Source: Leptospiraceae bacterium (GTDB lineage Bacteria; Spirochaetota; Leptospiria; Leptospirales; Leptonemataceae). Taken from it: DNA of 64,000 bases. The translations under genes and the position numbers were made by a program. Numbering within the stretch: position 1 is the stretch's first letter; every line of letters begins with the position of its first letter. The DNA lies in contig BPKM01000003.1 in assembly GCA_026005135.1 (NCBI GenBank), forward strand, positions 434,001-498,000. Reading direction: 5' to 3'. The notes under the pieces were generated by a model that was given only the letters and a program-made list of their open reading frames with translations, searched no databases and was not told the origin of the DNA. Below, piece after piece: positions 1 to 64,000 of the stretch.

Positions 1-46
1 AGTAGATGCTGACTATACAGTAGTTGATGATGAAAATAAAAATTAA
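1..46 (+). CDS. dnaK: DnaK C-terminus (partial)
   Basis: The frame starting at base 2 reads VDADYTVVDDENKN and then a TAA stop. This acidic tail is typical of the end of the Hsp70 chaperone DnaK. The position directly before dnaJ, with a terminator between them, fits the usual dnaK-dnaJ order. Only the last 14 codons are in the window, so the call rests on tail composition and context. Confidence 0.75.
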   Translation, partial: VDADYTVVDDENKN

Positions 47-52
47 TTCAAG

Positions 53-85
53 AGCCCCATTTATGGGGCTTATAATATTTTTTTA
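53..85 (+). terminator. Rho-independent terminator between dnaK and dnaJ
   Basis: An 8-bp perfect stem, AGCCCCAT / ATGGGGCT, with a two-base loop is followed by a T-rich run. It sits 7 bases after the dnaK stop and just before the dnaJ ribosome binding site, so it probably attenuates rather than fully stops transcription into dnaJ. Confidence 0.8.
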
Positions 86-99
86 TAAGAGGGTGAATT

Positions 100-1212
100 A
101 TGACAGATAGAGATTATTATGAAATTTTAGGTGTAAGTAGAAATGCTACACAAGATGAGATTAAATCTGCTTATAGAAAATTAGCTCTAAAATACCATCC
201 AGATAGAAATAAAAATGATCCTCAAGCGGAAGAAAAATTCAAAGAAGCTACAGAAGCATACGAAGTACTTTCTGATCCAGAAAAAAGAGCAATTTATGAT
301 AAATATGGTAAAGCCGGATTACAGGGAGCTGGTTTTGATGAACATGGTTTTGGTTATAAGGCTTATACAGATTTTTCTGATATTTTTAGTGATTTTTCAT
401 CAATATTCGAAGAAATTTTTGGTGGTGGATTTCGTTATTCCAGTGGCGATTATTCTCGTAGAGGCGCAGATTTAAGATATAATTTAGAAATTTCTTTAGA
501 AGATGCTGCAATTGGTAAAGAAATTACTGTTGAAATACCACGAAAAGAAACCTGTGATGAATGTAAAGGAACAGGTGCAAAACCTGGTTCCAGACCTCAA
601 ATGTGTTCTTTATGTCAGGGAAGTGGACGTGTAAGAACAACTCAGGGATTTTTTTCTATAACAAGTACCTGTCCTCAATGTAAAGGTTCTGGAAAAATTA
701 TTCGTGATCAATGTAGTAAATGTAAAGGTGAAGGTTTAGTAACTAAACATCGTAAATTAAATATAAAAATACCACCAGGAGTAGAAAATGGTAGTAAAAT
801 ACGAATTAAAGGAGAAGGAGAAGCAGGTCCTCAAGGTGGCCCCCCTGGTGATTTATATGTAATTGTATATATTAAGAAACATCCTATTTTTGAAAGACAA
901 GGAGATGATTTAGTTATTAAAGTAAATATACCTATAACAAAAGCAATACTTGGTGGAGAAATAGAAGTTCCTTTAATCGATGGAAAAAAAGCAAAATTAA
1001 AGATTCCACCTGGAACACAGAATAATCAAATTTTTAGAATAAGAAGCAAAGGAATGCCTATTATGGGAAGTAGTAGTAAAGGAGATCAGCTTGTTATAGT
1101 AAATATTCAAATTCCTCAAAATTTATCAAGTCGAGCAAAAGAATTAATTAAAGAGTTAGATAAAGAATTGGAATTAATGGGATTAAAAAAAGAAACCTAT
1201 GCTAAACCTTAG
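100..1212 (+). CDS. dnaJ: Chaperone protein DnaJ
   Basis: This is the Hsp40 co-chaperone that stimulates DnaK ATPase activity and delivers unfolded clients. The 370-residue protein has the full type I layout: an N-terminal J domain with the YHPDRNK signature, a Gly/Phe-rich stretch at about residues 75-120, four CxxCxGxG-type zinc repeats ([32 protein letters not shown]) at about 150-215, and a C-terminal substrate-binding region. An AAGAGGGTG ribosome binding site lies just before the ATG. It follows dnaK across a small terminator. Length and motifs are normal. Confidence 0.98.
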
Positions 1213-1257
1213 ATTTATTCTTTACATTATTAAATATTAAATTAATTCGTTCGTATA

Positions 1258-2222
1258 ATGAAAAAGCCAAAAATCGGTATTATTGGTGTTGGCCATATGG
1301 GCCAATATCATGTAAATGTTGCTGTTTCTATTCCTAAAATAGAAGTTTCTGGTATATATGATAAAGATAATCAGCGTTTAAAAGAAATATCTGATAAATT
1401 TCTTGTTAAACCCTATTATGATATGGATCAACTTATTAAGGATTCCGATGCATTGATTATAGCTGTTCCAACGAAATATCATTATGAGGTTGCAAAAAAA
1501 TGTTTAGAATATGATAGACACATGTGCTTGTTGAAAAACCCATGACCCAAACAGTGGAACAAGCTCAGGAATTGGTAGATTTAGCAGAAAAAAAAGGGCT
1601 TATTTTACAAGTGGGTCATGTTGAACGATTTAATGGAGCAATTTTAGAAATTAAAAAGATTATAGATAATCCTTTTTTTATAGAAACAAAACGTTTAGCT
1701 CCTTATAATCCTCGAATTTCTGATGTAGGCGTTGTTTTAGATTTAATGATACATGATTTAGATATTATTTTAAATTTAATTCCTTCAGAAATAAAATCAT
1801 TACACGCCAGAGGATTAAAAACATTTTCTGAATACGAAGACGTAGCAATTGCATTAATACAATTTGAATCTGGAACAATTGCTAATTTAGTTGCAAGTAG
1901 AGCAACACAGAATAAAATTCGATTATTAACAATTACACAAGAGAAATCTTATGTTGTCTTAGATTTTGCAACACAGGATATAGATATATATAGAATGGCT
2001 TCCAGCGCTTATTTAATGACAAAAGAAGAATTAAAATATAAGCAAGAATCGTTCGTTGAGAAAATTTTTGTTCATAAAGATAATCCCTTAAAACTGGAAC
2101 AATTACATTTTATAAATTGTATCTTAGGTAATGAAGAACCTTTAGTTCCTAATTCAAAAGATATTTTAACATTAACTTATGCTTATCAAATTTTAGATGA
2201 TATTCATAAAAATATAAATTAA
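1258..2222 (+). pseudogene. Gfo/Idh/MocA-family oxidoreductase, frameshifted (possibly UDP-GlcNAc 3-dehydrogenase type)
   Basis: Two overlapping frames (1258-1545 and 1524-2222) together give one NAD-dependent sugar dehydrogenase of about 320 residues. The first holds the Rossmann motif GVGHMG. The second holds the family EKP motif (VEKPMT) and the catalytic-region motif DLMIHDLD. The break is at about 1520: removing one CA dinucleotide from GACACATG restores a reading H-V-L-V-E-K-P. The family resembles dehydrogenases found near lipid A genes, including GnnA, which oxidises UDP-GlcNAc for amide-linked lipid A in leptospires, but that substrate is inference. It could be a true pseudogene or a sequencing error. 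The 3' end overlaps the convergent DegT-like gene by 4 bases. Confidence 0.8.
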
Positions 2223-3337
2223 ATTATATTGCGAATTGCATTAATAATTCTTTCTACATTACCTGCTGTCAACATAGGATATACGGGTATACAAAAGCTT
2301 TTTTTATATAGTCGTTCAGAATTGGGAAAATCCATTGCACTATAATTTAAATATTTATGTAAAGGTAATGGAATTGGTTGGATTTCGATTTTAACAGATT
2401 TAAAATAACGTTGAACTTCTTCTGGTGATTTATAAAATAAAACCGGAAATTTATGATAATTATCATAAATAGGATTTTTAAAATAAGTTTCGTTAGGAGA
2501 ATTTTTTACACCTTCCATATATTTATGGCCAATTTTTTTCCTTCTTGTTAATATATTGCCTAATTTATTTAATTGATGAATCCCCATAGCGGATTGAAAA
2601 TCTTCTAAAATATAATCATAAGCAATTTTATTAATATTTCTATATTTTCCATAGCAGATTTCCTGTATTTCTTTATAAATTTTATTTGATTCTGTTAAAA
2701 TCATTGCACCTTTACCAGTTGTTATAATATCATCTTCATATAATCCACAAATTTGAATTATACTATATTTCCCTATTTCTGGTTCTTCTATTTCATTATT
2801 ACCATTTGCTATTTGGTAACCTAATATACCTGTGATATCTTCTATTATTTTTATTTTTTTATCTGTTAATAATTCGAATGGAAATTTAAAATAAGCTCCA
2901 TAAATATAATCTGCAATAAAAATATCATTTTCTTTCATTTCATTTTTTATTAATTCTTCTAGTAAATCTGATGAAGGAAAAAAAGAATTTTTATCAATTT
3001 CAATTAGACGAATATTTAGATTAAGATATCGGGCTGCATCTACTGCATGAATTGAAGATAAATTCATAAGCCAAATGGTATTTTCTGGTTGAATATCAAG
3101 AGATAAAAAACTTAAATGATAAGCTGAAGTTTTAGAATTTACAGCGATTCCTTTTTTAAAATTTAATGTTTCGCAAAATAGTCTTTCAAATTTTTCTGTT
3201 ATTGTTTCTGAGGTAATATTATCTTCTAATAGACAATTTAAAACAGCTTCTAATTCTTCTTTTGCTAAATAAGTTCTATTATATTCGATGGGTTTTATTG
3301 CTTCTTTCTTATTTAGATAACTTTGTAAAGAACTCAT
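2219..3337 (-). CDS. DegT/DnrJ/EryC1-like protein lacking the PLP lysine
   Basis: The 372-residue protein has the fold signature of sugar aminotransferases: an IIEDITGILG segment (equivalent to the PLP-ring aspartate region), a TTGKGAMIL strand, and a C-terminal LTAGNVERIINAI tail. Where active members have Lys two residues before the I/L-TTG motif, this protein reads EDDIITTG, so Asp stands at the Schiff-base position, with a short insertion before it. It is therefore probably not an aminotransferase and may be a structural or regulatory pseudo-enzyme. It is convergent with the broken dehydrogenase and lies 41 bases after the manA start region on the same strand, so it may be co-transcribed with manA. 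Function unknown. Confidence 0.75.
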   Translation of the reverse strand: MSSLQSYLNKKEAIKPIEYNRTYLAKEELEAVLNCLLEDNITSETITEKFERLFCETLNFKKGIAVNSKTSAYHLSFLSLDIQPENTIWLMNLSSIHAVDAARYLNLNIRLIEIDKNSFFPSSDLLEELIKNEMKENDIFIADYIYGAYFKFPFELLTDKKIKIIEDITGILGYQIANGNNEIEEPEIGKYSIIQICGLYEDDIITTGKGAMILTESNKIYKEIQEICYGKYRNINKIAYDYILEDFQSAMGIHQLNKLGNILTRRKKIGHKYMEGVKNSPNETYFKNPIYDNYHKFPVLFYKSPEEVQRYFKSVKIEIQPIPLPLHKYLNYSAMDFPNSERLYKKSFCIPVYPMLTAGNVERIINAIRNII

Positions 3338-3378
3338 ATCAGTTTATATTTTTAATATACCCTATTTCGACAACAAAA

Positions 3379-4650
3379 TTATAAATTAGTAGAAGCTAAA
3401 TAAATCCAGCTTTTATCTTCTACTTCTATTTCTATATGAATTTTACGATCTTTAATATCTCCGGGGAAAAATAATATTTCCCCTTCTTCAATGATATGTT
3501 CTTCTTTAATAGAATTATCACTAATATTTAATTTTAGAGAACCAGAAAGAATAATCATAATGCTAGGATAATCTTCTATTGGTATTTTTGTTGCGTATTC
3601 TTTATTATATGGTTCATGTAATAATTTTACAATAAAATCGTTAATAGGTAAAGGATAATATTTATATAAATTTTTATAATTTACTGGAATAATAGGTTTA
3701 ATATATTCACCTTTATAATTAAGCATTGAAATTAAAACTTCTATATCTTTGAATTTATTTGTAAGCCCACCTCTTACAACATTATCAGAATCAGCCATAC
3801 ATTCTAAAATTTCTCCTTTTAAATATGCGTGGGGTATATTAGGACCTAAGAAAATGGCTTCTCCTTTTTTTAGATTATAATAGTTATATAAATAAATAGA
3901 AAATAAACCTGGATCCCTTTTTCCATAAAAATGGATAAGTTGTTTAAACCATTGATCTCTTTCTGGTTCAGGTGAGTTGGTATTAAGAAAAGATAATATA
4001 TTTTCAACTATTTCTTCGATTTTTTCTGGTTCTAAATACATAATTTTTTTATATAAATTTTTTATAAAATTATCTTCATTTAGTTCATCTAAAGAAAAGA
4101 AATAATTTATAGGATAAACTTTGTAAAAATTCATAATTTCTTCTATAGGACGAAAACCTACAATTGCTTCGAAATTTCCAAGACTAATAGCAAGTTCTGG
4201 TTTATGATTATCATCAGGATAATTTACCGGATCTTTTTTATGAAGTATTTCTGCTAATTTTTTATCTGGATGTGCCTGAATGGATAAAGGTTTTTCTGCA
4301 TCTAAGATTTTAAAAAGAAAAGGTAATTTTTTAATATTTCTATTATTTAGAGAATTACCTAAGAAATGTGCAGGATCATTTTCTATGAGTTGGTCTAAAT
4401 ATTTTTCTTGCTGTAATAAAATTTCTGGATGTTTTTCTAAATATTTTACCGGAAATGGCGTAAGTTTTGATGGGCTTTTTTTATGAGCTCCCTTCCAGAG
4501 TTCAGCAATGGGAATACCATTATTTAAATGTAATTTATTCTTTTTTCTAATAAAATTTTTAATAAATCCATTATTGGATCGATTACCCCAATCATAATGT
4601 TGAATGGTTGGAGTAAGTATGTAAAATATTGGTTTAATATTTGTTCCCAT
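3379..4650 (-). CDS. manA: Mannose-6-phosphate isomerase, class I
   Basis: The enzyme interconverts mannose-6-phosphate and fructose-6-phosphate, feeding GDP-mannose and surface polysaccharide synthesis. The 423-residue protein shows the type I features: HYDWGNR near the start, AELWKGAH, the zinc-binding QAHPDK and KPELA stretches, and PHAYLKGEILECMADSDN with the catalytic arginine segment VVRGGLTNK following. Length is normal for the cytosolic family. It starts 3 bases after a small membrane-protein gene and precedes the DegT-like gene on the same strand, so the three may form one operon. Confidence 0.95.
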   Translation of the reverse strand: MGTNIKPIFYILTPTIQHYDWGNRSNNGFIKNFIRKKNKLHLNNGIPIAELWKGAHKKSPSKLTPFPVKYLEKHPEILLQQEKYLDQLIENDPAHFLGNSLNNRNIKKLPFLFKILDAEKPLSIQAHPDKKLAEILHKKDPVNYPDDNHKPELAISLGNFEAIVGFRPIEEIMNFYKVYPINYFFSLDELNEDNFIKNLYKKIMYLEPEKIEEIVENILSFLNTNSPEPERDQWFKQLIHFYGKRDPGLFSIYLYNYYNLKKGEAIFLGPNIPHAYLKGEILECMADSDNVVRGGLTNKFKDIEVLISMLNYKGEYIKPIIPVNYKNLYKYYPLPINDFIVKLLHEPYNKEYATKIPIEDYPSIMIILSGSLKLNISDNSIKEEHIIEEGEILFFPGDIKDRKIHIEIEVEDKSWIYLASTNL

Positions 4651-4653
4651 ATT

Positions 4654-4863
4654 TTATATATCAGGTGTTTGAATTATATCATAGTTATTATAATTTGTAT
4701 ATTTATTAATTGCATTATAGATGATTAAACCTATAAATAAAAAAAAACAAAAATACAAAAATAATTTCCATAGTTTTAGAGGATCATTCTTTTCTGTAAA
4801 AATACTTATAATATCATTTAAAATAAAATTAAAAACACCACGTACAAAAATAAGAAATTTCAT
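4654..4863 (-). CDS. Small membrane protein (hypothetical)
   Basis: This 69-residue product has one strong hydrophobic span (LWKLFLYFCFFLFIGLIIY) at about residues 31-50, flanked by charged ends. It lies 3 bases upstream of manA on the same strand, which suggests translational coupling. I do not recognise the family. Support comes from coding-like composition, the start facing the intergenic region shared with divergent tilS, and tight spacing. A chance frame cannot be excluded. Confidence 0.5.
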   Translation of the reverse strand: MKFLIFVRGVFNFILNDIISIFTEKNDPLKLWKLFLYFCFFLFIGLIIYNAINKYTNYNNYDIIQTPDI

Positions 4864-4960
4864 AGCGGTAATATTTTATTAATAATGTAAGATTGCAAGA
4901 AATTCTTATACATCATCAAATACTTTTTATCGCTTGATTTTTAAATGAACTATAAGTTTT

Positions 4961-6268
4961 ATGAAAAATAAAAAAATGCAAAAAAGTAAATTTAAATTTA
5001 TATCATTTAATAAATTTATAAAAGATTTAGAAAATAGCTATTTAGATCCTGTAGTAAGAAATATTTTTATTCCCGATGAAAATTTTAAATATATTATTGC
5101 TATTTCTGGTGGACCAGATTCTGTCTTTCTTTCTTATGTTTATTATAAATTGTATTCAAATCAATTCATTAAAGAACCAGTGTTATTTCATTTTAATCAT
5201 AAAATAAGAGAAGATTCAGACAAAGAGGAAAATTTTGTGATTCAATTAGCAGAACAATTGAATCTTCCTTTATATGTGGAGACTAAAAATGTTTTAAAAT
5301 CATCAAAAAAATTAAAAAAGAATTTAGAGGAAACAGCAAGAATTTTAAGATATCGTGCTTTATTTCGCTTAACACAAGATTTAAATGAAAATAGTATTAT
5401 TGTAACAGGACATCATGCAGATGATTATTTAGAAACTATTTTTTTACGTTTATTACGAGGTTCCTCTTTTCGAAATATTTACTTTCCCTATTTAAGAAGT
5501 TTACCTTTAACGATTGCAAAAAAGAGATATTTTGTAAGAGTATTAAGCCCTTTGCTTCTTTTTGAAAAATTAGAATTATTGAAATATTTAGAAAAAAATC
5601 AAATTCAATTTGTTGTGGATTCTTCTAATTATAATATAGATTTTAAGAGAAATTTTATAAGACATAATGTTATAGCTCCCTTAAAAAAAATAGGCTTTCA
5701 TTCTGGTATTATATGGCAAAGAACACATTTAAATCTTATACAATTTAACCAAGATTATCGTATTCTTGATTATTATATTTTAGAAAAATCATTATTTTAT
5801 GGATTAGGTAATAGAGAAATTAAAATAATAATGGATCAGATTAGTAAAAATTTAGGTATATTACCATTTTCTTCTTCTATTATATCTGAATTTATCTATG
5901 AATCTTATAATAATAAAATTCAAATAGAAACAAAAGAATGTTACATAGAGAGTGTTAAAAATAAAATATGGTTTATAAGAAAAGATTCTTTATTATTTCA
6001 GGAACCTGTAATTTCTTATAATAATAATTATTACGAAGTTTATTGGAATAATCAAAAAAGAATATATAAAGATGATATTATAAAAATTCAATATCTAAAA
6101 ATAGAAAAAGATTTAAAATTAAAAAACTATTTAAAAGAAATTATGAGGGAGAAAGAATTTCCACGTATTTTAAGACAACATATTCCTTATATAATATACA
6201 AAGATAAAATTCGTATTCTTTTTTCTTTTCTTGATACTTTTTGGGATTATAATTCAAAAAAAACTTGA
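4961..6268 (+). CDS. tilS: tRNA(Ile)-lysidine synthase TilS
   Basis: TilS modifies C34 of the CAU-anticodon isoleucine tRNA to lysidine so that it reads AUA, a frequent codon in such an AT-rich genome. The 435-residue protein has the N-type ATP pyrophosphatase loop SGGPDS at about residue 50, the GHHADDYLETIFLRLLRG segment, and a C-terminal region of typical length. The ATG at 4961 is used because it gives the normal N-terminus, although a second ATG occurs 5 codons later and no strong ribosome binding site is seen. It is divergent from the manA cluster. Confidence 0.95.
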   Translation: MKNKKMQKSKFKFISFNKFIKDLENSYLDPVVRNIFIPDENFKYIIAISGGPDSVFLSYVYYKLYSNQFIKEPVLFHFNHKIREDSDKEENFVIQLAEQLNLPLYVETKNVLKSSKKLKKNLEETARILRYRALFRLTQDLNENSIIVTGHHADDYLETIFLRLLRGSSFRNIYFPYLRSLPLTIAKKRYFVRVLSPLLLFEKLELLKYLEKNQIQFVVDSSNYNIDFKRNFIRHNVIAPLKKIGFHSGIIWQRTHLNLIQFNQDYRILDYYILEKSLFYGLGNREIKIIMDQISKNLGILPFSSSIISEFIYESYNNKIQIETKECYIESVKNKIWFIRKDSLLFQEPVISYNNNYYEVYWNNQKRIYKDDIIKIQYLKIEKDLKLKNYLKEIMREKEFPRILRQHIPYIIYKDKIRILFSFLDTFWDYNSKKT

Positions 6269-6304
6269 CAATTATATGATACTCTATCTATTACTAAAAG
6301 AAAC

Positions 6305-7090
6305 ATGGAATTTAAAGATATAGTAAAACAATTAAAAATCAATTCCATACAAAAAAATATTCAAAAAGAATTTGATAAATTATTATATAAAAAATTTACC
6401 CATAAATTTTTAGAAGGATTATACGAATATACAAATCCAACGATAGAAGGGATAGAAAATATCCCTAAGTATGGATCAGTACTTGTTATTCCTAATCATA
6501 GTGGTGTACTGGCAATCGATGCTCTTGTTTTACAATATGTAATAATGAAACAGGTAAAACGTTTTCCCTATACAATGAGTCATAATTTCTGGCATAGTCA
6601 TCCTTTTTTTAAGTATTCATCAGAAAAAATGGGATATATATCTCAGGATTTTAAAGCAGCATTAAAATTACTAAAAGAAAAAAAGTTACTTGTACTTTTT
6701 CCGGAAGCAGAAGAAGGAAATTTTAAACCAAGTATTTATATGTATAGATTACAAAAATTTAATCCAGGATTTGTTTCTCTTGCTATTTTATCAAATGCTA
6801 AGGTTGTGCCAACATGTATTATTGGAGCAGAAGAAGCTAATATAAATCTTGGATATATAACCTTAGAAAATAATATAAAAGTGCCTTTACCATTGAATTT
6901 AATTCCTTTACCAGTAAAATGGAAAATTATTTTTTTAAAACCGATTGATTTTTCTAAATATGATAAATCACAAGCAAAAGATCTTGATTTTTTACAGGAA
7001 GCAGCTCAAATTGTAAGGATGAAAATTCAGCATAGAATTCATCAGGAATTAATAAATAGAGGAATATTAAAATACCTTGTAGATGGGTAG
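6305..7090 (+). CDS. PlsC-like lysophospholipid/glycerophosphate acyltransferase
   Basis: The 261-residue protein belongs to the PlsC acyltransferase superfamily, which transfers acyl chains to lysophosphatidate or similar acceptors at the inner membrane. The catalytic NHxxxxD box appears as NHSGVLAID at about residue 55, and the glycerophosphate-binding FPEG box appears in the variant form LFPEAEEG at about 135. It lies after tilS and overlaps the next gene by 8 bases, so it heads a PlsC-CBS-HNH cluster. The exact acceptor cannot be told from sequence. Confidence 0.85.
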   Translation: MEFKDIVKQLKINSIQKNIQKEFDKLLYKKFTHKFLEGLYEYTNPTIEGIENIPKYGSVLVIPNHSGVLAIDALVLQYVIMKQVKRFPYTMSHNFWHSHPFFKYSSEKMGYISQDFKAALKLLKEKKLLVLFPEAEEGNFKPSIYMYRLQKFNPGFVSLAILSNAKVVPTCIIGAEEANINLGYITLENNIKVPLPLNLIPLPVKWKIIFLKPIDFSKYDKSQAKDLDFLQEAAQIVRMKIQHRIHQELINRGILKYLVDG

Positions 7091-7589
7091 GGTTATGGGA
7101 GTAGTAGAAGATATTGATATACAATATGCAAAAAAGGTAATTGAAAGAAGTGAAAAATTATTAAAAGCAACAGTAGACGAAGTAATGACTAAAAATGTAA
7201 TTACAGTTGATTATGATGATCCAGCAGCAAAAGCTACAAGAATTATTTTAGAAAATGGATTTCTAAGCTTACTTGTATTAAAAGAAGGAAAGCCATTTAA
7301 TATGATTAGTGTTTTTGAATTATTACGAATAGGTTATGAAGAAACACTTAGTCTGGATAAAGATTATTTAACAACAAAGATAGGAGAATTGATCAAAAAT
7401 AAAAAATTTTATTATTTACCTTCTGGAACACTACTAAAAGATGCAGTAAATTTTATGATGGATAGAAAATTACGAACGATTCCTATTATAACGGATAATA
7501 TCGTGAATGGAATTTTATCTATTATTGATATGGTCCAATGGTATAGATTGAACCATGAGGAGGTATTATTTGGAAAAAAACCCCGTTGA
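7083..7589 (+). CDS. CBS-domain-pair protein
   Basis: The 168-residue protein is almost entirely two CBS motifs: VMTKNVITVDYDDPAAKA...LVLKEGKPFNMISV and a second copy ending LRTIPIITDNIVNGILSIIDM. Such pairs (Bateman modules) bind adenosine nucleotides and act as energy or ligand sensors. No catalytic domain is attached, so its partner is unknown. The start overlaps the acyltransferase stop; an alternative ATG at 7095 has a TAGGG just upstream and could be the real start. The last 20 bases overlap the HNH gene, so the three genes are translationally linked. Confidence 0.88.
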   Translation: MGRVMGVVEDIDIQYAKKVIERSEKLLKATVDEVMTKNVITVDYDDPAAKATRIILENGFLSLLVLKEGKPFNMISVFELLRIGYEETLSLDKDYLTTKIGELIKNKKFYYLPSGTLLKDAVNFMMDRKLRTIPIITDNIVNGILSIIDMVQWYRLNHEEVLFGKKPR

Positions 7590-7908
7590 ACCTTATCCTT
7601 TTTTTAATTTTGGAGAAGAATGGATTAAAAAAGAAAAGGAAAAGGCTAAAAAATTAAAAAAAACTTCCTGGTGGCGGAGAAAAAAAGCAAAAGGAATCTG
7701 TTATTATTGTAAAAGAAAATTTAAACCTAATGAACTTACGATGGATCATGTAATACCATTATCACGGGGGGGAATGTCTACAAAAGAAAATTTAGTACCT
7801 TGTTGCAAAGAATGTAATTCTAAAAAAAGATACTTATTACCAGTAGAATGGGAAGAATATATGAATAAAATTCGTTCTTATAATATAAATCAAGAAGATA
7901 AAGAATAA
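7570..7908 (+). CDS. HNH endonuclease
   Basis: This is a small nuclease of about 112 residues. A CYYC and a later CCKEC cysteine pair frame the HNH core DHVIPLSRGG...N, the layout of the zinc-containing HNH fold also seen in McrA-like enzymes. The ORF track starts at ATG 7555, but a perfect AGGAGG at 7558-7563 lies inside that extension and is 6 bases before a TTG at 7570, so I prefer the TTG start. It overlaps the CBS gene by 20 bases. The position in a conserved-looking housekeeping cluster rather than a mobile element suggests a host function, perhaps DNA repair, but this is inference. Confidence 0.85.
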   Translation: MEKNPVEPYPFFNFGEEWIKKEKEKAKKLKKTSWWRRKKAKGICYYCKRKFKPNELTMDHVIPLSRGGMSTKENLVPCCKECNSKKRYLLPVEWEEYMNKIRSYNINQEDKE

Positions 7909-7934
7909 TTTTTTGTGGGATTCACATTTTTTTC

Positions 7935-7964
7935 TTTAAAATTTTATGTTTTATACGATATAAT
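7935..7964 (+). promoter_or_regulatory. Putative promoter of fliE-fliF
   Basis: A perfect TATAAT at 7959-7964 is preceded by TTTAAA at 7935-7940 with an 18-base spacer. The overlapping TAAA...CGATA sequence also resembles a flagellar sigma-28 site, but its spacing is off by about two bases. A sigma-70 promoter is the simpler reading. Confidence 0.45.
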
Positions 7965-7995
7965 AAGTGACTAATAAGATAAAAGGAGTGTGATT

Positions 7996-8382
7996 ATGGA
8001 TATTTTTTCTTATAGTGGTGTACAATTTCCGTCGGGAAATCCAAAAGTTTATGGAGCTGAAACGATTTCTCCTTTAAAACTAAGAACTATACATGAAAAA
8101 CATATGCAAATCAGTCAAAAACCTCCTTTAACTGATATTGTACCAGAAAAAGAACGATTTGTTTCTAATTTTGCAAAAAGTTTGAATGAACTCTTAGGAA
8201 GTGTTGAGCAATTATCTAATGAATCAGATGAATTAACAAAAAAAGCTGTTTATGATCCAGATAATGTAGATGTTCATGAAATTATGATAGCAGCACAAAA
8301 AGCACGTTTTGCTTTAAATCTTACAAAAACTATAACTGATGGAGTAATTAGAGCCTATAAAGAATTAACAATGCCACGATAA
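7996..8382 (+). CDS. fliE: Flagellar hook-basal body protein FliE
   Basis: FliE links the MS ring to the proximal rod. The C-terminal half (FAKSLNELLGSVEQLSNESDELTKKAV...DVHEIMIAAQKARFALNLT) is the FliE hallmark, including the DVHEIMIAAQKA motif. The ORF track begins at GTG 7990, but a GGAG at 7985-7988 is only 1 base from that codon and 7 bases from the ATG at 7996, so ATG 7996 is the start and the protein has 128 residues. It is followed by fliF after 131 bases. Confidence 0.92.
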   Translation: MDIFSYSGVQFPSGNPKVYGAETISPLKLRTIHEKHMQISQKPPLTDIVPEKERFVSNFAKSLNELLGSVEQLSNESDELTKKAVYDPDNVDVHEIMIAAQKARFALNLTKTITDGVIRAYKELTMPR

Positions 8383-8513
8383 TACTATACATATTATAAG
8401 TAAAATTTTTTCTAAATTTTCTATATTAAGTATAAAAAAATTCTGTACAAATAATATTTTCTAAGAATATGTTGTTTTTTAAATCAAAAACTAAACAAAA
8501 AAAGGAATAAATT

Positions 8514-10202
8514 ATGCCAGAGGGTTTAAAAAATATATTTAATAAATTTATTGAGGTTTGGAATAAATTAGATACCACAAAAAAAATAACAATAGGGATT
8601 ATTTTAGCAATTGTAATAATAGCATTTATCTTTATTGCCAATTATTCTAAAAAACCAGCAATGGAGATATTGTATGAAAATTTAAATGCATCTGATTATG
8701 CTGCTATAACTAAATTCTTAGATGCAAACGGATATGAATGGAAAGGGGTAGGAACTTCTACCATTTATGTTAATGGCTTAAAACGACAGGAAATTATAAC
8801 AAAATTAGCACAGGAAAATTTAATACCAGCAGGAGTAGAAGGTTGGGAAATATTTAATATGTCTCGTTGGGACGAAACTACATTTGATAAAAACGTAAAG
8901 TTACATCGAGCAATCAAAGGTTCTTTAGAACAAATGCTTATGACACTTGATTTTGTAAAAACAGCAAAAGTGGAATTAGCAATACCCCAAAGAAATAATT
9001 TTTTAACGGATACGGAGCCAGTAAAAGCTTCTGTTGTAATAACGTTAAAGCCAGGTATTGAAACAATTTCTCGAAAGCAAGTAATGGGGATTAAAAATTT
9101 AATTTATCGAGCAGTACCAAACTTAAAAAGAGAGAATATAACTATAACGGATAATTATGGAAAAGAATTTGTAGAACCAGACGAAATTGATGAAGAACAA
9201 AGAAGATTAGAATTAGTAGAAAAGAAAAAAGAAATTGAAGAAAGAGAAAGAAGAAAATGGTTAAATGAAATTCAAAAAAGTTTACATGAATTTTATACGG
9301 CAGATAGAATTTCAATTATTCGTGTAGCATTAACAATGAACTGGGATGAAGTTAAAGAAAAACAACATCTTGTAGAACCAGTAGAAGCACAGCCAGAAAA
9401 TCCAGATACCCCTTATCCAGATAGAAAACTAATGCCAAATGGAACTTTGATTATTTCTGAAAATGCAAGAAATGAACGATTTAGAGGAAATGGTTTTACA
9501 CCGGGTGGTCCAACAGGGACAGAACAACAATTACCGCCAGGATATAGAGATTTAGATTATCAAAGAGCAGAATATGGTAATAATGATGTTATTAGAAATT
9601 ATGATTATAATAGAATAGAAAAAGAAATTACAAGACAACCATGGGAAGAACGTGCACGTTCTATTGCCGTTGCAGTAGATGGAAAATGGATAAAGAAGGG
9701 TATTAAAGAAGATGGTTCGGGTTATATTAGAGAATATATTCCACCTACAAAAGAAGAACTTAAAACAATAGAAAAACTACTAAAAGCATCTATATTATAT
9801 AAATCATCTCGGGGAGACCAAATTGTTGTAGAACATTTACAAAAAGATAGAACTGCTCAATTTGAAAAAGAAGATGAAGAATTAAGACAGAAATTAATGA
9901 TGCAAAGATTATTAATTGTTTCTGCTATATCTATACTTGCATTTTTATTACTGTATCTATTATATAGAGCAATTAAAAATGAAATAGCCAGAAGACGCCG
10001 ATTAAGGGAAGAAGAATTAGCAGCACAACAGCAGTTGATGAGGGAAGCAGCATTGCGTGTTGCAGATGAAGGAGCGGCTGAAGTAGAACTATCTATTGAT
10101 GAAAAAGCAAGAAGAGAATTATTAGAAAATGCAATCAATCTGGCAAGAGAAAAACCAGATGAAGTAGCAAAATTATTAAGAACATGGATGAACGAGGAGT
10201 AA
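8514..10202 (+). CDS. fliF: Flagellar MS-ring protein FliF
   Basis: FliF builds the membrane-embedded MS ring of the basal body and anchors the rotor protein FliG. The 562-residue protein has an N-terminal membrane span (about residues 25-43), the YscJ/FliF ring-building region (FAMxxL-like segments, SVVITLKPG), a proline-rich periplasmic insert, a second membrane span (about 464-483) and a cytoplasmic tail ending DEVAKLLRTWMNEE, the FliG-binding peptide. An AAGGAA ribosome binding site precedes the ATG. Unusually, fliG does not follow: the next gene is convergent. Confidence 0.96.
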   Translation: MPEGLKNIFNKFIEVWNKLDTTKKITIGIILAIVIIAFIFIANYSKKPAMEILYENLNASDYAAITKFLDANGYEWKGVGTSTIYVNGLKRQEIITKLAQENLIPAGVEGWEIFNMSRWDETTFDKNVKLHRAIKGSLEQMLMTLDFVKTAKVELAIPQRNNFLTDTEPVKASVVITLKPGIETISRKQVMGIKNLIYRAVPNLKRENITITDNYGKEFVEPDEIDEEQRRLELVEKKKEIEERERRKWLNEIQKSLHEFYTADRISIIRVALTMNWDEVKEKQHLVEPVEAQPENPDTPYPDRKLMPNGTLIISENARNERFRGNGFTPGGPTGTEQQLPPGYRDLDYQRAEYGNNDVIRNYDYNRIEKEITRQPWEERARSIAVAVDGKWIKKGIKEDGSGYIREYIPPTKEELKTIEKLLKASILYKSSRGDQIVVEHLQKDRTAQFEKEDEELRQKLMMQRLLIVSAISILAFLLLYLLYRAIKNEIARRRRLREEELAAQQQLMREAALRVADEGAAEVELSIDEKARRELLENAINLAREKPDEVAKLLRTWMNEE

Positions 10203-10205
10203 TCA

Positions 10206-11525
10206 TTATCGGCCTTCGTAACCTATTACATCCATAAATGCACTAACAGAAAAAACAGCTTTTCCTCTACCTGGTTCACCATATCCTGGTGGAACAGGTA
10301 ATTTATATTTTTCAAAAGTTCTTTTCCATACAGTTAATAATTCTAAAAAATATCTTAATGGTGGTTTTTGTTGGTTTCCAAGTGTTGTATATGGTTCTGG
10401 ACACCAGGTAGTAAAGCGTGGTACAACACCATGGCTCATAAAAAAATCTAAGCCTTCAGCTGTTGATTGAATTGCCTCTTCGATTGTTTTAAAACCATAA
10501 GGTTTTGCAAGTTCAACACCACCAACAAAGTTAGGTATAACATTTGAGGGTCCAAAAATATCCACAGATTCAATGATTCTTCTTATCCAGTTTTCTCTAC
10601 CGATAAATCGTTCTTTCCCAGGACATAATAAAGAAAATAATCTTTTATCCCATACTTCGTAATTAGGATGATAGATTTTAATTCCAGCCTCTTTAAAGCG
10701 TACTAAATCTTCTTTTTCCCATGCCTGAACTACCATTTTACCTATCCATCTATTTGGAAAATGACTTTCTATTGCTTCTACATATTGAAAATAAAAATCC
10801 TGTTCTTTTTTATTTTGTAAATGAGTAACGACAGAACCACCTGTAATTGTATAAGCTTTAGCTACATTATCTTCTTTATCGATCCAGGAAAGTACTTCTA
10901 TAATATCTTGTATATTTTTAATACCAGTATAAGGCCTTTTTAAGATTTTTTGTTGTCGCCAGTTATGATTTATATCACAAAATGCACATTCTTCTTCTTT
11001 ACCAAAATATTGACAATTACGAAATACTGTTAAATAAATTAAATATCCCCATTCTATTACTGGTGCTATTTCTCCAGGTTGTTTACCTGAAGAAGTTTTA
11101 TATTTATACCATGTTGGTACAGGAGGAAATTCAACATAACCCAATATTGTATTATCAAATTTTAATACAACGTTATTATCCTGATCTAAGGTTATAAGGT
11201 ATGGAGAATTTGGATCAATCCGAACAGATATAACAGTTGGCAGTAGATTAAAATATCCATTTGAAATTTTTATTTCTTCTGGTGCTTTAAAACGATATTC
11301 TTCTGGTTGTTCTGTTAGAGGAACATGATCAAAAGTAAATATAAAATAATCTTTAGCTTTGTAGGTATGATTTTGTAAGGCTTTTACATCAAATTTTAAA
11401 CCTAATCGTAAAATATCCTGCTTAATAATGGCTTCTAAAGGGATTTCTTTATAGATTTCAATGAATTTTTCTAAAATATTAATATTAGTAATTTGATTAT
11501 CAATTTGTTCGATTGTATGGGACAT
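10206..11525 (-). CDS. Radical SAM protein with CX8CX2C motif
   Basis: The 439-residue protein has a radical SAM core: a cluster-binding motif NCQYFGKEEECAFC at about residue 180, an SAM-binding TITGGS motif at about 225, and an IKIYHPNYEVWD strand of the kind seen in BioB-like enzymes. The cysteine spacing is CX8CX2C rather than the usual CX3CX2C, and the first 170 residues form an additional domain that I do not recognise. The substrate is unknown. It is convergent with fliF (3 bases apart) and divergent from tRNA-Ser. I am sure of the superfamily, not of the reaction. Confidence 0.8.
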   Translation of the reverse strand: MSHTIEQIDNQITNINILEKFIEIYKEIPLEAIIKQDILRLGLKFDVKALQNHTYKAKDYFIFTFDHVPLTEQPEEYRFKAPEEIKISNGYFNLLPTVISVRIDPNSPYLITLDQDNNVVLKFDNTILGYVEFPPVPTWYKYKTSSGKQPGEIAPVIEWGYLIYLTVFRNCQYFGKEEECAFCDINHNWRQQKILKRPYTGIKNIQDIIEVLSWIDKEDNVAKAYTITGGSVVTHLQNKKEQDFYFQYVEAIESHFPNRWIGKMVVQAWEKEDLVRFKEAGIKIYHPNYEVWDKRLFSLLCPGKERFIGRENWIRRIIESVDIFGPSNVIPNFVGGVELAKPYGFKTIEEAIQSTAEGLDFFMSHGVVPRFTTWCPEPYTTLGNQQKPPLRYFLELLTVWKRTFEKYKLPVPPGYGEPGRGKAVFSVSAFMDVIGYEGR

Positions 11526-11647
11526 AATACCAGATAATTTTTATATAAAATAAAAAAAAGAAAATTTTATGTCTATATAGAAATTCAATATGCCATTTTA
11601 AATTTGACTTGTTAAAAAGCAAAAAAAAGGTGTAAATAAATCTGTTT

Positions 11648-11737
11648 GGAGAGGTGACCGAGAGGCCGAAGGTGCAGCACTGGAAATGCTGTGTACCCCC
11701 AAAAGGGGTACCGAGGGTTCGAATCCCTCCCTCTCCG
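11648..11737 (+). tRNA. tRNA-Ser (anticodon GGA)
   Basis: A 90-base class II tRNA: acceptor stem GGAGAGG / CCTCTCC, D-arm, anticodon stem CAGCA / TGCTG with loop CTGGAAA (anticodon GGA, reading UCC/UCU), a long variable arm TACCCCC-aaa-GGGGTA as expected for serine, and T-arm GAGGGTTCGAATCCCTC. The discriminator is G and CCA is not encoded. A TTGTTA / TAAATA pair upstream may be its promoter. Confidence 0.96.
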
Positions 11738-11973
11738 AATTTTTTACCCACATCAATATTTATTTCTTAATTAAAATAATTATTCAGACTAATTTTTAAT
11801 AATACTATATTTCAATTATAATTATTTTAAAGATTCTTTTTTATTATTTTACCAAATAGATAGAAATACTATAGAATGATATAACATTAAACCGTTTAAT
11901 ATAAAATAAAAAAATTATAATTACCATAAAAAAATTGAAACAAAATTACAAAAAAATGTAGTATATATAATTG

Positions 11974-12882
11974 ATGGAAAAGAAAAAAAAGCATAATCGT
12001 AAAGCAACAAAGTCATCATCATTTGGAACAAGGGGAAGAATTAGTCATAATTCTTCTGATTTTTATAATAGTAAATTATATCATCAAATTAATATAAATT
12101 CCAATATTCCTTATAGAGAAAATACTATACCTGAGGATTATATCAATCAAATCTTAAATAAAAGTTCAGAAAATATGAAAGAAATTCCCGATGAAAGTAT
12201 ACATCTTATTATTACATCCCCACCATATAATGTAGGTAAAGATTATGATAAAGATTATACTCTAGAAGATTATAGAAAATTTTTAATCAATGTCTTTAAA
12301 GAAAGTTATAGAATTTTAGTACCTGGTGGAAGAATTTGTATTAATATAGCAAACATAGGACGTAAACCTTATATACCTTTACATGCCTATTTGATTATTG
12401 ATCTATTAAAGATAGGCTTTTTAATGAGAGGAGAAATTATATGGAATAAAGGTGCAAGTGCTCTAAATTCTACTGCCTGGGGAACATGGTTAAAAGCAAC
12501 GAATCCAGTATTAAGAGATATTCATGAATATATATTGATTTTCTGTAAGGATACTTTTACAAGAAAAAACCCAAAAAAAAGAAAAAGTACGATTACTAAA
12601 GAAGAGTTTTTAACAAATACAAAAAGTATTTGGGAAATACCAGCAGAAAAAGCAAAAAAAATTGGACATCCAGCACCTTTTCCAGTAGCATTACCCTATA
12701 GATTAATACAACTATATACATTCGAAGAAGAAATTATATTAGATCCATTTGTTGGATCAGGTACAACCTGTATTGCTGCATTACAATCCAATAGAAAGTT
12801 TATAGGTTATGAATCTAATAGAAAATATTATCTTTTAGCAAAAAATCGTATTAAAGAATTTTTAAAAAGTTTAAATACCTAG
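11974..12882 (+). CDS. Orphan beta-class DNA methyltransferase (likely N4-cytosine or N6-adenine)
   Basis: The protein has the catalytic motif IV as TSPPYNVG at about residue 78, followed much later by the SAM-binding motif I, LDPFVGSGTTC, at about 260. This IV-before-I order defines the beta class, and SPPY is more common in m4C enzymes. The N-terminal 40 residues are basic and low-complexity. The ORF track starts at TTG 11971; ATG 11974 is preferred. No restriction endonuclease lies nearby, so it looks solitary. Leptospires are known to have a solitary m4C methylase with regulatory effects, and this could be its counterpart, but the target site cannot be read from the gene. Confidence 0.88.
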   Translation: MEKKKKHNRKATKSSSFGTRGRISHNSSDFYNSKLYHQININSNIPYRENTIPEDYINQILNKSSENMKEIPDESIHLIITSPPYNVGKDYDKDYTLEDYRKFLINVFKESYRILVPGGRICINIANIGRKPYIPLHAYLIIDLLKIGFLMRGEIIWNKGASALNSTAWGTWLKATNPVLRDIHEYILIFCKDTFTRKNPKKRKSTITKEEFLTNTKSIWEIPAEKAKKIGHPAPFPVALPYRLIQLYTFEEEIILDPFVGSGTTCIAALQSNRKFIGYESNRKYYLLAKNRIKEFLKSLNT

Positions 12883-13326
12883 AATTAATTTTATTTATAT
12901 TATTTATATTTTCTAATTCTTTTAATAAAAAATAAAATCAAATGGCTAAATAAAAATATAAATTTTATAACTATTAAATTAAAATATTCAAAATAAAGTT
13001 GAAATAATTTATTGGCTTCTGTTTCAATAGCTACCATTTCAAAGCAAATTTTTTTATGAATCTTCTATATTCCATTCCAACTTTCGTTTATCTATTATGT
13101 GAATTTTTTAATTATCTTATTAAAATAAAATTGACAAATATATCAATATAAATACAAAGAAAATCATAATTTTATTAAGAAAATGGGAATAGAAAAAATT
13201 TATAGTTAGTTTATTAGATTTATCTTAAAATAGATAATGAAAAATAACAAGCTTTTGAAAAAAAAGTTAGCCTTATAAGGTAGCCTTATTAAACATTGTA
13301 AAGAAAAAACGTGTCAGTTCTCTAAA
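12883..13326. other. AT-rich intergenic stretch before the hairpin array
   Basis: About 440 bases of mostly A/T sequence. I see a palindrome CCTTATAAGG near 13270 with a partial second copy (CCTTATTA) just after it. The only frame of note is on the minus strand, 13037 to 12900, encoding about 45 residues with one hydrophobic span, but it has no ribosome binding site and I do not call it a gene. A TTGACA at about 13130 has no clear partner. Confidence 0.4.
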
Positions 13327-13787
13327 CAACAATCCTAAAAAAAGGCGGGAAAAAACCGTCGCTGGGCTTTCATAGCGACAATAGGAGGGAGGGTGGGATA
13401 ACTTAAAAACCGTCGGCGGGTTTACTCGCCGACAACCCTAAAAAAATAGGGTTGGGATTGGATGTGTACAAATAGCCGTTGGTTTTACACAACGGCAATC
13501 CTAAAAAAGATGGGTGGGCAAAAGAAACCGTCGCTGGGCTCTGCACAGCGACAACCCTAGGAGGGACGGGTGGGCAAAAGAAACCGTCGCGGGCTCTGCA
13601 CTGCCGACAACCCTAAAAAAAAAGGGTGGACTGGGTGGGTAAAAATAGCTCGCTTGGCTCTGCACAGCGGCAATCCTAAAAAAAGACGGGTGGGCAAAAG
13701 AAACCGTCGCTGGGCTCTGCACAGCGACAACAGGAGGGAGGGGTGGGATAACTTAAAAACCGTCGGCGGGTTTACTCGCCGACAACC
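13327..13787 (+). repeat. GC-rich tandem array of eight hairpins alternating with G-runs
   Basis: Eight units spaced 54-63 bases apart stand out sharply from the AT-rich surroundings. Each holds a stem-loop, starting at 13358, 13412, 13475, 13530, 13586, 13648, 13706 and 13762. Stems vary while keeping pairing: GTCGCTG/CAGCGAC, GTCGGCG/CGCCGAC and GCCGTTG/CAACGGC, which is covariation; units 5 and 6 are imperfect. Between stems is a conserved CAACCCTAAAAAAA...GGGTGGGCAAAAGAAACC-like spacer rich in G-runs such as GGAGGGAGGGTGGG, able in principle to form G-quadruplexes. Units 1-2 and 7-8 are near-identical over about 68 bases, 350 bases apart. The last stem ends 18 bases before the acyl-CoA ligase ATG. 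Frames called here are artefacts. Confidence 0.9.
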
Positions 13788-13801
13788 ATAAAGGAAAGAA
13801 T

Positions 13802-15442
13802 ATGAAATCAACAATGATGAATTATCCATTAGTATTAGGTTCCATTTTAAAAAGGGCTTATAATGTACATCCAGAAAAAGAAGTTGTTTCGAAAATGAAT
13901 GATGAATCAATCCATAGATATACTTATGGAGAATATTTTAAAAGAACATTACAATTAATGTCTGCTTTAAAACGTAATGGTGTAAATTCATTTGATAGAA
14001 TAGCAACTTTTGCATTGAATCATTATAGACACTTAGAATTGTATTTTGCTATTCCGTGTATTCAAGGAATTCTTCATACATTAAATATTCGATTATTTCC
14101 AGAACAGTTAGAATTTATAGTAAATCATGCAGAAGATAAATTTATATTTATTGATAAGTCTCTAACAAAAGCTATTGCTCCATTAGTAAATCAATTTAAA
14201 TCAGTAGAAAAATTTATTATTATTGATGATAAAGAAAATATTGAACCAGCTAACTTACCTAATGCAATAGATTATGAAGAATTTTTAGCTATGGGAGATT
14301 ACAAGGAAGGCTGGGATTTACTCCATTCTTTAAAGATAGACGAAAATGATCCAGCAGGAATGTGTTATACATCTGGAACTACAGGAAATCCAAAAGGGGT
14401 TTTATATAGTCATAGAACAATTTTTTTACATTCTATGGGGATCTGTTTAGCAGATGCTTTATGTTTAAGCGAAAACGAAACTGTATTACCTGTTGTACCT
14501 ATGTTTCATGCTAATGCATGGGGAATACCTTTTGCTTGTGTAATGACTGGAGCAAAATTAGTTTTTCCTGGTAAACATCTATTAGGTCATCCATTAGCTG
14601 AATTATTAGAACAAGAAAAAGTAACGATAGCAGCAGGTGTCCCTACTGTCTGGAATGTTTTATATCAACAATTAAAAAAGAAACAATATAATTTAAAATT
14701 ACATACCATGGTTGTTGGAGGTTCTGCAGCACCACGTTCTATGATAGAAAATTATGAAAAAGAATTTGGTATTAATATTTTACATGCATGGGGAATGACA
14801 GAAACTTCCCCTTTAGGTACAGTTTCTCGTTTAAGAAGTTATATGAAAGATTGGGATGAAGAAAAACAATATACAATGCGTGTTAAGCAGGGATTTGCTG
14901 TACCGGGGATAGAAATACGAGCAATAGATGAGAATGGTAATGATATACCACGAGATGGAAAAAGTGTAGGAGAATTAATTGTTCGTGGGGCATGGGTTAC
15001 AGGAAGCTATTATAATATGGACATAAAAGAATCCTTTACAGAAGATGGATGGTTTCGAACAGGTGATGTAGTGACAATTGATGAATATAACTTTATGCAG
15101 ATTACAGATAGAAAAAAAGATTTAATAAAAACAAGAGGAGAATGGATATCCAGTGTAGAGATGGAAAATATTGTAATGGGATTACCTTTTGTAATGGAAG
15201 CAGCAGTTGTTGGAAGACCTGATAAACTAAAAGAAGAAGCACCTGTTATATTTTGTGTTCCTAAGGAAGGAGAATCCATAGATAAAAAAGCTATTATTGA
15301 AGAATTAAAAAAACATTTTGCTCATTGGCAAATACCTCATATAGATGATATTCATATAATTGATAGTATACCAAAAACGAGTGTAGGTAAATTTGATAAA
15401 AAAGTGTTAAGAAACAAAATTAAAGAAATATATAAAGAATAG
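13802..15442 (+). CDS. Fatty-acyl-CoA synthetase (AMP-binding, FadD-like)
   Basis: The 546-residue enzyme activates a fatty acid to acyl-CoA through an acyl-adenylate. It has the ANL superfamily motifs: the P-loop-like [11 protein letters not shown] at about residue 190, AWGMTE (A5), GWFRTGD (A7), [13 protein letters not shown] (A8, hinge) and the C-terminal catalytic lysine region [11 protein letters not shown]. Length and spacing fit medium/long-chain members. An AAAGGAAAG ribosome binding site lies directly after the last hairpin of the upstream array, so the array probably lies in its 5' leader or promoter region. It is convergent with nadA over a shared terminator. Confidence 0.93.
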
Positions 15443-15462
15443 GAATCTTTGTCCTATTCTTT
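15434..15462. terminator. Bidirectional terminator between acyl-CoA ligase and nadA
   Basis: An 11-bp perfect stem, AAAGAATAGGA / TCCTATTCTTT, with a 7-base loop overlaps both convergent stop codons. T-rich sequence follows on both sides, so it can serve both genes. Confidence 0.85.
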
Positions 15463-16453
15463 ATTTTACTTTTTGATAGGAGATTTCGAACATTCTTAAT
15501 ATGGATTTTCTAGCTTTTTCAGCAATTTCTTCTGGAACTTTTACTTCGTATTGTTCATAAAGTAGTGCATCACGGATTTTGGGAAGAGTAATTTTTTTCA
15601 TATGTGGACAGGTATGACATGTTCCAATAAAGTTTCTATCGGGAAATTCACTTCTTAAATTATCAGCCATACTACATTCTGTAACTAATAAAACATTTTT
15701 TTGAGGATGATTTTTAATAAAATCAGCCATCTGAGAAGTACTTCCAGTAAAGTCACTAGCTTCTGTAACATCAGTATTACATTCTGGATGGGCAATAACA
15801 AGAAGATCATTAAATTGTTTTCTGTAGTATTCAATATCTTCTTTAGTATATTGTTCATGAACCATACATTTTCCTTTATCCCATAAAATAAGCTTTTTGT
15901 TAGTAAATTTTTGTATATTTTTCCCTAAGTATACATCAGGTAAAAAAATAATTGTATCAGAATCAATACTTTCTACAATTTTTAATGCATTTGCACTAGT
16001 ACAACAAACATCTGTTTCTGCTTTTACTTCTGCTGAGCAATTGATATATGTTACAACTGGGACACCGGGATATTGTTGTTTTAATTTTCGTACATCATCT
16101 GCTGTTATACTTTCAGCTAATGAACAACCAGCTTCTAAATCTGCAATCAAAACCTTTTTATCGGGATTAAGAATACTAGCTGTTTCTGCCATAAAATGAA
16201 CACCATTAAATAATATGATATCAGCCTGAACTTCTGCAGCTTTTTTTGCTAAACCAAGAGAATCTCCTACATAATCAGAAACACCATAAAATACGTCTGG
16301 TGTCATATAATTATGACCTAATATAACAGCATTTTTTTGTTTTTTTAAATCACGAATTTCTTTTATAAGTTCTATTGCTTGATCTATTTCGTGTGGCATG
16401 TATAGTTTTTCTAATTTTTCTTTTACCTGATCAATTGTTAAATCTAACTTCAT
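15461..16453 (-). CDS. nadA: Quinolinate synthase NadA
   Basis: NadA condenses iminoaspartate with dihydroxyacetone phosphate to quinolinate in de novo NAD synthesis and carries a 4Fe-4S cluster. The 330-residue protein has the family stretches [37 protein letters not shown] and GTCHTCPHM, which supply the cluster cysteines. nadB and nadC are not in the window. It is convergent with the acyl-CoA ligase. Confidence 0.97.
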
Positions 16454-17066
16454 AAGCTCAAAAAAATAAAAAAAAATTTTAAGACAAGAAGATTTTAAAA
16501 TGAAATATCTAATATAAATTTTATTAATAAAGCTATAAATGATATACTATAAAAAAAATAGTAAAAAAAGAAACGATAAAATAATAATTTAGCTTTGTTG
16601 CTTAAAAGTAAATTATTTGCAATTTATAAAAATATTTATAAATATTGTTAAACAATTTTTCGTGATATGAGAAAAAGTATTGAATTTTCAAATATATGTT
16701 AGTAATATTTTAAAAAAATTTTTTGTTTTTATAAAAAATATGCTTTTAAAAAGGGAGTTATGCAACAAAACACCTTTCTTGTTTCCCTTTTCAGAATGAG
16801 GTTTTACTAAATTCATTATAAATATATATTTTTAATATTTAAAAACAAGTTAATAATGTCATATTTTTTTAGAATTGCTGCCGTGCTTTGCCCGTCGACG
16901 TTTTTTTTCTCGCCCAACCTAACCCTAAAATTTTTGCATTTTTATACCCTCTGATAATTGTTTTTCGAAATTACTATATTTAACATAATACATTTCTTGT
17001 TATTAATTATTAAGGTTAAGTATTTTTCTTGTTTTTAATATTTATATAAAACTTATAAAATCTTAT
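16454..17066. other. AT-rich intergenic region with a hairpin and a tiny ORF
   Basis: This 613-base gap is mostly A/T. At 16749-16790 an inverted repeat AAAAGGGA / TCCCTTTT spans a 16-codon frame (16760-16810, MQQNTFLVSLFRMRFY) that has an AAGGGAG just before its ATG. It could be a leader peptide, a small RNA or chance. The other notable item is a decayed copy of the GC-rich hairpin repeat at 16877-16930, listed separately. I see no tRNA or longer gene. Confidence 0.4.
16877..16930 (-). repeat. Decayed reverse-strand copy of the hairpin/G-run repeat
   Basis: Read on the minus strand, this GC-rich island runs AGGGTTAGGTTGGGCGAG, then an A-run, then CGTCGACGGGC...GCACGGCAGC. That follows the same order as a unit of the 13.3-13.8 kb array (GGGTGGGC, A-rich, CCGTCGCTGGGC...GCACAGCGAC), but the stem no longer pairs well. 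It lies in an intergenic region 3 kb from the array, which suggests a dispersed family. Confidence 0.6.
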
Positions 17067-18350
17067 TTAATATTTTAGATGAATGAGTTTTAAAACTGGA
17101 TTAATATAATCAGAAAAATTAAAAACTTCTTCTAATACATAAAAAATATTTTCATCTGTTCCAAAAATGATTTTCCCATTAGAAATAAGAGGAGAATTTA
17201 GTACTGAACCTTCTGTTTCGTATTCCCAGATTGTTGTACCATCTTCGACAGAAATACACATTAATTTAGGTGGGTTTACAAATAGACCGGAATCTGTTGT
17301 TGCTGTTATACCATTTACACCAAAATACATACGATTTCCTGCTATTGTGGGAGCACTGGAAGTTGGATAACGTAATTCTTTTGTCCATACTATTTCGCCA
17401 GTATATTTGTTAAATGCTCTTATGATGGTATCTCCAGATGTATAGATTACTAAATCTTTCCATAATGCTGGAGCCATATAATCTAATAATTCTACATGGT
17501 CTAAAAATGTAGTTCTTTCATTAACGGGAAAAAATAAACTGGTTTGGTAATAATCTGTTTTTTGCCATAAAAGTTCACCTGTAATTCTGTCCATTGCATA
17601 ATAATTAAATTCAACTCCTTCGCTTCCTTTAAAAAAACTCGAAGAAAAATAAATATTTTTATCATCAATTGCTGGAAAAGAATACCATAAAGGATAGGGA
17701 GCGTCAACATTAACAAACCATAAAAATTCTTTTGTATCAATTTTAAATGCACCAAATCGTCGTCCACTGGGAGCCCAATAAACTATATCATCATAAACCT
17801 GAAAAGTATGATGAGACCATACTGGATTGGGTAATTGATATACTGGGTTTCCATTTAAATCTAAGAAATATGTAGCACCTGTATCGCTTGTAAAAATAAT
17901 ATTTTCTTTATAACGTAATACCAAGGATTGAACGGTTCTTCCAGTATAAAAAGACCATACTTTCTCTCCAGTTTCTTTATTTACTGCATAGACATTACCA
18001 TCATTAGAACCAAAATAGATATTTTTCTCATCTGCGAAAGGTACAGAATTAACTGCACCTTTTGTTTTAAATATCCACTTCATATAACCTGTTTCTAAAT
18101 CAAAAGCATAGAAATTTCCATCTGGTGATCCAAAATAAATTATATTATCAATAATAATAGGAGGGTTAAATGCCCTCTTTTTTTGCATTTTTTCTTTCTG
18201 GATCTTTATCTTCCATTTTAAACCAAGAGGTGGAAGAATATTTTCTGCTGTAAATCCTGATCCATTTTTTCCTCTATATTCGATCCAGTTAAATTGATTA
18301 CTACATTGAATAAAAATAAATAAAAGTAAGAAATATATTAACCTTATCAT
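17067..18350 (-). CDS. PQQ-type beta-propeller lipoprotein (BamB-like)
   Basis: The 427-residue protein starts with a lipoprotein signal (LIYFLLLFIFIQC, cysteine at about residue 16) and is then built of repeated beta-propeller blades, for example YAFDLETGYMKWIFKT, YAVNKETGEKVWSF and RAFNKYTGEIVWTKEL. These are PQQ-like repeats of the kind in BamB. It is the last gene of a four-gene operon, 2 bases after the transglutaminase gene. BamB itself works in outer-membrane protein assembly, but the context here (MoxR/DUF58/transglutaminase) suggests a different periplasmic or surface role. Confidence 0.82.
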   Translation of the reverse strand: MIRLIYFLLLFIFIQCSNQFNWIEYRGKNGSGFTAENILPPLGLKWKIKIQKEKMQKKRAFNPPIIIDNIIYFGSPDGNFYAFDLETGYMKWIFKTKGAVNSVPFADEKNIYFGSNDGNVYAVNKETGEKVWSFYTGRTVQSLVLRYKENIIFTSDTGATYFLDLNGNPVYQLPNPVWSHHTFQVYDDIVYWAPSGRRFGAFKIDTKEFLWFVNVDAPYPLWYSFPAIDDKNIYFSSSFFKGSEGVEFNYYAMDRITGELLWQKTDYYQTSLFFPVNERTTFLDHVELLDYMAPALWKDLVIYTSGDTIIRAFNKYTGEIVWTKELRYPTSSAPTIAGNRMYFGVNGITATTDSGLFVNPPKLMCISVEDGTTIWEYETEGSVLNSPLISNGKIIFGTDENIFYVLEEVFNFSDYINPVLKLIHLKY

Positions 18351-18352
18351 AA

Positions 18353-20686
18353 TTATATTTTATAAAATATTCCTTTTAAAGTAAAAATTCGTTTTAGTAA
18401 ATGTTTTATTCCCTTAGGTTTCACATTATTTAAAGTTTTTTTGTAAATATTTAATAATTCCTTATATAAATTTATTTTTTCGCTTTCGGGTAAATTTATA
18501 CGAAATTTTAATTCAATTAATTTTTGTGCAAATTCAAAAGTTTCTGGAAGTTTTTCTGCATATTCAAGTGGTGTTTCGTAATATTTCCTTTTAGGATAAC
18601 CATATTCATATAACCTCATATAAAATAACTGATTTAAATAATTTAATGCTCTGGGACTATATTTTCTACTAAAAATATAATAAAATAAATTTAAACATAT
18701 TCTATAAATATAAAGAAGTAATAAAGTAATTCCTCCAACAATTCCTAAGAACATAAAAAATATTTTATATGGAAATACGAATTTTTTAGGCTTTGGTGGA
18801 TAAGGTTCTTCTTCTATTAATGGGATTACAACATCTTTTGCATTGGGATCAAATTCAGGTTTAGGAGGAATTGCATATGATGTGGTTTCTATATCAATCC
18901 AACCATATCGAGGGAAATAAACTTGTATCCAGGCATGTCTGTGCGATGTAGTAACAAGATATAAATCATTTAAGTCAAATTTTTGTAAATAAGGAATCTT
19001 TTTTCTTAAATGTATTATACCTCCAACATGAGCTGGAGTCTGAAGTTCTCTTGATGCTATCCAACCATGAACCAAACGAGAGGGAATACCAGCCATTCTT
19101 AATAATAATATTGTAGTAGCAGAAAATTCCGTACAATCACCTTCTTTTGTTTTTTCTAAAAAATTTTTAATTGTTTCTATATCTGTGTATTCATTAAATC
19201 CGAGTTTATATTGGTAGGTTTTATAGAATTGTAAAATACTATCTAAAACAATAAAATAATTGCTTTTGTCTTTATTTTTTAAAATAGATTCTAAATAATT
19301 TTCTAAAAATTTTTTATCTTTTTCATTTAATTGTAATTGTGTATATTTTTTAATATTTATATTGTTTTCTTCTTTTAAATCTAAAATAGATAATGATTTC
19401 CACTCTTCTGGTGTAGAAATACTGATACCACTTATAGCAGTGTAAGATAAATCAAAAGGATGATAACGTTGATCCATAATGGTTGGTTCTACCTGAAATG
19501 GACGATAAGCAAGAACTCGATCCTTAATAGTAGATAAGTAGAAAATTGAATAAGGAGAACGTTTTTCATCTGTCTGTGGGAAAGGATCTTTCCAGGTGGA
19601 AATTAAATGTTGATCTTTTAATTGATTTAATAATTCTTCTTTATCTAATTCAAATCCTTTTTCCGGATTGTAATTGGTAAGATAGCTTTCTGCTGCATAT
19701 ACTGGCTGGATATTCGAAGCAATAATCATTACTGCTAATTGTTTTCCTTTTTTAGCCTGTTGCGAATTTTTAAATTGTTCCCATTGATCAGAAGGAACAC
19801 CTTCTAAACGATTTTTAGATGAATTTCCACTGGAATTTTGATCCTGATCTTGATTTTGTGGTAATTCCTGAGGTTGAGAATTATTATCTTGATTTTGTCC
19901 TTTATTCTGTAATTCTGATGGATATTTTTCCTGTCTTTTGCCTAAGGGTTTTCCATTTCTAAAATTACGTTCCTGCTCTCCCTGTCCATTTCTTCTTTTA
20001 AAAAAACCTTCTCCATCTAATGGATTTAAAGGAGGCTCAGGTTCTAATTCATTAAATACTGTTTGGTGTTTGATAAAATCTGGTGGTAAAATAAAAGTAA
20101 ATAAAATAAAAAATGGAATACCAATAAAAGAAAATATTAAAATTTCTTTTTTAAATTCTTTTAATGTTTTATCAGAATATATTGTAATATACAAAATTAA
20201 TGAATGAAATAAAAAACTTATAATCGTAATTACTATATAAAAATTTGTAATACCTTCGCTAATTTTAGCAATATCCTCTGATGAACGACTATATTGTAAA
20301 ATTTTATAATAAATAAATCCTAAAATAAAAATTTCAATTGTTCCAAGAAAAGGAAATCTCCCTTTTGTATTAAAAATCAATAATGTACTAAAAAATCCCC
20401 ATAAAGAAATAAAAATGGGGAATAAAATTGCTCTATTAAATGGAAAAAAAATTAAGCATATTAAAAATAGAGTTATGATTAAAATTAAAAATCCCTTAAT
20501 AAAACTTTTAGGAGGTTTATAATAATAAGCAAGAAACATAGATATAGGGAGCAAAAAGATTAAAGATATTTTAGTATAAATGTCATGAGGAACAGCAATC
20601 GCTGGATGAAATATAGGAAGTATTACTGCTAAAAGATATAAAGTTGTTCTGGATATAAATAATAAATGTTTTTGAATTACTTTCAT
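18353..20686 (-). CDS. Transglutaminase-like membrane protein (TgpA-type)
   Basis: The 777-residue protein has several membrane spans in its first 220 residues, a long polar Gln/Asn-rich linker (about 225-330), a transglutaminase-like core with catalytic Cys in KEGDCTEFSATT (about residue 517), His in HRHAWIQV (about 583) and Asp in GWIDIETT, then one more span at about 640-665 and a cytoplasmic tail. This is the TgpA layout, with the catalytic domain outside the membrane. It lies 3 bases after the DUF58 gene. The substrate is unknown; the family often travels with MoxR and DUF58. Confidence 0.88.
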   Translation of the reverse strand: MKVIQKHLLFISRTTLYLLAVILPIFHPAIAVPHDIYTKISLIFLLPISMFLAYYYKPPKSFIKGFLILIITLFLICLIFFPFNRAILFPIFISLWGFFSTLLIFNTKGRFPFLGTIEIFILGFIYYKILQYSRSSEDIAKISEGITNFYIVITIISFLFHSLILYITIYSDKTLKEFKKEILIFSFIGIPFFILFTFILPPDFIKHQTVFNELEPEPPLNPLDGEGFFKRRNGQGEQERNFRNGKPLGKRQEKYPSELQNKGQNQDNNSQPQELPQNQDQDQNSSGNSSKNRLEGVPSDQWEQFKNSQQAKKGKQLAVMIIASNIQPVYAAESYLTNYNPEKGFELDKEELLNQLKDQHLISTWKDPFPQTDEKRSPYSIFYLSTIKDRVLAYRPFQVEPTIMDQRYHPFDLSYTAISGISISTPEEWKSLSILDLKEENNINIKKYTQLQLNEKDKKFLENYLESILKNKDKSNYFIVLDSILQFYKTYQYKLGFNEYTDIETIKNFLEKTKEGDCTEFSATTILLLRMAGIPSRLVHGWIASRELQTPAHVGGIIHLRKKIPYLQKFDLNDLYLVTTSHRHAWIQVYFPRYGWIDIETTSYAIPPKPEFDPNAKDVVIPLIEEEPYPPKPKKFVFPYKIFFMFLGIVGGITLLLLYIYRICLNLFYYIFSRKYSPRALNYLNQLFYMRLYEYGYPKRKYYETPLEYAEKLPETFEFAQKLIELKFRINLPESEKINLYKELLNIYKKTLNNVKPKGIKHLLKRIFTLKGIFYKI

Positions 20687-20689
20687 ATA

Positions 20690-21949
20690 TTAAATATAAT
20701 GTATTTTTATTTTTTCTTCTATCAATTTTCCATTAATTGGTTTTGGAGAAGAGCGATCAGGTTTTTCTTTTCTAAAAATCCAGAAGCCTGGTATAAGATT
20801 GAATATTTCTGAATAAAAAAATGGTACCTTTCTATTTGAACCATATACAGTTCGAAATAAATAAATTTTACTTTTATTATTAGCTATATAATTAACAATC
20901 TGTTTATCAAAACCTGTACTGAATATAAATTTTTCTAAACTGGTTGGTTGTTCTATTATTGTTGAATGAGTCATGTAATCTAATTCCACTAATTTTTTAG
21001 CAAGTTGTAAAATTTCTTCTTCTGAATCAATCAAAAAAGCTTCTTTACCAGTAAAAATATGAAATTTATAATTTGGATGATTTTTTTTCATTACACTTAA
21101 AAACGATAATACCCAGCTTTTTAAATAATTGAATTGTAAAACAGCATTAATTCCATCTTTATTTTTATCATAATGATAGGGGCGAATCTCAATATATATT
21201 AGATGAGATTCTTCTGGTGAAGATGGAGAAATTCTTGTAATTAATTCATTGAGTTTAATGGAGCTTTTCCAGTTAATATCTTTAAGACGATCTCCTGGAA
21301 TATATTCTCTCATAAAATATTTTTCTTCATCAGAAGTTTGGATATTTCTTAAGCTTTCCTGTGTTGTCGAAGGTAAAATATGAATCTGTGGCTTTTCGGA
21401 AAAGAGAGGTGGTAAAACATATAATTTGAATTCTTCAGGTGGCTTAAAATATATTCGAGTTAATCCAAAAATATCACCAATAGAAGAATAGCCTTTAAAA
21501 TAACCAATACCACAAAAGGGAAAATATATGGATATTAGTAAATCTTTATTTTTTTCTGGCTTTATACTATTTTCGAAATAGGCATAATAATAACATTGTC
21601 TTCCTACTTTAAATTTTCCTTTTATTGTATAATGAATTCTAAAAAAAAGAGGTAAATATTCAATACTACAAAGAATTTTAACTGTTTGATTTTGTAATCG
21701 TGCAATAACTGGTTTTACCAGTTCAATAGTTAATGTTTCGTCGATATTTTTTAATTTTAAAATTATTCCTATAATTGTTAGTAATATAATTGTTATTAGT
21801 CCTAATATAGAAAAAAATAATGCATATAAATTCCAAGAACCGAAAGCAATGCCTAATAATAATAAAGAAAACAATAAAAGTAACGTACCATTTAGTGTTA
21901 GAGGGAAATAATATCGTATTTTGAATAATAAATTAGAAAAAAAGCTCAT
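20690..21949 (-). CDS. DUF58 domain protein
   Basis: The 419-residue protein has two N-terminal membrane spans (about residues 17-60) and the DUF58 signature MREYIPGDRLKDINWKSS at about 230, followed by a von Willebrand A-like region. DUF58 proteins are regular partners of MoxR AAA+ ATPases. It starts 1 base after the moxR stop and ends 3 bases before the transglutaminase gene, so co-translation is likely. Confidence 0.9.
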   Translation of the reverse strand: MSFFSNLLFKIRYYFPLTLNGTLLLLFSLLLLGIAFGSWNLYALFFSILGLITIILLTIIGIILKLKNIDETLTIELVKPVIARLQNQTVKILCSIEYLPLFFRIHYTIKGKFKVGRQCYYYAYFENSIKPEKNKDLLISIYFPFCGIGYFKGYSSIGDIFGLTRIYFKPPEEFKLYVLPPLFSEKPQIHILPSTTQESLRNIQTSDEEKYFMREYIPGDRLKDINWKSSIKLNELITRISPSSPEESHLIYIEIRPYHYDKNKDGINAVLQFNYLKSWVLSFLSVMKKNHPNYKFHIFTGKEAFLIDSEEEILQLAKKLVELDYMTHSTIIEQPTSLEKFIFSTGFDKQIVNYIANNKSKIYLFRTVYGSNRKVPFFYSEIFNLIPGFWIFRKEKPDRSSPKPINGKLIEEKIKIHYI

Positions 21950-21950
21950 T

Positions 21951-22949
21951 CTATATTTTAGTTGGAACGTCTTTTAAAATATTAGTCATAATTTCTTTAG
22001 CATCCATTGCAGGATCTTCTAATTCTAAACGATGTGCTAATACAGGTATAGCAATTTCTTTAACTAAATCTATTGTTACAAAATCCATTCCACGAATTAA
22101 TGCTAATGCTCTAGAAGCACGAGATAATTTTATACCTGCTCTTGGGCTTGCACCTGTTATAATGCCTGGATAACTACGAGTTTTTCGTATCAAACGAGTA
22201 ATATATTCAATTACATCACGCGAGATAGTTATATGATCCAATAATTTTTGCCAGGCTAATAATTCTTTTGCCTGAACAACAGGACCAAAACCTTTCCATG
22301 AATCTTCCTTACCATGTTTTTCTATAATATCTGCTTCGTCTTTTTCTTCTGGATACCCCATTGATATTTGAAGCATAAATCTATCTAATTGAGGAGCAGG
22401 TAAGGGGAATAAATGAGCACCTTTTAGATTCATTGTAGCAATAATAAAAAATGGATCAGGAATTTCGTATGTAATCCCTTCTATTGTTACATTTTGTTCT
22501 TCCATTACCTGAAAAAATGATCCCTGTGTTTTAGGAGTTAATAAATTAATTTCATCAGTCAGGATAAAATGAGCGAATATAGGTCCTTTATTAAATTTAT
22601 ACTGGTTTGCTTTTAAATCAAATTGGTTAAAACCTAAAATATCCTGTGGTAATAAATCCACAGTACATTGAATACGGGAAAAACTTTCGATAGGTATTCC
22701 CTGTTTATTGGTTGTTGAATCATTCCATTCTATTGAACCTGCTAATGCACGAGCTAAAGAAGTTTTTCCTACACCATGAGAATCTGCTAAAATAACATGA
22801 CCACCAGCAATTTTTGCAGCCAATATATATTCCAATTTTTGAGTTTTAATTGTAATAACACTTTTAATATTTGCCATCAATCGTATAATACCATCTCTTG
22901 CAATTTGAAAATATTCTGATGGAACTGTTTCTGCTATTGTTTTATCCAT
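21951..22949 (-). CDS. MoxR-family AAA+ ATPase
   Basis: The 332-residue protein has Walker A ADSHGVGKTSLA at about residue 57, Walker B FILTDEINLL at about 130, a sensor region IIATMNLKG, and the C-terminal lid SPRAGIKLSRAS. MoxR ATPases act as chaperones that activate or mature partner proteins, often through a VWA-containing DUF58 protein. It heads the MoxR-DUF58-TgpA-propeller operon; rpmE lies upstream on the same strand 39 bases away. Confidence 0.93.
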   Translation of the reverse strand: MDKTIAETVPSEYFQIARDGIIRLMANIKSVITIKTQKLEYILAAKIAGGHVILADSHGVGKTSLARALAGSIEWNDSTTNKQGIPIESFSRIQCTVDLLPQDILGFNQFDLKANQYKFNKGPIFAHFILTDEINLLTPKTQGSFFQVMEEQNVTIEGITYEIPDPFFIIATMNLKGAHLFPLPAPQLDRFMLQISMGYPEEKDEADIIEKHGKEDSWKGFGPVVQAKELLAWQKLLDHITISRDVIEYITRLIRKTRSYPGIITGASPRAGIKLSRASRALALIRGMDFVTIDLVKEIAIPVLAHRLELEDPAMDAKEIMTNILKDVPTKI

Positions 22950-22988
22950 AAAAGAAATATAAATTTATATAGAAAAAACTGTCAAAGA

Positions 22989-23189
22989 TTATTTTAATTT
23001 ATACTTACGCTTAAATTTTTCTACTCTACCTGCAGAATCTACAATTTTTTGGGTACCTGTATAAAAAGGATGACAATTTGCACAAATTTCTATATGTAAA
23101 TTACCTTTAGTTGTTTTTGTTTTATATTCTGCACCACAAACACAACGTATTACCGCTTCTTTATATTCTGGATGTATTCCCGCTTTCAT
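22989..23189 (-). CDS. rpmE: Ribosomal protein bL31
   Basis: L31 of the zinc-binding type: CVCG and [10 protein letters not shown] supply the cysteines, and the tail VEKFKRKYK is typical. The track begins 9 codons early. The usual N-terminus MKAGIHPEY starts at 23189, with GAGG at 23202-23199, 9 bases upstream, so that start is chosen, giving 66 residues. It lies before the moxR operon on the same strand. Confidence 0.95.
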
Positions 23190-23306
23190 ATCTTTAAACC
23201 TCAATACAATAATCAATATTTTAAAATAGCAATAAAAATAAAATTTATTTACAGGTCAATAAAATTTGCTTATAACTTCTAAAGTATTGTGATTTTTATG
23301 AATAAA

Positions 23307-24716
23307 TCATGTTTCATTTTGATTTAAATTTTTATGACCGTATTTTTTTATTATATGTATTACTTTGTTATGTTTTTCTTCGTTATAATCAAATAAAATA
23401 AAGATAAAACCTGCTATAATAAAAATAATACCTACTCCATAACCAAAAATATATGAAATTCTTTTAGCAATAATATCATTTATTAAATCAGGATTGGAAA
23501 AACCAATGATACTTAATAAAAAGCCAGAAATAATAATAGAAAAGGCACGAGAGATTTTAATACAGAATTTTAAGAATCCGAAAAAAAGACCTTCTCTTTT
23601 TATTTTTAATTTTAATTTTACATAATCATAATCTGCTAAATCAGCTATTAAAGTATCCAATAAAACAATAGATGCAACAAGTATTCCTCCAATAATAGAT
23701 GCAATAATTGGAAATAAAAGTTGTTTTTCTGGAAAGTAGGGATAAGAAAACATTGTACCTATTCCTAATAGGAATATAGCTAATATAACAGATCTTTTTT
23801 TGCCAATAATTTTAGCTAAATAAATCCATAATGGAATAGCCATAGTCCATATAATTAGAAATGTCAATAAAATCATAGAGATTTGTTCTTGATTTAATTT
23901 TAAAAAATATTCATAATAATATAAAGCAATTGTTGAATTTATACCAATAGCAATATAAGCAATAATATAACTGAGTATTAAAATAAATAAATATCTGTTC
24001 TGAAATAACGTTAAGAAATTTTTTAAAATTTTATATAAATGTTTTGTAAAATTATTATTATTATTATTAATTATATTATGAGTAAATTTATCATAATTAA
24101 AACCTACAGAAATGGAAATAAAACTACTACCGAAAATTAGAAAAAATAATATAAAACTTCTTAATAGAAATTCCTGTGTATTTTCCAATTTTAGAAATAC
24201 AGGTATAAGAATACCCGAAATTAATCCTAGATTACCCCAGAATAAACGAAAACCAAAAATTTTATTTCTTGTTAGAGTATCAATTGTAGCTTCTCCACAT
24301 AAAGCAGAATGTGGAACGGAGGATATTGTTAAAAATGTGTTTAAAGCTATATAACAAAATAATAAATAAATAAATTTGAAGATATCATTTTGATTTTTTA
24401 TGTAAGGATTAAATATTAACGAGATAAAGATTCCTGCAAAAAATGATCCAATTATAATGTAGAATATACGTTTTTTTATGTAAGTTTTTTTCTTCCAATT
24501 TATTTTAATAGGAAAATGATCAGAAATATATCCCATTATGGGATCAGATATTGCATCCCAAAGAATACCTATAGAAATAGCAATGCTTGCTAAAAATGGC
24601 TCTAATTCAACAATATCTGTATAATATTTTAATAAATAAAGCCTGATAAAAATTTCAATTATAAAATAACCATATTCAGCTGTTCCCAGAAATAGAATAG
24701 ATTTTTTATTTAACAT
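23307..24716 (-). CDS. MFS transporter of the GPH/MelB-like family
   Basis: The 469-residue membrane protein has about 12 hydrophobic spans and the MelB/GPH family stretch GILWDAISDPIMGYISDH near residue 50, typical of sodium-coupled sugar or drug symporters. The substrate cannot be assigned. A run of six asparagines (INNNNNNF, about residue 220) is encoded by an ATT-type triplet tract at 24053-24068 in the central loop. It is divergent from the first adenylate cyclase, and one copy of the candidate light operator lies between them. Confidence 0.85.
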   Translation of the reverse strand: MLNKKSILFLGTAEYGYFIIEIFIRLYLLKYYTDIVELEPFLASIAISIGILWDAISDPIMGYISDHFPIKINWKKKTYIKKRIFYIIIGSFFAGIFISLIFNPYIKNQNDIFKFIYLLFCYIALNTFLTISSVPHSALCGEATIDTLTRNKIFGFRLFWGNLGLISGILIPVFLKLENTQEFLLRSFILFFLIFGSSFISISVGFNYDKFTHNIINNNNNNFTKHLYKILKNFLTLFQNRYLFILILSYIIAYIAIGINSTIALYYYEYFLKLNQEQISMILLTFLIIWTMAIPLWIYLAKIIGKKRSVILAIFLLGIGTMFSYPYFPEKQLLFPIIASIIGGILVASIVLLDTLIADLADYDYVKLKLKIKREGLFFGFLKFCIKISRAFSIIISGFLLSIIGFSNPDLINDIIAKRISYIFGYGVGIIFIIAGFIFILFDYNEEKHNKVIHIIKKYGHKNLNQNET

Positions 24717-24744
24717 TAAGATAAATATATTTAATTTTCTTTAT

Positions 24745-24774
24745 ATGTCAAATAATTTGTAAAAACATTTGACA
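24745..24774 (+). promoter_or_regulatory. Candidate operator, copy 1 (ATGTC-N20-TGACA)
   Basis: A 30-base element with arms ATGTC and TGACA separated by 20 bases. The right arm coincides with the -35 box TTGACA of the downstream cyclase promoter, so a bound protein would block RNA polymerase. Same arms and spacing as the copies at 27760, 33161 and 36482. It could also affect the divergent MFS gene. Confidence 0.6.
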
Positions 24775-24796
24775 AAAATGGGTTTGAAATTAATAT
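24769..24796 (+). promoter_or_regulatory. Strong sigma-70 type promoter of the DUF5939 cyclase
   Basis: TTGACA (24769-24774), 16 bases, TAATAT (24791-24796). Transcription should begin near 24803, which would exclude the ORF-track start at 24769 and the ATG at 24778 and points to the ATG at 24841. Confidence 0.6.
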
Positions 24797-24840
24797 TTTT
24801 TCAGTTGCCAAAAAAATATAAAAATTTTAATTTTTTGTAT

Positions 24841-26685
24841 ATGAATTTAAAAGAATTTTTATCATTATATCCATGGGAAAAAGAATATAATGTAAATCAA
24901 CTTAATTTACAAAATAATGAAAAACTGGATTTTTTATGGAATTTAAAACTGGAAATTAAGCCAGAAGAAATTTGGGATTATTTAGCTGATACATCTACTA
25001 CTAACAAGGAATTAGGTTTGCCACCAATGGAATTTAAAGAAGAAAATGGAATTTTAATGGGTAAATCTAAAAATGCTGGAATTCATTTAGAATGGAGGGA
25101 AGTCCCATGGCAATGGGAATATCCCAGATTTATTAAAAATGAAAGAATCTATATAAAAGGATTTGCCAGATATGTTCGTGCTATGTATCTTTTGGAGAGT
25201 GAAAATAATCATACAAATCTTTATATTTATTTTGGATGGATTCCTCGAAATATCTTTGGTAAAGTGATATTAAAAATCGGTATGCCAAAAATACAAAAAA
25301 AATATCAAGATTATTTACAATACCTGATTGAACAAATTAAATATAATAAGTTTATTTTAAGTAAAAGCTTAATCGATAAAAAACAAAAAGAAGAAATTTT
25401 CAATAAAATAGAAAATGTTTATAACAGAATTAATGATAAAGAATTAAATTTATATTATAAAACAATATGGAATTATTTATTAAATCAGGATAATAATTTT
25501 TTGTATCGAATTAAAATCAAAAAGATTGTAAAAGATCTAAATCTAAATTTTTATGATGTTTTAACGTTTTTTTTAAAATCTACAAAACAGGGTTTATTTT
25601 TATTGAGTTATGATATTATTTGTCCTCATTGTAAAGGTGTAAGAAAAGAACTTAATCATTTAGGCGAAATTCCCGAAAAAGAAAGTTGTGAAGTATGCGA
25701 AATTGATTTTGAATCTACTGGTTTTAATAATATCGAAATTACATTTAAAGTACATCCATCAATTTTCAAAGTAAAACAGGAATTTTATTGTGCAGCAGAA
25801 CCAGCTAAAAAGCCACATATTATTTTGCAAAAGAAAATAGAACCTAAAACTACTTATAAATTTTTTCTTCATTTTACTAATGATATTTATAGGTTGCGTT
25901 GGAAAGGTCAGAAACAATATATTATATTAAAAAAATGTCAAAATGCAAAAAAAGAATTAATTATTAACGATTATATTACAACAGATCAATATATTGAATT
26001 AGAAGATAATGCACAGATTATTATAGAAAATACTTCAGATAGTATAAAAGAAATTATTTTAGAATATATATCAGAAGATGAATTCTTTTTAAGACCTTAT
26101 GAATTATTTAATTTTCAGGGATTTCGAGATCTTTTTTCTGAAGAGGTTTTAAATACAAATATAAAATTGGACATAGGAATACAATATTTAATGTTTATCG
26201 ATATTGTAGGTAGTACAAAATTATATATAGAAAAAGGAGATGATTTTGCTTTTTATCAGGTAAAAAAATTTTTTGAATTTTGTTATGAAAAAATAAAAAA
26301 ATATTATGGAGCTGTGATAAAAACAATGGGAGATGCTATTTTTGCTTCTTTACCAGATGAAGAATCTTTAATACAGTGTGCAAAAGAAATATGGAATAAT
26401 TTTAATAATAAAGAAATCAAAATTCGTATAATCTTAAATAGTGGTAAAGTTTTTGCAGTAAATTTAAATACCGGAATTGATTATTTTGGAACACCTGTTA
26501 ATTTATTAGCAAAAATGGAAAAATATTTAAAAGAACAAGAAATAGCTATACCAGAACATCTTTATAAGAAAGAAAATATAAAAAAATATATAAATGATTT
26601 AGAATATCTAGGTATGGAAAATTTATCTTTAAAAAATGATGAGAACTTTATGTTTTATATATTTGGAAATTTTAAAATTTATTAG
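24841..26685 (+). CDS. Class III adenylate cyclase with SRPBCC and DUF5939 domains
   Basis: In order: an SRPBCC/START-like N-terminus (LWNLKLEIKPEEIWDYLADT...), a zinc-ribbon-bearing DUF5939 region (CPHCKG...CEVC), and a C-terminal class III cyclase domain. The cyclase has both metal aspartates (FIDIVGST and TMGDAIFAS), the adenine-selecting lysine before MGD and aspartate in IDYFGTPVN. The residue four after the conserved Asn is Lys (VNLLAK), where the transition-state Arg is expected. The track start at TTG 24769 lies on a consensus promoter, so ATG 24841 is preferred (614 residues). It ends one base from the BLUF cyclase on the other strand. The likely product is cAMP, or activity may be altered. 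Confidence 0.85.
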   Translation: MNLKEFLSLYPWEKEYNVNQLNLQNNEKLDFLWNLKLEIKPEEIWDYLADTSTTNKELGLPPMEFKEENGILMGKSKNAGIHLEWREVPWQWEYPRFIKNERIYIKGFARYVRAMYLLESENNHTNLYIYFGWIPRNIFGKVILKIGMPKIQKKYQDYLQYLIEQIKYNKFILSKSLIDKKQKEEIFNKIENVYNRINDKELNLYYKTIWNYLLNQDNNFLYRIKIKKIVKDLNLNFYDVLTFFLKSTKQGLFLLSYDIICPHCKGVRKELNHLGEIPEKESCEVCEIDFESTGFNNIEITFKVHPSIFKVKQEFYCAAEPAKKPHIILQKKIEPKTTYKFFLHFTNDIYRLRWKGQKQYIILKKCQNAKKELIINDYITTDQYIELEDNAQIIIENTSDSIKEIILEYISEDEFFLRPYELFNFQGFRDLFSEEVLNTNIKLDIGIQYLMFIDIVGSTKLYIEKGDDFAFYQVKKFFEFCYEKIKKYYGAVIKTMGDAIFASLPDEESLIQCAKEIWNNFNNKEIKIRIILNSGKVFAVNLNTGIDYFGTPVNLLAKMEKYLKEQEIAIPEHLYKKENIKKYINDLEYLGMENLSLKNDENFMFYIFGNFKIY

Positions 26686-27732
26686 TTATTTTAATTGTTT
26701 AATTTTTTGTATTAAATTATTATAGTTTAAATTTGATTTTAATTCATTATGATTTAAAGTAAATAATTGAATTTCTACTTGATTTTTTGTTACGTACTTT
26801 CCAATTTTTTTAAATTCATAAAATATTTTTTGATCTAATAAGGATTCATCAAAAATTAAGAAATAATTTGTTTTTCTCGTAATTGCTTGAATTTTTGCAG
26901 CAAGATTTACTGGATGTCCAATATAGGTATAATCTTTTTTATTTTTAGAACCAATATTTCCTTCTAATATTTTTCCTTTACTCATACCGAAACCAGCATA
27001 TAAATAATGGTATGGATGATTTTCTGGATAACTATTTCTCAATGTTTTTAATTGTTTCGATATTTCTATGACTGCATTTAGTGCATTATTTAAATAGTCT
27101 TGAGAGAAACTTCCTAAGAAACCATCACCTAACAGTTTTGAAACATTTCCACCATATTTATTAATAGTATCAATAGTAATTTCAAAAAATATTTCAAATA
27201 GATCATAAACTTGATTAGTATTGAGAATTTCTGTAAACGTTGTCGAAGCAAATATATCACCAAATAGAATTATTTTATCTTTAAATTGTGGTTTGTAATC
27301 TAAGGGATTTTCTCCTTTTTGAATCGTTTTTAATATAACATCTGAAACATATTTTTCCAGTAAAATCCAGCTATCTGTAATAGTATTTAACATATCAGTT
27401 AAAGGCTGGATCAGATAATCTTGTGATTCATCTAATATGACTGTTTTCATAGACCATTCCGAAAATTTTCTTTTTTCTATATTTTTTTCTACTTTTAAAA
27501 CAAATATATCTTTGTGTCTATTATCATTAAAAATAATATTTAATCGTTTATCTAAATTTCTCTCTGGACCTTCTATAATTTGATAGAATATATTTTTATA
27601 AGTAAATAATACACCAGTTAATTTATCTCTGGAATTATTTTTCTGCGAAATTTCTGCAATTTTTTCTATATCTTCTTTGGAAAGTGGTTTAGCAAATTTA
27701 CTAATATAGCTAACTCGTTTTAATGTATCCAT
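26686..27732 (-). CDS. BLUF-domain photoactivated adenylate cyclase (bPAC-like)
   Basis: The 348-residue protein matches the photoactivated cyclase bPAC of Beggiatoa in length and layout. The BLUF flavin domain (residues 1-100) keeps Tyr9 (VSYISKF), Asn32/33 (KNNSRDKLTG), Gln51 (FYQIIEGP) and Trp93-Met95 (FSEWSMK), the residues of the blue-light photocycle. A linker follows, then the class III cyclase domain with Asp159 (LFGDIFAST), Lys199 and Asp203 (SKLLGDG), Thr269 (KDYTYIG) and Asn276. The transition-state Arg expected after VNLAA is Lys280. So blue light would control cAMP production, with the Lys as the main doubt. It lies last in the carH strand cluster, after its own operator copy. 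Confidence 0.93.
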   Translation of the reverse strand: MDTLKRVSYISKFAKPLSKEDIEKIAEISQKNNSRDKLTGVLFTYKNIFYQIIEGPERNLDKRLNIIFNDNRHKDIFVLKVEKNIEKRKFSEWSMKTVILDESQDYLIQPLTDMLNTITDSWILLEKYVSDVILKTIQKGENPLDYKPQFKDKIILFGDIFASTTFTEILNTNQVYDLFEIFFEITIDTINKYGGNVSKLLGDGFLGSFSQDYLNNALNAVIEISKQLKTLRNSYPENHPYHYLYAGFGMSKGKILEGNIGSKNKKDYTYIGHPVNLAAKIQAITRKTNYFLIFDESLLDQKIFYEFKKIGKYVTKNQVEIQLFTLNHNELKSNLNYNNLIQKIKQLK

Positions 27733-27759
27733 AAATTAAAAAAAATATATAATTATTTT

Positions 27760-27789
27760 ATGTCGATACTTTTTTGTATAGTTTTGACA
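27760..27789 (-). promoter_or_regulatory. Candidate operator, copy 2, before the BLUF cyclase
   Basis: Plus strand reads ATGTC-N20-TGACA; the minus strand begins TGTCAAAACTATA, nearly the same as copy 4 (TGTCATAACTATA). It fills most of the 57-base gap between the SRPBCC stop and the BLUF cyclase start, so the cyclase can probably be transcribed separately from the rest of the operon. Confidence 0.6.
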
Positions 27790-28236
27790 CTATTGATTAA
27801 AAATTTCTTCAATTCTGGTAAAACGATAATCAAAAATATCTTTTAATTTTTCTTTTACTAGAAATAAAAAGAAATCCGAAAAAGGAGAAAAAGGAAGTTC
27901 ATAATATACAATATCTTTCATTAAAACTCCATTATTATTAGGTAAAAACAAATGAGTATGGTGCCATAATTTATAAGGACCGATTTTTTGTTCATCAATA
28001 AAATATTCGAATTTTTTTATATGTGTAATTTCTGAAATCCATTTTAAAGGTATTCCCAAAAAAGGTTTAACACGATATTCAATTATAAGTCCTTCGTACA
28101 TTTTTTCTGGTAAATTGCTTATAATATCAAATCCTAAATAAGGAGGAGTTATAATTTTTAAATTCTTAGGGTTACTAAAAAAATCCCATACTTCTTCTAT
28201 AGAAGCTTTTATAAATTGTTCTTTTGCTAATATCAT
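27790..28236 (-). CDS. SRPBCC-family ligand-binding protein
   Basis: The 148-residue protein is a single SRPBCC/polyketide cyclase-like fold: it starts MILAKEQFIKASIEEVWDFF, then NPKNLKIITPPYLGF, and ends with IFDYRFTRIEEIF. Such proteins bind hydrophobic ligands and are regular members of photolyase/cfa clusters. The track start at 28350 overlaps the previous gene; the internal ATG at 28236 has AAGGA at a good distance and gives the family N-terminus, so I use it. The ligand is unknown; a lipid is an attractive guess given its neighbours. Confidence 0.85.
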   Translation of the reverse strand: MILAKEQFIKASIEEVWDFFSNPKNLKIITPPYLGFDIISNLPEKMYEGLIIEYRVKPFLGIPLKWISEITHIKKFEYFIDEQKIGPYKLWHHTHLFLPNNNGVLMKDIVYYELPFSPFSDFFLFLVKEKLKDIFDYRFTRIEEIFNQ

Positions 28237-28246
28237 ATATTTATCC

Positions 28247-28969
28247 TTATTTATATTTAAATATAATTTTAACATTATAGGCTTTATTATTTTCATCATA
28301 GAGATTGGAAATACCTGTATATTGTAATAGATCCTTTGATTCTTTATCATAATCTATATAAATTGGTTTAACGAGTAAGCGAAATACAAAATTATCTACT
28401 TCGAATATAAATCGTACAATTTTTTTATTATCTTTCTGATATTCTTTTATTTTATAAACTTTAAAAGAAATCAGAGTTAAACGACTTGGTACAGCAAATT
28501 CTATTTTTAATGTTTTGTTATTAAGCAATTCATCAAAATGATTTTGTATAAATTTATGGAATCCAGAATCCAATACAATGTTTTCTTTAAAAGGAAATAA
28601 TTTAGAAATATTTTTTTTATTATTTTCTATAAAATAAATTTTAAATTGATTTTTTTCGTACAAACTTCCTTCTTCATATCCATTTCGGAAATCTTTAAAA
28701 TGAAATAATGGTATCTGGCTATTTTTTGTATAATCCGAAATTTTTTCTGCAATTTTTTTATTTTCTTTATCTCTATATATGAGAATAGTTTTAATATGTT
28801 TATTATTGGAATAAAATTCTGTATGATTTTCTGTATAAAGAAGTTTATTAGTACTTATATCATAAGCATAACCAATAAATGTTCTTTGATGAGAAAAAAT
28901 TTGATTTCCCATAATAAATATTGCCGATATTAAAAAAATTTTAAAATATATTTTAATAGTTTTTTTCAT
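28247..28969 (-). CDS. Exported protein of unknown function in the cfa cluster
   Basis: The 240-residue product begins with a clear signal peptide (KIFLISAIFIMGNQIFSHQ) and continues as a mostly beta-type polar protein (RTFIGYAYDISTNKLLYTENH...) without membrane spans. I do not recognise a named family. It overlaps cfa by 17 bases and is followed by the SRPBCC gene after 10 bases, so it belongs to the carH operon and probably acts in the periplasm on the same membrane-lipid task. Confidence 0.75.
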   Translation of the reverse strand: MKKTIKIYFKIFLISAIFIMGNQIFSHQRTFIGYAYDISTNKLLYTENHTEFYSNNKHIKTILIYRDKENKKIAEKISDYTKNSQIPLFHFKDFRNGYEEGSLYEKNQFKIYFIENNKKNISKLFPFKENIVLDSGFHKFIQNHFDELLNNKTLKIEFAVPSRLTLISFKVYKIKEYQKDNKKIVRFIFEVDNFVFRLLVKPIYIDYDKESKDLLQYTGISNLYDENNKAYNVKIIFKYK

Positions 28970-30269
28970 AATTTTTATTTATTTTAAATTCTGTAGAATC
29001 AATAATATTAATATTTCTTGCTTTAGATAATACAACCTGTGATACATTTATATAACGGGAACGGAATCCTACTTCACAATAGGTAAGGTAATAAATCCAT
29101 TTTCTTATAAAATAATCATCAAAATTGAGTTGTTTTATTTTATCAATATTGTTTATAAAATTATCCTTCCATTGTTTTAAAGTTTTTGCATAACTAATAC
29201 CAAAACTTTCTAAATCATAAATACAAAGTTCAGAAACTTTATGTAATGATTTTAATACTTCTAAATGAGATAAAAGTTCTCCACCAGGGAAGATATGTTT
29301 TTTTATAAAATCAACAGATTTTAGATAATTTTTGTAATGAGATTCTGGAAAATTAATGTATTGTAAAACGACAATTCCATCATCTTTTAGCATTTCTGCA
29401 ATTTTTTTAAAATAAACATCTAAATATTTGTGTCCTAATGCTTCTGCCATTTCTATGGATACAATTCTATCATATTTACCAAAAACACTTGTGCTGAGTT
29501 GTCGGTAATCTAAGAAATGTACATTAATTTTATTATTTAATTGATATTGGTTGATAAGATTTTTTGTATATTCATATTGTTCTTTTGATATTGTAATTGT
29601 ATCAACTTTACAGTCATAATTTTCTGCGATATATTTAGCAAATCCACCCCATCCAGAACCAATTTCAAGAACTCTTAATCCGGGTTTTAAATTTAATTTA
29701 ATACAAATTCTTTCATATTTTTCTATTTGGGCATCTGTTAAATTATTAATATTAGGAGAAAAGACAGCTGAAGAATAAGTCATAGTAGAATCTAACATTA
29801 GTTTATATAGTTCATTGGATAAATCGTAATGTTTGGAAATATTTTCCTTAGCAATTTTTATAGTATTAGGTCTAAATAAATGTATGATTTTATTGTAAAA
29901 TCCTAAAATATTAATAAAAAATTGTTTTGTTCTGGAATAGCTGGAACCTGGATTATTTTCTGAATTATCTACAAACCATTCTAATAATCTGTATAAATCT
30001 GGCGTTTCGAAATAACCAAGAATAAAAGCTTCTGCAAAACCAATTCCACCAAATAATATACAATGTTTAAAAAAATATTCGTTTTTTACATAAATATAAG
30101 CAGGTATTTTATAATTTTCTTTGCCAATTTTAATATATTCCTGCTCATTTAAGAAAATATATAGAATTCCATTAGTCATATTTTTTAATGCTTTAATGAA
30201 TAAATATTGATATAAATTCTTTGGCTTTATATTTTGAATTTCTTTTTTCTTTTGTAATTGTAGTTCCAT
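28953..30269 (-). CDS. Cfa-like S-adenosylmethionine lipid methyltransferase (variant active site)
   Basis: The protein of 438 residues has the N-terminal lipid-binding region and SAM-binding domain (VLEIGSGWGGFAKYI) of cyclopropane fatty acid synthases. The catalytic surroundings differ from E. coli Cfa: TYSSAVF replaces the YSCGY cysteine region, MAEALG keeps the Glu of MFEHVG but not the His, and VLQYIN has Gln where LHTIG has His. This suggests a related but different methylation, as in the branched or furan fatty acid pathways that use Cfa relatives, rather than simple cyclopropanation. ATG 30269 has AGGAGG upstream and overlaps the DUF1365 stop (TGATG); the track's TTG at 30272 is too close to that site. 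Confidence 0.85.
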   Translation of the reverse strand: MELQLQKKKEIQNIKPKNLYQYLFIKALKNMTNGILYIFLNEQEYIKIGKENYKIPAYIYVKNEYFFKHCILFGGIGFAEAFILGYFETPDLYRLLEWFVDNSENNPGSSYSRTKQFFINILGFYNKIIHLFRPNTIKIAKENISKHYDLSNELYKLMLDSTMTYSSAVFSPNINNLTDAQIEKYERICIKLNLKPGLRVLEIGSGWGGFAKYIAENYDCKVDTITISKEQYEYTKNLINQYQLNNKINVHFLDYRQLSTSVFGKYDRIVSIEMAEALGHKYLDVYFKKIAEMLKDDGIVVLQYINFPESHYKNYLKSVDFIKKHIFPGGELLSHLEVLKSLHKVSELCIYDLESFGISYAKTLKQWKDNFINNIDKIKQLNFDDYFIRKWIYYLTYCEVGFRSRYINVSQVVLSKARNINIIDSTEFKINKNYEKNY

Positions 30270-31057
30270 CAATTCCTCCTTTTAAAATTTTGATTTTTTA
30301 ATATGTTATCGACTTCATTTTTTTTAAAATAGGGTATTTTTTTTATCCATAGTAATAGTGCATGCCAATGTATACCAATAATAATTTTTAATGTAACAAA
30401 AGGAAATTTAAATGTTTCAATTAAAATGGTTTTTGTATTTAATGGTTTTTTTATTCCAGACATAGATGCTTTTACATGATATTCTTTTTTTTCATTAAAA
30501 TATCCAGAATCTACCTTCATTAATAATTTATCTTCGGGTATATTAAATCGAAATAGAAGGTCTGTATCGTATTTTACAAAAGGAGAAACATAAAAATCTT
30601 TCTTAGTTTTATAGTAATAAAGATTATTTCTTTTTTGTGTTTCTTTTATGGGAACAAGAATGGGTTTTTGTTCATGAAATGTATTGTTTACTTCAGAGAT
30701 AATATAGATTAATTGTTTATTTTTAAAACAATAATAAAAACTTACTGGATTAAAAACATACCCAAGAAACCTTAAATTGGTTAATAAAAATACTTTATCA
30801 GGAATTTCTAATTGATTTTCTTTAATATAGTGCAATAGATTTTCTTTGATGGAAGAATAATTATCATAAAAATAAAAATGATCTTTATCATAAAGAGAAT
30901 AAAAATTTAATTTATTATAAGATAAAAAAGGAATATTATTTAATAAATCAATTTCATCTAAATCAATATAAAACATAAAAATTTTATATTTTAATAAATG
31001 CTGTTTTAGATATTCTCTTTTATGTATAATGGTTATTTCGTATATTCGGGAGTTCAT
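30269..31057 (-). CDS. DUF1365 family protein
   Basis: The 262-residue protein shows the DUF1365 marks: RFLGYVFNPVSFYYCF, SEVNNTFHEQ, KDFYVSPF, and a C-terminal HWHALLLWIKKIPYFKK. The biochemical role is unsettled, but the family is almost always next to cfa and an FAD-dependent oxidoreductase, as here. The start overlaps the oxidoreductase gene by 38 bases; it is kept because SRIYEITIIHKREYLKQH is the expected N-terminal motif. Confidence 0.93.
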   Translation of the reverse strand: MNSRIYEITIIHKREYLKQHLLKYKIFMFYIDLDEIDLLNNIPFLSYNKLNFYSLYDKDHFYFYDNYSSIKENLLHYIKENQLEIPDKVFLLTNLRFLGYVFNPVSFYYCFKNKQLIYIISEVNNTFHEQKPILVPIKETQKRNNLYYYKTKKDFYVSPFVKYDTDLLFRFNIPEDKLLMKVDSGYFNEKKEYHVKASMSGIKKPLNTKTILIETFKFPFVTLKIIIGIHWHALLLWIKKIPYFKKNEVDNILKNQNFKRRN

Positions 31058-32321
31058 ATTTACTTTTTTCTATGAAAACATTATTTTTAATTTTATTTAC
31101 AACTTCTAAAGAAGATAAAATACCATCTTCATGGAAACCATAACGAAAGTATGCACCACAGAAGTAAACTAAACCATTATCATTTAATTCAGATAACCTA
31201 TACTGATATTTAATAGCTTCTGTATCAAATACTGGATGTTCATATTCAATGATTTGATAAATTTTTTTATCATTGATATTTTCATATTCATTAATGGAAA
31301 CAAATAAATCAAATTCTATCCAGGGTTGTAGTTTTTTCATATAATAGGTAGTAGAAGTTTTAAAATCCTTTCCTATTTTATAATTCCAGGATGACCAGAT
31401 TTTTTTATCATAACACATTACATTACTATCTTCATGTAAAATAGCAATGTTTTTTTGATAATGAAATTTACTTAGAATTTCTTTTTCTTTTTCGCTTGCA
31501 TCTTTTAAAATTTTTAATGCTGTTGGTGTATGTGTTGCTATAATTGCAAAATCAAATTCTTGTTTTCTATTTTTTGTTAAAATTGTAATATTATTTTTCT
31601 CTTTATTTCGTATTACTTCTAATACAGGTTCATTTAAATAGTATTTAAAAGATGATTTTTGTAATACTTTTTTAATATAATTATAAGAGCCATTTTTTAC
31701 AGTATACCACTGATAATGTCCATTCACACTGGCAAGTCCATGATTTTTAAAAAAATGCACTAAGGTTTTTAAGGGAAAATCTAATATTTTTTGTGGATCT
31801 GTTGACCATATAGCAGAACACATAGGGATTAAATAGTTTTCACTAAAAAAAGTGTCAAATTGATATTCTTTTAAGAAGTCATTTATAGATATTGAATAAG
31901 AAATTTCTTTGTTATAGTATATATGAATTAATTTATTAAATCGTAAAATTTCCTTTAATAATTTATAAAATCGAATATTAAAAAAATTTTTTCTTTGTGC
32001 AAAAATGGTATTGATATTAGTTCCCGCATAATATAGATTTTTATTTTGATTCCAGACGGAAAAACTCATATTTGATTCTATAAATTCTATTTCTAATTCA
32101 TTAAAAAAATTTAATAGATTAGGATACGTATGTAAATTGAATACAATAAATCCAGTATCTACTGGTATAATTTTATTATCTCGTAAAATTTCTATAGTAT
32201 TTGTATGACCACCTAAATAATTTTCTTTTTCGAATAGGGTAATATCAAACTCTTTACTTAAATAATAAGCACATGCAATACCTGATATTCCACTACCAAT
32301 TATAGCTATTTTGGGTTTCAT
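31020..32321 (-). CDS. FAD/NAD-binding oxidoreductase, amine-oxidase superfamily (COG2907 type)
   Basis: The 433-residue flavoprotein starts with the Rossmann motif IAIIGSGISGIACAYYLS, followed by FEKENYLGGHTNT and DTGFIVFN, and ends with a conserved C-terminus around VYFCGAYFRYGFHEDGI. This is the oxidoreductase that accompanies DUF1365 and cfa in light- or singlet-oxygen-induced clusters. A substrate role in fatty acid or lipid oxidation is inferred from context. Its ATG overlaps the carH stop by 4 bases (ATGA). Confidence 0.93.
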   Translation of the reverse strand: MKPKIAIIGSGISGIACAYYLSKEFDITLFEKENYLGGHTNTIEILRDNKIIPVDTGFIVFNLHTYPNLLNFFNELEIEFIESNMSFSVWNQNKNLYYAGTNINTIFAQRKNFFNIRFYKLLKEILRFNKLIHIYYNKEISYSISINDFLKEYQFDTFFSENYLIPMCSAIWSTDPQKILDFPLKTLVHFFKNHGLASVNGHYQWYTVKNGSYNYIKKVLQKSSFKYYLNEPVLEVIRNKEKNNITILTKNRKQEFDFAIIATHTPTALKILKDASEKEKEILSKFHYQKNIAILHEDSNVMCYDKKIWSSWNYKIGKDFKTSTTYYMKKLQPWIEFDLFVSINEYENINDKKIYQIIEYEHPVFDTEAIKYQYRLSELNDNGLVYFCGAYFRYGFHEDGILSSLEVVNKIKNNVFIEKSKYELPNIRNNHYT

Positions 32322-33133
32322 TTCTTTTCCTTGTATTTTTTATTTTGTTGTAGCATTAGTCTATATCCATATCCACCAAAAAGAATATCTGTATTAGAAA
32401 TTTTTTGAATTTTTTTCTTTAATTTTTCCAATGCTTCTTTTTTCTGAGGTAATACAATACTAATACTTACTAATTTATAGTTATTTTGTTTTATTTCATT
32501 TAGTAATTCTTTTTCTGGAAGCATTCCTACAAATTTTGCTGGAATTTTATAATAGAGTAATTTTGCAAAATGTAATAATGCTCCTAATTCATGTGGATCT
32601 CCCGGAAATACAGCTACTGACCAGATAGGTTCTTTATAAAGATATAATTTTACAATTTTACTGGAAATATAATTATAGATCCATCGGGAAAATGTATGTT
32701 CTTCAGAAATGGTTATAAAATTTTTTTCCCATGCTTTGCCAGTTAATATAATTAAATTATGAATTTCTTTTAACCATTTTAAATAATGTTTTGTTTTATA
32801 AATTCTATCTAAATAATTTTTTATTTCTTTAAAATTATATTCAGAGATAGATTGAATAAATTGCATTTCTTTTGAATTAAATTCATTGAAGTAGATTTCT
32901 TTGGATAATATAACTTTTCGGGGAATCTTTAAAATTTCTTTTGGTGATTTTCCTTTTTTTATTTCATTTTTAAAAAATAATAATATTTTTAAATCTTCAT
33001 TATCATAATAATAATAACCATTTTTTCCTTTTTTAGGATTTAATATATGATAACGTTCCTGCCATTTTCTAATTCTTGCTGGACTTAATCCTGTAATATT
33101 AGATAAATCTTTAATTAAATATTTCATTTTCAT
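32318..33133 (-). CDS. carH: CarH/LitR-type B12-dependent MerR photoreceptor regulator
   Basis: The 271-residue protein has an N-terminal MerR helix-turn-helix (YLIKDLSNITGLSPARIRKW), a helical domain with the W-x9-EH motif that caps adenosylcobalamin (Trp135, Glu145, His146), and a C-terminal cobalamin domain with the DxHxxG motif (Asp179, His181, Gly184) and a GG near 253. All residues known to be needed for light sensing in CarH are present. The family represses in the dark as an AdoB12 tetramer and releases DNA in light. It heads the operon with the oxidoreductase, DUF1365 and cfa, and is divergent from phr with a candidate operator between them. Confidence 0.92.
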   Translation of the reverse strand: MKMKYLIKDLSNITGLSPARIRKWQERYHILNPKKGKNGYYYYDNEDLKILLFFKNEIKKGKSPKEILKIPRKVILSKEIYFNEFNSKEMQFIQSISEYNFKEIKNYLDRIYKTKHYLKWLKEIHNLIILTGKAWEKNFITISEEHTFSRWIYNYISSKIVKLYLYKEPIWSVAVFPGDPHELGALLHFAKLLYYKIPAKFVGMLPEKELLNEIKQNNYKLVSISIVLPQKKEALEKLKKKIQKISNTDILFGGYGYRLMLQQNKKYKEKK

Positions 33134-33160
33134 TATACAAAATAATCAAAGTGAAAAATA

Positions 33161-33190
33161 TGTCAAAACTTTTTTATTAACTATAGACAT
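33161..33190. promoter_or_regulatory. Candidate operator, copy 3, between carH and phr
   Basis: Plus strand TGTCA-N20-GACAT, which reads ATGTC-N20-TGACA on the minus strand; the AACTATA block of copies 2 and 4 recurs next to the GACAT arm. It lies 28 bases upstream of the carH start and 4 bases upstream of the phr -35 box, and the TTTTGACA end can act as the carH -35. A TTTGACA at 33193-33199 forms a second inverted pair with TGTCAAA at 33161. Confidence 0.65.
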
Positions 33191-33193
33191 TAT

Positions 33194-33221
33194 TTGACAA
33201 AAAAAAACAATAAATTATTAT
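33194..33221 (+). promoter_or_regulatory. Promoter of phr
   Basis: TTGACA (33194-33199), 16 bases, TATTAT (33216-33221). The start codon is only 6 bases after the -10 box, so the transcript would begin at or next to the ATG, that is, be leaderless. No ribosome binding site is visible, which agrees. Confidence 0.5.
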
Positions 33222-33227
33222 GTAATA

Positions 33228-34625
33228 ATGTTTCAGATATTCTGGTTCAGAAGAGATTTACGTTTAGATGATAATCACGGACTTTATCAAGCTTTAAAGC
33301 AAAATCAAACTACAATTCCTATTTTTATTTTTGATGAATATATTTTAAAAAATTTACCAGAAGAAGATAGACGAGTTTCTTTTTTATTTGATAGAATTAT
33401 TTCTCTAAAAAAAGAAATTGAAAATTGTAATTCTTCTTTATTGGTTTTATATGGTAAACCAGAAGAAATTTTTTTATTATTGTTGGAAAACTTTCCAATT
33501 TCTTCTGTTTATCTTAATCATGATTATGAACCTTATGCAATAGAAAGAGATAATAAAATTCAAATTCTTTGTAGAAAGAAAAATATAGGTTTTTATTCAT
33601 TTAAAGATCAGGTTATTTTCGAAAAAGATGAATTATTAAATCAAAAGGAAGAACCTTATAAAGTATATTCTCAATATAAAAAAGCTTGGTTTAAAAAGTT
33701 TGATTTACATCAATTAGAAGAATATCCTTCTAAAAAATATATCAAAAATTTTATTTCTTTAGAAATGATTTCAAAATATAAAAATGAATTTATAAAATTA
33801 TTATCTAAAGTAAAAAATATTTATGAAAGTTTAGATTACTTTGTTAATAAATTTCCTGAACCAGTTTTGAATAAAATGAATTTTAAAAAAACTTATTATA
33901 TCATGCCAGAAATTCATTTAGATCAAATTTTTTTAAAAGATTATAAAAATACACGAGATTTTCCTTATTTAAAAAGAGGAACATCTCATTTAAGTGTTTA
34001 TTTAAGATTTGGTTTAGTTAGTATTCGCGATATAATAAATAAATCTTATTTTGAATCAAAAACATTTATAGAAGAACTTATATGGAGAGAATTTTATATG
34101 TATATTTTATATCATTATCCTTATAGCGAAAATTTAGAATGGAATTTAAAATATCAGCATTTAAGAAAATACTGGAGAAATCCAGATCAGGACATAAATG
34201 CTAAAAAAGATTTTGAATTATGGTGTAAAGGTTTAACAGGTTATCCTCTTGTAGATGCAGGTATGAGAGAATTAAATCAAACTGGATATATGCATAATCG
34301 TGTTCGAATGATTTGTGCCAATTTTCTTGTAAAGGATTTACATATTGATTGGAAATATGGAGAACGATATTTCGCTTTAAAATTAATGGATTTTGAATTA
34401 GCTTCTAACGTAGGTAACTGGCAATGGTGTAGCGGGACAGGTGTAGATGCTGCCCCATATTTTCGCATTTTTAATCCTGTTTTACAACAAAAGAAATTTG
34501 ATCCAGAATTAAAATACTGTAAAAAATGGATTCCAGAATTAGGAACAAAAAAATATCCTAAACCTATGGTTGATCATAAGAAACAAAAGGAAGAATTTAT
34601 AAAACTTTTTACGATTTTTTCTTAA
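33228..34625 (+). CDS. phr: Deoxyribodipyrimidine (CPD) photolyase, class I
   Basis: Photolyase splits UV-induced pyrimidine dimers using light energy absorbed by FADH-. The 465-residue protein has the N-terminal antenna domain starting IFWFRRDLRLDDN and a C-terminal FAD domain with LTGYPLVDAGMREL, GYMHNRVRMICANF and ASNVGNWQWCSGTG. These are typical of CPD photolyases rather than cryptochromes. It is divergent from carH and convergent with cfa2, overlapping its 3' end by 17 bases. Regulation by light through the operator upstream is likely. Confidence 0.96.
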   Translation: MFQIFWFRRDLRLDDNHGLYQALKQNQTTIPIFIFDEYILKNLPEEDRRVSFLFDRIISLKKEIENCNSSLLVLYGKPEEIFLLLLENFPISSVYLNHDYEPYAIERDNKIQILCRKKNIGFYSFKDQVIFEKDELLNQKEEPYKVYSQYKKAWFKKFDLHQLEEYPSKKYIKNFISLEMISKYKNEFIKLLSKVKNIYESLDYFVNKFPEPVLNKMNFKKTYYIMPEIHLDQIFLKDYKNTRDFPYLKRGTSHLSVYLRFGLVSIRDIINKSYFESKTFIEELIWREFYMYILYHYPYSENLEWNLKYQHLRKYWRNPDQDINAKKDFELWCKGLTGYPLVDAGMRELNQTGYMHNRVRMICANFLVKDLHIDWKYGERYFALKLMDFELASNVGNWQWCSGTGVDAAPYFRIFNPVLQQKKFDPELKYCKKWIPELGTKKYPKPMVDHKKQKEEFIKLFTIFS

Positions 34626-35628
34626 ATAAATAATGAGCTATAAACCATTCATTCCCTTGATTGGTTTTAAAAAATTCTGCAACCGCAAGATAAAAGATAT
34701 ACCATCTATAATACCATAATAATGGATCATTATAATAATTTTTAAAAATATTTAAGATTTCTTTTTTATATTTTTTATGATTTTTTAACCATTCCATAGA
34801 TGTTTTATAATAATGGATTCCATTAACATGCCATTCTTTTTCAATTACTAAATGATTTTGAAAATAATGTAATAAATTAGAAGAAGGCATAATACCATTA
34901 GTAAAAAAATATTTTGACATCCAATCCGTTTCATCTTTTACTTCGTAATAATAACAAAATTGTTTATGTACAAAAATATGAACAAATAATAGACCATCTT
35001 TTTTTAAAAATTGAGAAATTTTTTTAAGTAATAATTCATAATTTCTCATATGTTCAAACATCTCAATAGAAACAACTCGATCAAATTTTTGTTTAATATT
35101 AAAATTATTCATATCAGCATTTATAATCTTTAAATTTTTTATTTTTCTTTTTTTTATTTGTTTTTCTATATATTCTTTTTGTAGACGGGAATTGGAAACT
35201 CCTACAATTTTAGAATCTGGAAAACGTTCTGCTAAATATAAAGAAAAAGAACCCCATCCACATCCTAAATCTAAAATGCTGTGCCCATTTTTTATCTCTG
35301 CTCGTTCTATATATAAATTTAACATATTTTTTTCAGCTTGATCTAAGTTCTCATTTTCATAAAAATAGCAACAACTATATTTTTTATATTTTCCTAATAC
35401 CAGATCAAAATATTCAAAAGGAAGTTCATAATGTTGTTCATTAGCTAAATCTGGTGTTAAAGCAATAGGAGATTGTTTTAGCTCCTGAACTTTATCCATT
35501 ATTTTTTTTTGATTTTTTTCTACATCCTTTTCATCTTCTGTTTTTAATCGTTTTTTATTTAATTTATTAATAATTATTCTTAAAGCAAAATCTGGAATCA
35601 ATCCCGTTTTTAATATGGTATCTTGCAT
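34609..35628 (-). CDS. Second Cfa-like SAM methyltransferase
   Basis: The 339-residue protein has a SAM-binding core (SILDLGCGWGSFSLYLAERF) and Cfa-like catalytic segments that stay closer to the classic residues than the first paralogue: KYSCCYF keeps Cys, IEMFEHM keeps Glu-His, and FVHIF keeps His. The C-terminus (AVAEFFKTNQGNEWFIAHYLF) resembles the coclaurine N-methyltransferase-like branch. It shares a short intergenic spacer with the upstream DUF1295 gene, and a GGAGA precedes its ATG. The pair is a known companion of phr/cfa clusters; the substrate may be a lipid, sterol-like molecule or amine. Confidence 0.85.
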   Translation of the reverse strand: MQDTILKTGLIPDFALRIIINKLNKKRLKTEDEKDVEKNQKKIMDKVQELKQSPIALTPDLANEQHYELPFEYFDLVLGKYKKYSCCYFYENENLDQAEKNMLNLYIERAEIKNGHSILDLGCGWGSFSLYLAERFPDSKIVGVSNSRLQKEYIEKQIKKRKIKNLKIINADMNNFNIKQKFDRVVSIEMFEHMRNYELLLKKISQFLKKDGLLFVHIFVHKQFCYYYEVKDETDWMSKYFFTNGIMPSSNLLHYFQNHLVIEKEWHVNGIHYYKTSMEWLKNHKKYKKEILNIFKNYYNDPLLWYYRWYIFYLAVAEFFKTNQGNEWFIAHYLFKKKS

Positions 35629-35644
35629 ATATATATCTCCTATT

Positions 35645-36454
35645 TTATTTTTTTAGTTTTTTATATAATTTATGTGGTAATGGTATTAATGGCGAAGTGT
35701 TTTCTATATAATTTTTATAATTTTCTCCTTTACTCGAAAGATTCTGTTCTTCTGTTGCAGGGATACCAGTAATTTTCAAGATAAAAAATAGTAATATAAA
35801 AAATGATACAAAGGCTACATAACCATATTCTAAGTTGATATGGTATAATCCAAAAGAAAACCATATAACAAGCTCAAAAAAATAATTTGGATGTCGGGAA
35901 TATTTCCATAAACCTGTTTTTAATGTTTTATTTTTATTGTTTGGATTTTTTTTAAAATAATATAAATGAAAATCTGCAATAGATTCTCCTATAAAACCAA
36001 TAATAAAAAATAATATTGCTATATAATGGTTGATTTGAATTTCATTATTTTGATATAAAGCTAAAAATAATGGAACACTTAAAATAACATTTGTAATTGC
36101 CTGAAATTGAAAAAATATAAAAAATTTTATATCTAAATGTTTTTTCCATTTTTCTCTTAATTTAAGATATCTTCCTTCTTCGGGTTTAAAAAGGATTCTT
36201 GTAAATAATAAATAAAATGCTAATCGAAAGCTCCATATAATAACCATTATATAAAATATCAAACTGATTTTTGATATTTCTTTAGTTGTATGTATCAAAT
36301 AAAAAGCTATTAAACTAAAATTAATGCTCCAGCCAAAATCAACTATTGCCATATTATTAAAAATTTTTCCCAGTATGAATAATATACTCATTACTATAAA
36401 ACACAATAATATTGTAATTAATACAATTTGTATTAAATGATTTTCTAAAAACAT
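35645..36454 (-). CDS. DUF1295 membrane protein (steroid 5-alpha-reductase-like)
   Basis: The 269-residue protein has about seven hydrophobic spans and the family marks VDFGWSINF near the start and WKYSRHPNYFFELVIWFSFGL near residue 190, the NADPH/isoprenylcysteine methyltransferase-like C-terminal motif. DUF1295 proteins are predicted lipid double-bond reductases or methyltransferases. It heads a two-gene unit with the second Cfa and has operator copy 4 upstream. Confidence 0.92.
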   Translation of the reverse strand: MFLENHLIQIVLITILLCFIVMSILFILGKIFNNMAIVDFGWSINFSLIAFYLIHTTKEISKISLIFYIMVIIWSFRLAFYLLFTRILFKPEEGRYLKLREKWKKHLDIKFFIFFQFQAITNVILSVPLFLALYQNNEIQINHYIAILFFIIGFIGESIADFHLYYFKKNPNNKNKTLKTGLWKYSRHPNYFFELVIWFSFGLYHINLEYGYVAFVSFFILLFFILKITGIPATEEQNLSSKGENYKNYIENTSPLIPLPHKLYKKLKK

Positions 36455-36481
36455 AATTCCAACATATTTATACTATTTAAA

Positions 36482-36511
36482 ATGTCTAATGTTTTTTATA
36501 TAGTTATGACA
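36482..36511 (-). promoter_or_regulatory. Candidate operator, copy 4, before DUF1295/cfa2
   Basis: Plus strand ATGTC-N20-TGACA. On the minus strand it begins TGTCATAACTATA, followed by an A-run, matching copy 2 at most positions. It lies 28 bases before the DUF1295 start and 62 bases before the divergent membrane-protein gene. Confidence 0.6.
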
Positions 36512-36573
36512 GATATATTAAAAATATCTTAACTACTTTATATTTAATATTCCAAATTCGATAATAACATTAT

Positions 36574-37398
36574 ATGTGTAATATTAGACAAAATAATCAA
36601 CAAAATAATGAAAATTGTATACCTAAGAGCCAAGAAAAATATTATAATCGTTTTTTAGATTTAGTACAAAAAAGTCGTGGAAAATTATTGAAAGACCCTT
36701 TTTTTAAATTTAAATGTAAAAAAAATTCTATAGAAATATTTAAAGAAGCATTAAAATATGCACATGATTTAAGAAAATTTGAAATTGAATTATACTGGAG
36801 AAGAGCATTGTATTTCTGGGGTTTTATAACAGTTTTAATAACATTATATAGTGGTTTATTTAAATTAATTATAATAAAAAAACTGCAAGAGGATTTATAT
36901 TTATTTTTTATTTTAATAATAATAAATTTAATGGGGATTTTATTTTCTTTTGGATTTTATTTAGCTAATCGAGGAAGCAAATTCTGGCAGGAAAACTGGG
37001 AGGCTCATGTAAGTTATTTAGAAGATATTGTAACAGGTCCATTATTAAAAACGATTCGTCATAGTAATAAAACATTTTGGAATCTATTATCTGAATATCC
37101 ATACTCTGTTTCGAAAATAAATTTAATTTTGAGTTTGGTTATATTGATTTTTTGGATTTACATCTTGATTTTCAATATAAAATATATTATATGTGATAAG
37201 TTAAAAAAATTGTTAGATTCTGAGATTATTGTTAAACTAATTTTTTCATTAGATTTTATTATGATATTAATAATATTATTTTCATTATTATTTATATTTA
37301 TATTTCCTTATTTTGCAAAAAGCAGACATAGTAAATATAAATGTAGTTCCAATAATAATACTGAATATGAATTTATTTCTATAAAATTATCAGATTAA
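36574..37398 (+). CDS. Four-span membrane protein (resembles the RipA octameric membrane protein family)
   Basis: The 274-residue protein has two hydrophobic spans at about residues 80-130, a conserved-looking polar stretch NRGSKFWQENWEAHVSYLED at about 140, then two more spans in the C-terminal half. The YWRRALYFWGF and NRGSKFWQENWE segments recall a bacterial membrane-protein family that I know as RipA-type; this assignment is from memory. Function unknown. It is divergent from the DUF1295 gene across operator copy 4, so it may or may not belong to the light regulon. Confidence 0.7.
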   Translation: MCNIRQNNQQNNENCIPKSQEKYYNRFLDLVQKSRGKLLKDPFFKFKCKKNSIEIFKEALKYAHDLRKFEIELYWRRALYFWGFITVLITLYSGLFKLIIIKKLQEDLYLFFILIIINLMGILFSFGFYLANRGSKFWQENWEAHVSYLEDIVTGPLLKTIRHSNKTFWNLLSEYPYSVSKINLILSLVILIFWIYILIFNIKYIICDKLKKLLDSEIIVKLIFSLDFIMILIILFSLLFIFIFPYFAKSRHSKYKCSSNNNTEYEFISIKLSD

Positions 37399-37466
37399 TT
37401 TTTTTTAGAACAAAAATATATTATTATAAGTCTAAATATTAAAAAGGAAAAGTTTGAGGAGAGTTT

Positions 37467-38254
37467 ATGAAAAAATTACAAATATTTTATGTATTTATGA
37501 TTTTAACTATTCTAAATTATGAATCATTATATGCATATGCGAAATCTGTGGGATTTTATTTAGAAATTAGGGGAGGTAATGGATTATCATATTCTGGAAG
37601 TGAATATAATAATATTAAAAATTTGAATAAAAATTTAACATTTCCAGATATTATAAATCAATATAATGTTTTAAATTATGGAAGTCTAGAACAAAAGATC
37701 CAATATTTCTATTTTTATTCTAATGTAAAAAAACCAGAATTGAATACAAAAACTTTAGATTTAAGTCTTGGTAACTTAGGAGGATTAAAATTAGAATGGA
37801 ATAGGGAAAATCAGACTATTACTGGGTTAAGAGATAATTTTCTATCAGAATGGATTATGATAAATTCTTTTTTATATGACGGACAGTATTCTTCTGATAT
37901 AAATAGTATTTTTCAGAAAAATTATCCATATATTCTATTAAGTGTTCTGGATACATCTAAAACCATTAAAGAGCAAATTAATAGTTTAAATTTATATTTT
38001 TATATCTTTTCAGGTAAAGTTTTTCGTAGTTTTTATCTTTATCCAAGATTAGGTATTGGATTGGTTCTGCTGCAAGTTTGGAAAGTGGAGTTTTTCGATT
38101 AACATTGGGTTCTAGCTTTATAGCTAGTTTTAAAGGAAGACAAATTCTTGATATTGGAATAGATTTTGTTCATAATTATTTTTTTAGAACAAGAACAGCT
38201 CTAAACGAAGTAAATTTCAGTATTGGTATTGGGTTCTTAGTTTTTAGTTTTTAG
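37467..38254 (+). pseudogene. Exported beta-barrel-like outer membrane protein, frameshifted
   Basis: A GAGGAGAG-type ribosome binding site precedes an ATG with a signal peptide (MKKLQIFYVFMILTILNYESLYA). The track stops at 38102, but from about 38063 another frame continues smoothly as GSAASLESGVFRLTLGSSF and runs to a TAG at 38254, ending FLVFSF with the terminal Phe common in outer membrane barrels. So one base is missing, or two are extra, near 38063. The restored protein would have about 262 residues. I do not recognise a specific family. It may be a pseudogene or a sequencing error. Confidence 0.65.
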
Positions 38255-38321
38255 GAAGTAATTTATAAAATTAAATTTATGAATTAAAACATAATTTTTG
38301 ATTATTTTATAAATTTTTATA

Positions 38322-38630
38322 TTATTTATTATTTTGTATTAATTTAACGAGATTTAGAATGGTTTGATCTAAAATCATAATATCTTTATCCCATCGAGAT
38401 AATATCCAGTCTTTTTCTGGTTCTGCGATTAAAACACCTTCATCATTGGTAGTATACCAGATCACTTTTTAAACATTTGCATTTAATAAATCTTCTGTTT
38501 TTTGTTTTATATAGTCAAAAGTTCCATCAAAGGATTCCAGATCAGCTTTTGTATCTACTTCTATTACTATTAAAGGAGGAATATCAATATAGCCATTAAA
38601 GGATTGTATATCATATAATATTAAGCACAT
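38322..38630 (-). pseudogene. Uma2-family (DUF820) nuclease remnant
   Basis: The minus strand encodes a fragment reading IPPLIVIEVDTKADLESF, then DYIKQKTEDLLNANV, an in-frame TAA at about 38470, and KVIWYTTNDEGVLIAEPEKD to a stop at 38322. This is the C-terminal half of an Uma2-like restriction-endonuclease-fold protein, including the E-V-D catalytic strand and the K-x-x-x-L-L helix. The N-terminal half is missing and there is an internal stop, so it is a decayed gene. It is not in the ORF track. Confidence 0.75.
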
Positions 38631-38705
38631 TTTCAATTAAAATATTTTATTCAATTTTCAAGCTTTTTTTATTTATACTTAAGAAATGCAAAAAATTTTG
38701 TCTAT

Positions 38706-41504
38706 ATGCTGGATCATATTATTATACAGGGTGCAAGAGAGCATAATTTAAAAAATATTTCTTTAAAAATTCCAAGAAATCAATTTGTTGTAATAACAGG
38801 TGTATCTGGTTCTGGAAAATCTTCCCTTGCTTTTGATACTATTTATGCAGAAGGTCAAAGACGATATGTGGAATCTTTAAGTGCCTATGCAAGACAATTT
38901 TTGGGACAGATGAATAAACCAGATGTTGATTTTATTGAAGGTTTAAGTCCAGCTATTTCTATTGAACAAAAAACTACTCATAAGAATCCACGTTCTACTG
39001 TTGGAACTGTAACAGAAATTTATGATTATTTACGATTATTATTTGGGAATGCTGGTATTCCTCACTGTCATCAGTGTGGAAGATTGGTAGAAGCAACTAC
39101 TATTGATCAAATTGTTGAAAAAATTTACAAATTACCAGAGGGAACAAAAATTCAGATTTTAGCACCACTTGTCCAGAACAGAAAAGGGGAACATAAAGAA
39201 TTATTCGAAACAGCCAAAAAAAATGGATTTTTACGTATTCGTATAGACAATCAATTATACGAAATAGACGAAATTTTAGAACAAAAAAAAGTTAAAATCG
39301 ATAAAAATAAAAAACATACAATTGATCTTGTAATTGATAGACTTGTTCTTCGTAAAGAAAATAGAAGTAGATTGACCGATAGTATAGAATTAGCTCTTAA
39401 AGAAGGTAATGATACTGTAATTATTTTAGAACATACAAATAATAATCATTATAAAGAACATTTTTTTTCTACAAAACTATATTGTAATAATTGTGAAATA
39501 TCTATACCAGAACCAAAACCTGCAAGTTTTTCTTTTAATTCTCCTCTTGGAGCATGTCCCAATTGTAGTGGTCTTGGTTTTTTATTAGAATTTGATGAGG
39601 GTTTAATTATAAAAAATCCCTATAAATCCATTAAAGAAGGAGCTATTGATGTTTTTGGTAAAATGGATGAATCCAAATATATATATTCAAGATTTGAAAA
39701 ATTATCAAAAATATTAAAATTCAAATTAGATACGCCCTGGAAACAATTAAAATTAGAAGTACAGAAAGCAATTCTTTATGGATATTTCGAGAAAGGATTT
39801 ATGATATTTGAGGGTGTAATACCTGGTTTACAAAGAAGATTTAAAGAAACAAAATCAGAAGAGATGAGGGAATGGTATAAAAAATTTATGATTGAAAAAA
39901 TATGCCCTGTTTGTAAGGGAAAACGTTTAAAACCAGAATCTCTTGCAGTAAAATTTCATGGGAAAAATATTTCAGAAATTGTAGATATGACTGTGGAAAA
40001 TTTAGTCGATTTCTTTCAGAATATAAAATTAACAGATTATGAAGCAAAAGTTGTAGGTAGAGTAATACAGGAAATACAAAAGCGATTAGAATTTTTAAAT
40101 AATGTAGGAGTTGGTTATTTAACTTTATCTCGTTCAGCTGGAACATTATCTGGTGGAGAAGCGCAAAGAATCAGATTGGCAACACAGATTGGTTCATCTT
40201 TAATGGGAGTTATTTATATATTAGATGAACCTTCTATTGGATTACATCAGAGAGATAATGCAAAATTAATCGAAACACTAAAAAATCTACGCGATACTGG
40301 AAATACTGTCTTAGTAGTTGAACATGATGAAGAAACTATGTTAGAATGCGATCATATAATTGATTTAGGACCTGGTGCAGGAATACATGGTGGTTATGTT
40401 GTGGCTCAGGGTACACCGGAAGAAATAAAAAATCATCCTGATAGTTTAACGGGAAAATATTTATCAAAACGACTAAGAATAGAAGTTCCTAAAAAACGAA
40501 GAGAAGGGAATGGAAATTATTTGTCCATTATAGGTGCCAAAGAAAATAATTTAAAAAATATTAATGTAAAATTTCCGCTTGGTAAATTTATTTGTATAAC
40601 AGGTGTATCTGGTTCTGGAAAATCTACTCTTGTTTATGATATTTTATATAAAGGTATATTAAGAGAATCTAATCCTTATATACAATCTGGAAAATATGAT
40701 AAAATAGAAGGTTTAGAGAATATTGATAAAGTAATAGCAATTGATCAGGAGCCAATAGGAAGAACTCCTCGTTCTAATCCAGCAACATATACTGGTGTTT
40801 TTACACCAATTAGAGAATTATTTGCTAATTTACCAGATGCAAAACTTCATGGTTTTAAACCTGGTAGATTCAGTTTTAATGTTAAAGGTGGAAGATGCGA
40901 AAACTGTCAGGGCGCTGGAATTTTAAAAATAGAAATGCATTTTTTACCAGATGTTTATATTACCTGTGATGTATGTAATGGAAAAAGATTTAATCGAGAA
41001 ACATTACAAATCAAATATAAGAATAAAACCATATATGATGTATTAGAAATGACCGTAGAGGATGCCTATAATTTTTTCGAAAATATACCTCAGATTAAAA
41101 ATAAATTGGAAACATTAATGCGTGTTGGTTTAGATTATATAAAATTGGGACAACCTGCAACAACTCTTTCTGGTGGAGAAGCTCAAAGGGTTAAATTGGC
41201 AACGGAATTATCAAAACGAAGTACTGGTAAAACAGTTTATATACTTGATGAACCAACTACTGGTTTACATTTTCATGATATTAAAAAACTATTAGAAGTG
41301 CTGCATGAATTGGTTGATAGAGGGAATACTGTAATTGTAATAGAACATAATTTAGATGTAATTAAAACAGCAGACTGGATTATTGACTTAGGACCAGAAG
41401 GTGGAAATAGAGGAGGAGAAATTATTGCAGAAGGTACACCAGAAGATATAATAAAGATAAAAAAAAGTTATACTGGTCAATTTTTAAAAAAATATATAGA
41501 ATGA
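38706..41504 (+). CDS. uvrA: Excinuclease ABC subunit A
   Basis: UvrA recognises bulky DNA damage, including UV lesions, and loads UvrB. The 932-residue protein has two ABC modules with Walker [13 protein letters not shown] and [12 protein letters not shown], two LSGGEAQR signatures, Walker B segments ending ILDEP, and zinc-binding CxxC pairs (CHQCG, CPNCSG, CPVCKG, CENCQG...CDVCNG). The length is normal. No strong ribosome binding site is seen. Its position two kilobases from the photolyase island may be chance, but both serve UV repair. Confidence 0.98.
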
Positions 41505-41505
41505 T

Positions 41506-42636
41506 CTATAATTCTTCTTCAGAATTGATAAAATTTTTATTATAATTTTTGCATTTATAGGTTTTAATATCACTTGAACATACAAATGGTAATGGATTAA
41601 TTCTTTCCATATCATTTATAAGAATTTCATAATGAAGATGAACACCTGTAACACGCCCTGTTGATCCCATTAAACCAATTAGATCCCCTTTCTTAAGGAT
41701 TTGATTGGTTTTTACTAAGGGTTTAGCTAAATGTCCATATAACGAATAATAGCCATATTGATGTTTGATTATTACAGCATAACCATAACCATAATCATAA
41801 AATACTTTATAAACTTTACCATCAGCAGTATTATAGATGGGTTCTTTATAATTTCCAGCCATATCCATTCCTGCATGAAATTCAAAACGATTTTTTGTTA
41901 CGGGATCAAGTCTTAAACCATAAGGAGAAGTATCTCTAAAACGAAAATACTGGACAGGCCTTCCATTTGGTATTTCATTTAAAAGATTCATTTTTTCTAT
42001 CAATAAATTTTTTACTAAGTTAATAATTTCATAATTGTATATAAGATGGTTTTTTATTGCACTGGAAATATATGTTGCTTTAAGATATTTTGTATTGGGT
42101 TTTAATTCTTTATTATTTCTAATTTCAGTATTAAGCATTAAATCTGATTTTTGAATGGAATGTTGGTAACTTATTGGTAAATATTTAATTTTTACTTCCA
42201 TATTATAAAATTCCTTTAAATTTTTATGAACCTGATTTTTAATTTCTTTTTGAATATCATTTAATGATGTTTGAATATTAAAGGTATTCTGATAATTCTT
42301 ACCATAAAGTTTTTTTAGTTCTGCTATTTTATCTGATATTTCCTTATATCTATAATAACCATATAGACTGATACATAACAAAAAAGTGAATAAAAATGTT
42401 AAAAATATAATCATTAAAAAACTTAAATGAAAGCTATAAATCTTATCATTTCCATGAGGAATAAACATAATTGTTAAACGTTCAACAGATTTTTTTTGAA
42501 TATAATTTAAAATATTTTCTTTTTTTTGAGCTATATAAGTTTTCATTTCATATATCCATATCATTTGTTTATCTAATAAATTTTTTATTTTTTTTATTAA
42601 TATAACTTTAATATTTAAAAACATAAAATGCCTCAC
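41506..42636 (-). CDS. M23-family peptidoglycan endopeptidase, membrane-anchored
   Basis: The protein of up to 376 residues has a cytoplasmic N-terminus containing RLTIMFIPHGNDKIYSFHLSF, a membrane span at about 72-92, a predicted coiled-coil stretch, and a C-terminal LytM domain with zinc ligands in HAGMDMAG and HLHYE. All ligands are intact, so it should cut cell-wall cross-links. The start is uncertain: the track uses GTG 42636, while ATG codons follow at 42624 and 42546, with no clear ribosome binding site to decide. It is convergent with uvrA and divergent from lysS. Confidence 0.9.
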   Translation of the reverse strand: MRHFMFLNIKVILIKKIKNLLDKQMIWIYEMKTYIAQKKENILNYIQKKSVERLTIMFIPHGNDKIYSFHLSFLMIIFLTFLFTFLLCISLYGYYRYKEISDKIAELKKLYGKNYQNTFNIQTSLNDIQKEIKNQVHKNLKEFYNMEVKIKYLPISYQHSIQKSDLMLNTEIRNNKELKPNTKYLKATYISSAIKNHLIYNYEIINLVKNLLIEKMNLLNEIPNGRPVQYFRFRDTSPYGLRLDPVTKNRFEFHAGMDMAGNYKEPIYNTADGKVYKVFYDYGYGYAVIIKHQYGYYSLYGHLAKPLVKTNQILKKGDLIGLMGSTGRVTGVHLHYEILINDMERINPLPFVCSSDIKTYKCKNYNKNFINSEEEL

Positions 42637-42786
42637 GTTATAATACTTAAAAAATAATAATTTATCTAAGTCAATTTTTTTTTATTTTGGTATAATTTAT
42701 CCTATATAATCTAAAATTATAAAAAATAATACTTTGAATAAAATTTGTGATTTTTTTACTATGCCTTACAAAAAAAATGGTACTTA

Positions 42787-44292
42787 ATGAATGATCAATA
42801 TGAAGTACGGTTAGAAAAGTTAAATAAATTAAAACAAAAAAATTATGATCCCTATCAACAGGAATTTGAAAGAAAACATACAATAAAAGAATTACTGAAT
42901 ATTGATCCATCTCAATATACAGAAGAAAAAAAATATTTTATAGCTGGTAGAATTCGTTCTAAACGTATGATGGGAAAAGCTGGCTTTTTTACAATTGAAG
43001 ATGATAATGGGAAAATTCAATTTTATGTAACAAAAAACGAAAAAAATGTAGATTTCGATATAGTAAAAAATTTAGATTTAGGAGATATCGTTGGTATTAC
43101 TGGTTATTTATTTTTAACGAAGGTTGGAGAAAAAACAATACATGTAGAAAATATTAAATTATTAGCAAAATGTTTAAGACCACTTCCTGTTGTAAAAGAA
43201 GCAGATGGAAAGGTTTTTGATGCTTTTTCTGATAAAGAACAACGCTATCGATTAAGATATGTAGATTTAATTGTTAATCCACATGTTAGAGAGACCTTTG
43301 TTATTCGATCAAAAATCATTAGTTTTATAAGAAATTTTTTAACAAATGAAGGATATTTAGAAGTAGAAACACCAATGATGCAGCCTATTCCTGGAGGTGC
43401 AAGTGCAAGACCATTTATAACTCATCATAATGCATTAGATATAGATTTATATTTAAGAGTTGCACCAGAATTATATTTAAAACGATTACTTGTAGGTGGT
43501 TTTACCAAAGTTTTTGAATTAAATCGAAATTTTAGAAATGAAGGTATTAGTTATAAACATAATCCGGAATTTACAATGTTGGAGGTTTATCATGCCTATG
43601 GTAACATGTATACTATGATGGATCTTTGTGAGCGATTAATTATTTCTGTAACAAAAGAAATTCATGGTACATTAAAAATTCATTATGAAGAACATGAAAT
43701 TGATTTAACGCCTCCCTGGAAGCAAATCACCTATTTAGATGCAATAAAACAATATTCAGGAGTAGAAATTCATCCAGATTCAAAATTAGAAGAAATTATT
43801 GAACAGGCAGTTTCCAAAGGTTTTTCAATAGATTTATTTCAACATGTAAATAGTATCTGGGATGTAGCAGAAATTCTTTTTGACGAAGCAGTAGAAAAAC
43901 ATTTAATTCAACCTACTTTTATTATTAAGTATCCAAAAGAAATATCTCCATTAGCAAAAGCGAGTAAAGAAGATCCTCGATTTGTAGATCGATTTGAGCC
44001 ATATATTGCTGGTAGAGAAATTGGAAATGCATTTAGTGAGTTGAATGATCCTTTTGATCAGAAAGAACGATTTTTGGAACAGGTTAAAAAAAGAGAAGCA
44101 GGTGATGAAGAAGCACAATACATGGATTATGATTATATAAGGGCTTTAGAATATGGAATGCCACCTGCTGGTGGTCTTGGAATTGGAATTGATAGATTAG
44201 TAATGTTATTAACAAATCATCATTCTATAAGGGATACAATATTATTTCCTTTATTAAGGCCAGAAAAACCAGAAGATATTATAAAAAAATAG
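42787..44292 (+). CDS. lysS: Lysyl-tRNA synthetase, class II
   Basis: The 501-residue enzyme has the N-terminal OB-fold anticodon-binding domain ([16 protein letters not shown]) and the class II motifs: motif 2 [18 protein letters not shown] and motif 3 [13 protein letters not shown]. Length is normal. It is followed immediately by the lipoprotein hydrolase gene and then two membrane-lipid genes on the same strand. Confidence 0.98.
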
Positions 44293-44334
44293 TTGCGTAA
44301 ATTTTTTCATTTTTTAAGTTTAGAATTAAATATT

Positions 44335-45441
44335 ATGAAGAAAAAAAATTATTTTTGGATTGTTTATTTATTAATATTTTCTATGATTTATTCCTGTACT
44401 TCTATGCAAAAAATAGAGATAGAAAAAATCTTAAATCAAAGAATCAAAGATCCTATGATAGATTCTAAAGAAATAAATATTTATATTATAACCAATCGTA
44501 TAACAACAACCAATCGGGAAGATTGTAATAATCAATTTTTTAGAAATGCACCTTCTTCAGTAAAATACATATTATGTAGTGTAAATGTTCCTAAAGAACA
44601 TAGTATAGGTGCTTTAGATACATCTTCTGATAATTCCTTAAATAAAGATAAATTTTTTTTTGCAAGGAATTATAGATCATTAACTAAAGAAGATTTTTAT
44701 AAACAAATTACACAAGAACAAGAAATTCTAATATTTGTTCATGGATTTAATGTAGAATTTGAGGAAGCATTATATCGAATTGCACAAATTCATTATGATT
44801 TAAAATTTCAGGGGACAAGTGTTTTATATACCTGGCCTGCAGGACCAGAAGAAGGATTATTTTCTAGTATTTTAATTAACGATACATATAAAAACAATCA
44901 AGAACATGCGAAGGTTTCAATTCCAATATTTAAGAATTTCATAGAAGAGATATTTCAGCAAATTGATAATAAAAAAAAGAATATTTATTTGATTGTTCAT
45001 TCAATGGGACATCAAATTGTAATACCTTCTCTGATTGAAATAAGTAAAATAAAATATAATAATATTAAATTTAAAGAAATTATTTTTAATGCACCAGATT
45101 ATCCTGTAGATACTTTTAGAGAAGAGGTAAACATAATTAGTTCTTTAGCAAATAGAATTACCATTTACTGTTCACCTGATGATAATGCTTTAAAAGCATC
45201 TGAAACAGTTAATGGAACAAGACGAATAGGTCAATGTTATAAGGTTAATGGTATAGATGTAATAAATGTACAAAGGGTTGATTCTCCAATTCTTGGTATA
45301 GGTGGATTAGGGCATGGTTATTATTCCAGTAGAGCAATTTTAACAGATTTATATCAATTAATGTTGGGTTTAGAAGCTAAAAATCGTTTATTTATAATAA
45401 AAAGTAATCAGTCTACAGAAGATTATATTTTAAGGGATTAG
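44335..45441 (+). CDS. DUF900-type alpha/beta hydrolase lipoprotein
   Basis: After removing the TTG-started extension (track start 44293), ATG 44335 gives a clean lipoprotein signal (MKKKNYFWIVYLLIFSMIYSC). The mature protein has an alpha/beta hydrolase core with oxyanion region FVHGFNVEFEEA, nucleophile elbow IVHSMGHQ, an acidic residue in NAPDYPVD and a late GLGHGYYSS for the His. The substrate is unknown; membrane anchoring suggests lipid or envelope esters. It lies between lysS and the kinase gene with 7 bases to the latter. Confidence 0.85.
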   Translation: MKKKNYFWIVYLLIFSMIYSCTSMQKIEIEKILNQRIKDPMIDSKEINIYIITNRITTTNREDCNNQFFRNAPSSVKYILCSVNVPKEHSIGALDTSSDNSLNKDKFFFARNYRSLTKEDFYKQITQEQEILIFVHGFNVEFEEALYRIAQIHYDLKFQGTSVLYTWPAGPEEGLFSSILINDTYKNNQEHAKVSIPIFKNFIEEIFQQIDNKKKNIYLIVHSMGHQIVIPSLIEISKIKYNNIKFKEIIFNAPDYPVDTFREEVNIISSLANRITIYCSPDDNALKASETVNGTRRIGQCYKVNGIDVINVQRVDSPILGIGGLGHGYYSSRAILTDLYQLMLGLEAKNRLFIIKSNQSTEDYILRD

Positions 45442-45448
45442 GGGATTT

Positions 45449-46201
45449 ATGGAGCAAAAACAAATTTTACAAGATAAAAAAGCAAAGTTTAATCTAAAAA
45501 GAAAATTATGGCATCTATTAGGATTAATTATTCCTTTATTATTATATTTAGATATTTTTAGATTTATAGAACCAGAGAATCCCCATATTACACGATATAT
45601 AGGTATGTGGCTTATTTTAGGTTTTTTGATTTTTCTAATCCTTATAGAAATAATCCGTTTGAATTATGAACCATTTAATCAATTTTTTATTAGAGTATGT
45701 GGACCTTTATTAAAAGAAAATGAATATCATCAGATGCATGGTTCTATTTCGTATATTTTTGCAAATTTTATATTATTTCTTTTTTTTACAAAAGAAATTA
45801 TTACTTTATCTTCTTTAATTTTAATGATTTGTGACCCAATAGCAGCATATATTGGTATTTTTTATGGAAAAAGAAAATTCAAAAATGGAAAATCTATAGA
45901 AGGATTTATTGCTTTTTTTATTTCTTCGTTTATTGTAAGTATAGCATTTTTAGGATTAATAACATTATTTCATATAGGGAGTGGAGAATTATTTTTATCA
46001 AAATTAAATTTTTTTAAAGTCACTATAATTTTAAGTATATCTTCTTTATTTTGTTCTCTGATAGAATTTTTTTCTTTTACTACTTTAAATGGTTTAATTG
46101 ATGATAATTTAACAATACCTCTTGGAGCAGCATTTATTTTAAGTATTTTGTTTTATTTATTTGGTTTTCCTTTAGAGGCTGTTTTTTCTCCTTTAATTTA
46201 G
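45449..46201 (+). CDS. CTP-dependent lipid kinase-like protein (dolichol/phytol/diacylglycerol kinase family)
   Basis: The 250-residue membrane protein has about seven spans and the family motif ICDPIAAYIGIFYGKRKFKNGKSIEGFIA, related to the cytidylyltransferase and dolichol kinase signature D-P-x-A-A...K-S-x-E-G. Known relatives phosphorylate polyprenols, phytol or diacylglycerol with CTP. The exact lipid is not evident. An AGGGG lies before the ATG, and LptF/LptG-like permease follows 3 bases later. Confidence 0.82.
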   Translation: MEQKQILQDKKAKFNLKRKLWHLLGLIIPLLLYLDIFRFIEPENPHITRYIGMWLILGFLIFLILIEIIRLNYEPFNQFFIRVCGPLLKENEYHQMHGSISYIFANFILFLFFTKEIITLSSLILMICDPIAAYIGIFYGKRKFKNGKSIEGFIAFFISSFIVSIAFLGLITLFHIGSGELFLSKLNFFKVTIILSISSLFCSLIEFFSFTTLNGLIDDNLTIPLGAAFILSILFYLFGFPLEAVFSPLI

Positions 46202-46204
46202 TTT

Positions 46205-47320
46205 ATGCTTTATATTAAAATATTAGATCGGTATATAACAATACAATTTATTAAATCTTTTTTATTTTCTCTTATTGGTTTAATTTTTGTTTTTTTATTA
46301 ATAAACTTATTAGATGCAATGAAAATTGAAACAGATCAAAGCAAAAAGTTATTATACTTATCTTTATTATATTCTATTCCCCAAATATCTGTTTTTATAA
46401 TTCCAGCTGCCATTATGTTTTCTGTAAGTTTTGTTGTTTCTCAGATGACGAATGATAAAGAATTTATTGCTATTTTTTCTTCTGGAATCTCATTTTATAG
46501 AGCTATATCTGGAATTTTAATTCTTTCTGTTTTTATTAGTTTTTTTATTTTATATATACAGGATAAAATTGTAGTACCATTTAATAAAATCTCTCAATCT
46601 TATTTAAACGAATATAAAAAAAATGTAAAAAAAATGAAAGCCCCCAGAGATGTAATTTTTCAAATGAATTTAAAGGGAAAGGATAGTTATTATTTTATAC
46701 AATATTATGAACCTTCAAAAAAAGAAATTTTAGGTGGATTCCATATATATAAATTTATAAAAAAAAATAATTTAGAAATACCATATCTCATTATTGAAGC
46801 TGAATCTGCTAAATATAATCAAGAAACAAAAAAATGGTTTTTAAAAAAAATTCGAGAAATATATTTTAATGAAAATTTAGAGATTACTAAAATAAATTTC
46901 TATTTAGAAAAAGAATATGAATTGGTTGAAAGTATAGATTTTTTTGAAAATCCCAGTAAAAATCCTACGGAATTAAGTTTAGAAGAATTAAGAAAAGAAA
47001 TAGATTTTAGAAAAAAATATTCATTAGATGCCACACCATATGAAGTTCATTATCATGCATTATTATCTTTCCCCTTTATCTGTATTATTATTTCTATTAT
47101 TGGTGCTATTACTGGAAATATGGGGGGATTACGTTCTGGAAGTCCTCTTATAAAATCCTTATTATTATCGACATTAACAATTTTTTTATATCAAATTATT
47201 TTTCGACTTGGATTAAGTTTGGGAGAAGGAGGTGTGATTTCTCCTTTTATTGCAGGTTGGGGACCATTATTTCTATTTACTGGTATTGCTATTTATCTTG
47301 TTATCAGACACCGTAGATAA
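46205..47320 (+). CDS. LptF/LptG-family lipopolysaccharide export permease
   Basis: The 371-residue protein has the family layout: one helix pair at the N-terminus (LDRYITIQFIKSFLFSLIGL), further spans by residue 120, a periplasmic beta-jellyroll region and C-terminal spans with RLGLSLGEGGVISPFIAGWGP. It forms the inner-membrane part of the Lpt machine that moves LPS to the outer membrane. Whether it is F or G cannot be settled without the partner; the C-terminus looks G-like. It overlaps the convergent glycosyltransferase by 48 bases. Confidence 0.92.
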   Translation: MLYIKILDRYITIQFIKSFLFSLIGLIFVFLLINLLDAMKIETDQSKKLLYLSLLYSIPQISVFIIPAAIMFSVSFVVSQMTNDKEFIAIFSSGISFYRAISGILILSVFISFFILYIQDKIVVPFNKISQSYLNEYKKNVKKMKAPRDVIFQMNLKGKDSYYFIQYYEPSKKEILGGFHIYKFIKKNNLEIPYLIIEAESAKYNQETKKWFLKKIREIYFNENLEITKINFYLEKEYELVESIDFFENPSKNPTELSLEELRKEIDFRKKYSLDATPYEVHYHALLSFPFICIIISIIGAITGNMGGLRSGSPLIKSLLLSTLTIFLYQIIFRLGLSLGEGGVISPFIAGWGPLFLFTGIAIYLVIRHRR

Positions 47321-48439
47321 AAGGTTTTTTTGTTTTTTATAATTATTTATAACAGTATTTCTATTTTTTATAAAATCAGGTATAGGCAATTTTAATATTT
47401 CACAAATTTTCTCATAAACATCTTCTGGTTCTATCCAATACATACAGGCAAGATCTTTTCTATAACATTTTTTATTACCGAATATAGCACAAGGTCTACA
47501 AGATAATATTTCTGTTGGAATCTGAACAATTGTATTTTCACTTTGTCCATATGGACCAAAACCAGAATATGGATGTGTTGCACCCCATATAGATATAACT
47601 GGAATCCCAATTAAGCTTGCTATATGCATATTAAAGGAGTCCATAGCAATCATTAAATCTAATCTTTCTATTAATGCCATTTCGCCATCAAGAGTTAAAT
47701 TACCAGCAACAACATAAGTAAAGTCTGGAAATTCATTATGAAGTTCATTCAACAGCTTTATTTCTTTTTTTCCACCACCAAATAGAAATACCTTGCATTT
47801 TAAATTGTATTTAATAAGATTTAATAATTGTTTTATTTTAAAAAAAGGCCAGGTTTTAGGAATATGACCTGCAAAAGGAGCTATACCGATCCATAATTCT
47901 TCTTTTTTGTAGATTCGATTTTTTATTAAATAATCTTTTGCAATTTTTTTTGCCTGTAAATCTAAACTAATATATGCTCCTTTTAATAATTTAGGATAAA
48001 AACCAGCTCTTTCAAAAACATGTAAATATCTTTCTACTGTATGAGGTAATGGTTTAAGGATTTTATTTTTTCTTCTTGTTTGTAATCGCTTTTCTTTTCT
48101 TCCTTTTACAATTGTTGCAAATTTTAATTCTTTACCAAAAAATAATTGTAATAGTTTACTTCTTAAACTACCATGTAAATCAATACCATAATCATATGGA
48201 CCTAAACGTTTAAGTTCTTTATATAATCGATAAATACCCTGAATACCACGATAATGTTTATCTTTTAAGTTAACACCTATAATTTCAACACCTGGAATAT
48301 TATAAAAAAAAGGTTCATATTCTTTCCTAGTAACAAATGTAATACGTATATCTGGATAACTACTTACAAGAGATGATATTACGGGGATTGTTAATGCAAC
48401 ATCCCCCATTGCGGAAAATCGAATTACAAGAAGATGCAT
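47273..48439 (-). CDS. Glycosyltransferase family 9 (heptosyltransferase-like)
   Basis: The 388-residue protein starts LLVIRFSAMGDVALTIPV, the GT9 N-terminal motif, and has IAPFAGHIPKTWPFFK and MDSFNMHIASLIGIPVISIWGATHP, the nucleotide-sugar-binding region. GT9 enzymes add heptose or similar sugars to the LPS core. The last 20 residues are polar and lie in the overlap with the LPS permease. The start overlaps the DUF4254 stop by one base (TAATG). Confidence 0.92.
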   Translation of the reverse strand: MHLLVIRFSAMGDVALTIPVISSLVSSYPDIRITFVTRKEYEPFFYNIPGVEIIGVNLKDKHYRGIQGIYRLYKELKRLGPYDYGIDLHGSLRSKLLQLFFGKELKFATIVKGRKEKRLQTRRKNKILKPLPHTVERYLHVFERAGFYPKLLKGAYISLDLQAKKIAKDYLIKNRIYKKEELWIGIAPFAGHIPKTWPFFKIKQLLNLIKYNLKCKVFLFGGGKKEIKLLNELHNEFPDFTYVVAGNLTLDGEMALIERLDLMIAMDSFNMHIASLIGIPVISIWGATHPYSGFGPYGQSENTIVQIPTEILSCRPCAIFGNKKCYRKDLACMYWIEPEDVYEKICEILKLPIPDFIKNRNTVINNYKKQKNLLSTVSDNKINSNTSK

Positions 48440-49071
48440 TATTTTTTTAATTTTCTTAATACTGGATTTAGTTCTTCATCATTATACATTTTCATTTGGC
48501 GATATACTTTCATTATTTTATCACCATTTAAAATATCATGGATATATTCATCATAACAAATAGATAAGTCCTTTTGTTGTTCTAAAAGAATTTCTAATTT
48601 ATTTTTGCATTTTTCTTTATGCTCATTTGTAGCATCTTCTCTTTTGACTTCTTCTTTCATATGATAAATTTTTAAACATAAAATAGACATTCTATCCAAA
48701 ATCCAGGCTGGAGATTCAGAATTCATTCTTGGATTAGGTTTTGGTTTAATATTTTTAAATTGTTCTAAGAACCAATCATCAATTTTTTCAACAGTATCAT
48801 TCCTTTCTTGATTAGATCTATCAATCCATCGCTTTAAGAAAACCACCTGTTTATCTTCAATATTGGGAGCACGTATTTCATCTTCTAAATGCCATTGAAC
48901 TGTATCTATCCAGTTTTTATGATATAATAACCATTCAATTGTATTTTCTGGATATGGATTCTTTTCTTTTGCATAAATATTATCTTCCAAATGATAATCA
49001 TCAATTGCTTGATTAAATATTTCAATTGCTCTTTGAGATGTTAATTCTGATGGATGTTGTATTAACTTCAT
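48439..49071 (-). CDS. DUF4254 protein
   Basis: The 210-residue soluble, helical protein has the DUF4254 features NTIEWLLYHKNWIDTVQWHLEDEIR and LDRMSILCLKIYHMKEE. The family is typically found beside LPS glycosyltransferases, as here, but its function is unknown. It lies between proC and the GT9 gene with 1-base spacings, so the three form an operon. Confidence 0.9.
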   Translation of the reverse strand: MKLIQHPSELTSQRAIEIFNQAIDDYHLEDNIYAKEKNPYPENTIEWLLYHKNWIDTVQWHLEDEIRAPNIEDKQVVFLKRWIDRSNQERNDTVEKIDDWFLEQFKNIKPKPNPRMNSESPAWILDRMSILCLKIYHMKEEVKREDATNEHKEKCKNKLEILLEQQKDLSICYDEYIHDILNGDKIMKVYRQMKMYNDEELNPVLRKLKK

Positions 49072-49072
49072 A

Positions 49073-49870
49073 TTATTTTCCTAATTCTCTACTTTTTTGG
49101 GTAGCTTGATGTATTGCATCATAGACTGCAAACTTAAAATGGTTTTTTTCTAAGGCAGATAAACCTTCAATTGTAGTTCCTCCCGGCGAAGTTACATTTT
49201 TTATTAATTCTGCTGGATGTAAGTAGGTTTTATTATTTTTATTATAATCTAATAAAATTTTCGTTGTACCTAAGATTGTATTTATAGCAGCATCATAGGA
49301 TAACTCATAAGTTAATCCTTCTCGAATACCTGCTTCTATCATTGCCTGTAAAAATAACAAAACATAAGCAGGACCTGAACCAGATAAACCAGTAATGGCA
49401 TGCATTAACTCTTCATTGTCAAGAATAATTGTTATGCCAATTTTATCAAAGATTGATTTTGTTAGCTTCAGTGTTTCTTGATTTAAAGAAAAAATGGCAC
49501 TTACAGAATGATTAGAAAAGGCACCTAAATTGGGCATAACACGAGCTAAATTCTTAATATTTGAATTCCATTCCAGAATTGTTTTTGTAGATATACCAGC
49601 TGCTATACTAATATAATGTTTTTCTGAATATCCTTTTGTTTTTATAATAACATCTTTTAAATCTTTTGGTTTTACAGCAAAAATTATTGTACTACTTCTC
49701 TTTTCCATTTCTTCTATTGAGGGTAAGATTTGGATTTGATTTTTTAATTCAAATTGAGATATAGCTTCTTTGTTTATATCATATACATTAATGATCAAAT
49801 TCTTATCTAAAGAACATAATCCTTTAGTAATGGCTTTTGCCATCTTTCCAAATCCAATAAAACCAATCAT
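49073..49870 (-). CDS. proC: Pyrroline-5-carboxylate reductase
   Basis: ProC makes the last reduction to proline. The 265-residue protein has the N-terminal nucleotide motif IGFIGFGKMAKAI and the strongly conserved C-terminal GLSGSGPAYVLLFLQAM and NVTSPGGTTIEGL. The length fits. It is the first gene of the proC-DUF4254-GT9 unit. Confidence 0.97.
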   Translation of the reverse strand: MIGFIGFGKMAKAITKGLCSLDKNLIINVYDINKEAISQFELKNQIQILPSIEEMEKRSSTIIFAVKPKDLKDVIIKTKGYSEKHYISIAAGISTKTILEWNSNIKNLARVMPNLGAFSNHSVSAIFSLNQETLKLTKSIFDKIGITIILDNEELMHAITGLSGSGPAYVLLFLQAMIEAGIREGLTYELSYDAAINTILGTTKILLDYNKNNKTYLHPAELIKNVTSPGGTTIEGLSALEKNHFKFAVYDAIHQATQKSRELGK

Positions 49871-49963
49871 TAATTACCAAATTTTTTTAAAAAAATATTG
49901 CTTCAAACGTTTTTTGATTTTTTAATTGTTTCGCATTACAATCATAAAAAATAGGTTATTAAA

Positions 49964-51349
49964 ATGAAATTCCCGGATATAGAAATACCCAGAAAACCAG
50001 AAATTATAAGATTAAAGAATGATATTAACTTTTTAACCTTATTTGAAAAGATTGAAAATGACTTTCTTACCTGTTTTTTTTTGGAATCCTTAGGAGAACA
50101 TAATTCTAACTCTCGTTATTCTGTTATTGGTTTTGAACCAGAAGCAATTATTATCGGAAATAAAAATCAATTAACCTGGATAGATTCCCAAAAAACGATT
50201 TCTATAGAGACAAGAAATCCATATTATTATTTAGCTACCTGGTTTCCAAAGAATATAATATCACGAATTTATTCAGGAGGATTAGTAGGATACTTAGGAT
50301 ATGATGCAACTACATATTTTGAACCTGTTTTAAACTTATCTTTACATCCAGATTTTCCTCAGTTTATGTTTGGTTTATATTTAGATGGCTTGGTTTATGA
50401 TACCATGACGGGAGAAACATTTTATTTTTTTTATAAAGAAAATCGAATAAAGTTAATCGAACAATATTTAAAATCGGATAAATTGGATTCTAAGAAGACA
50501 TTATCAATACGTTTTATAAATCAATCTGTAACAAAAGAACAACATAGAGAGATGGTAGAATTAACAAAAGAGGAAATTATTAAAGGTAATACATTTCAAT
50601 GCCAGATAGGATTTCAAAAAAATTACGAAATCGTAAATACAAATAGTTTATTTTTATTTTATAAAAAATTAAGGAATATTAATCCATCTCCTCATATGTT
50701 TTATATTAAATTTAATCAAAAAAAACATTTAATTGGTGCCAGTCCAGAACTTGTTTTTCGATTAAGAAATGGAGAAATGGAAACATTTCCTTTAGCAGGA
50801 ACAATACAGAGAGGAAAAACAATCGAAGAAGATATAGCTTTAGCAAGAAAATTATTAAATGATCCAAAAGAAATTGCAGAACATAATATGTTAGTAGATT
50901 TGCATCGTAATGATCTTGGTAGAGTAGCAAGACCAGGAACAGTAAAAATAAGACATTTAATGGATATAAAGAAATTCAGCCATGTACAACATATATCAAG
51001 TGAAGTAACAGGTTTAATCAAAAAAAATTATACTATGTTTGATGGTTTAGCAAGTGTATTCCCAGCAGGAACATTATCAGGCGCTCCTAAAATTGAATCT
51101 ATGAAGATCATTGAACGAATTGAAAATTCACCTCGTGGACCTTATGGCGGGGCAATAGGACATTTTGGTTTTGATGGTAATTGTACTTTTGCAATACCAA
51201 TACGTACATTTTTTGTTTCTGAAAATTTTGGATTTGCACGTGCATCAGGAGGTATTGTTTATGATTCTATACCAGAAAATGAATATTTAGAAATTATAAG
51301 AAAATTAGGCGCAATTGAAAAATGTATAGAATATTTTTCCCATGGATAA
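49964..51349 (+). CDS. trpE: Anthranilate synthase component I
   Basis: The 461-residue chorismate-using enzyme shows FPLAGTIQRGKTIEEDI, EHNMLVDLHRNDLGRVA, FSHVQHISSEV, FPAGTLSGAPKIESM and RGPYGGAIGHFGF. The Ala in PLAGT favours TrpE over PabB, which has Lys there. With the following trpG it makes anthranilate for tryptophan. Other trp genes are absent from the window. No leader peptide or attenuator was seen in the 93-base gap upstream. Confidence 0.92.
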   Translation: MKFPDIEIPRKPEIIRLKNDINFLTLFEKIENDFLTCFFLESLGEHNSNSRYSVIGFEPEAIIIGNKNQLTWIDSQKTISIETRNPYYYLATWFPKNIISRIYSGGLVGYLGYDATTYFEPVLNLSLHPDFPQFMFGLYLDGLVYDTMTGETFYFFYKENRIKLIEQYLKSDKLDSKKTLSIRFINQSVTKEQHREMVELTKEEIIKGNTFQCQIGFQKNYEIVNTNSLFLFYKKLRNINPSPHMFYIKFNQKKHLIGASPELVFRLRNGEMETFPLAGTIQRGKTIEEDIALARKLLNDPKEIAEHNMLVDLHRNDLGRVARPGTVKIRHLMDIKKFSHVQHISSEVTGLIKKNYTMFDGLASVFPAGTLSGAPKIESMKIIERIENSPRGPYGGAIGHFGFDGNCTFAIPIRTFFVSENFGFARASGGIVYDSIPENEYLEIIRKLGAIEKCIEYFSHG

Positions 51350-51355
51350 AATGTT

Positions 51356-51961
51356 ATGAAAGTATTAATTATAGATAATTACGATTCATTTACATACAAC
51401 TTATATCAATATGTTGCTGAGTTATTAGAAGAAACCAATTCACATATTGATGTATTTCGAAATGATGAAATTTCTCTTTCGAAAATTATTCATAAAAATT
51501 ATGATAGAATTATACTTTCTCCCGGTCCTGGACATCCAGCTGATCCACAATATTTTGGTATTTGTGCCGATATTTTAATTCATTTATCTAAGGATATACC
51601 AACACTTGGTGTTTGCTTAGGTATGCAGGGAATGGCTACGGTTTTTGGTGGTAAAGTTATAAAAGCAAAAATTCCAATGCATGGTAAAACCTCTATTATT
51701 AAACATGATTCTAAGGGAATTTTTAAAGGGCTTCCTCAAAATATATCTGTAATGAGATATCATTCCCTTATTGTGGATAAAAATCATTTACCTGATTGTT
51801 TAGAAATTACTGCAGAAAGCAACGATACAAATGAGATTATGGGATTACGACATAGAGATTATCCTTCTTATCCATTAGAAGGAATTCAATTCCATCCAGA
51901 ATCTTTTGCAACAGAAGGTGGAATGCAAATGATTGCCAATTTTTTATTTACATTTAAATAG
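51356..51961 (+). CDS. trpG: Anthranilate synthase glutamine amidotransferase component
   Basis: The 201-residue class I amidotransferase has ILIIDNYDSFTYN, the oxyanion loop SPGPGHPAD, the nucleophile in GVCLGMQ and the His-Glu pair in FHPES. GVCLGMQ has Met where GHQ is usual, a known variation. It starts 6 bases after trpE and supplies ammonia to it. It might also serve PabB if no separate PabA exists. Confidence 0.95.
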   Translation: MKVLIIDNYDSFTYNLYQYVAELLEETNSHIDVFRNDEISLSKIIHKNYDRIILSPGPGHPADPQYFGICADILIHLSKDIPTLGVCLGMQGMATVFGGKVIKAKIPMHGKTSIIKHDSKGIFKGLPQNISVMRYHSLIVDKNHLPDCLEITAESNDTNEIMGLRHRDYPSYPLEGIQFHPESFATEGGMQMIANFLFTFK

Positions 51962-51986
51962 GAGAAAAGAAAACTAATATTGTATT

Positions 51987-53003
51987 ATGTTTAAAACAAA
52001 ATATTTTGATTTTAATACCAGTCCTATTCCTTATATCATTGCAGAAATTGGATTAAATCATAATGGTGATGAAAATTTAGCCATACAAATGATAGAAGCT
52101 GCTGCACGTTCTGGTGCCCATGCTGTTAAATTTCAACTTTATAAGACAGAAAATTTTATTGAAAAAAAAGCTTCTCTTCCTTCTTCTGTAGAAGGTTCTT
52201 TATTTGAATTTTTTAAAAAATTTGAATTATCAGCATCTACCTGGATAAAATTAAAAGAATTAGCAGATAAACTAAAAGTAGATTTTTTATGTTCTGTCTT
52301 TGACAAAGAATCCTTGTTTTTTTATTATTCTGAATTAAATTCCGAATTTATTAAAATTGCTTCTACTGATTTAAATAATTATTTATTATTAGATGAAGTA
52401 AAGAAAATGAACTTTAAAATGATATTATCCACAGGAGCATCTGAAGAAAAAGAAATTGAAGATGTTGTAAAACGTTATGGAGAACCTTTTCTTTTAATGC
52501 AATGTGTATCTCATTATCCAGCATTACCTATAGAATATAATTTAAGTATACTTTCTTACTGGAAAAATAAATATAATTGTTTAGTAGGTATTTCGGATCA
52601 TTGTATGGATAATAAAATAGCAATAGCTTCTTTATTTTTTAATTGTTCTGCTATAGAAAAACATTTTACCATTGATAAAAATTTACCTGGTCCAGATCAA
52701 AAACTTTCTATATTACCAGAAGAACTTAGACAACTAAGAAATGATTTAGAAATCTTACAAAAATCCATCGGTAAACCAGTTAAAATACCCTTAGATACAG
52801 AAGAAAATGTAAGAATGTTTGGAAGACGCTCCTTATTTTATAATAAAGATTTACAAAAAGGGCATAAATTAAGTAAAGAAGATATAATTGCATTAAGACC
52901 TGGTGGTGGTATTCCTCCGAATGAGTATGAACAGATTATAAATAAAACATTAACAAGAGATGTAAAAAAAGGGGAAAGGGTTAAATATTATGAGCTCATT
53001 TAA
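51987..53003 (+). CDS. NeuB-family N-acetylneuraminate/legionaminate-type synthase
   Basis: The 338-residue protein has the PEP-condensing barrel (YIIAEIGLNHNGDENLAIQMI, SGAHAVKFQLYK, EKHFTIDKNLPGPD) and a C-terminal SAF domain (GRRSLFYNKDLQKGHKLS). Members make nonulosonic acids (sialic, legionaminic or pseudaminic). No other nonulosonic acid gene is beside it, so which sugar is made is unknown. It overlaps the diguanylate cyclase by 14 bases. Confidence 0.9.
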   Translation: MFKTKYFDFNTSPIPYIIAEIGLNHNGDENLAIQMIEAAARSGAHAVKFQLYKTENFIEKKASLPSSVEGSLFEFFKKFELSASTWIKLKELADKLKVDFLCSVFDKESLFFYYSELNSEFIKIASTDLNNYLLLDEVKKMNFKMILSTGASEEKEIEDVVKRYGEPFLLMQCVSHYPALPIEYNLSILSYWKNKYNCLVGISDHCMDNKIAIASLFFNCSAIEKHFTIDKNLPGPDQKLSILPEELRQLRNDLEILQKSIGKPVKIPLDTEENVRMFGRRSLFYNKDLQKGHKLSKEDIIALRPGGGIPPNEYEQIINKTLTRDVKKGERVKYYELI

Positions 53004-54621
53004 AAAAGAATATTCATTAATTAATTTTGATAAAGAATTATTAGAAAATATATTATTTTCTATAGATATACCTATTATTTTGTTTAATAATGATTCTCGT
53101 ATTTTATATGCGAATGAACGTTTTTATCAATTTACTAAAATGAAGCCAGAAGATGTATTAAATAAGAAAATTGATTTAAATTCTTCAAGGCTTAAAGAAG
53201 AATTGTATTTTTTTACAATAAATGTAAAAATTAATCATCCCGAAACAAAAGAAGAAATTAATACTCCTTTAAATATAATTCCTTTTGAATATAATAATCA
53301 AATTTATTACATGGGAACCATACATGATGGTTATTATGATAATTTAACAGGATTTCCTAATGCATCTGTTTTTGAATTTAATCTGGAAAAAGCAATAGCA
53401 TCTGCGAAAAGAAGAAATAAAATTTTAGCTATTTTATTTATTGATTTAGATCGATTTAAATTTATAAACGATACATATGGTCATTTAATGGGAGATAAGA
53501 TTATACAAAAGGTTGCAAAAATACTGGAAGCCAGTATACGTATAGATGATTTTATTACAAGAAAGGGAGGTGATGAATTTATTATATTATTAAATGATCT
53601 TGCTAAAAAAGAGGATATAAATTATGTAATAGATAAAATCTTTTCGAATTTTGAAAAACCTTTTGAAATAGAAAATCAAAAAATACCTTTAACATTAAGT
53701 ATAGGTATTAGTATTTTTCCAGACGATGGTGATTCTGTTAAAGAATTAATACAGAAAGCAGATTTTGTAATGTATAAAGCAAAAAAAACCGATAGAAATT
53801 CCTATGCATTTTATTCTCAGGAATTAGAAGAAGATTTAAAATTCAAACATCAAATTGAAAGGAAATTAATAGAAGACTATAAATCAAATTTTCAGAATTT
53901 TGAAATTGTATTTCAGCCAATTTTTACTAATTTACAAAGAAATAAATTTTCAATAGAAGCATTAGAAGTATATTTAAGATGGAAAATAGATAATAATCAA
54001 TATGTGGATACCAATCTTCTAATAGAAATAGCAAAAAATAAAGGTATTATATTCGATATTGATAAATTTGTGCTTTTAAAGATTGTAGAATTTTATAAAA
54101 AAAATCCACATTTCCAAATTCCTGTGCATTTAAACATATCTTCTCGGATGTTTTATGATATTAATTTTATTTCTTTTCTTACAGAAACGATTAATGAGTA
54201 TGATCTTTCACCAGAAATGTTTGTTATAGAAATTCAGGAATCTACATTAAATAAAAATTTAAAGTATAGCAATGAAATATTACATGATCTTAAAAATAAA
54301 AAATTTTTGATTTGCATTGATGAATTTACATCATCACCTTCGTATTTACCTCTACTTTACAAAATTAAACCGGATTATTTAAAAATCAATTTTAATATCA
54401 ATGATAATGAAGAATTAAAAATTTTATTAGAAATTATAGATTCTTTATATTTTATATTTAAAACGAAAGTTATTGCAAATAAAATTGAACGTAAAGAAGT
54501 GTTTGATAAATTAATGGAATCAAAACGAATAAATCATTTTCAGGGTTTTCATTTTACAAAAACATTAAATACAAAAGAAATATTAAATTATATTGAAAAG
54601 GGTTGGTTTTATGAATTTTAA
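52990..54621 (+). CDS. PAS-GGDEF diguanylate cyclase with degenerate EAL domain
   Basis: The 543-residue protein has a PAS-like sensor (about residues 10-95), a GGDEF domain (110-280) with intact ITRKGGDEFIIL and an RxxD inhibitory site (RIDD) at the usual distance, and a C-terminal EAL-like domain. The EAL active site is eroded: EVYLRW for EALLRW, IEIQES for EITES, DEFTSS for DDFGTG and ANKIE for AEGVE. So it should make c-di-GMP, with the EAL part likely regulatory. A strong AAAGGG lies before the ATG. It overlaps NeuB by 14 and hemL by 11 bases. Confidence 0.9.
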   Translation: MSSFKKEYSLINFDKELLENILFSIDIPIILFNNDSRILYANERFYQFTKMKPEDVLNKKIDLNSSRLKEELYFFTINVKINHPETKEEINTPLNIIPFEYNNQIYYMGTIHDGYYDNLTGFPNASVFEFNLEKAIASAKRRNKILAILFIDLDRFKFINDTYGHLMGDKIIQKVAKILEASIRIDDFITRKGGDEFIILLNDLAKKEDINYVIDKIFSNFEKPFEIENQKIPLTLSIGISIFPDDGDSVKELIQKADFVMYKAKKTDRNSYAFYSQELEEDLKFKHQIERKLIEDYKSNFQNFEIVFQPIFTNLQRNKFSIEALEVYLRWKIDNNQYVDTNLLIEIAKNKGIIFDIDKFVLLKIVEFYKKNPHFQIPVHLNISSRMFYDINFISFLTETINEYDLSPEMFVIEIQESTLNKNLKYSNEILHDLKNKKFLICIDEFTSSPSYLPLLYKIKPDYLKINFNINDNEELKILLEIIDSLYFIFKTKVIANKIERKEVFDKLMESKRINHFQGFHFTKTLNTKEILNYIEKGWFYEF

Positions 54622-55906
54622 AATCAATAAAAGCGAAGAAATATATAAAGAAGCATTAAAATATTTACCTGGTGGTGTAAATAGCCCAGTTAGAGCTTTT
54701 CGGCAGGTTGGTGGAAATCCAATTTTTATAAAACATGCAGAAGAATGTTATATTTACGATATAGATGATAATAAATATTTAGATTTTTGTAATTCCTGGG
54801 GACCTTTAATTTGTGGTCATAGACATCAAGATATAATAAAAGCAATAGAAGAACAGTTAAAACATGCATTATCCTTAGGAATTCCTTGTGAATTAGAAGT
54901 AGAATTAGCAAAAAAAGTGATCGATTCTATACAAAAGAAAATACCAACTATACAAAAGATACGTTTTGTCAATTCTGGAACAGAAGCTGTTATGAGTGCT
55001 ATACGATTAGCAAGAGGATATACGAATCGAAATAAAGTAATAAAATTTGAAGGTTGTTATCATGGTCATGTAGATTCTTTATTGGTTAAGGCAGGTTCTG
55101 GTCTTGCCACATTTGGACAACCAAGCTCTGCTGGTGTTCCTAAGAGTTTTTCTGAACATACAATAGTATTGCCACTGGATAACGAAGAAGTAATTTTAGA
55201 AGCTTATAAAAAGTATCCAGATGATATAGCTTGTATTATTATTGAACCAATTCCAGCAAATAATGGTTTATTAATTCAGAGAAAAGAATTTTTAGAATTT
55301 TTAAGAAAAGTAACAGCAGAACATCAGAGTTTGTTGATATTTGATGAAGTAATTTCAGGTTTTCGCGTAGGATTTTATGGTGCTTCTGGTTATTATGATA
55401 TTTATCCCGATATAGTGACTTATGGAAAGATTATAGGAGGAGGATTACCAGTAGGTGCATTTGCTGGAAGAGAAGAAATTTTTGAAATGCTTTCGCCAGA
55501 TGGACCTGTTTATCAAGCAGGTACATTAAGTGGAAACCCTTTAGCAATGGCTGCTGGTCTAGCACAATTAAATTTATTAACAGATGATTTATATATGGAT
55601 CTTGAAAAAAAAGGGCAATATTTAGAGAGAGAATTTAATAAAATCACAGAAAGCAAATCTTTAAATTTTAAAATGATTCGTATCGCTTCTATTTTCTGGA
55701 TATATATAAATTTAGAAAATCCTCCGAGAAGAGCGGATCAAATTTCTTCGGATAGTATGAAGATTTATGCGAAATTTTTTCATCATTGTTTAAAACATGG
55801 TATTTATTTAGCTCCATCTGGTTATGAAGTAGGATTTTTAAGCAGTCCTATGACGTTAAATGATTTAGATAAATTCTTAGATGTTGTAAGTCACTTTGAT
55901 GTTTAA
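54611..55906 (+). CDS. hemL: Glutamate-1-semialdehyde 2,1-aminomutase
   Basis: HemL makes 5-aminolevulinate in the C5 heme pathway. The protein has LPGGVNSPVRAF, NSGTEAVMSAIRLAR, the PLP lysine in TYGKIIGGGLPVGAF, and GTLSGNPLAM. The track starts at 54593, but AAAAGGG lies upstream of ATG 54611, which gives the usual N-terminus (MNFKINKSEE), so I use that. It leads the hemL-kinase-regulator-hemE block. Confidence 0.97.
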   Translation: MNFKINKSEEIYKEALKYLPGGVNSPVRAFRQVGGNPIFIKHAEECYIYDIDDNKYLDFCNSWGPLICGHRHQDIIKAIEEQLKHALSLGIPCELEVELAKKVIDSIQKKIPTIQKIRFVNSGTEAVMSAIRLARGYTNRNKVIKFEGCYHGHVDSLLVKAGSGLATFGQPSSAGVPKSFSEHTIVLPLDNEEVILEAYKKYPDDIACIIIEPIPANNGLLIQRKEFLEFLRKVTAEHQSLLIFDEVISGFRVGFYGASGYYDIYPDIVTYGKIIGGGLPVGAFAGREEIFEMLSPDGPVYQAGTLSGNPLAMAAGLAQLNLLTDDLYMDLEKKGQYLEREFNKITESKSLNFKMIRIASIFWIYINLENPPRRADQISSDSMKIYAKFFHHCLKHGIYLAPSGYEVGFLSSPMTLNDLDKFLDVVSHFDV

Positions 55907-56958
55907 AATTTTTAAACGATTAGATTTATATATTATTATATTAATGATTTTAATTTTTATTCAGATGATATGGTGGTTAATATTTTTTTTTAAATTTCAA
56001 AATAATTATATAAAATTGTGGAATGAATATGATAACATTATTCTTTTAAAATTAAATCAAGAGAAATACGAAAATATACCAGATTTTATATATTATGATG
56101 CAAAAGAAAAAAAATATAAAATAAAACAGGAACATTTAAAAAGAAGACTGGAAAGTATAAGAAAAAATAAGACAATGTTAATTGCAGAAGCATCTTTTTT
56201 TCTATTTGTATTTTCTCTTACTTTCTATATTAATACTTCAATTTTATTATAAACAGCAACGACTATTACAGGAAAAAACTATTTTTTTAAATAGCTTTAC
56301 CCATGAATTAAAAACACCATTAACAGCTATAAAATTAAATTTACAAACATTAGAAAAAAAATTGCCTAAGGATAAAATCATTCATGAACTAATAAAATCC
56401 AGTCTTTACGAAATTGAAGTTTTAAATCAAAAAATCAATAAAATATTATATAATAAAGAAATTCAAATACAATCTATAAAAAAATTAACAGAAGTATCTA
56501 TACAAGATGTTTTAAATGAAGTATTAAAAGATTTAGAAAAGGAAATAATAAAAAAAGAAGCTAATATTAAAATTAATGATCAATTGAATAAAGAAAAAAT
56601 ATTTCTAAATATACCTTCTCAATGGCTATCGTTAATTTTAAAAGAAATTATTTTAAATTCTTTGAAATATTCTGATAAGAATGTTCAAATACACATTAAT
56701 TTAAAAGAAGTTGATGTCTGGATAAAAAAATACTTAAAAATTATTATAGAAGATACTGGCTGGGGTATAGAAGATATAAAACAGATCAAATCTATTACAA
56801 AACCATATATACGATATCATAATGATAAGGGATATATTAATGGAACTGGATTGGGATTATATTATGTAAATGAAATTATAAAAAAATGTAAGGGAAAATT
56901 GTTAATAAAAAATAAAGAAAAGGGATTAAAAGTAGAAGTTTATTTAAAAAAATATTAA
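55899..56958 (+). pseudogene. Membrane histidine kinase (HemK of HemKR type), frameshifted
   Basis: Two frames (to 56252 and from about 56182) join to a sensor kinase of about 350 residues: one N-terminal span, a short periplasmic loop, a second span, then HisKA (NSFTHELKTPLTA), N box (EIILNSLKYSD), G1 (EDTGWGIED) and G2 (GTGLGLYYV). The frames cross in the second span at about 56230-56250, where one base is missing or two are extra; both frames are hydrophobic there. In leptospires the HemKR pair within the heme cluster controls heme genes. It overlaps hemL by 8 bases. A sequencing error is as likely as true loss, since the catalytic motifs are perfect. Confidence 0.85.
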
Positions 56959-56965
56959 ATGAATT

Positions 56966-57679
56966 ATGAATCACAATAAATATAAAATCTTACTAATAGA
57001 AGATGAAGATGTTATCCGAAATGGTTTAAAATTAAATTTAGAAGATGAAGGTTTTTATGTAAAAGAATATAAAAGCGCAGAAGATTTTTTAAATCATGAG
57101 GTACATTTTTGGGAAAATTTTATTTATGATCTTGCAATTATTGATGTAATGCTTCCAGGTAAAATAGATGGTTTAAAATTAACATCGCAAATAAAATCTC
57201 GATGGGATATTCCTATAATTATACTTACAGCAAGAAATCGATTAGAACAAAAATTAGAGGCTTTTGAAATAGGAGCAGATGATTATATTACGAAACCATT
57301 TGAATTAGAAGAATTAATAGCAAGGGTTAAAGTTAAATTACGAAAGAAACATCGTCATAAGATAAAAATTGGAAATCATTTAGTTGATTTTCATAAACAG
57401 GAAATTATAAATTTAAATACAAAAGAAATTATAAAGTTAACCAATAAAGAAGCTGGTATTTTATATTTACTCTACGAAAATAAAGGAAAACCAGTAAGTC
57501 GAGAAGTAATATTAGATAAATTGTGGTATGGAGAATACCCCACAAATAGAACTATCGATAATTTTATATTACGATTAAGGAAAATTTTAGAAAAAGATTT
57601 ATCAAATCCAGAATATATTATAACTCGACATGGTAAGGGTTATGAATTAAGCGATAAAATAGAAGAAATAAAAGATTAA
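56966..57679 (+). CDS. hemR: OmpR-family response regulator (HemR-like)
   Basis: The 237-residue regulator has a receiver with IEDED acidic pocket, phosphoacceptor in AIIDVMLPG, and Lys in ITKPFELEEL, then a winged-helix domain ending RKILEKDLSNPEYIITRHGKGYEL. It lies 7 bases after the kinase and 13 before hemE. By position it matches HemR of leptospires, which regulates heme synthesis and uptake genes; the symbol is used on that basis. Confidence 0.92.
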   Translation: MNHNKYKILLIEDEDVIRNGLKLNLEDEGFYVKEYKSAEDFLNHEVHFWENFIYDLAIIDVMLPGKIDGLKLTSQIKSRWDIPIIILTARNRLEQKLEAFEIGADDYITKPFELEELIARVKVKLRKKHRHKIKIGNHLVDFHKQEIINLNTKEIIKLTNKEAGILYLLYENKGKPVSREVILDKLWYGEYPTNRTIDNFILRLRKILEKDLSNPEYIITRHGKGYELSDKIEEIKD

Positions 57680-57692
57680 TAAGGGAAAAGTT

Positions 57693-58718
57693 ATGAGAAT
57701 TTTAAAAGCATTAAGAAAAGAACCTATTGATCGTATTCCATTCTGGTATATGAGGCAGGCAGGAAGATACTTACCTGAATATAATGAATTGAAAAATAAT
57801 GATAGTTTTTTAGAATTAGCAACAAATGTAGAAAAAGCAATTGAAATTTCTATACAGCCTTATAAGCGATTTAAAATGGATGCAATTATAATGTTTGCAG
57901 ATATTTTAACACCATTTCATGGTATAGGTATACCACTTGAATTTAAAGAAAAAATTGGACCCATTTTACAATTTGATGTTTTTGATAAAATTGATAAAAA
58001 TAAATTAAAAAATTTTAACCCAGAAATACAAATTTCTTATATAGAAGAAATTATAAAAGGAATAAAACATTATATTAATACAATACAAGATAATAATCTT
58101 GCCTTGATTGGCTTTTCTGGAGCTCCATTTACTTTATTAAGTTATTTAATTGAACAGGGAACATCGAAAAAATTTGAAAAAACAAAAGAATTTATGTTCT
58201 CTTTTGAAAAAGAATTTCATATACTAATGAATGATTTAACAGAATTAACAATTCAATATTTAAAATTTCAAATAAAAGCAGGTGTGGATTTAGTACAGAT
58301 TTTCGATAGCTGGGGTGGAAATTTATCTTCTCAACATTATGAGGAGTTTTGTTATCCTTATATGGAAAAAATTATTAAAGAAATAAAATCATTGGTTCCA
58401 GTAATTCTTTTTGTAGGAAACAATGCTCATTTATTACCTTTATTGGTAAAAATGAAGCCAAGTTGTATAAGTTTAGATTGGCGTATTAATGATATTTCTG
58501 TTATACCAGAAGAAATTGCCATACAGGGGAATTTAGATCCCTTAGTTTTATATGGAAAACCAGAAAGAGTTCAAAAAGAGGTATTAGCAATATTAAATCG
58601 ATTTTCTAAAAGAGGAAATTTTATATTTAATTTAGGACATGGAATTTATCCAAATACACCATTGCATAATGTAGAAGTTATGGTAAAGACAATAAAAGAA
58701 TATTCTTTAAACGAATAA
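57693..58718 (+). CDS. hemE: Uroporphyrinogen decarboxylase
   Basis: HemE converts uroporphyrinogen III to coproporphyrinogen III. The 341-residue protein has the signature PFWYMRQAGRYLPEY, MFADILTPFHGIGIPLEF, GFSGAPFTLLSYLIEQGTSK and NLGHGIYPNTP. GGGAAAAG precedes the ATG. The last gene of the heme/two-component block, it overlaps the convergent MBL gene by 12 bases. Confidence 0.97.
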   Translation: MRILKALRKEPIDRIPFWYMRQAGRYLPEYNELKNNDSFLELATNVEKAIEISIQPYKRFKMDAIIMFADILTPFHGIGIPLEFKEKIGPILQFDVFDKIDKNKLKNFNPEIQISYIEEIIKGIKHYINTIQDNNLALIGFSGAPFTLLSYLIEQGTSKKFEKTKEFMFSFEKEFHILMNDLTELTIQYLKFQIKAGVDLVQIFDSWGGNLSSQHYEEFCYPYMEKIIKEIKSLVPVILFVGNNAHLLPLLVKMKPSCISLDWRINDISVIPEEIAIQGNLDPLVLYGKPERVQKEVLAILNRFSKRGNFIFNLGHGIYPNTPLHNVEVMVKTIKEYSLNE

Positions 58719-59666
58719 TTCTAAACCTTCATAAGCAATATGTATTTTTAAGGATTTTTTATTTTCTGAATCTATCATATCTCTATAACGTTTTGCGCGA
58801 AGAAAAACTTCATCTAATGTTTCATCAGAATAAGAAGGATCATGATGAAATAATACAAGATTTTTTACATTTGCCTTTAGAGCCAGATCTGTTGCTACAG
58901 CTGCAGAACTATGGCCCCAATCAATCTTTTTTAATTGTTCTTCAAATGTATATTGTGTATCAAAAATTAGAATATCTGCATCTTTAAAATATTCAATGTA
59001 AGGATCCAGATTATCAATATTATCTAAACGAAATTCTGCATCGCTACCAAATATAATTGTTTTCTCTTTTTCTTTTATTTTGTAAGAATAAGAACCTCCT
59101 GGATGCTTCATACCTTTGCTTGTTATTGTTAAATCGTATATTTGAAAACTTTCACCTTCTTTATGTTGATAAAATATTTTAGTTGCTTCCATTTTATCAA
59201 ATGAGACAGGGAAATGTTCAAAATTATGTTGATATCTTAATCGATGTTCTAAATTATCAGATATACCATGAATATGAAAAACATTTCCTTTAATATAAAA
59301 AGGAGTAAAAAAAGGTAATCCCTGAATATGATCCCAATGGGTGTGAGTAAAAAGAATATGACATTCTCCTTTTCCATCGTTATAACCTTCATTTAATAAT
59401 ACATTTCCTAATTCTCGTATTCCCGTACCTGCATCTATTATAATTAATTCGTTTTTTTCTGTTCTAATTTCTAAACAGGTAGTATTTCCACCATAGGTAT
59501 GTGTTAAAGAAAATGGTAAAGAATTGATAAAATTTTTTATAGATTGTTCATCTAATAGATCAGAGGGTTTTGCTAATGTTAAAATATTTTTTATTTTTTC
59601 TCTAATGGAAATGCCTTTAATAGGAGATGGTATGGAACCTCTAACACCCCAAAATTTAACTTTCAT
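58707..59666 (-). CDS. MBL-fold metallohydrolase (GVRGSIP type)
   Basis: The 319-residue protein begins MKVKFWGVRGSIPSP and has the metal motif HTHWDHIQG, a GTGIRELG strand, a late GHSSAAVATDLALKA and LFHHDPSYSD. It is a metallo-beta-lactamase fold hydrolase of the RNase Z/cyclic nucleotide phosphodiesterase branch. Some relatives hydrolyse cyclic nucleotides, which would be relevant to the two cyclases in this window, but nothing in the sequence fixes the substrate. Confidence 0.88.
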   Translation of the reverse strand: MKVKFWGVRGSIPSPIKGISIREKIKNILTLAKPSDLLDEQSIKNFINSLPFSLTHTYGGNTTCLEIRTEKNELIIIDAGTGIRELGNVLLNEGYNDGKGECHILFTHTHWDHIQGLPFFTPFYIKGNVFHIHGISDNLEHRLRYQHNFEHFPVSFDKMEATKIFYQHKEGESFQIYDLTITSKGMKHPGGSYSYKIKEKEKTIIFGSDAEFRLDNIDNLDPYIEYFKDADILIFDTQYTFEEQLKKIDWGHSSAAVATDLALKANVKNLVLFHHDPSYSDETLDEVFLRAKRYRDMIDSENKKSLKIHIAYEGLELFV

Positions 59667-59769
59667 AAAACCGAATTTATTTTACTATAATATAATTTAA
59701 ATCAAAAATTACCAGAATATATAAAAAATAGATTGCAAAAATATAAGTATTTTACAAATAAACTAAAAA

Positions 59770-61731
59770 ATGTATAATAATCAATATGATAAATTCTATG
59801 AAATTCTATTTGAACATTCAGAATTAGCTATATTTATTTTTGAAGTTATAGAAAATAGAGATAATAATTTAAAACAGAATTATGATTATAAATTTATTTT
59901 AACCAATACACTACACCAGAAACTGACTGGAATATCTTTAAATGAAATTCAGAATAAAACGTTATGGGAATTGAATCATATTATACCTATAGAAGATTTA
60001 ACCAGAATTAAAAAAAAATATGATGAATGTGTATTAGAAAAAAAAATTATCGATTACGAAGAAGAAATAATTATAAAAAATAAAACAACTTATTGGTTTA
60101 CCAGACTTGTTCCCGTTACTATAAATAATAAAGTTCAATATGTTATTGGAATGTCAATTGATATAACTTCAAAAAAATCCTTAGAAATTGAAATAGAAAA
60201 TTATTATAATTTATTAACAAATTTATTAAATAGTTCTCCTGTAGGAATAGGTGTTGTAGATAAAGAATATCGGCTTATTTATTTTAATAATAATTTTTTA
60301 AAAATATGGAATTTATCAGAAAAAGATGTAAAGAATAATAAATTAGTACTTTTTAAAGTTTTAAAACAGGTTCAAAATAGAAAAAAAGTTTATCCGAAGA
60401 TATTAAAAATTGTTAAAGAACAAAAAAAAGGATTAATTAAATATCTAAAACTTAATAAAAAATACATTCAGATGGAAATTTATCCCTTAAAAGATAAAAA
60501 TAATGAAATTAGAGGCTATATTGGAATTTATATTGATAGAACAAAAGATTATATACAGGAAAAACAATTAATCAAAGCATTAAAAGAAGCACAACTATCT
60601 AATAAATCAAAAACTGAGTTTTTAGCAAATATCAGTCACGAATTAAGAACTCCCCTTACTACTATTATGGGGTTAACAGAATTATTAGAAAATCAGGTAA
60701 GTAATGAATTACTAAAATTTATAAAAATGATACAGGAATCAGCCAGCTATCTTAAAGATTTAATCGAAGATATTCTTGATCTTTCTTCTATTGAATTACG
60801 TACTTTAAAATTAAATTATAAACCTTTTCAATTAAATAAACCAATAGATTTATTGGTAAAAACTTATCAAATTCACTGTAATCAAAAAAATATAGATTTT
60901 TATTTTAATACAAATTTTCAAACATTTCCCATTGTAAAAGGAGATGAAAAAAGACTTTATCAGATTATTAATAATTTATTATCAAATGCTTTAAAATTTA
61001 CTTCTATTGGATATATTTCTTTATCTTTATTTAAATTAAAAGAGACTGATAAAGAAATATTTATAGAAATAGAAGTAAAAGATACTGGTATAGGTATTCC
61101 AGAAGATAAACTACCTTATATTTTTGAACGATTTAAAAAGTTTGATGAATTTAATATTAATCCCAAAGGAGTGGGCATAGGACTTTCTTTAGTAAAAGAA
61201 TTTGTACAAATGATGAATGGTACAATAGAAGTATTTTCTAAATTAGGAGAAGGTACAACCTTTAAAATCCATTTAACATTAGAAAAGGCAGATTTACTTT
61301 CTCTTGATAAACTCGAAGAATTAACAACAGAAGAATTAATAGAACAATATAAATCTATATTGGAAAATAAAAGAATTTTAATTGCAGAAGATACATTCGA
61401 AATTCAATTATTATTAAGAAAATTTTTATCCGATACAGGATTAATTGTAGATATAGTTTCTAATGGATTAGAAGTATTAGAAAAATTAAAGAAAAATAAA
61501 TATGATTTAATTTTATTAGATTTACGAATGCCTGTTATGGATGGAATTGCTACTTTTTTACAAATAGATAAAAAAATAAAAGAAGAAACTCCCATTGCTG
61601 CTCTAACCGCTCATGCAATGGAAGAGGATATTAAAAAAACAAAAGAAATAGGATTTACTGATCATATTACAAAACCCATCAAGAGAAAAGAATTATTAAT
61701 ACATATTATAAAGATATTATTAAATTCTTAG
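59770..61731 (+). CDS. Hybrid sensor histidine kinase (PAS-PAS-HisKA-HATPase-REC)
   Basis: The 653-residue soluble kinase has two PAS-like regions (about 1-130 and 145-260), HisKA with FLANISHELRTPLTTI at about 290, an ATPase domain (NNLLSNALKFTS, DTGIGIPEDKLPYIFERF, GVGIGLSLV), and a C-terminal receiver with phosphoacceptor in LILLDLRMPVMDG and Lys in ITKPIKRKEL. No membrane span is seen, so the signal is likely cytoplasmic. Its 3' end overlaps the convergent pseudo-receiver gene by 4 bases. Confidence 0.94.
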   Translation: MYNNQYDKFYEILFEHSELAIFIFEVIENRDNNLKQNYDYKFILTNTLHQKLTGISLNEIQNKTLWELNHIIPIEDLTRIKKKYDECVLEKKIIDYEEEIIIKNKTTYWFTRLVPVTINNKVQYVIGMSIDITSKKSLEIEIENYYNLLTNLLNSSPVGIGVVDKEYRLIYFNNNFLKIWNLSEKDVKNNKLVLFKVLKQVQNRKKVYPKILKIVKEQKKGLIKYLKLNKKYIQMEIYPLKDKNNEIRGYIGIYIDRTKDYIQEKQLIKALKEAQLSNKSKTEFLANISHELRTPLTTIMGLTELLENQVSNELLKFIKMIQESASYLKDLIEDILDLSSIELRTLKLNYKPFQLNKPIDLLVKTYQIHCNQKNIDFYFNTNFQTFPIVKGDEKRLYQIINNLLSNALKFTSIGYISLSLFKLKETDKEIFIEIEVKDTGIGIPEDKLPYIFERFKKFDEFNINPKGVGIGLSLVKEFVQMMNGTIEVFSKLGEGTTFKIHLTLEKADLLSLDKLEELTTEELIEQYKSILENKRILIAEDTFEIQLLLRKFLSDTGLIVDIVSNGLEVLEKLKKNKYDLILLDLRMPVMDGIATFLQIDKKIKEETPIAALTAHAMEEDIKKTKEIGFTDHITKPIKRKELLIHIIKILLNS

Positions 61732-62117
61732 ACTATTTTTAAATTTAAAGCATTTAAAATTTTTTCTTTTGTTTCTTCGTTATCTAATTCTGCTTTTCCA
61801 AAACCATAAAGAGCACCATATCTAACAGCTTCTTCCTGAGCTTCTTTATAGTTTGATACTAACATAACTGGAATATCTTTAATATCTGGATCATTTTTAA
61901 TTTTTTTTATTAAATCGATTCCATTAGAATAATCCAAATCAATTTTTCGATTAATCAGTACAAGTGCATATTTATTTTTATTTTCTTTTAAAAGCTTAAT
62001 TACTTCCTCTGGAATATCAATTTTTTCTAATTCTACTCCTAACTTATCAAAAAGTTTTTTAATGGATAAATGATCAGGAAAACATTGTCCTACATTCATA
62101 ACAACTTTCGAAGACAT
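61728..62117 (-). CDS. Atypical receiver domain protein (Asn at the phosphoacceptor position)
   Basis: The 129-residue protein has a receiver-like fold but reads VLINRKIDLDYSNG where the phosphoacceptor Asp would be, so Asn replaces it; the N-terminal acidic pair is replaced by VGQCFPDH. The GQCxPDH and VLxNRKxD features recur in a family of stand-alone pseudo-receivers, so this looks like a conserved design rather than decay. An AAGGAG lies 7 bases before the ATG. It probably signals by binding, not by phosphorylation. Confidence 0.82.
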   Translation of the reverse strand: MSSKVVMNVGQCFPDHLSIKKLFDKLGVELEKIDIPEEVIKLLKENKNKYALVLINRKIDLDYSNGIDLIKKIKNDPDIKDIPVMLVSNYKEAQEEAVRYGALYGFGKAELDNEETKEKILNALNLKIV

Positions 62118-62268
62118 GATTTTCTCCTTATTTTTAGTTGAGATTTTGAGTTTATTATCCTAAATATAATAAAATATAATTATAGAGAAAATCATTTTTT
62201 TTATAATAATAAGCATTATTAATATATATAAATGTTGCTTATAGTATATTTCTAAAAAAAAAGAACCT

Positions 62269-63369
62269 ATGTCTTTAAAATGTGGAATAGTTGGTTTACC
62301 AAATGTAGGAAAATCTACAATATTTAATGCATTAACAAAAGCAAATGCACAATCAGCAAATTATCCTTTTTGTACAATCGATCCTAATATTGGAGTAGTA
62401 GAAGTTCCAGATAAACGATTATGGAAATTAGCCGAAGTAATTAGGCCTAAAAGTGTTGTTCCAACTTATATGGAATTTGTTGATATTGCAGGTCTTGTAG
62501 AAGGAGCACATAAAGGAGAAGGTTTAGGAAATAAATTTTTATCGCATATTAGAGAAACTCATGCAATTGCACATATTGTTCGTTGTTTTGATGATCCTAA
62601 TATTATACATGTTAAAGGAAAAGTAGATCCCTTATCAGATATAAGAATAATACATTTAGAGTTGATATTAGCAGATTTAGAATCTCTTGATAAGCAATTA
62701 CAAAAATTAGAAAAAAAAGCAAAAGGTAATGATAAAGAAGCAAAAAAACGTTTTGAATTAGGAAAAAGAATATTTCAATTATTAGAACAGGAAAAAAAAG
62801 CAAGAGAAATTTTACCAGAACTTTTACCAGAAGAAATAAAATTATCGAAAGAGTTCTACCTTATTACATTTAAGCCAGAAATTTATGTTTTAAATGTTGA
62901 TGAAAATTCATTAATTGAAGGAAATGAATGGACAAAACAAGTTATCGAAAAAGCTAAAAAAGAACAAACCGAATATATAATATTATGTGGAAAAATAGAA
63001 GAAGAGTTATCTGTATTATCTAAGGAAGAACAAAAAGAATATTTACAATCCTTAGGTGTTGAACAATCGGGATTAGAAAAAATGATATTAGCTTCTTACA
63101 GAATGTTAGATTTGATCACTTTTTTTACAGCTGGAGAACAGGAAGTAAGAGCCTGGACAATTAAAAAAGGAACAAATGCAAAAGATGCAGCAGGAGAAAT
63201 TCATACAGATATATCCAAGGGATTTATAAAAGCAGAAGTTATTTCTTACGAAGATTTTGAAAGATATGGTTCCTTACAAAAAGCAAGAGAATCTGGAAAA
63301 ATGCGATTGGAGGGAAAAGATTATATTGTACAAGACGGAGATATATGTTATTTTAGATTTAATGCATAA
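62269..63369 (+). CDS. ychF: Ribosome-binding GTPase/ATPase YchF
   Basis: The 366-residue OBG-family protein has G1 GLPNVGKST, G3 DIAGLVEGAHKGEGLG, the ATP-favouring NVDE in place of NKxD, a coiled-coil insert at about 130-190 and a C-terminal TGS domain (FFTAGEQEVRAWTIKKG...). Length and motifs are standard. Confidence 0.98.
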   Translation: MSLKCGIVGLPNVGKSTIFNALTKANAQSANYPFCTIDPNIGVVEVPDKRLWKLAEVIRPKSVVPTYMEFVDIAGLVEGAHKGEGLGNKFLSHIRETHAIAHIVRCFDDPNIIHVKGKVDPLSDIRIIHLELILADLESLDKQLQKLEKKAKGNDKEAKKRFELGKRIFQLLEQEKKAREILPELLPEEIKLSKEFYLITFKPEIYVLNVDENSLIEGNEWTKQVIEKAKKEQTEYIILCGKIEEELSVLSKEEQKEYLQSLGVEQSGLEKMILASYRMLDLITFFTAGEQEVRAWTIKKGTNAKDAAGEIHTDISKGFIKAEVISYEDFERYGSLQKARESGKMRLEGKDYIVQDGDICYFRFNA

Positions 63370-63408
63370 TTGGTTTGACAGTTAAAAAAATTATTTTAAA
63401 CGTTTATT

Positions 63409-63927
63409 ATGATATATCCATATAAAGATTATTATCCACAAATAGCAGAGGAAGTTTTTATAGCTCCAAGTGCAGATGTGATTGGTAATGTAAAGATAGG
63501 AAAAGGAAGTAGTATTTGGTTTGGTTGCTTAGTGCGTGGTGATGTTGATAAAATAGAAATTGGAGAATATACAAATATACAGGATCATAGTATAATTCAT
63601 GTAACTGGTGGTAAATATCCAACTATAATAGGAAATCATTGCACCCTGGGTCATAGAGTTACAATACATGGATCTGTTTTAAAAGATTATGCTTTTATTG
63701 GTATTGGAGCAACGGTTTTAGATAATTGTACTATTGGTAGTTTTTCGATTTTAGCTGCAGGAAGTTTGCTTCCTCCGGGTAAAGAAATACCTGATGGTAT
63801 GTTAGCAATGGGAGTACCTGCAAAAATTATAAGACCTATTACAGACGAAGAAAAGGAAATGATCCTTAAAACACAGGAAAAATATTATAAATTAGCTCAG
63901 GAATATAAAAATAAAATAAGCAACTGA
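63409..63927 (+). CDS. Gamma carbonic anhydrase-like hexapeptide-repeat protein
   Basis: The 172-residue left-handed beta-helix protein has the hexapeptide repeat pattern and the three putative zinc histidines in QDHSIIHV and LGHRVTIHG. Such YrdA/PaaY-type proteins may be carbonic anhydrases or acyl-CoA-related enzymes. It starts 39 bases after ychF; a TTGACA lies in the gap. Its stop overlaps the terminator that follows. Confidence 0.92.
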   Translation: MIYPYKDYYPQIAEEVFIAPSADVIGNVKIGKGSSIWFGCLVRGDVDKIEIGEYTNIQDHSIIHVTGGKYPTIIGNHCTLGHRVTIHGSVLKDYAFIGIGATVLDNCTIGSFSILAAGSLLPPGKEIPDGMLAMGVPAKIIRPITDEEKEMILKTQEKYYKLAQEYKNKISN

Positions 63928-63942
63928 AATCCAGTTGCTTAT
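63916..63942. terminator. Bidirectional terminator after the gamma carbonic anhydrase gene
   Basis: An 11-bp perfect stem ATAAGCAACTG / CAGTTGCTTAT with a five-base loop overlaps the stop codons of both convergent genes. T-tracts are weak. Confidence 0.7.
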
Positions 63943-64000
63943 ACATTCATATAATCTTTAAAATATTCATGTACTTCTCTATCTTCTATATGTGCTAAAT
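63939..64000 (-). CDS. C-terminus of an unidentified protein (partial)
   Basis: The minus strand reads LAHIEDREVHEYFKDYMNV and a TAA that lies within the terminator stem. Only about 19 codons are in the window; family not recognisable. Confidence 0.5.
   Translation of the reverse strand, partial: LAHIEDREVHEYFKDYMNV

Follow-up and report, generated by a model that had tools for sequence, protein, structure and literature searches.

A BLUF photoactivated cyclase with lysine at the transition-state arginine position, encoded in a LitR/CarH-type gene cluster of a spirochaete

Organization of the locus

The window, the whole 64,000-nucleotide stretch of DNA analysed here, has a GC content of 25.8% and belongs to an AT-rich genome of 3.4 Mb. 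Its central gene, whose coordinates had been given correctly in the original prediction, encodes a photoactivated cyclase (PAC) that is the sole BLUF protein found in the genome. The genes upstream of PAC share its strand: first two of unknown family, then those for a CMAS-type methyltransferase, a DUF1365 protein, an FAD-dependent protein and a MerR regulator of the LitR/CarH family. A photolyase gene is divergent from the regulator and is followed by a second CMAS-type gene and a DUF1295 gene (Table 1). On the other side of PAC, a DUF5939 class III cyclase gene ends directly beside the PAC stop codon; it too encodes Lys at the position of the transition-state Arg. Met25 (position 24841) is the likelier start of this second cyclase; the listed TTG (24769) falls inside a copy of a 29-bp palindrome that recurs across the locus. 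The CarH/LitR light cluster, the shared palindrome and the neighbouring Lys-type cyclase had all been missed in the original prediction.

Table 1. Coordinates of genes, codons and palindromes in the window
Feature	Position	Strand	Remarks
MFS_2 transporter	23307..24716	-	
Palindrome	24746..24774	.	MFS (29 bp from start)/DUF5939 cyclase intergenic region
DUF5939 class III cyclase	24841..26685	+	Convergent with PAC; listed ORF 24769-26685
BLUF photoactivated cyclase (PAC)	26686..27732	-	348 aa; ATG start; Pfam and fold
Lys280 codon AAA	26893..26895	-	Site of transition-state Arg (bPAC R278); alignment
His273 codon CAT	26914..26916	-	Asp in other PACs, Tyr in sister species; alignment
Palindrome TGTC-N21-GACA	27761..27789	.	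Putative operator; 28 bp before PAC start
186-aa protein	27790..28350	-	No Pfam match; last gene before PAC
Unknown-family protein, 240 aa	28247..28969	-	Conserved in LitR cluster of G017
CMAS/cyclopropane-type fatty acid methyltransferase	28953..30272	-	UfaM-like type
DUF1365 protein	30269..31057	-	
FAD-dependent amine-oxidase-like protein	31020..32321	-	UfaD-like type; type compared with PMC7380195
LitR/CarH-family MerR regulator	32318..33133	-	Wx9EH and DxHx2G; B12-binding type
Palindrome	33161..33189	.	Between LitR (27 bp) and photolyase (38 bp)
DNA photolyase	33228..34625	+	Divergent from LitR
Second CMAS-type methyltransferase	34609..35628	-	
DUF1295 (steroid 5-alpha-reductase-like) protein	35645..36454	-	
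Palindrome	36483..36511	.	Between DUF1295 (28 bp) and 8xMP gene (62 bp)

Domain architecture and active site of PAC

PAC consists of a BLUF domain (residues 4–96), linker helices (106–138) and a class III cyclase domain (149–326), which is the domain order of the bPAC type. Pfam matches both domains (BLUF, residues 4–96, E 2.4e-25; Guanylate_cyc, 149–290, E 1.9e-7), and the best matches in the PDB are OaPAC (E 2e-77) and bPAC (E 4e-74). Pairwise identity with bPAC, whose reference sequence was checked against 5m27, is 39.5%. The AlphaFold2 model has a mean pLDDT of 91.8 and a pTM of 0.80, and aligns with bPAC chains at TM-scores up to 0.87–0.89. Sequence and predicted fold thus bear out the earlier assignment as a bPAC-like BLUF-gated class III cyclase, for which flavin binding, dimerisation, catalysis and rate are predicted from sequence. 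A further Pfam match of the BLUF part, to TEX47 (E 1.2e-7), presumably reflects the BLUF-like fold of TEX47.

In a pairwise alignment, the offset of two residues from bPAC holds for every residue named in the original prediction. In the BLUF domain, Y9, N32, N33, Q51 and W93 correspond to bPAC Y7, N30, N31, Q49 and W91, and the flavin-switch set of Tyr, Asn, Gln and Trp/Met is complete (Y9, N33, Q51, W93, M95). In the cyclase domain, D159, K199, D203, T269, N276 and K280 align with bPAC D157, K197, D201, T267, N274 and R278. The metal-binding Asp pair (D159/D203) and the base-selecting pair (K199/T269) are intact; the Asn-Arg transition-state pair is incomplete, with Asn276 kept and Arg replaced by Lys280, just as had been proposed. 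A further change had been overlooked: the Asp at position 273 is lost, giving His in the window PAC and Tyr in the sister species.

Lysine at the transition-state position is rare among PACs: The BLUF-cyclase alignment that the original prediction had proposed as a check was made with about 50 sequences from spirochaetes, cyanobacteria, Bacteroidota and others, drawn from the PACs of relatives and a scan with one genome per species. Lys occurs at the Arg position in only two of them, the window PAC and its orthologue in the sister species, a metagenome-assembled genome named ‘Leptospiraceae bacterium SKW199’ (JAOACE01; G003). An Omnitrophota sequence (L127) has Ser and all remaining members have Arg, including every other spirochaete PAC sampled. 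Asp273, two positions ahead of Val275, is invariant across the compared PACs except in the same orthologue pair. Recurrence of Lys in the orthologue (L003/L061/L088) rules out a sequencing error at K280.

The broader statement that class III cyclases have Arg here was too strong. A census of individual loci found Lys in four of the 26 class III domains of the same genome: PAC, the convergent DUF5939 cyclase, L053 and L057, all of which keep both metal Asp residues, the base-selecting Lys and the Asn. Uniqueness of Lys among class III cyclases is thereby ruled out, and the literature searched yielded no direct report of a natural Arg-to-Lys change in this class. The genome also holds 13 matches to cNMP-binding domains, which could be cAMP readers.

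Expected effect of Lys280: The closest experimental guide is the R278A mutant of bPAC, which retains 1.7% of light turnover (1.6 vs 93 per min) and 2% of dark turnover (0.0012 vs 0.057), with a nearly unchanged light/dark ratio of 1330 vs 1630 (PMC8522238). Without the Arg, then, the enzyme is slower in light and dark alike while its gating is nearly preserved, and a milder loss would be expected with Lys because it retains the charge. By this analogy, Lys280 is a variant feature and no ground for excluding PAC from the bPAC type, since bPAC R278A stays a light-gated cyclase; the comparison suggests a slow, still light-gated enzyme. The original prediction had offered a changed rate, dark activity or product. 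A changed rate is plausible from the mutant; the mutant gives no indication of altered dark activity relative to light. Nothing points to a changed product, an idea that was dropped: K199/T269 are the same as in bPAC, and because this pair is unchanged, cAMP made from ATP would be expected of PAC.

Selection on the PAC gene

The two orthologues are 98% identical and differ by six nonsynonymous and eight synonymous changes; six or fewer nonsynonymous changes would arise under neutrality with P = 0.002. By this sequence comparison, PAC is under purifying selection. Its dN of 0.007 is the lowest among 11 genes compared with the sister species, but dS is low as well, and recent recombination could therefore contribute to the low dN. 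Within the cyclase domain, the orthologues differ only by L156I and H273Y.

Some relatives of the gene are damaged. The sister species has another PAC (L089; L062:9428-10507), 50% identical, in which the codon of the conserved BLUF Trp93 is TGA and the base-selecting Lys199 is Arg; judging by these lesions, it is probably a pseudogene. Since this copy is disrupted, the K280 copy is the intact PAC of that species. In the PAC of G035 (L117/L064), a TGA interrupts the frame near residue 14. From a BLUF-cyclase ORF in G008 (L021), about 80 residues are missing in frame (query 117–196), and with them the linker and the region of the first metal Asp.

A palindrome shared by putative light-response genes

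The palindrome was first spotted by comparing intergenic regions with those of the sister species, which retains all four copies of the window. Four copies compare with 0.19 expected, a count reached in none of 100 shuffles, and nine are present in the whole genome. All four are intergenic, although intergenic DNA makes up 7.6% of the window, and their spacing is constant at 27–29 bp before the starts of PAC, LitR, DUF1295 and MFS. One lies in the promoter region of the DUF5939 cyclase, which probably belongs to the same regulon as PAC. The significance is limited to the full dyad: the single half-motif TGTCAAAACTTTTTT has 24 matches vs 24.3 expected.

Five further genomes from three genera have an exact dyad before PAC; it lies 20–36 bp upstream in G046, G045, G005 and G017 and overlaps the presumed start in G047. 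Dyads also precede LitR genes in G001, G003, G005 and G017, and a version with one mismatch does so in G002 and G008. The palindrome is missing upstream of many other PAC genes of the class, and the 200 bp ahead of the cyanobacterial PACs never contain an exact dyad. Under a stricter definition, the palindrome was found at 13 sites in 48 genomes of the class, vs one for a reversed-pattern control. Nine of the 13 sites have a LitR, PAC or DUF1295 gene next to them; the neighbours of others include uvrA, a fatty acid desaturase gene and, some 300 bp away, a photoactive yellow protein gene. The uvrA site (L190; G001:C7:178987-179015), directly 5' of the gene, is in a relative from the same genus. 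The photoactive yellow protein homologue (L191:788-1207 in G031; E 7e-32), about 300 bp downstream of its palindrome, is followed by a gene for an AMP-binding enzyme.

The LitR/CarH regulator and its cluster

LitR, the sole recognised transcription factor of the cluster, aligns to Thermus CarH across both the MerR DNA-binding domain and the CarH-like C-terminal domain. Against the NCBIfam CarH model it scores E 4.5e-15 and 55.7 bits, far under the 400-bit cut-off. The Wx9EH motif, which is described as common to every CarH homologue studied (PMC8156234), is exact at residues 135–146 and kept in 21 of 21 homologues examined. The second B12 motif (DPHELG...SISIV...GG, residues 179–254) fits E/DxHx2Gx41SxV/Tx22-27GG only if the spacing is relaxed. 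The genome encodes a cobalamin adenosyltransferase. B12 photochemistry is predicted for LitR. In G005, G017 and G019, the PAC gene lies next to LitR or close to it.

The DUF1365 protein may be of the UfaO type. In furan-fatty-acid synthesis, UfaM and UfaD are of types that the CMAS and FAD proteins fit (PMC7380195), and the cluster probably contains furan-fatty-acid genes.

Interpretation

The reading we favour, and hold to be rather probable, is that PAC is a functional adenylyl cyclase of the bPAC/OaPAC family, slowed by Lys280, making cAMP and controlled by LitR through the palindrome. Its direct support comprises the sequence, the predicted fold, the residue census, purifying selection, motif statistics and conserved linkage. 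Replacement of the transition-state Arg by Lys280 would give a slower enzyme that still makes cAMP with its light/dark ratio kept, and a CarH/LitR-type repressor would control PAC transcription through the 29-bp promoter palindrome. Light could then act twice, by releasing the repressor, which would switch on the genes for PAC, photolyase and lipid protection, and by activating PAC to produce cAMP. More tentatively, and with odds that we place slightly short of even, leptospire-like spirochaetes may share a circuit in which a CarH/LitR repressor acts through the palindrome on a BLUF cyclase (in one relative, perhaps on photoactive yellow protein), yielding here a Lys-slowed, light-gated cAMP signal tied to photoprotection.

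The changes at positions 280 and 273 might instead mark relaxed constraint on a decaying or catalytically dead protein, at most a light-switched binding partner. Two conserved cyclase positions are altered in one orthologue, and the clade is fast-evolving, with in-frame stops in two close relatives (L089 and L117). However, both species carry an intact copy of the gene, amino-acid changes in it are fewer than expected and its dN is the lowest of the compared set, its metal, base and Asn residues are unaltered and its promoter element is conserved, so that we consider a dead enzyme unlikely. Lys280 might also be near-neutral, leaving bPAC-like rates, and perhaps be favoured by the AT-rich genome: AAA is the dominant Lys codon in this low-GC window, and the four Lys-type cyclases of the genome belong to different subfamilies. 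Yet PACs from the AT-rich relatives L095 (GC 0.26) and L089 (GC 0.29) keep Arg, which weakens AT drift alone as a cause, and Arg is otherwise near-invariant in PACs; a near-neutral Lys280 thus seems improbable to us.

Binding of LitR to the palindrome, proposed from sequence, is probable; that another regulator of the same genes binds it is doubtful, if a little less so than those two alternatives. The palindrome is a dyad, whereas published CarH sites are tandem repeats (PMC8156234), and in relatives it also adjoins uvrA and the desaturase gene. The published CarH/LitR operators (tandem 11-bp nAnnTnnACAn; T(G/A)TACA-N12-TGTA(C/T)A) have no exact match to it, with only the half-site TnnACA in common. 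This half-site nevertheless fits part of the CarH half-site nAnnTnnACAn, the palindrome lies 27–33 bp before LitR here and close before it in several genomes, as in autoregulation, and no competing transcription factor was recognised in the cluster.

Control of a BLUF cyclase by CarH/LitR, which is probable, is the most interesting aspect of the locus. With the shared promoter element, a link between B12-CarH and BLUF-cAMP, photoreceptor classes unrelated to each other, becomes testable; the element also suggests that the photo-oxidative stress response includes some spirochaete PACs. Because non-Arg PACs are rare in the sample, PAC is a natural test of Arg dependence in light-gated cyclases, and a low-turnover PAC with intact gating, as in bPAC R278A, is a goal of optogenetic engineering.

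Comparison with known systems

PAC has in common with bPAC (Beggiatoa) and OaPAC (Oscillatoria acuminata) the BLUF-cyclase architecture, the predicted fold and all catalytic residues but one. It departs from bPAC in having Lys for R278, His for D271, Leu for F198 and Tyr for H266, and, unlike these comparison systems, it is placed in a LitR/CarH-type cluster. No paper linking PAC with CarH/LitR was found, which is weak evidence given partial literature coverage. By their published names, TpPAC (Turneriella parva) and LiPAC (Leptonema illini) are PACs of the same wider spirochaete group; TpPAC turns over 5 per min in light, and LiPAC was inactive in oocytes (PMC8522238).

The Pseudomonas LitR/PplR/PmlR cluster (pmlR1 region) likewise combines a MerR-type LitR with a photolyase (PhrB), an FAD oxidoreductase and a UfaM-type methyltransferase (PMC9758184). 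No PAC is reported there, its operator is the N12-spaced sequence given above, and its LitR is of class II and B12-independent (PMC9758184), whereas the window LitR keeps Wx9EH. Light-dependent cAMP signalling in spirochaetes is also known from LprA of Leptospira kobayashii, which governs swimming (PMC9043183); its sensor domain is distinct from BLUF and LOV (PMC9043183), while the PAC described here senses through a BLUF domain.
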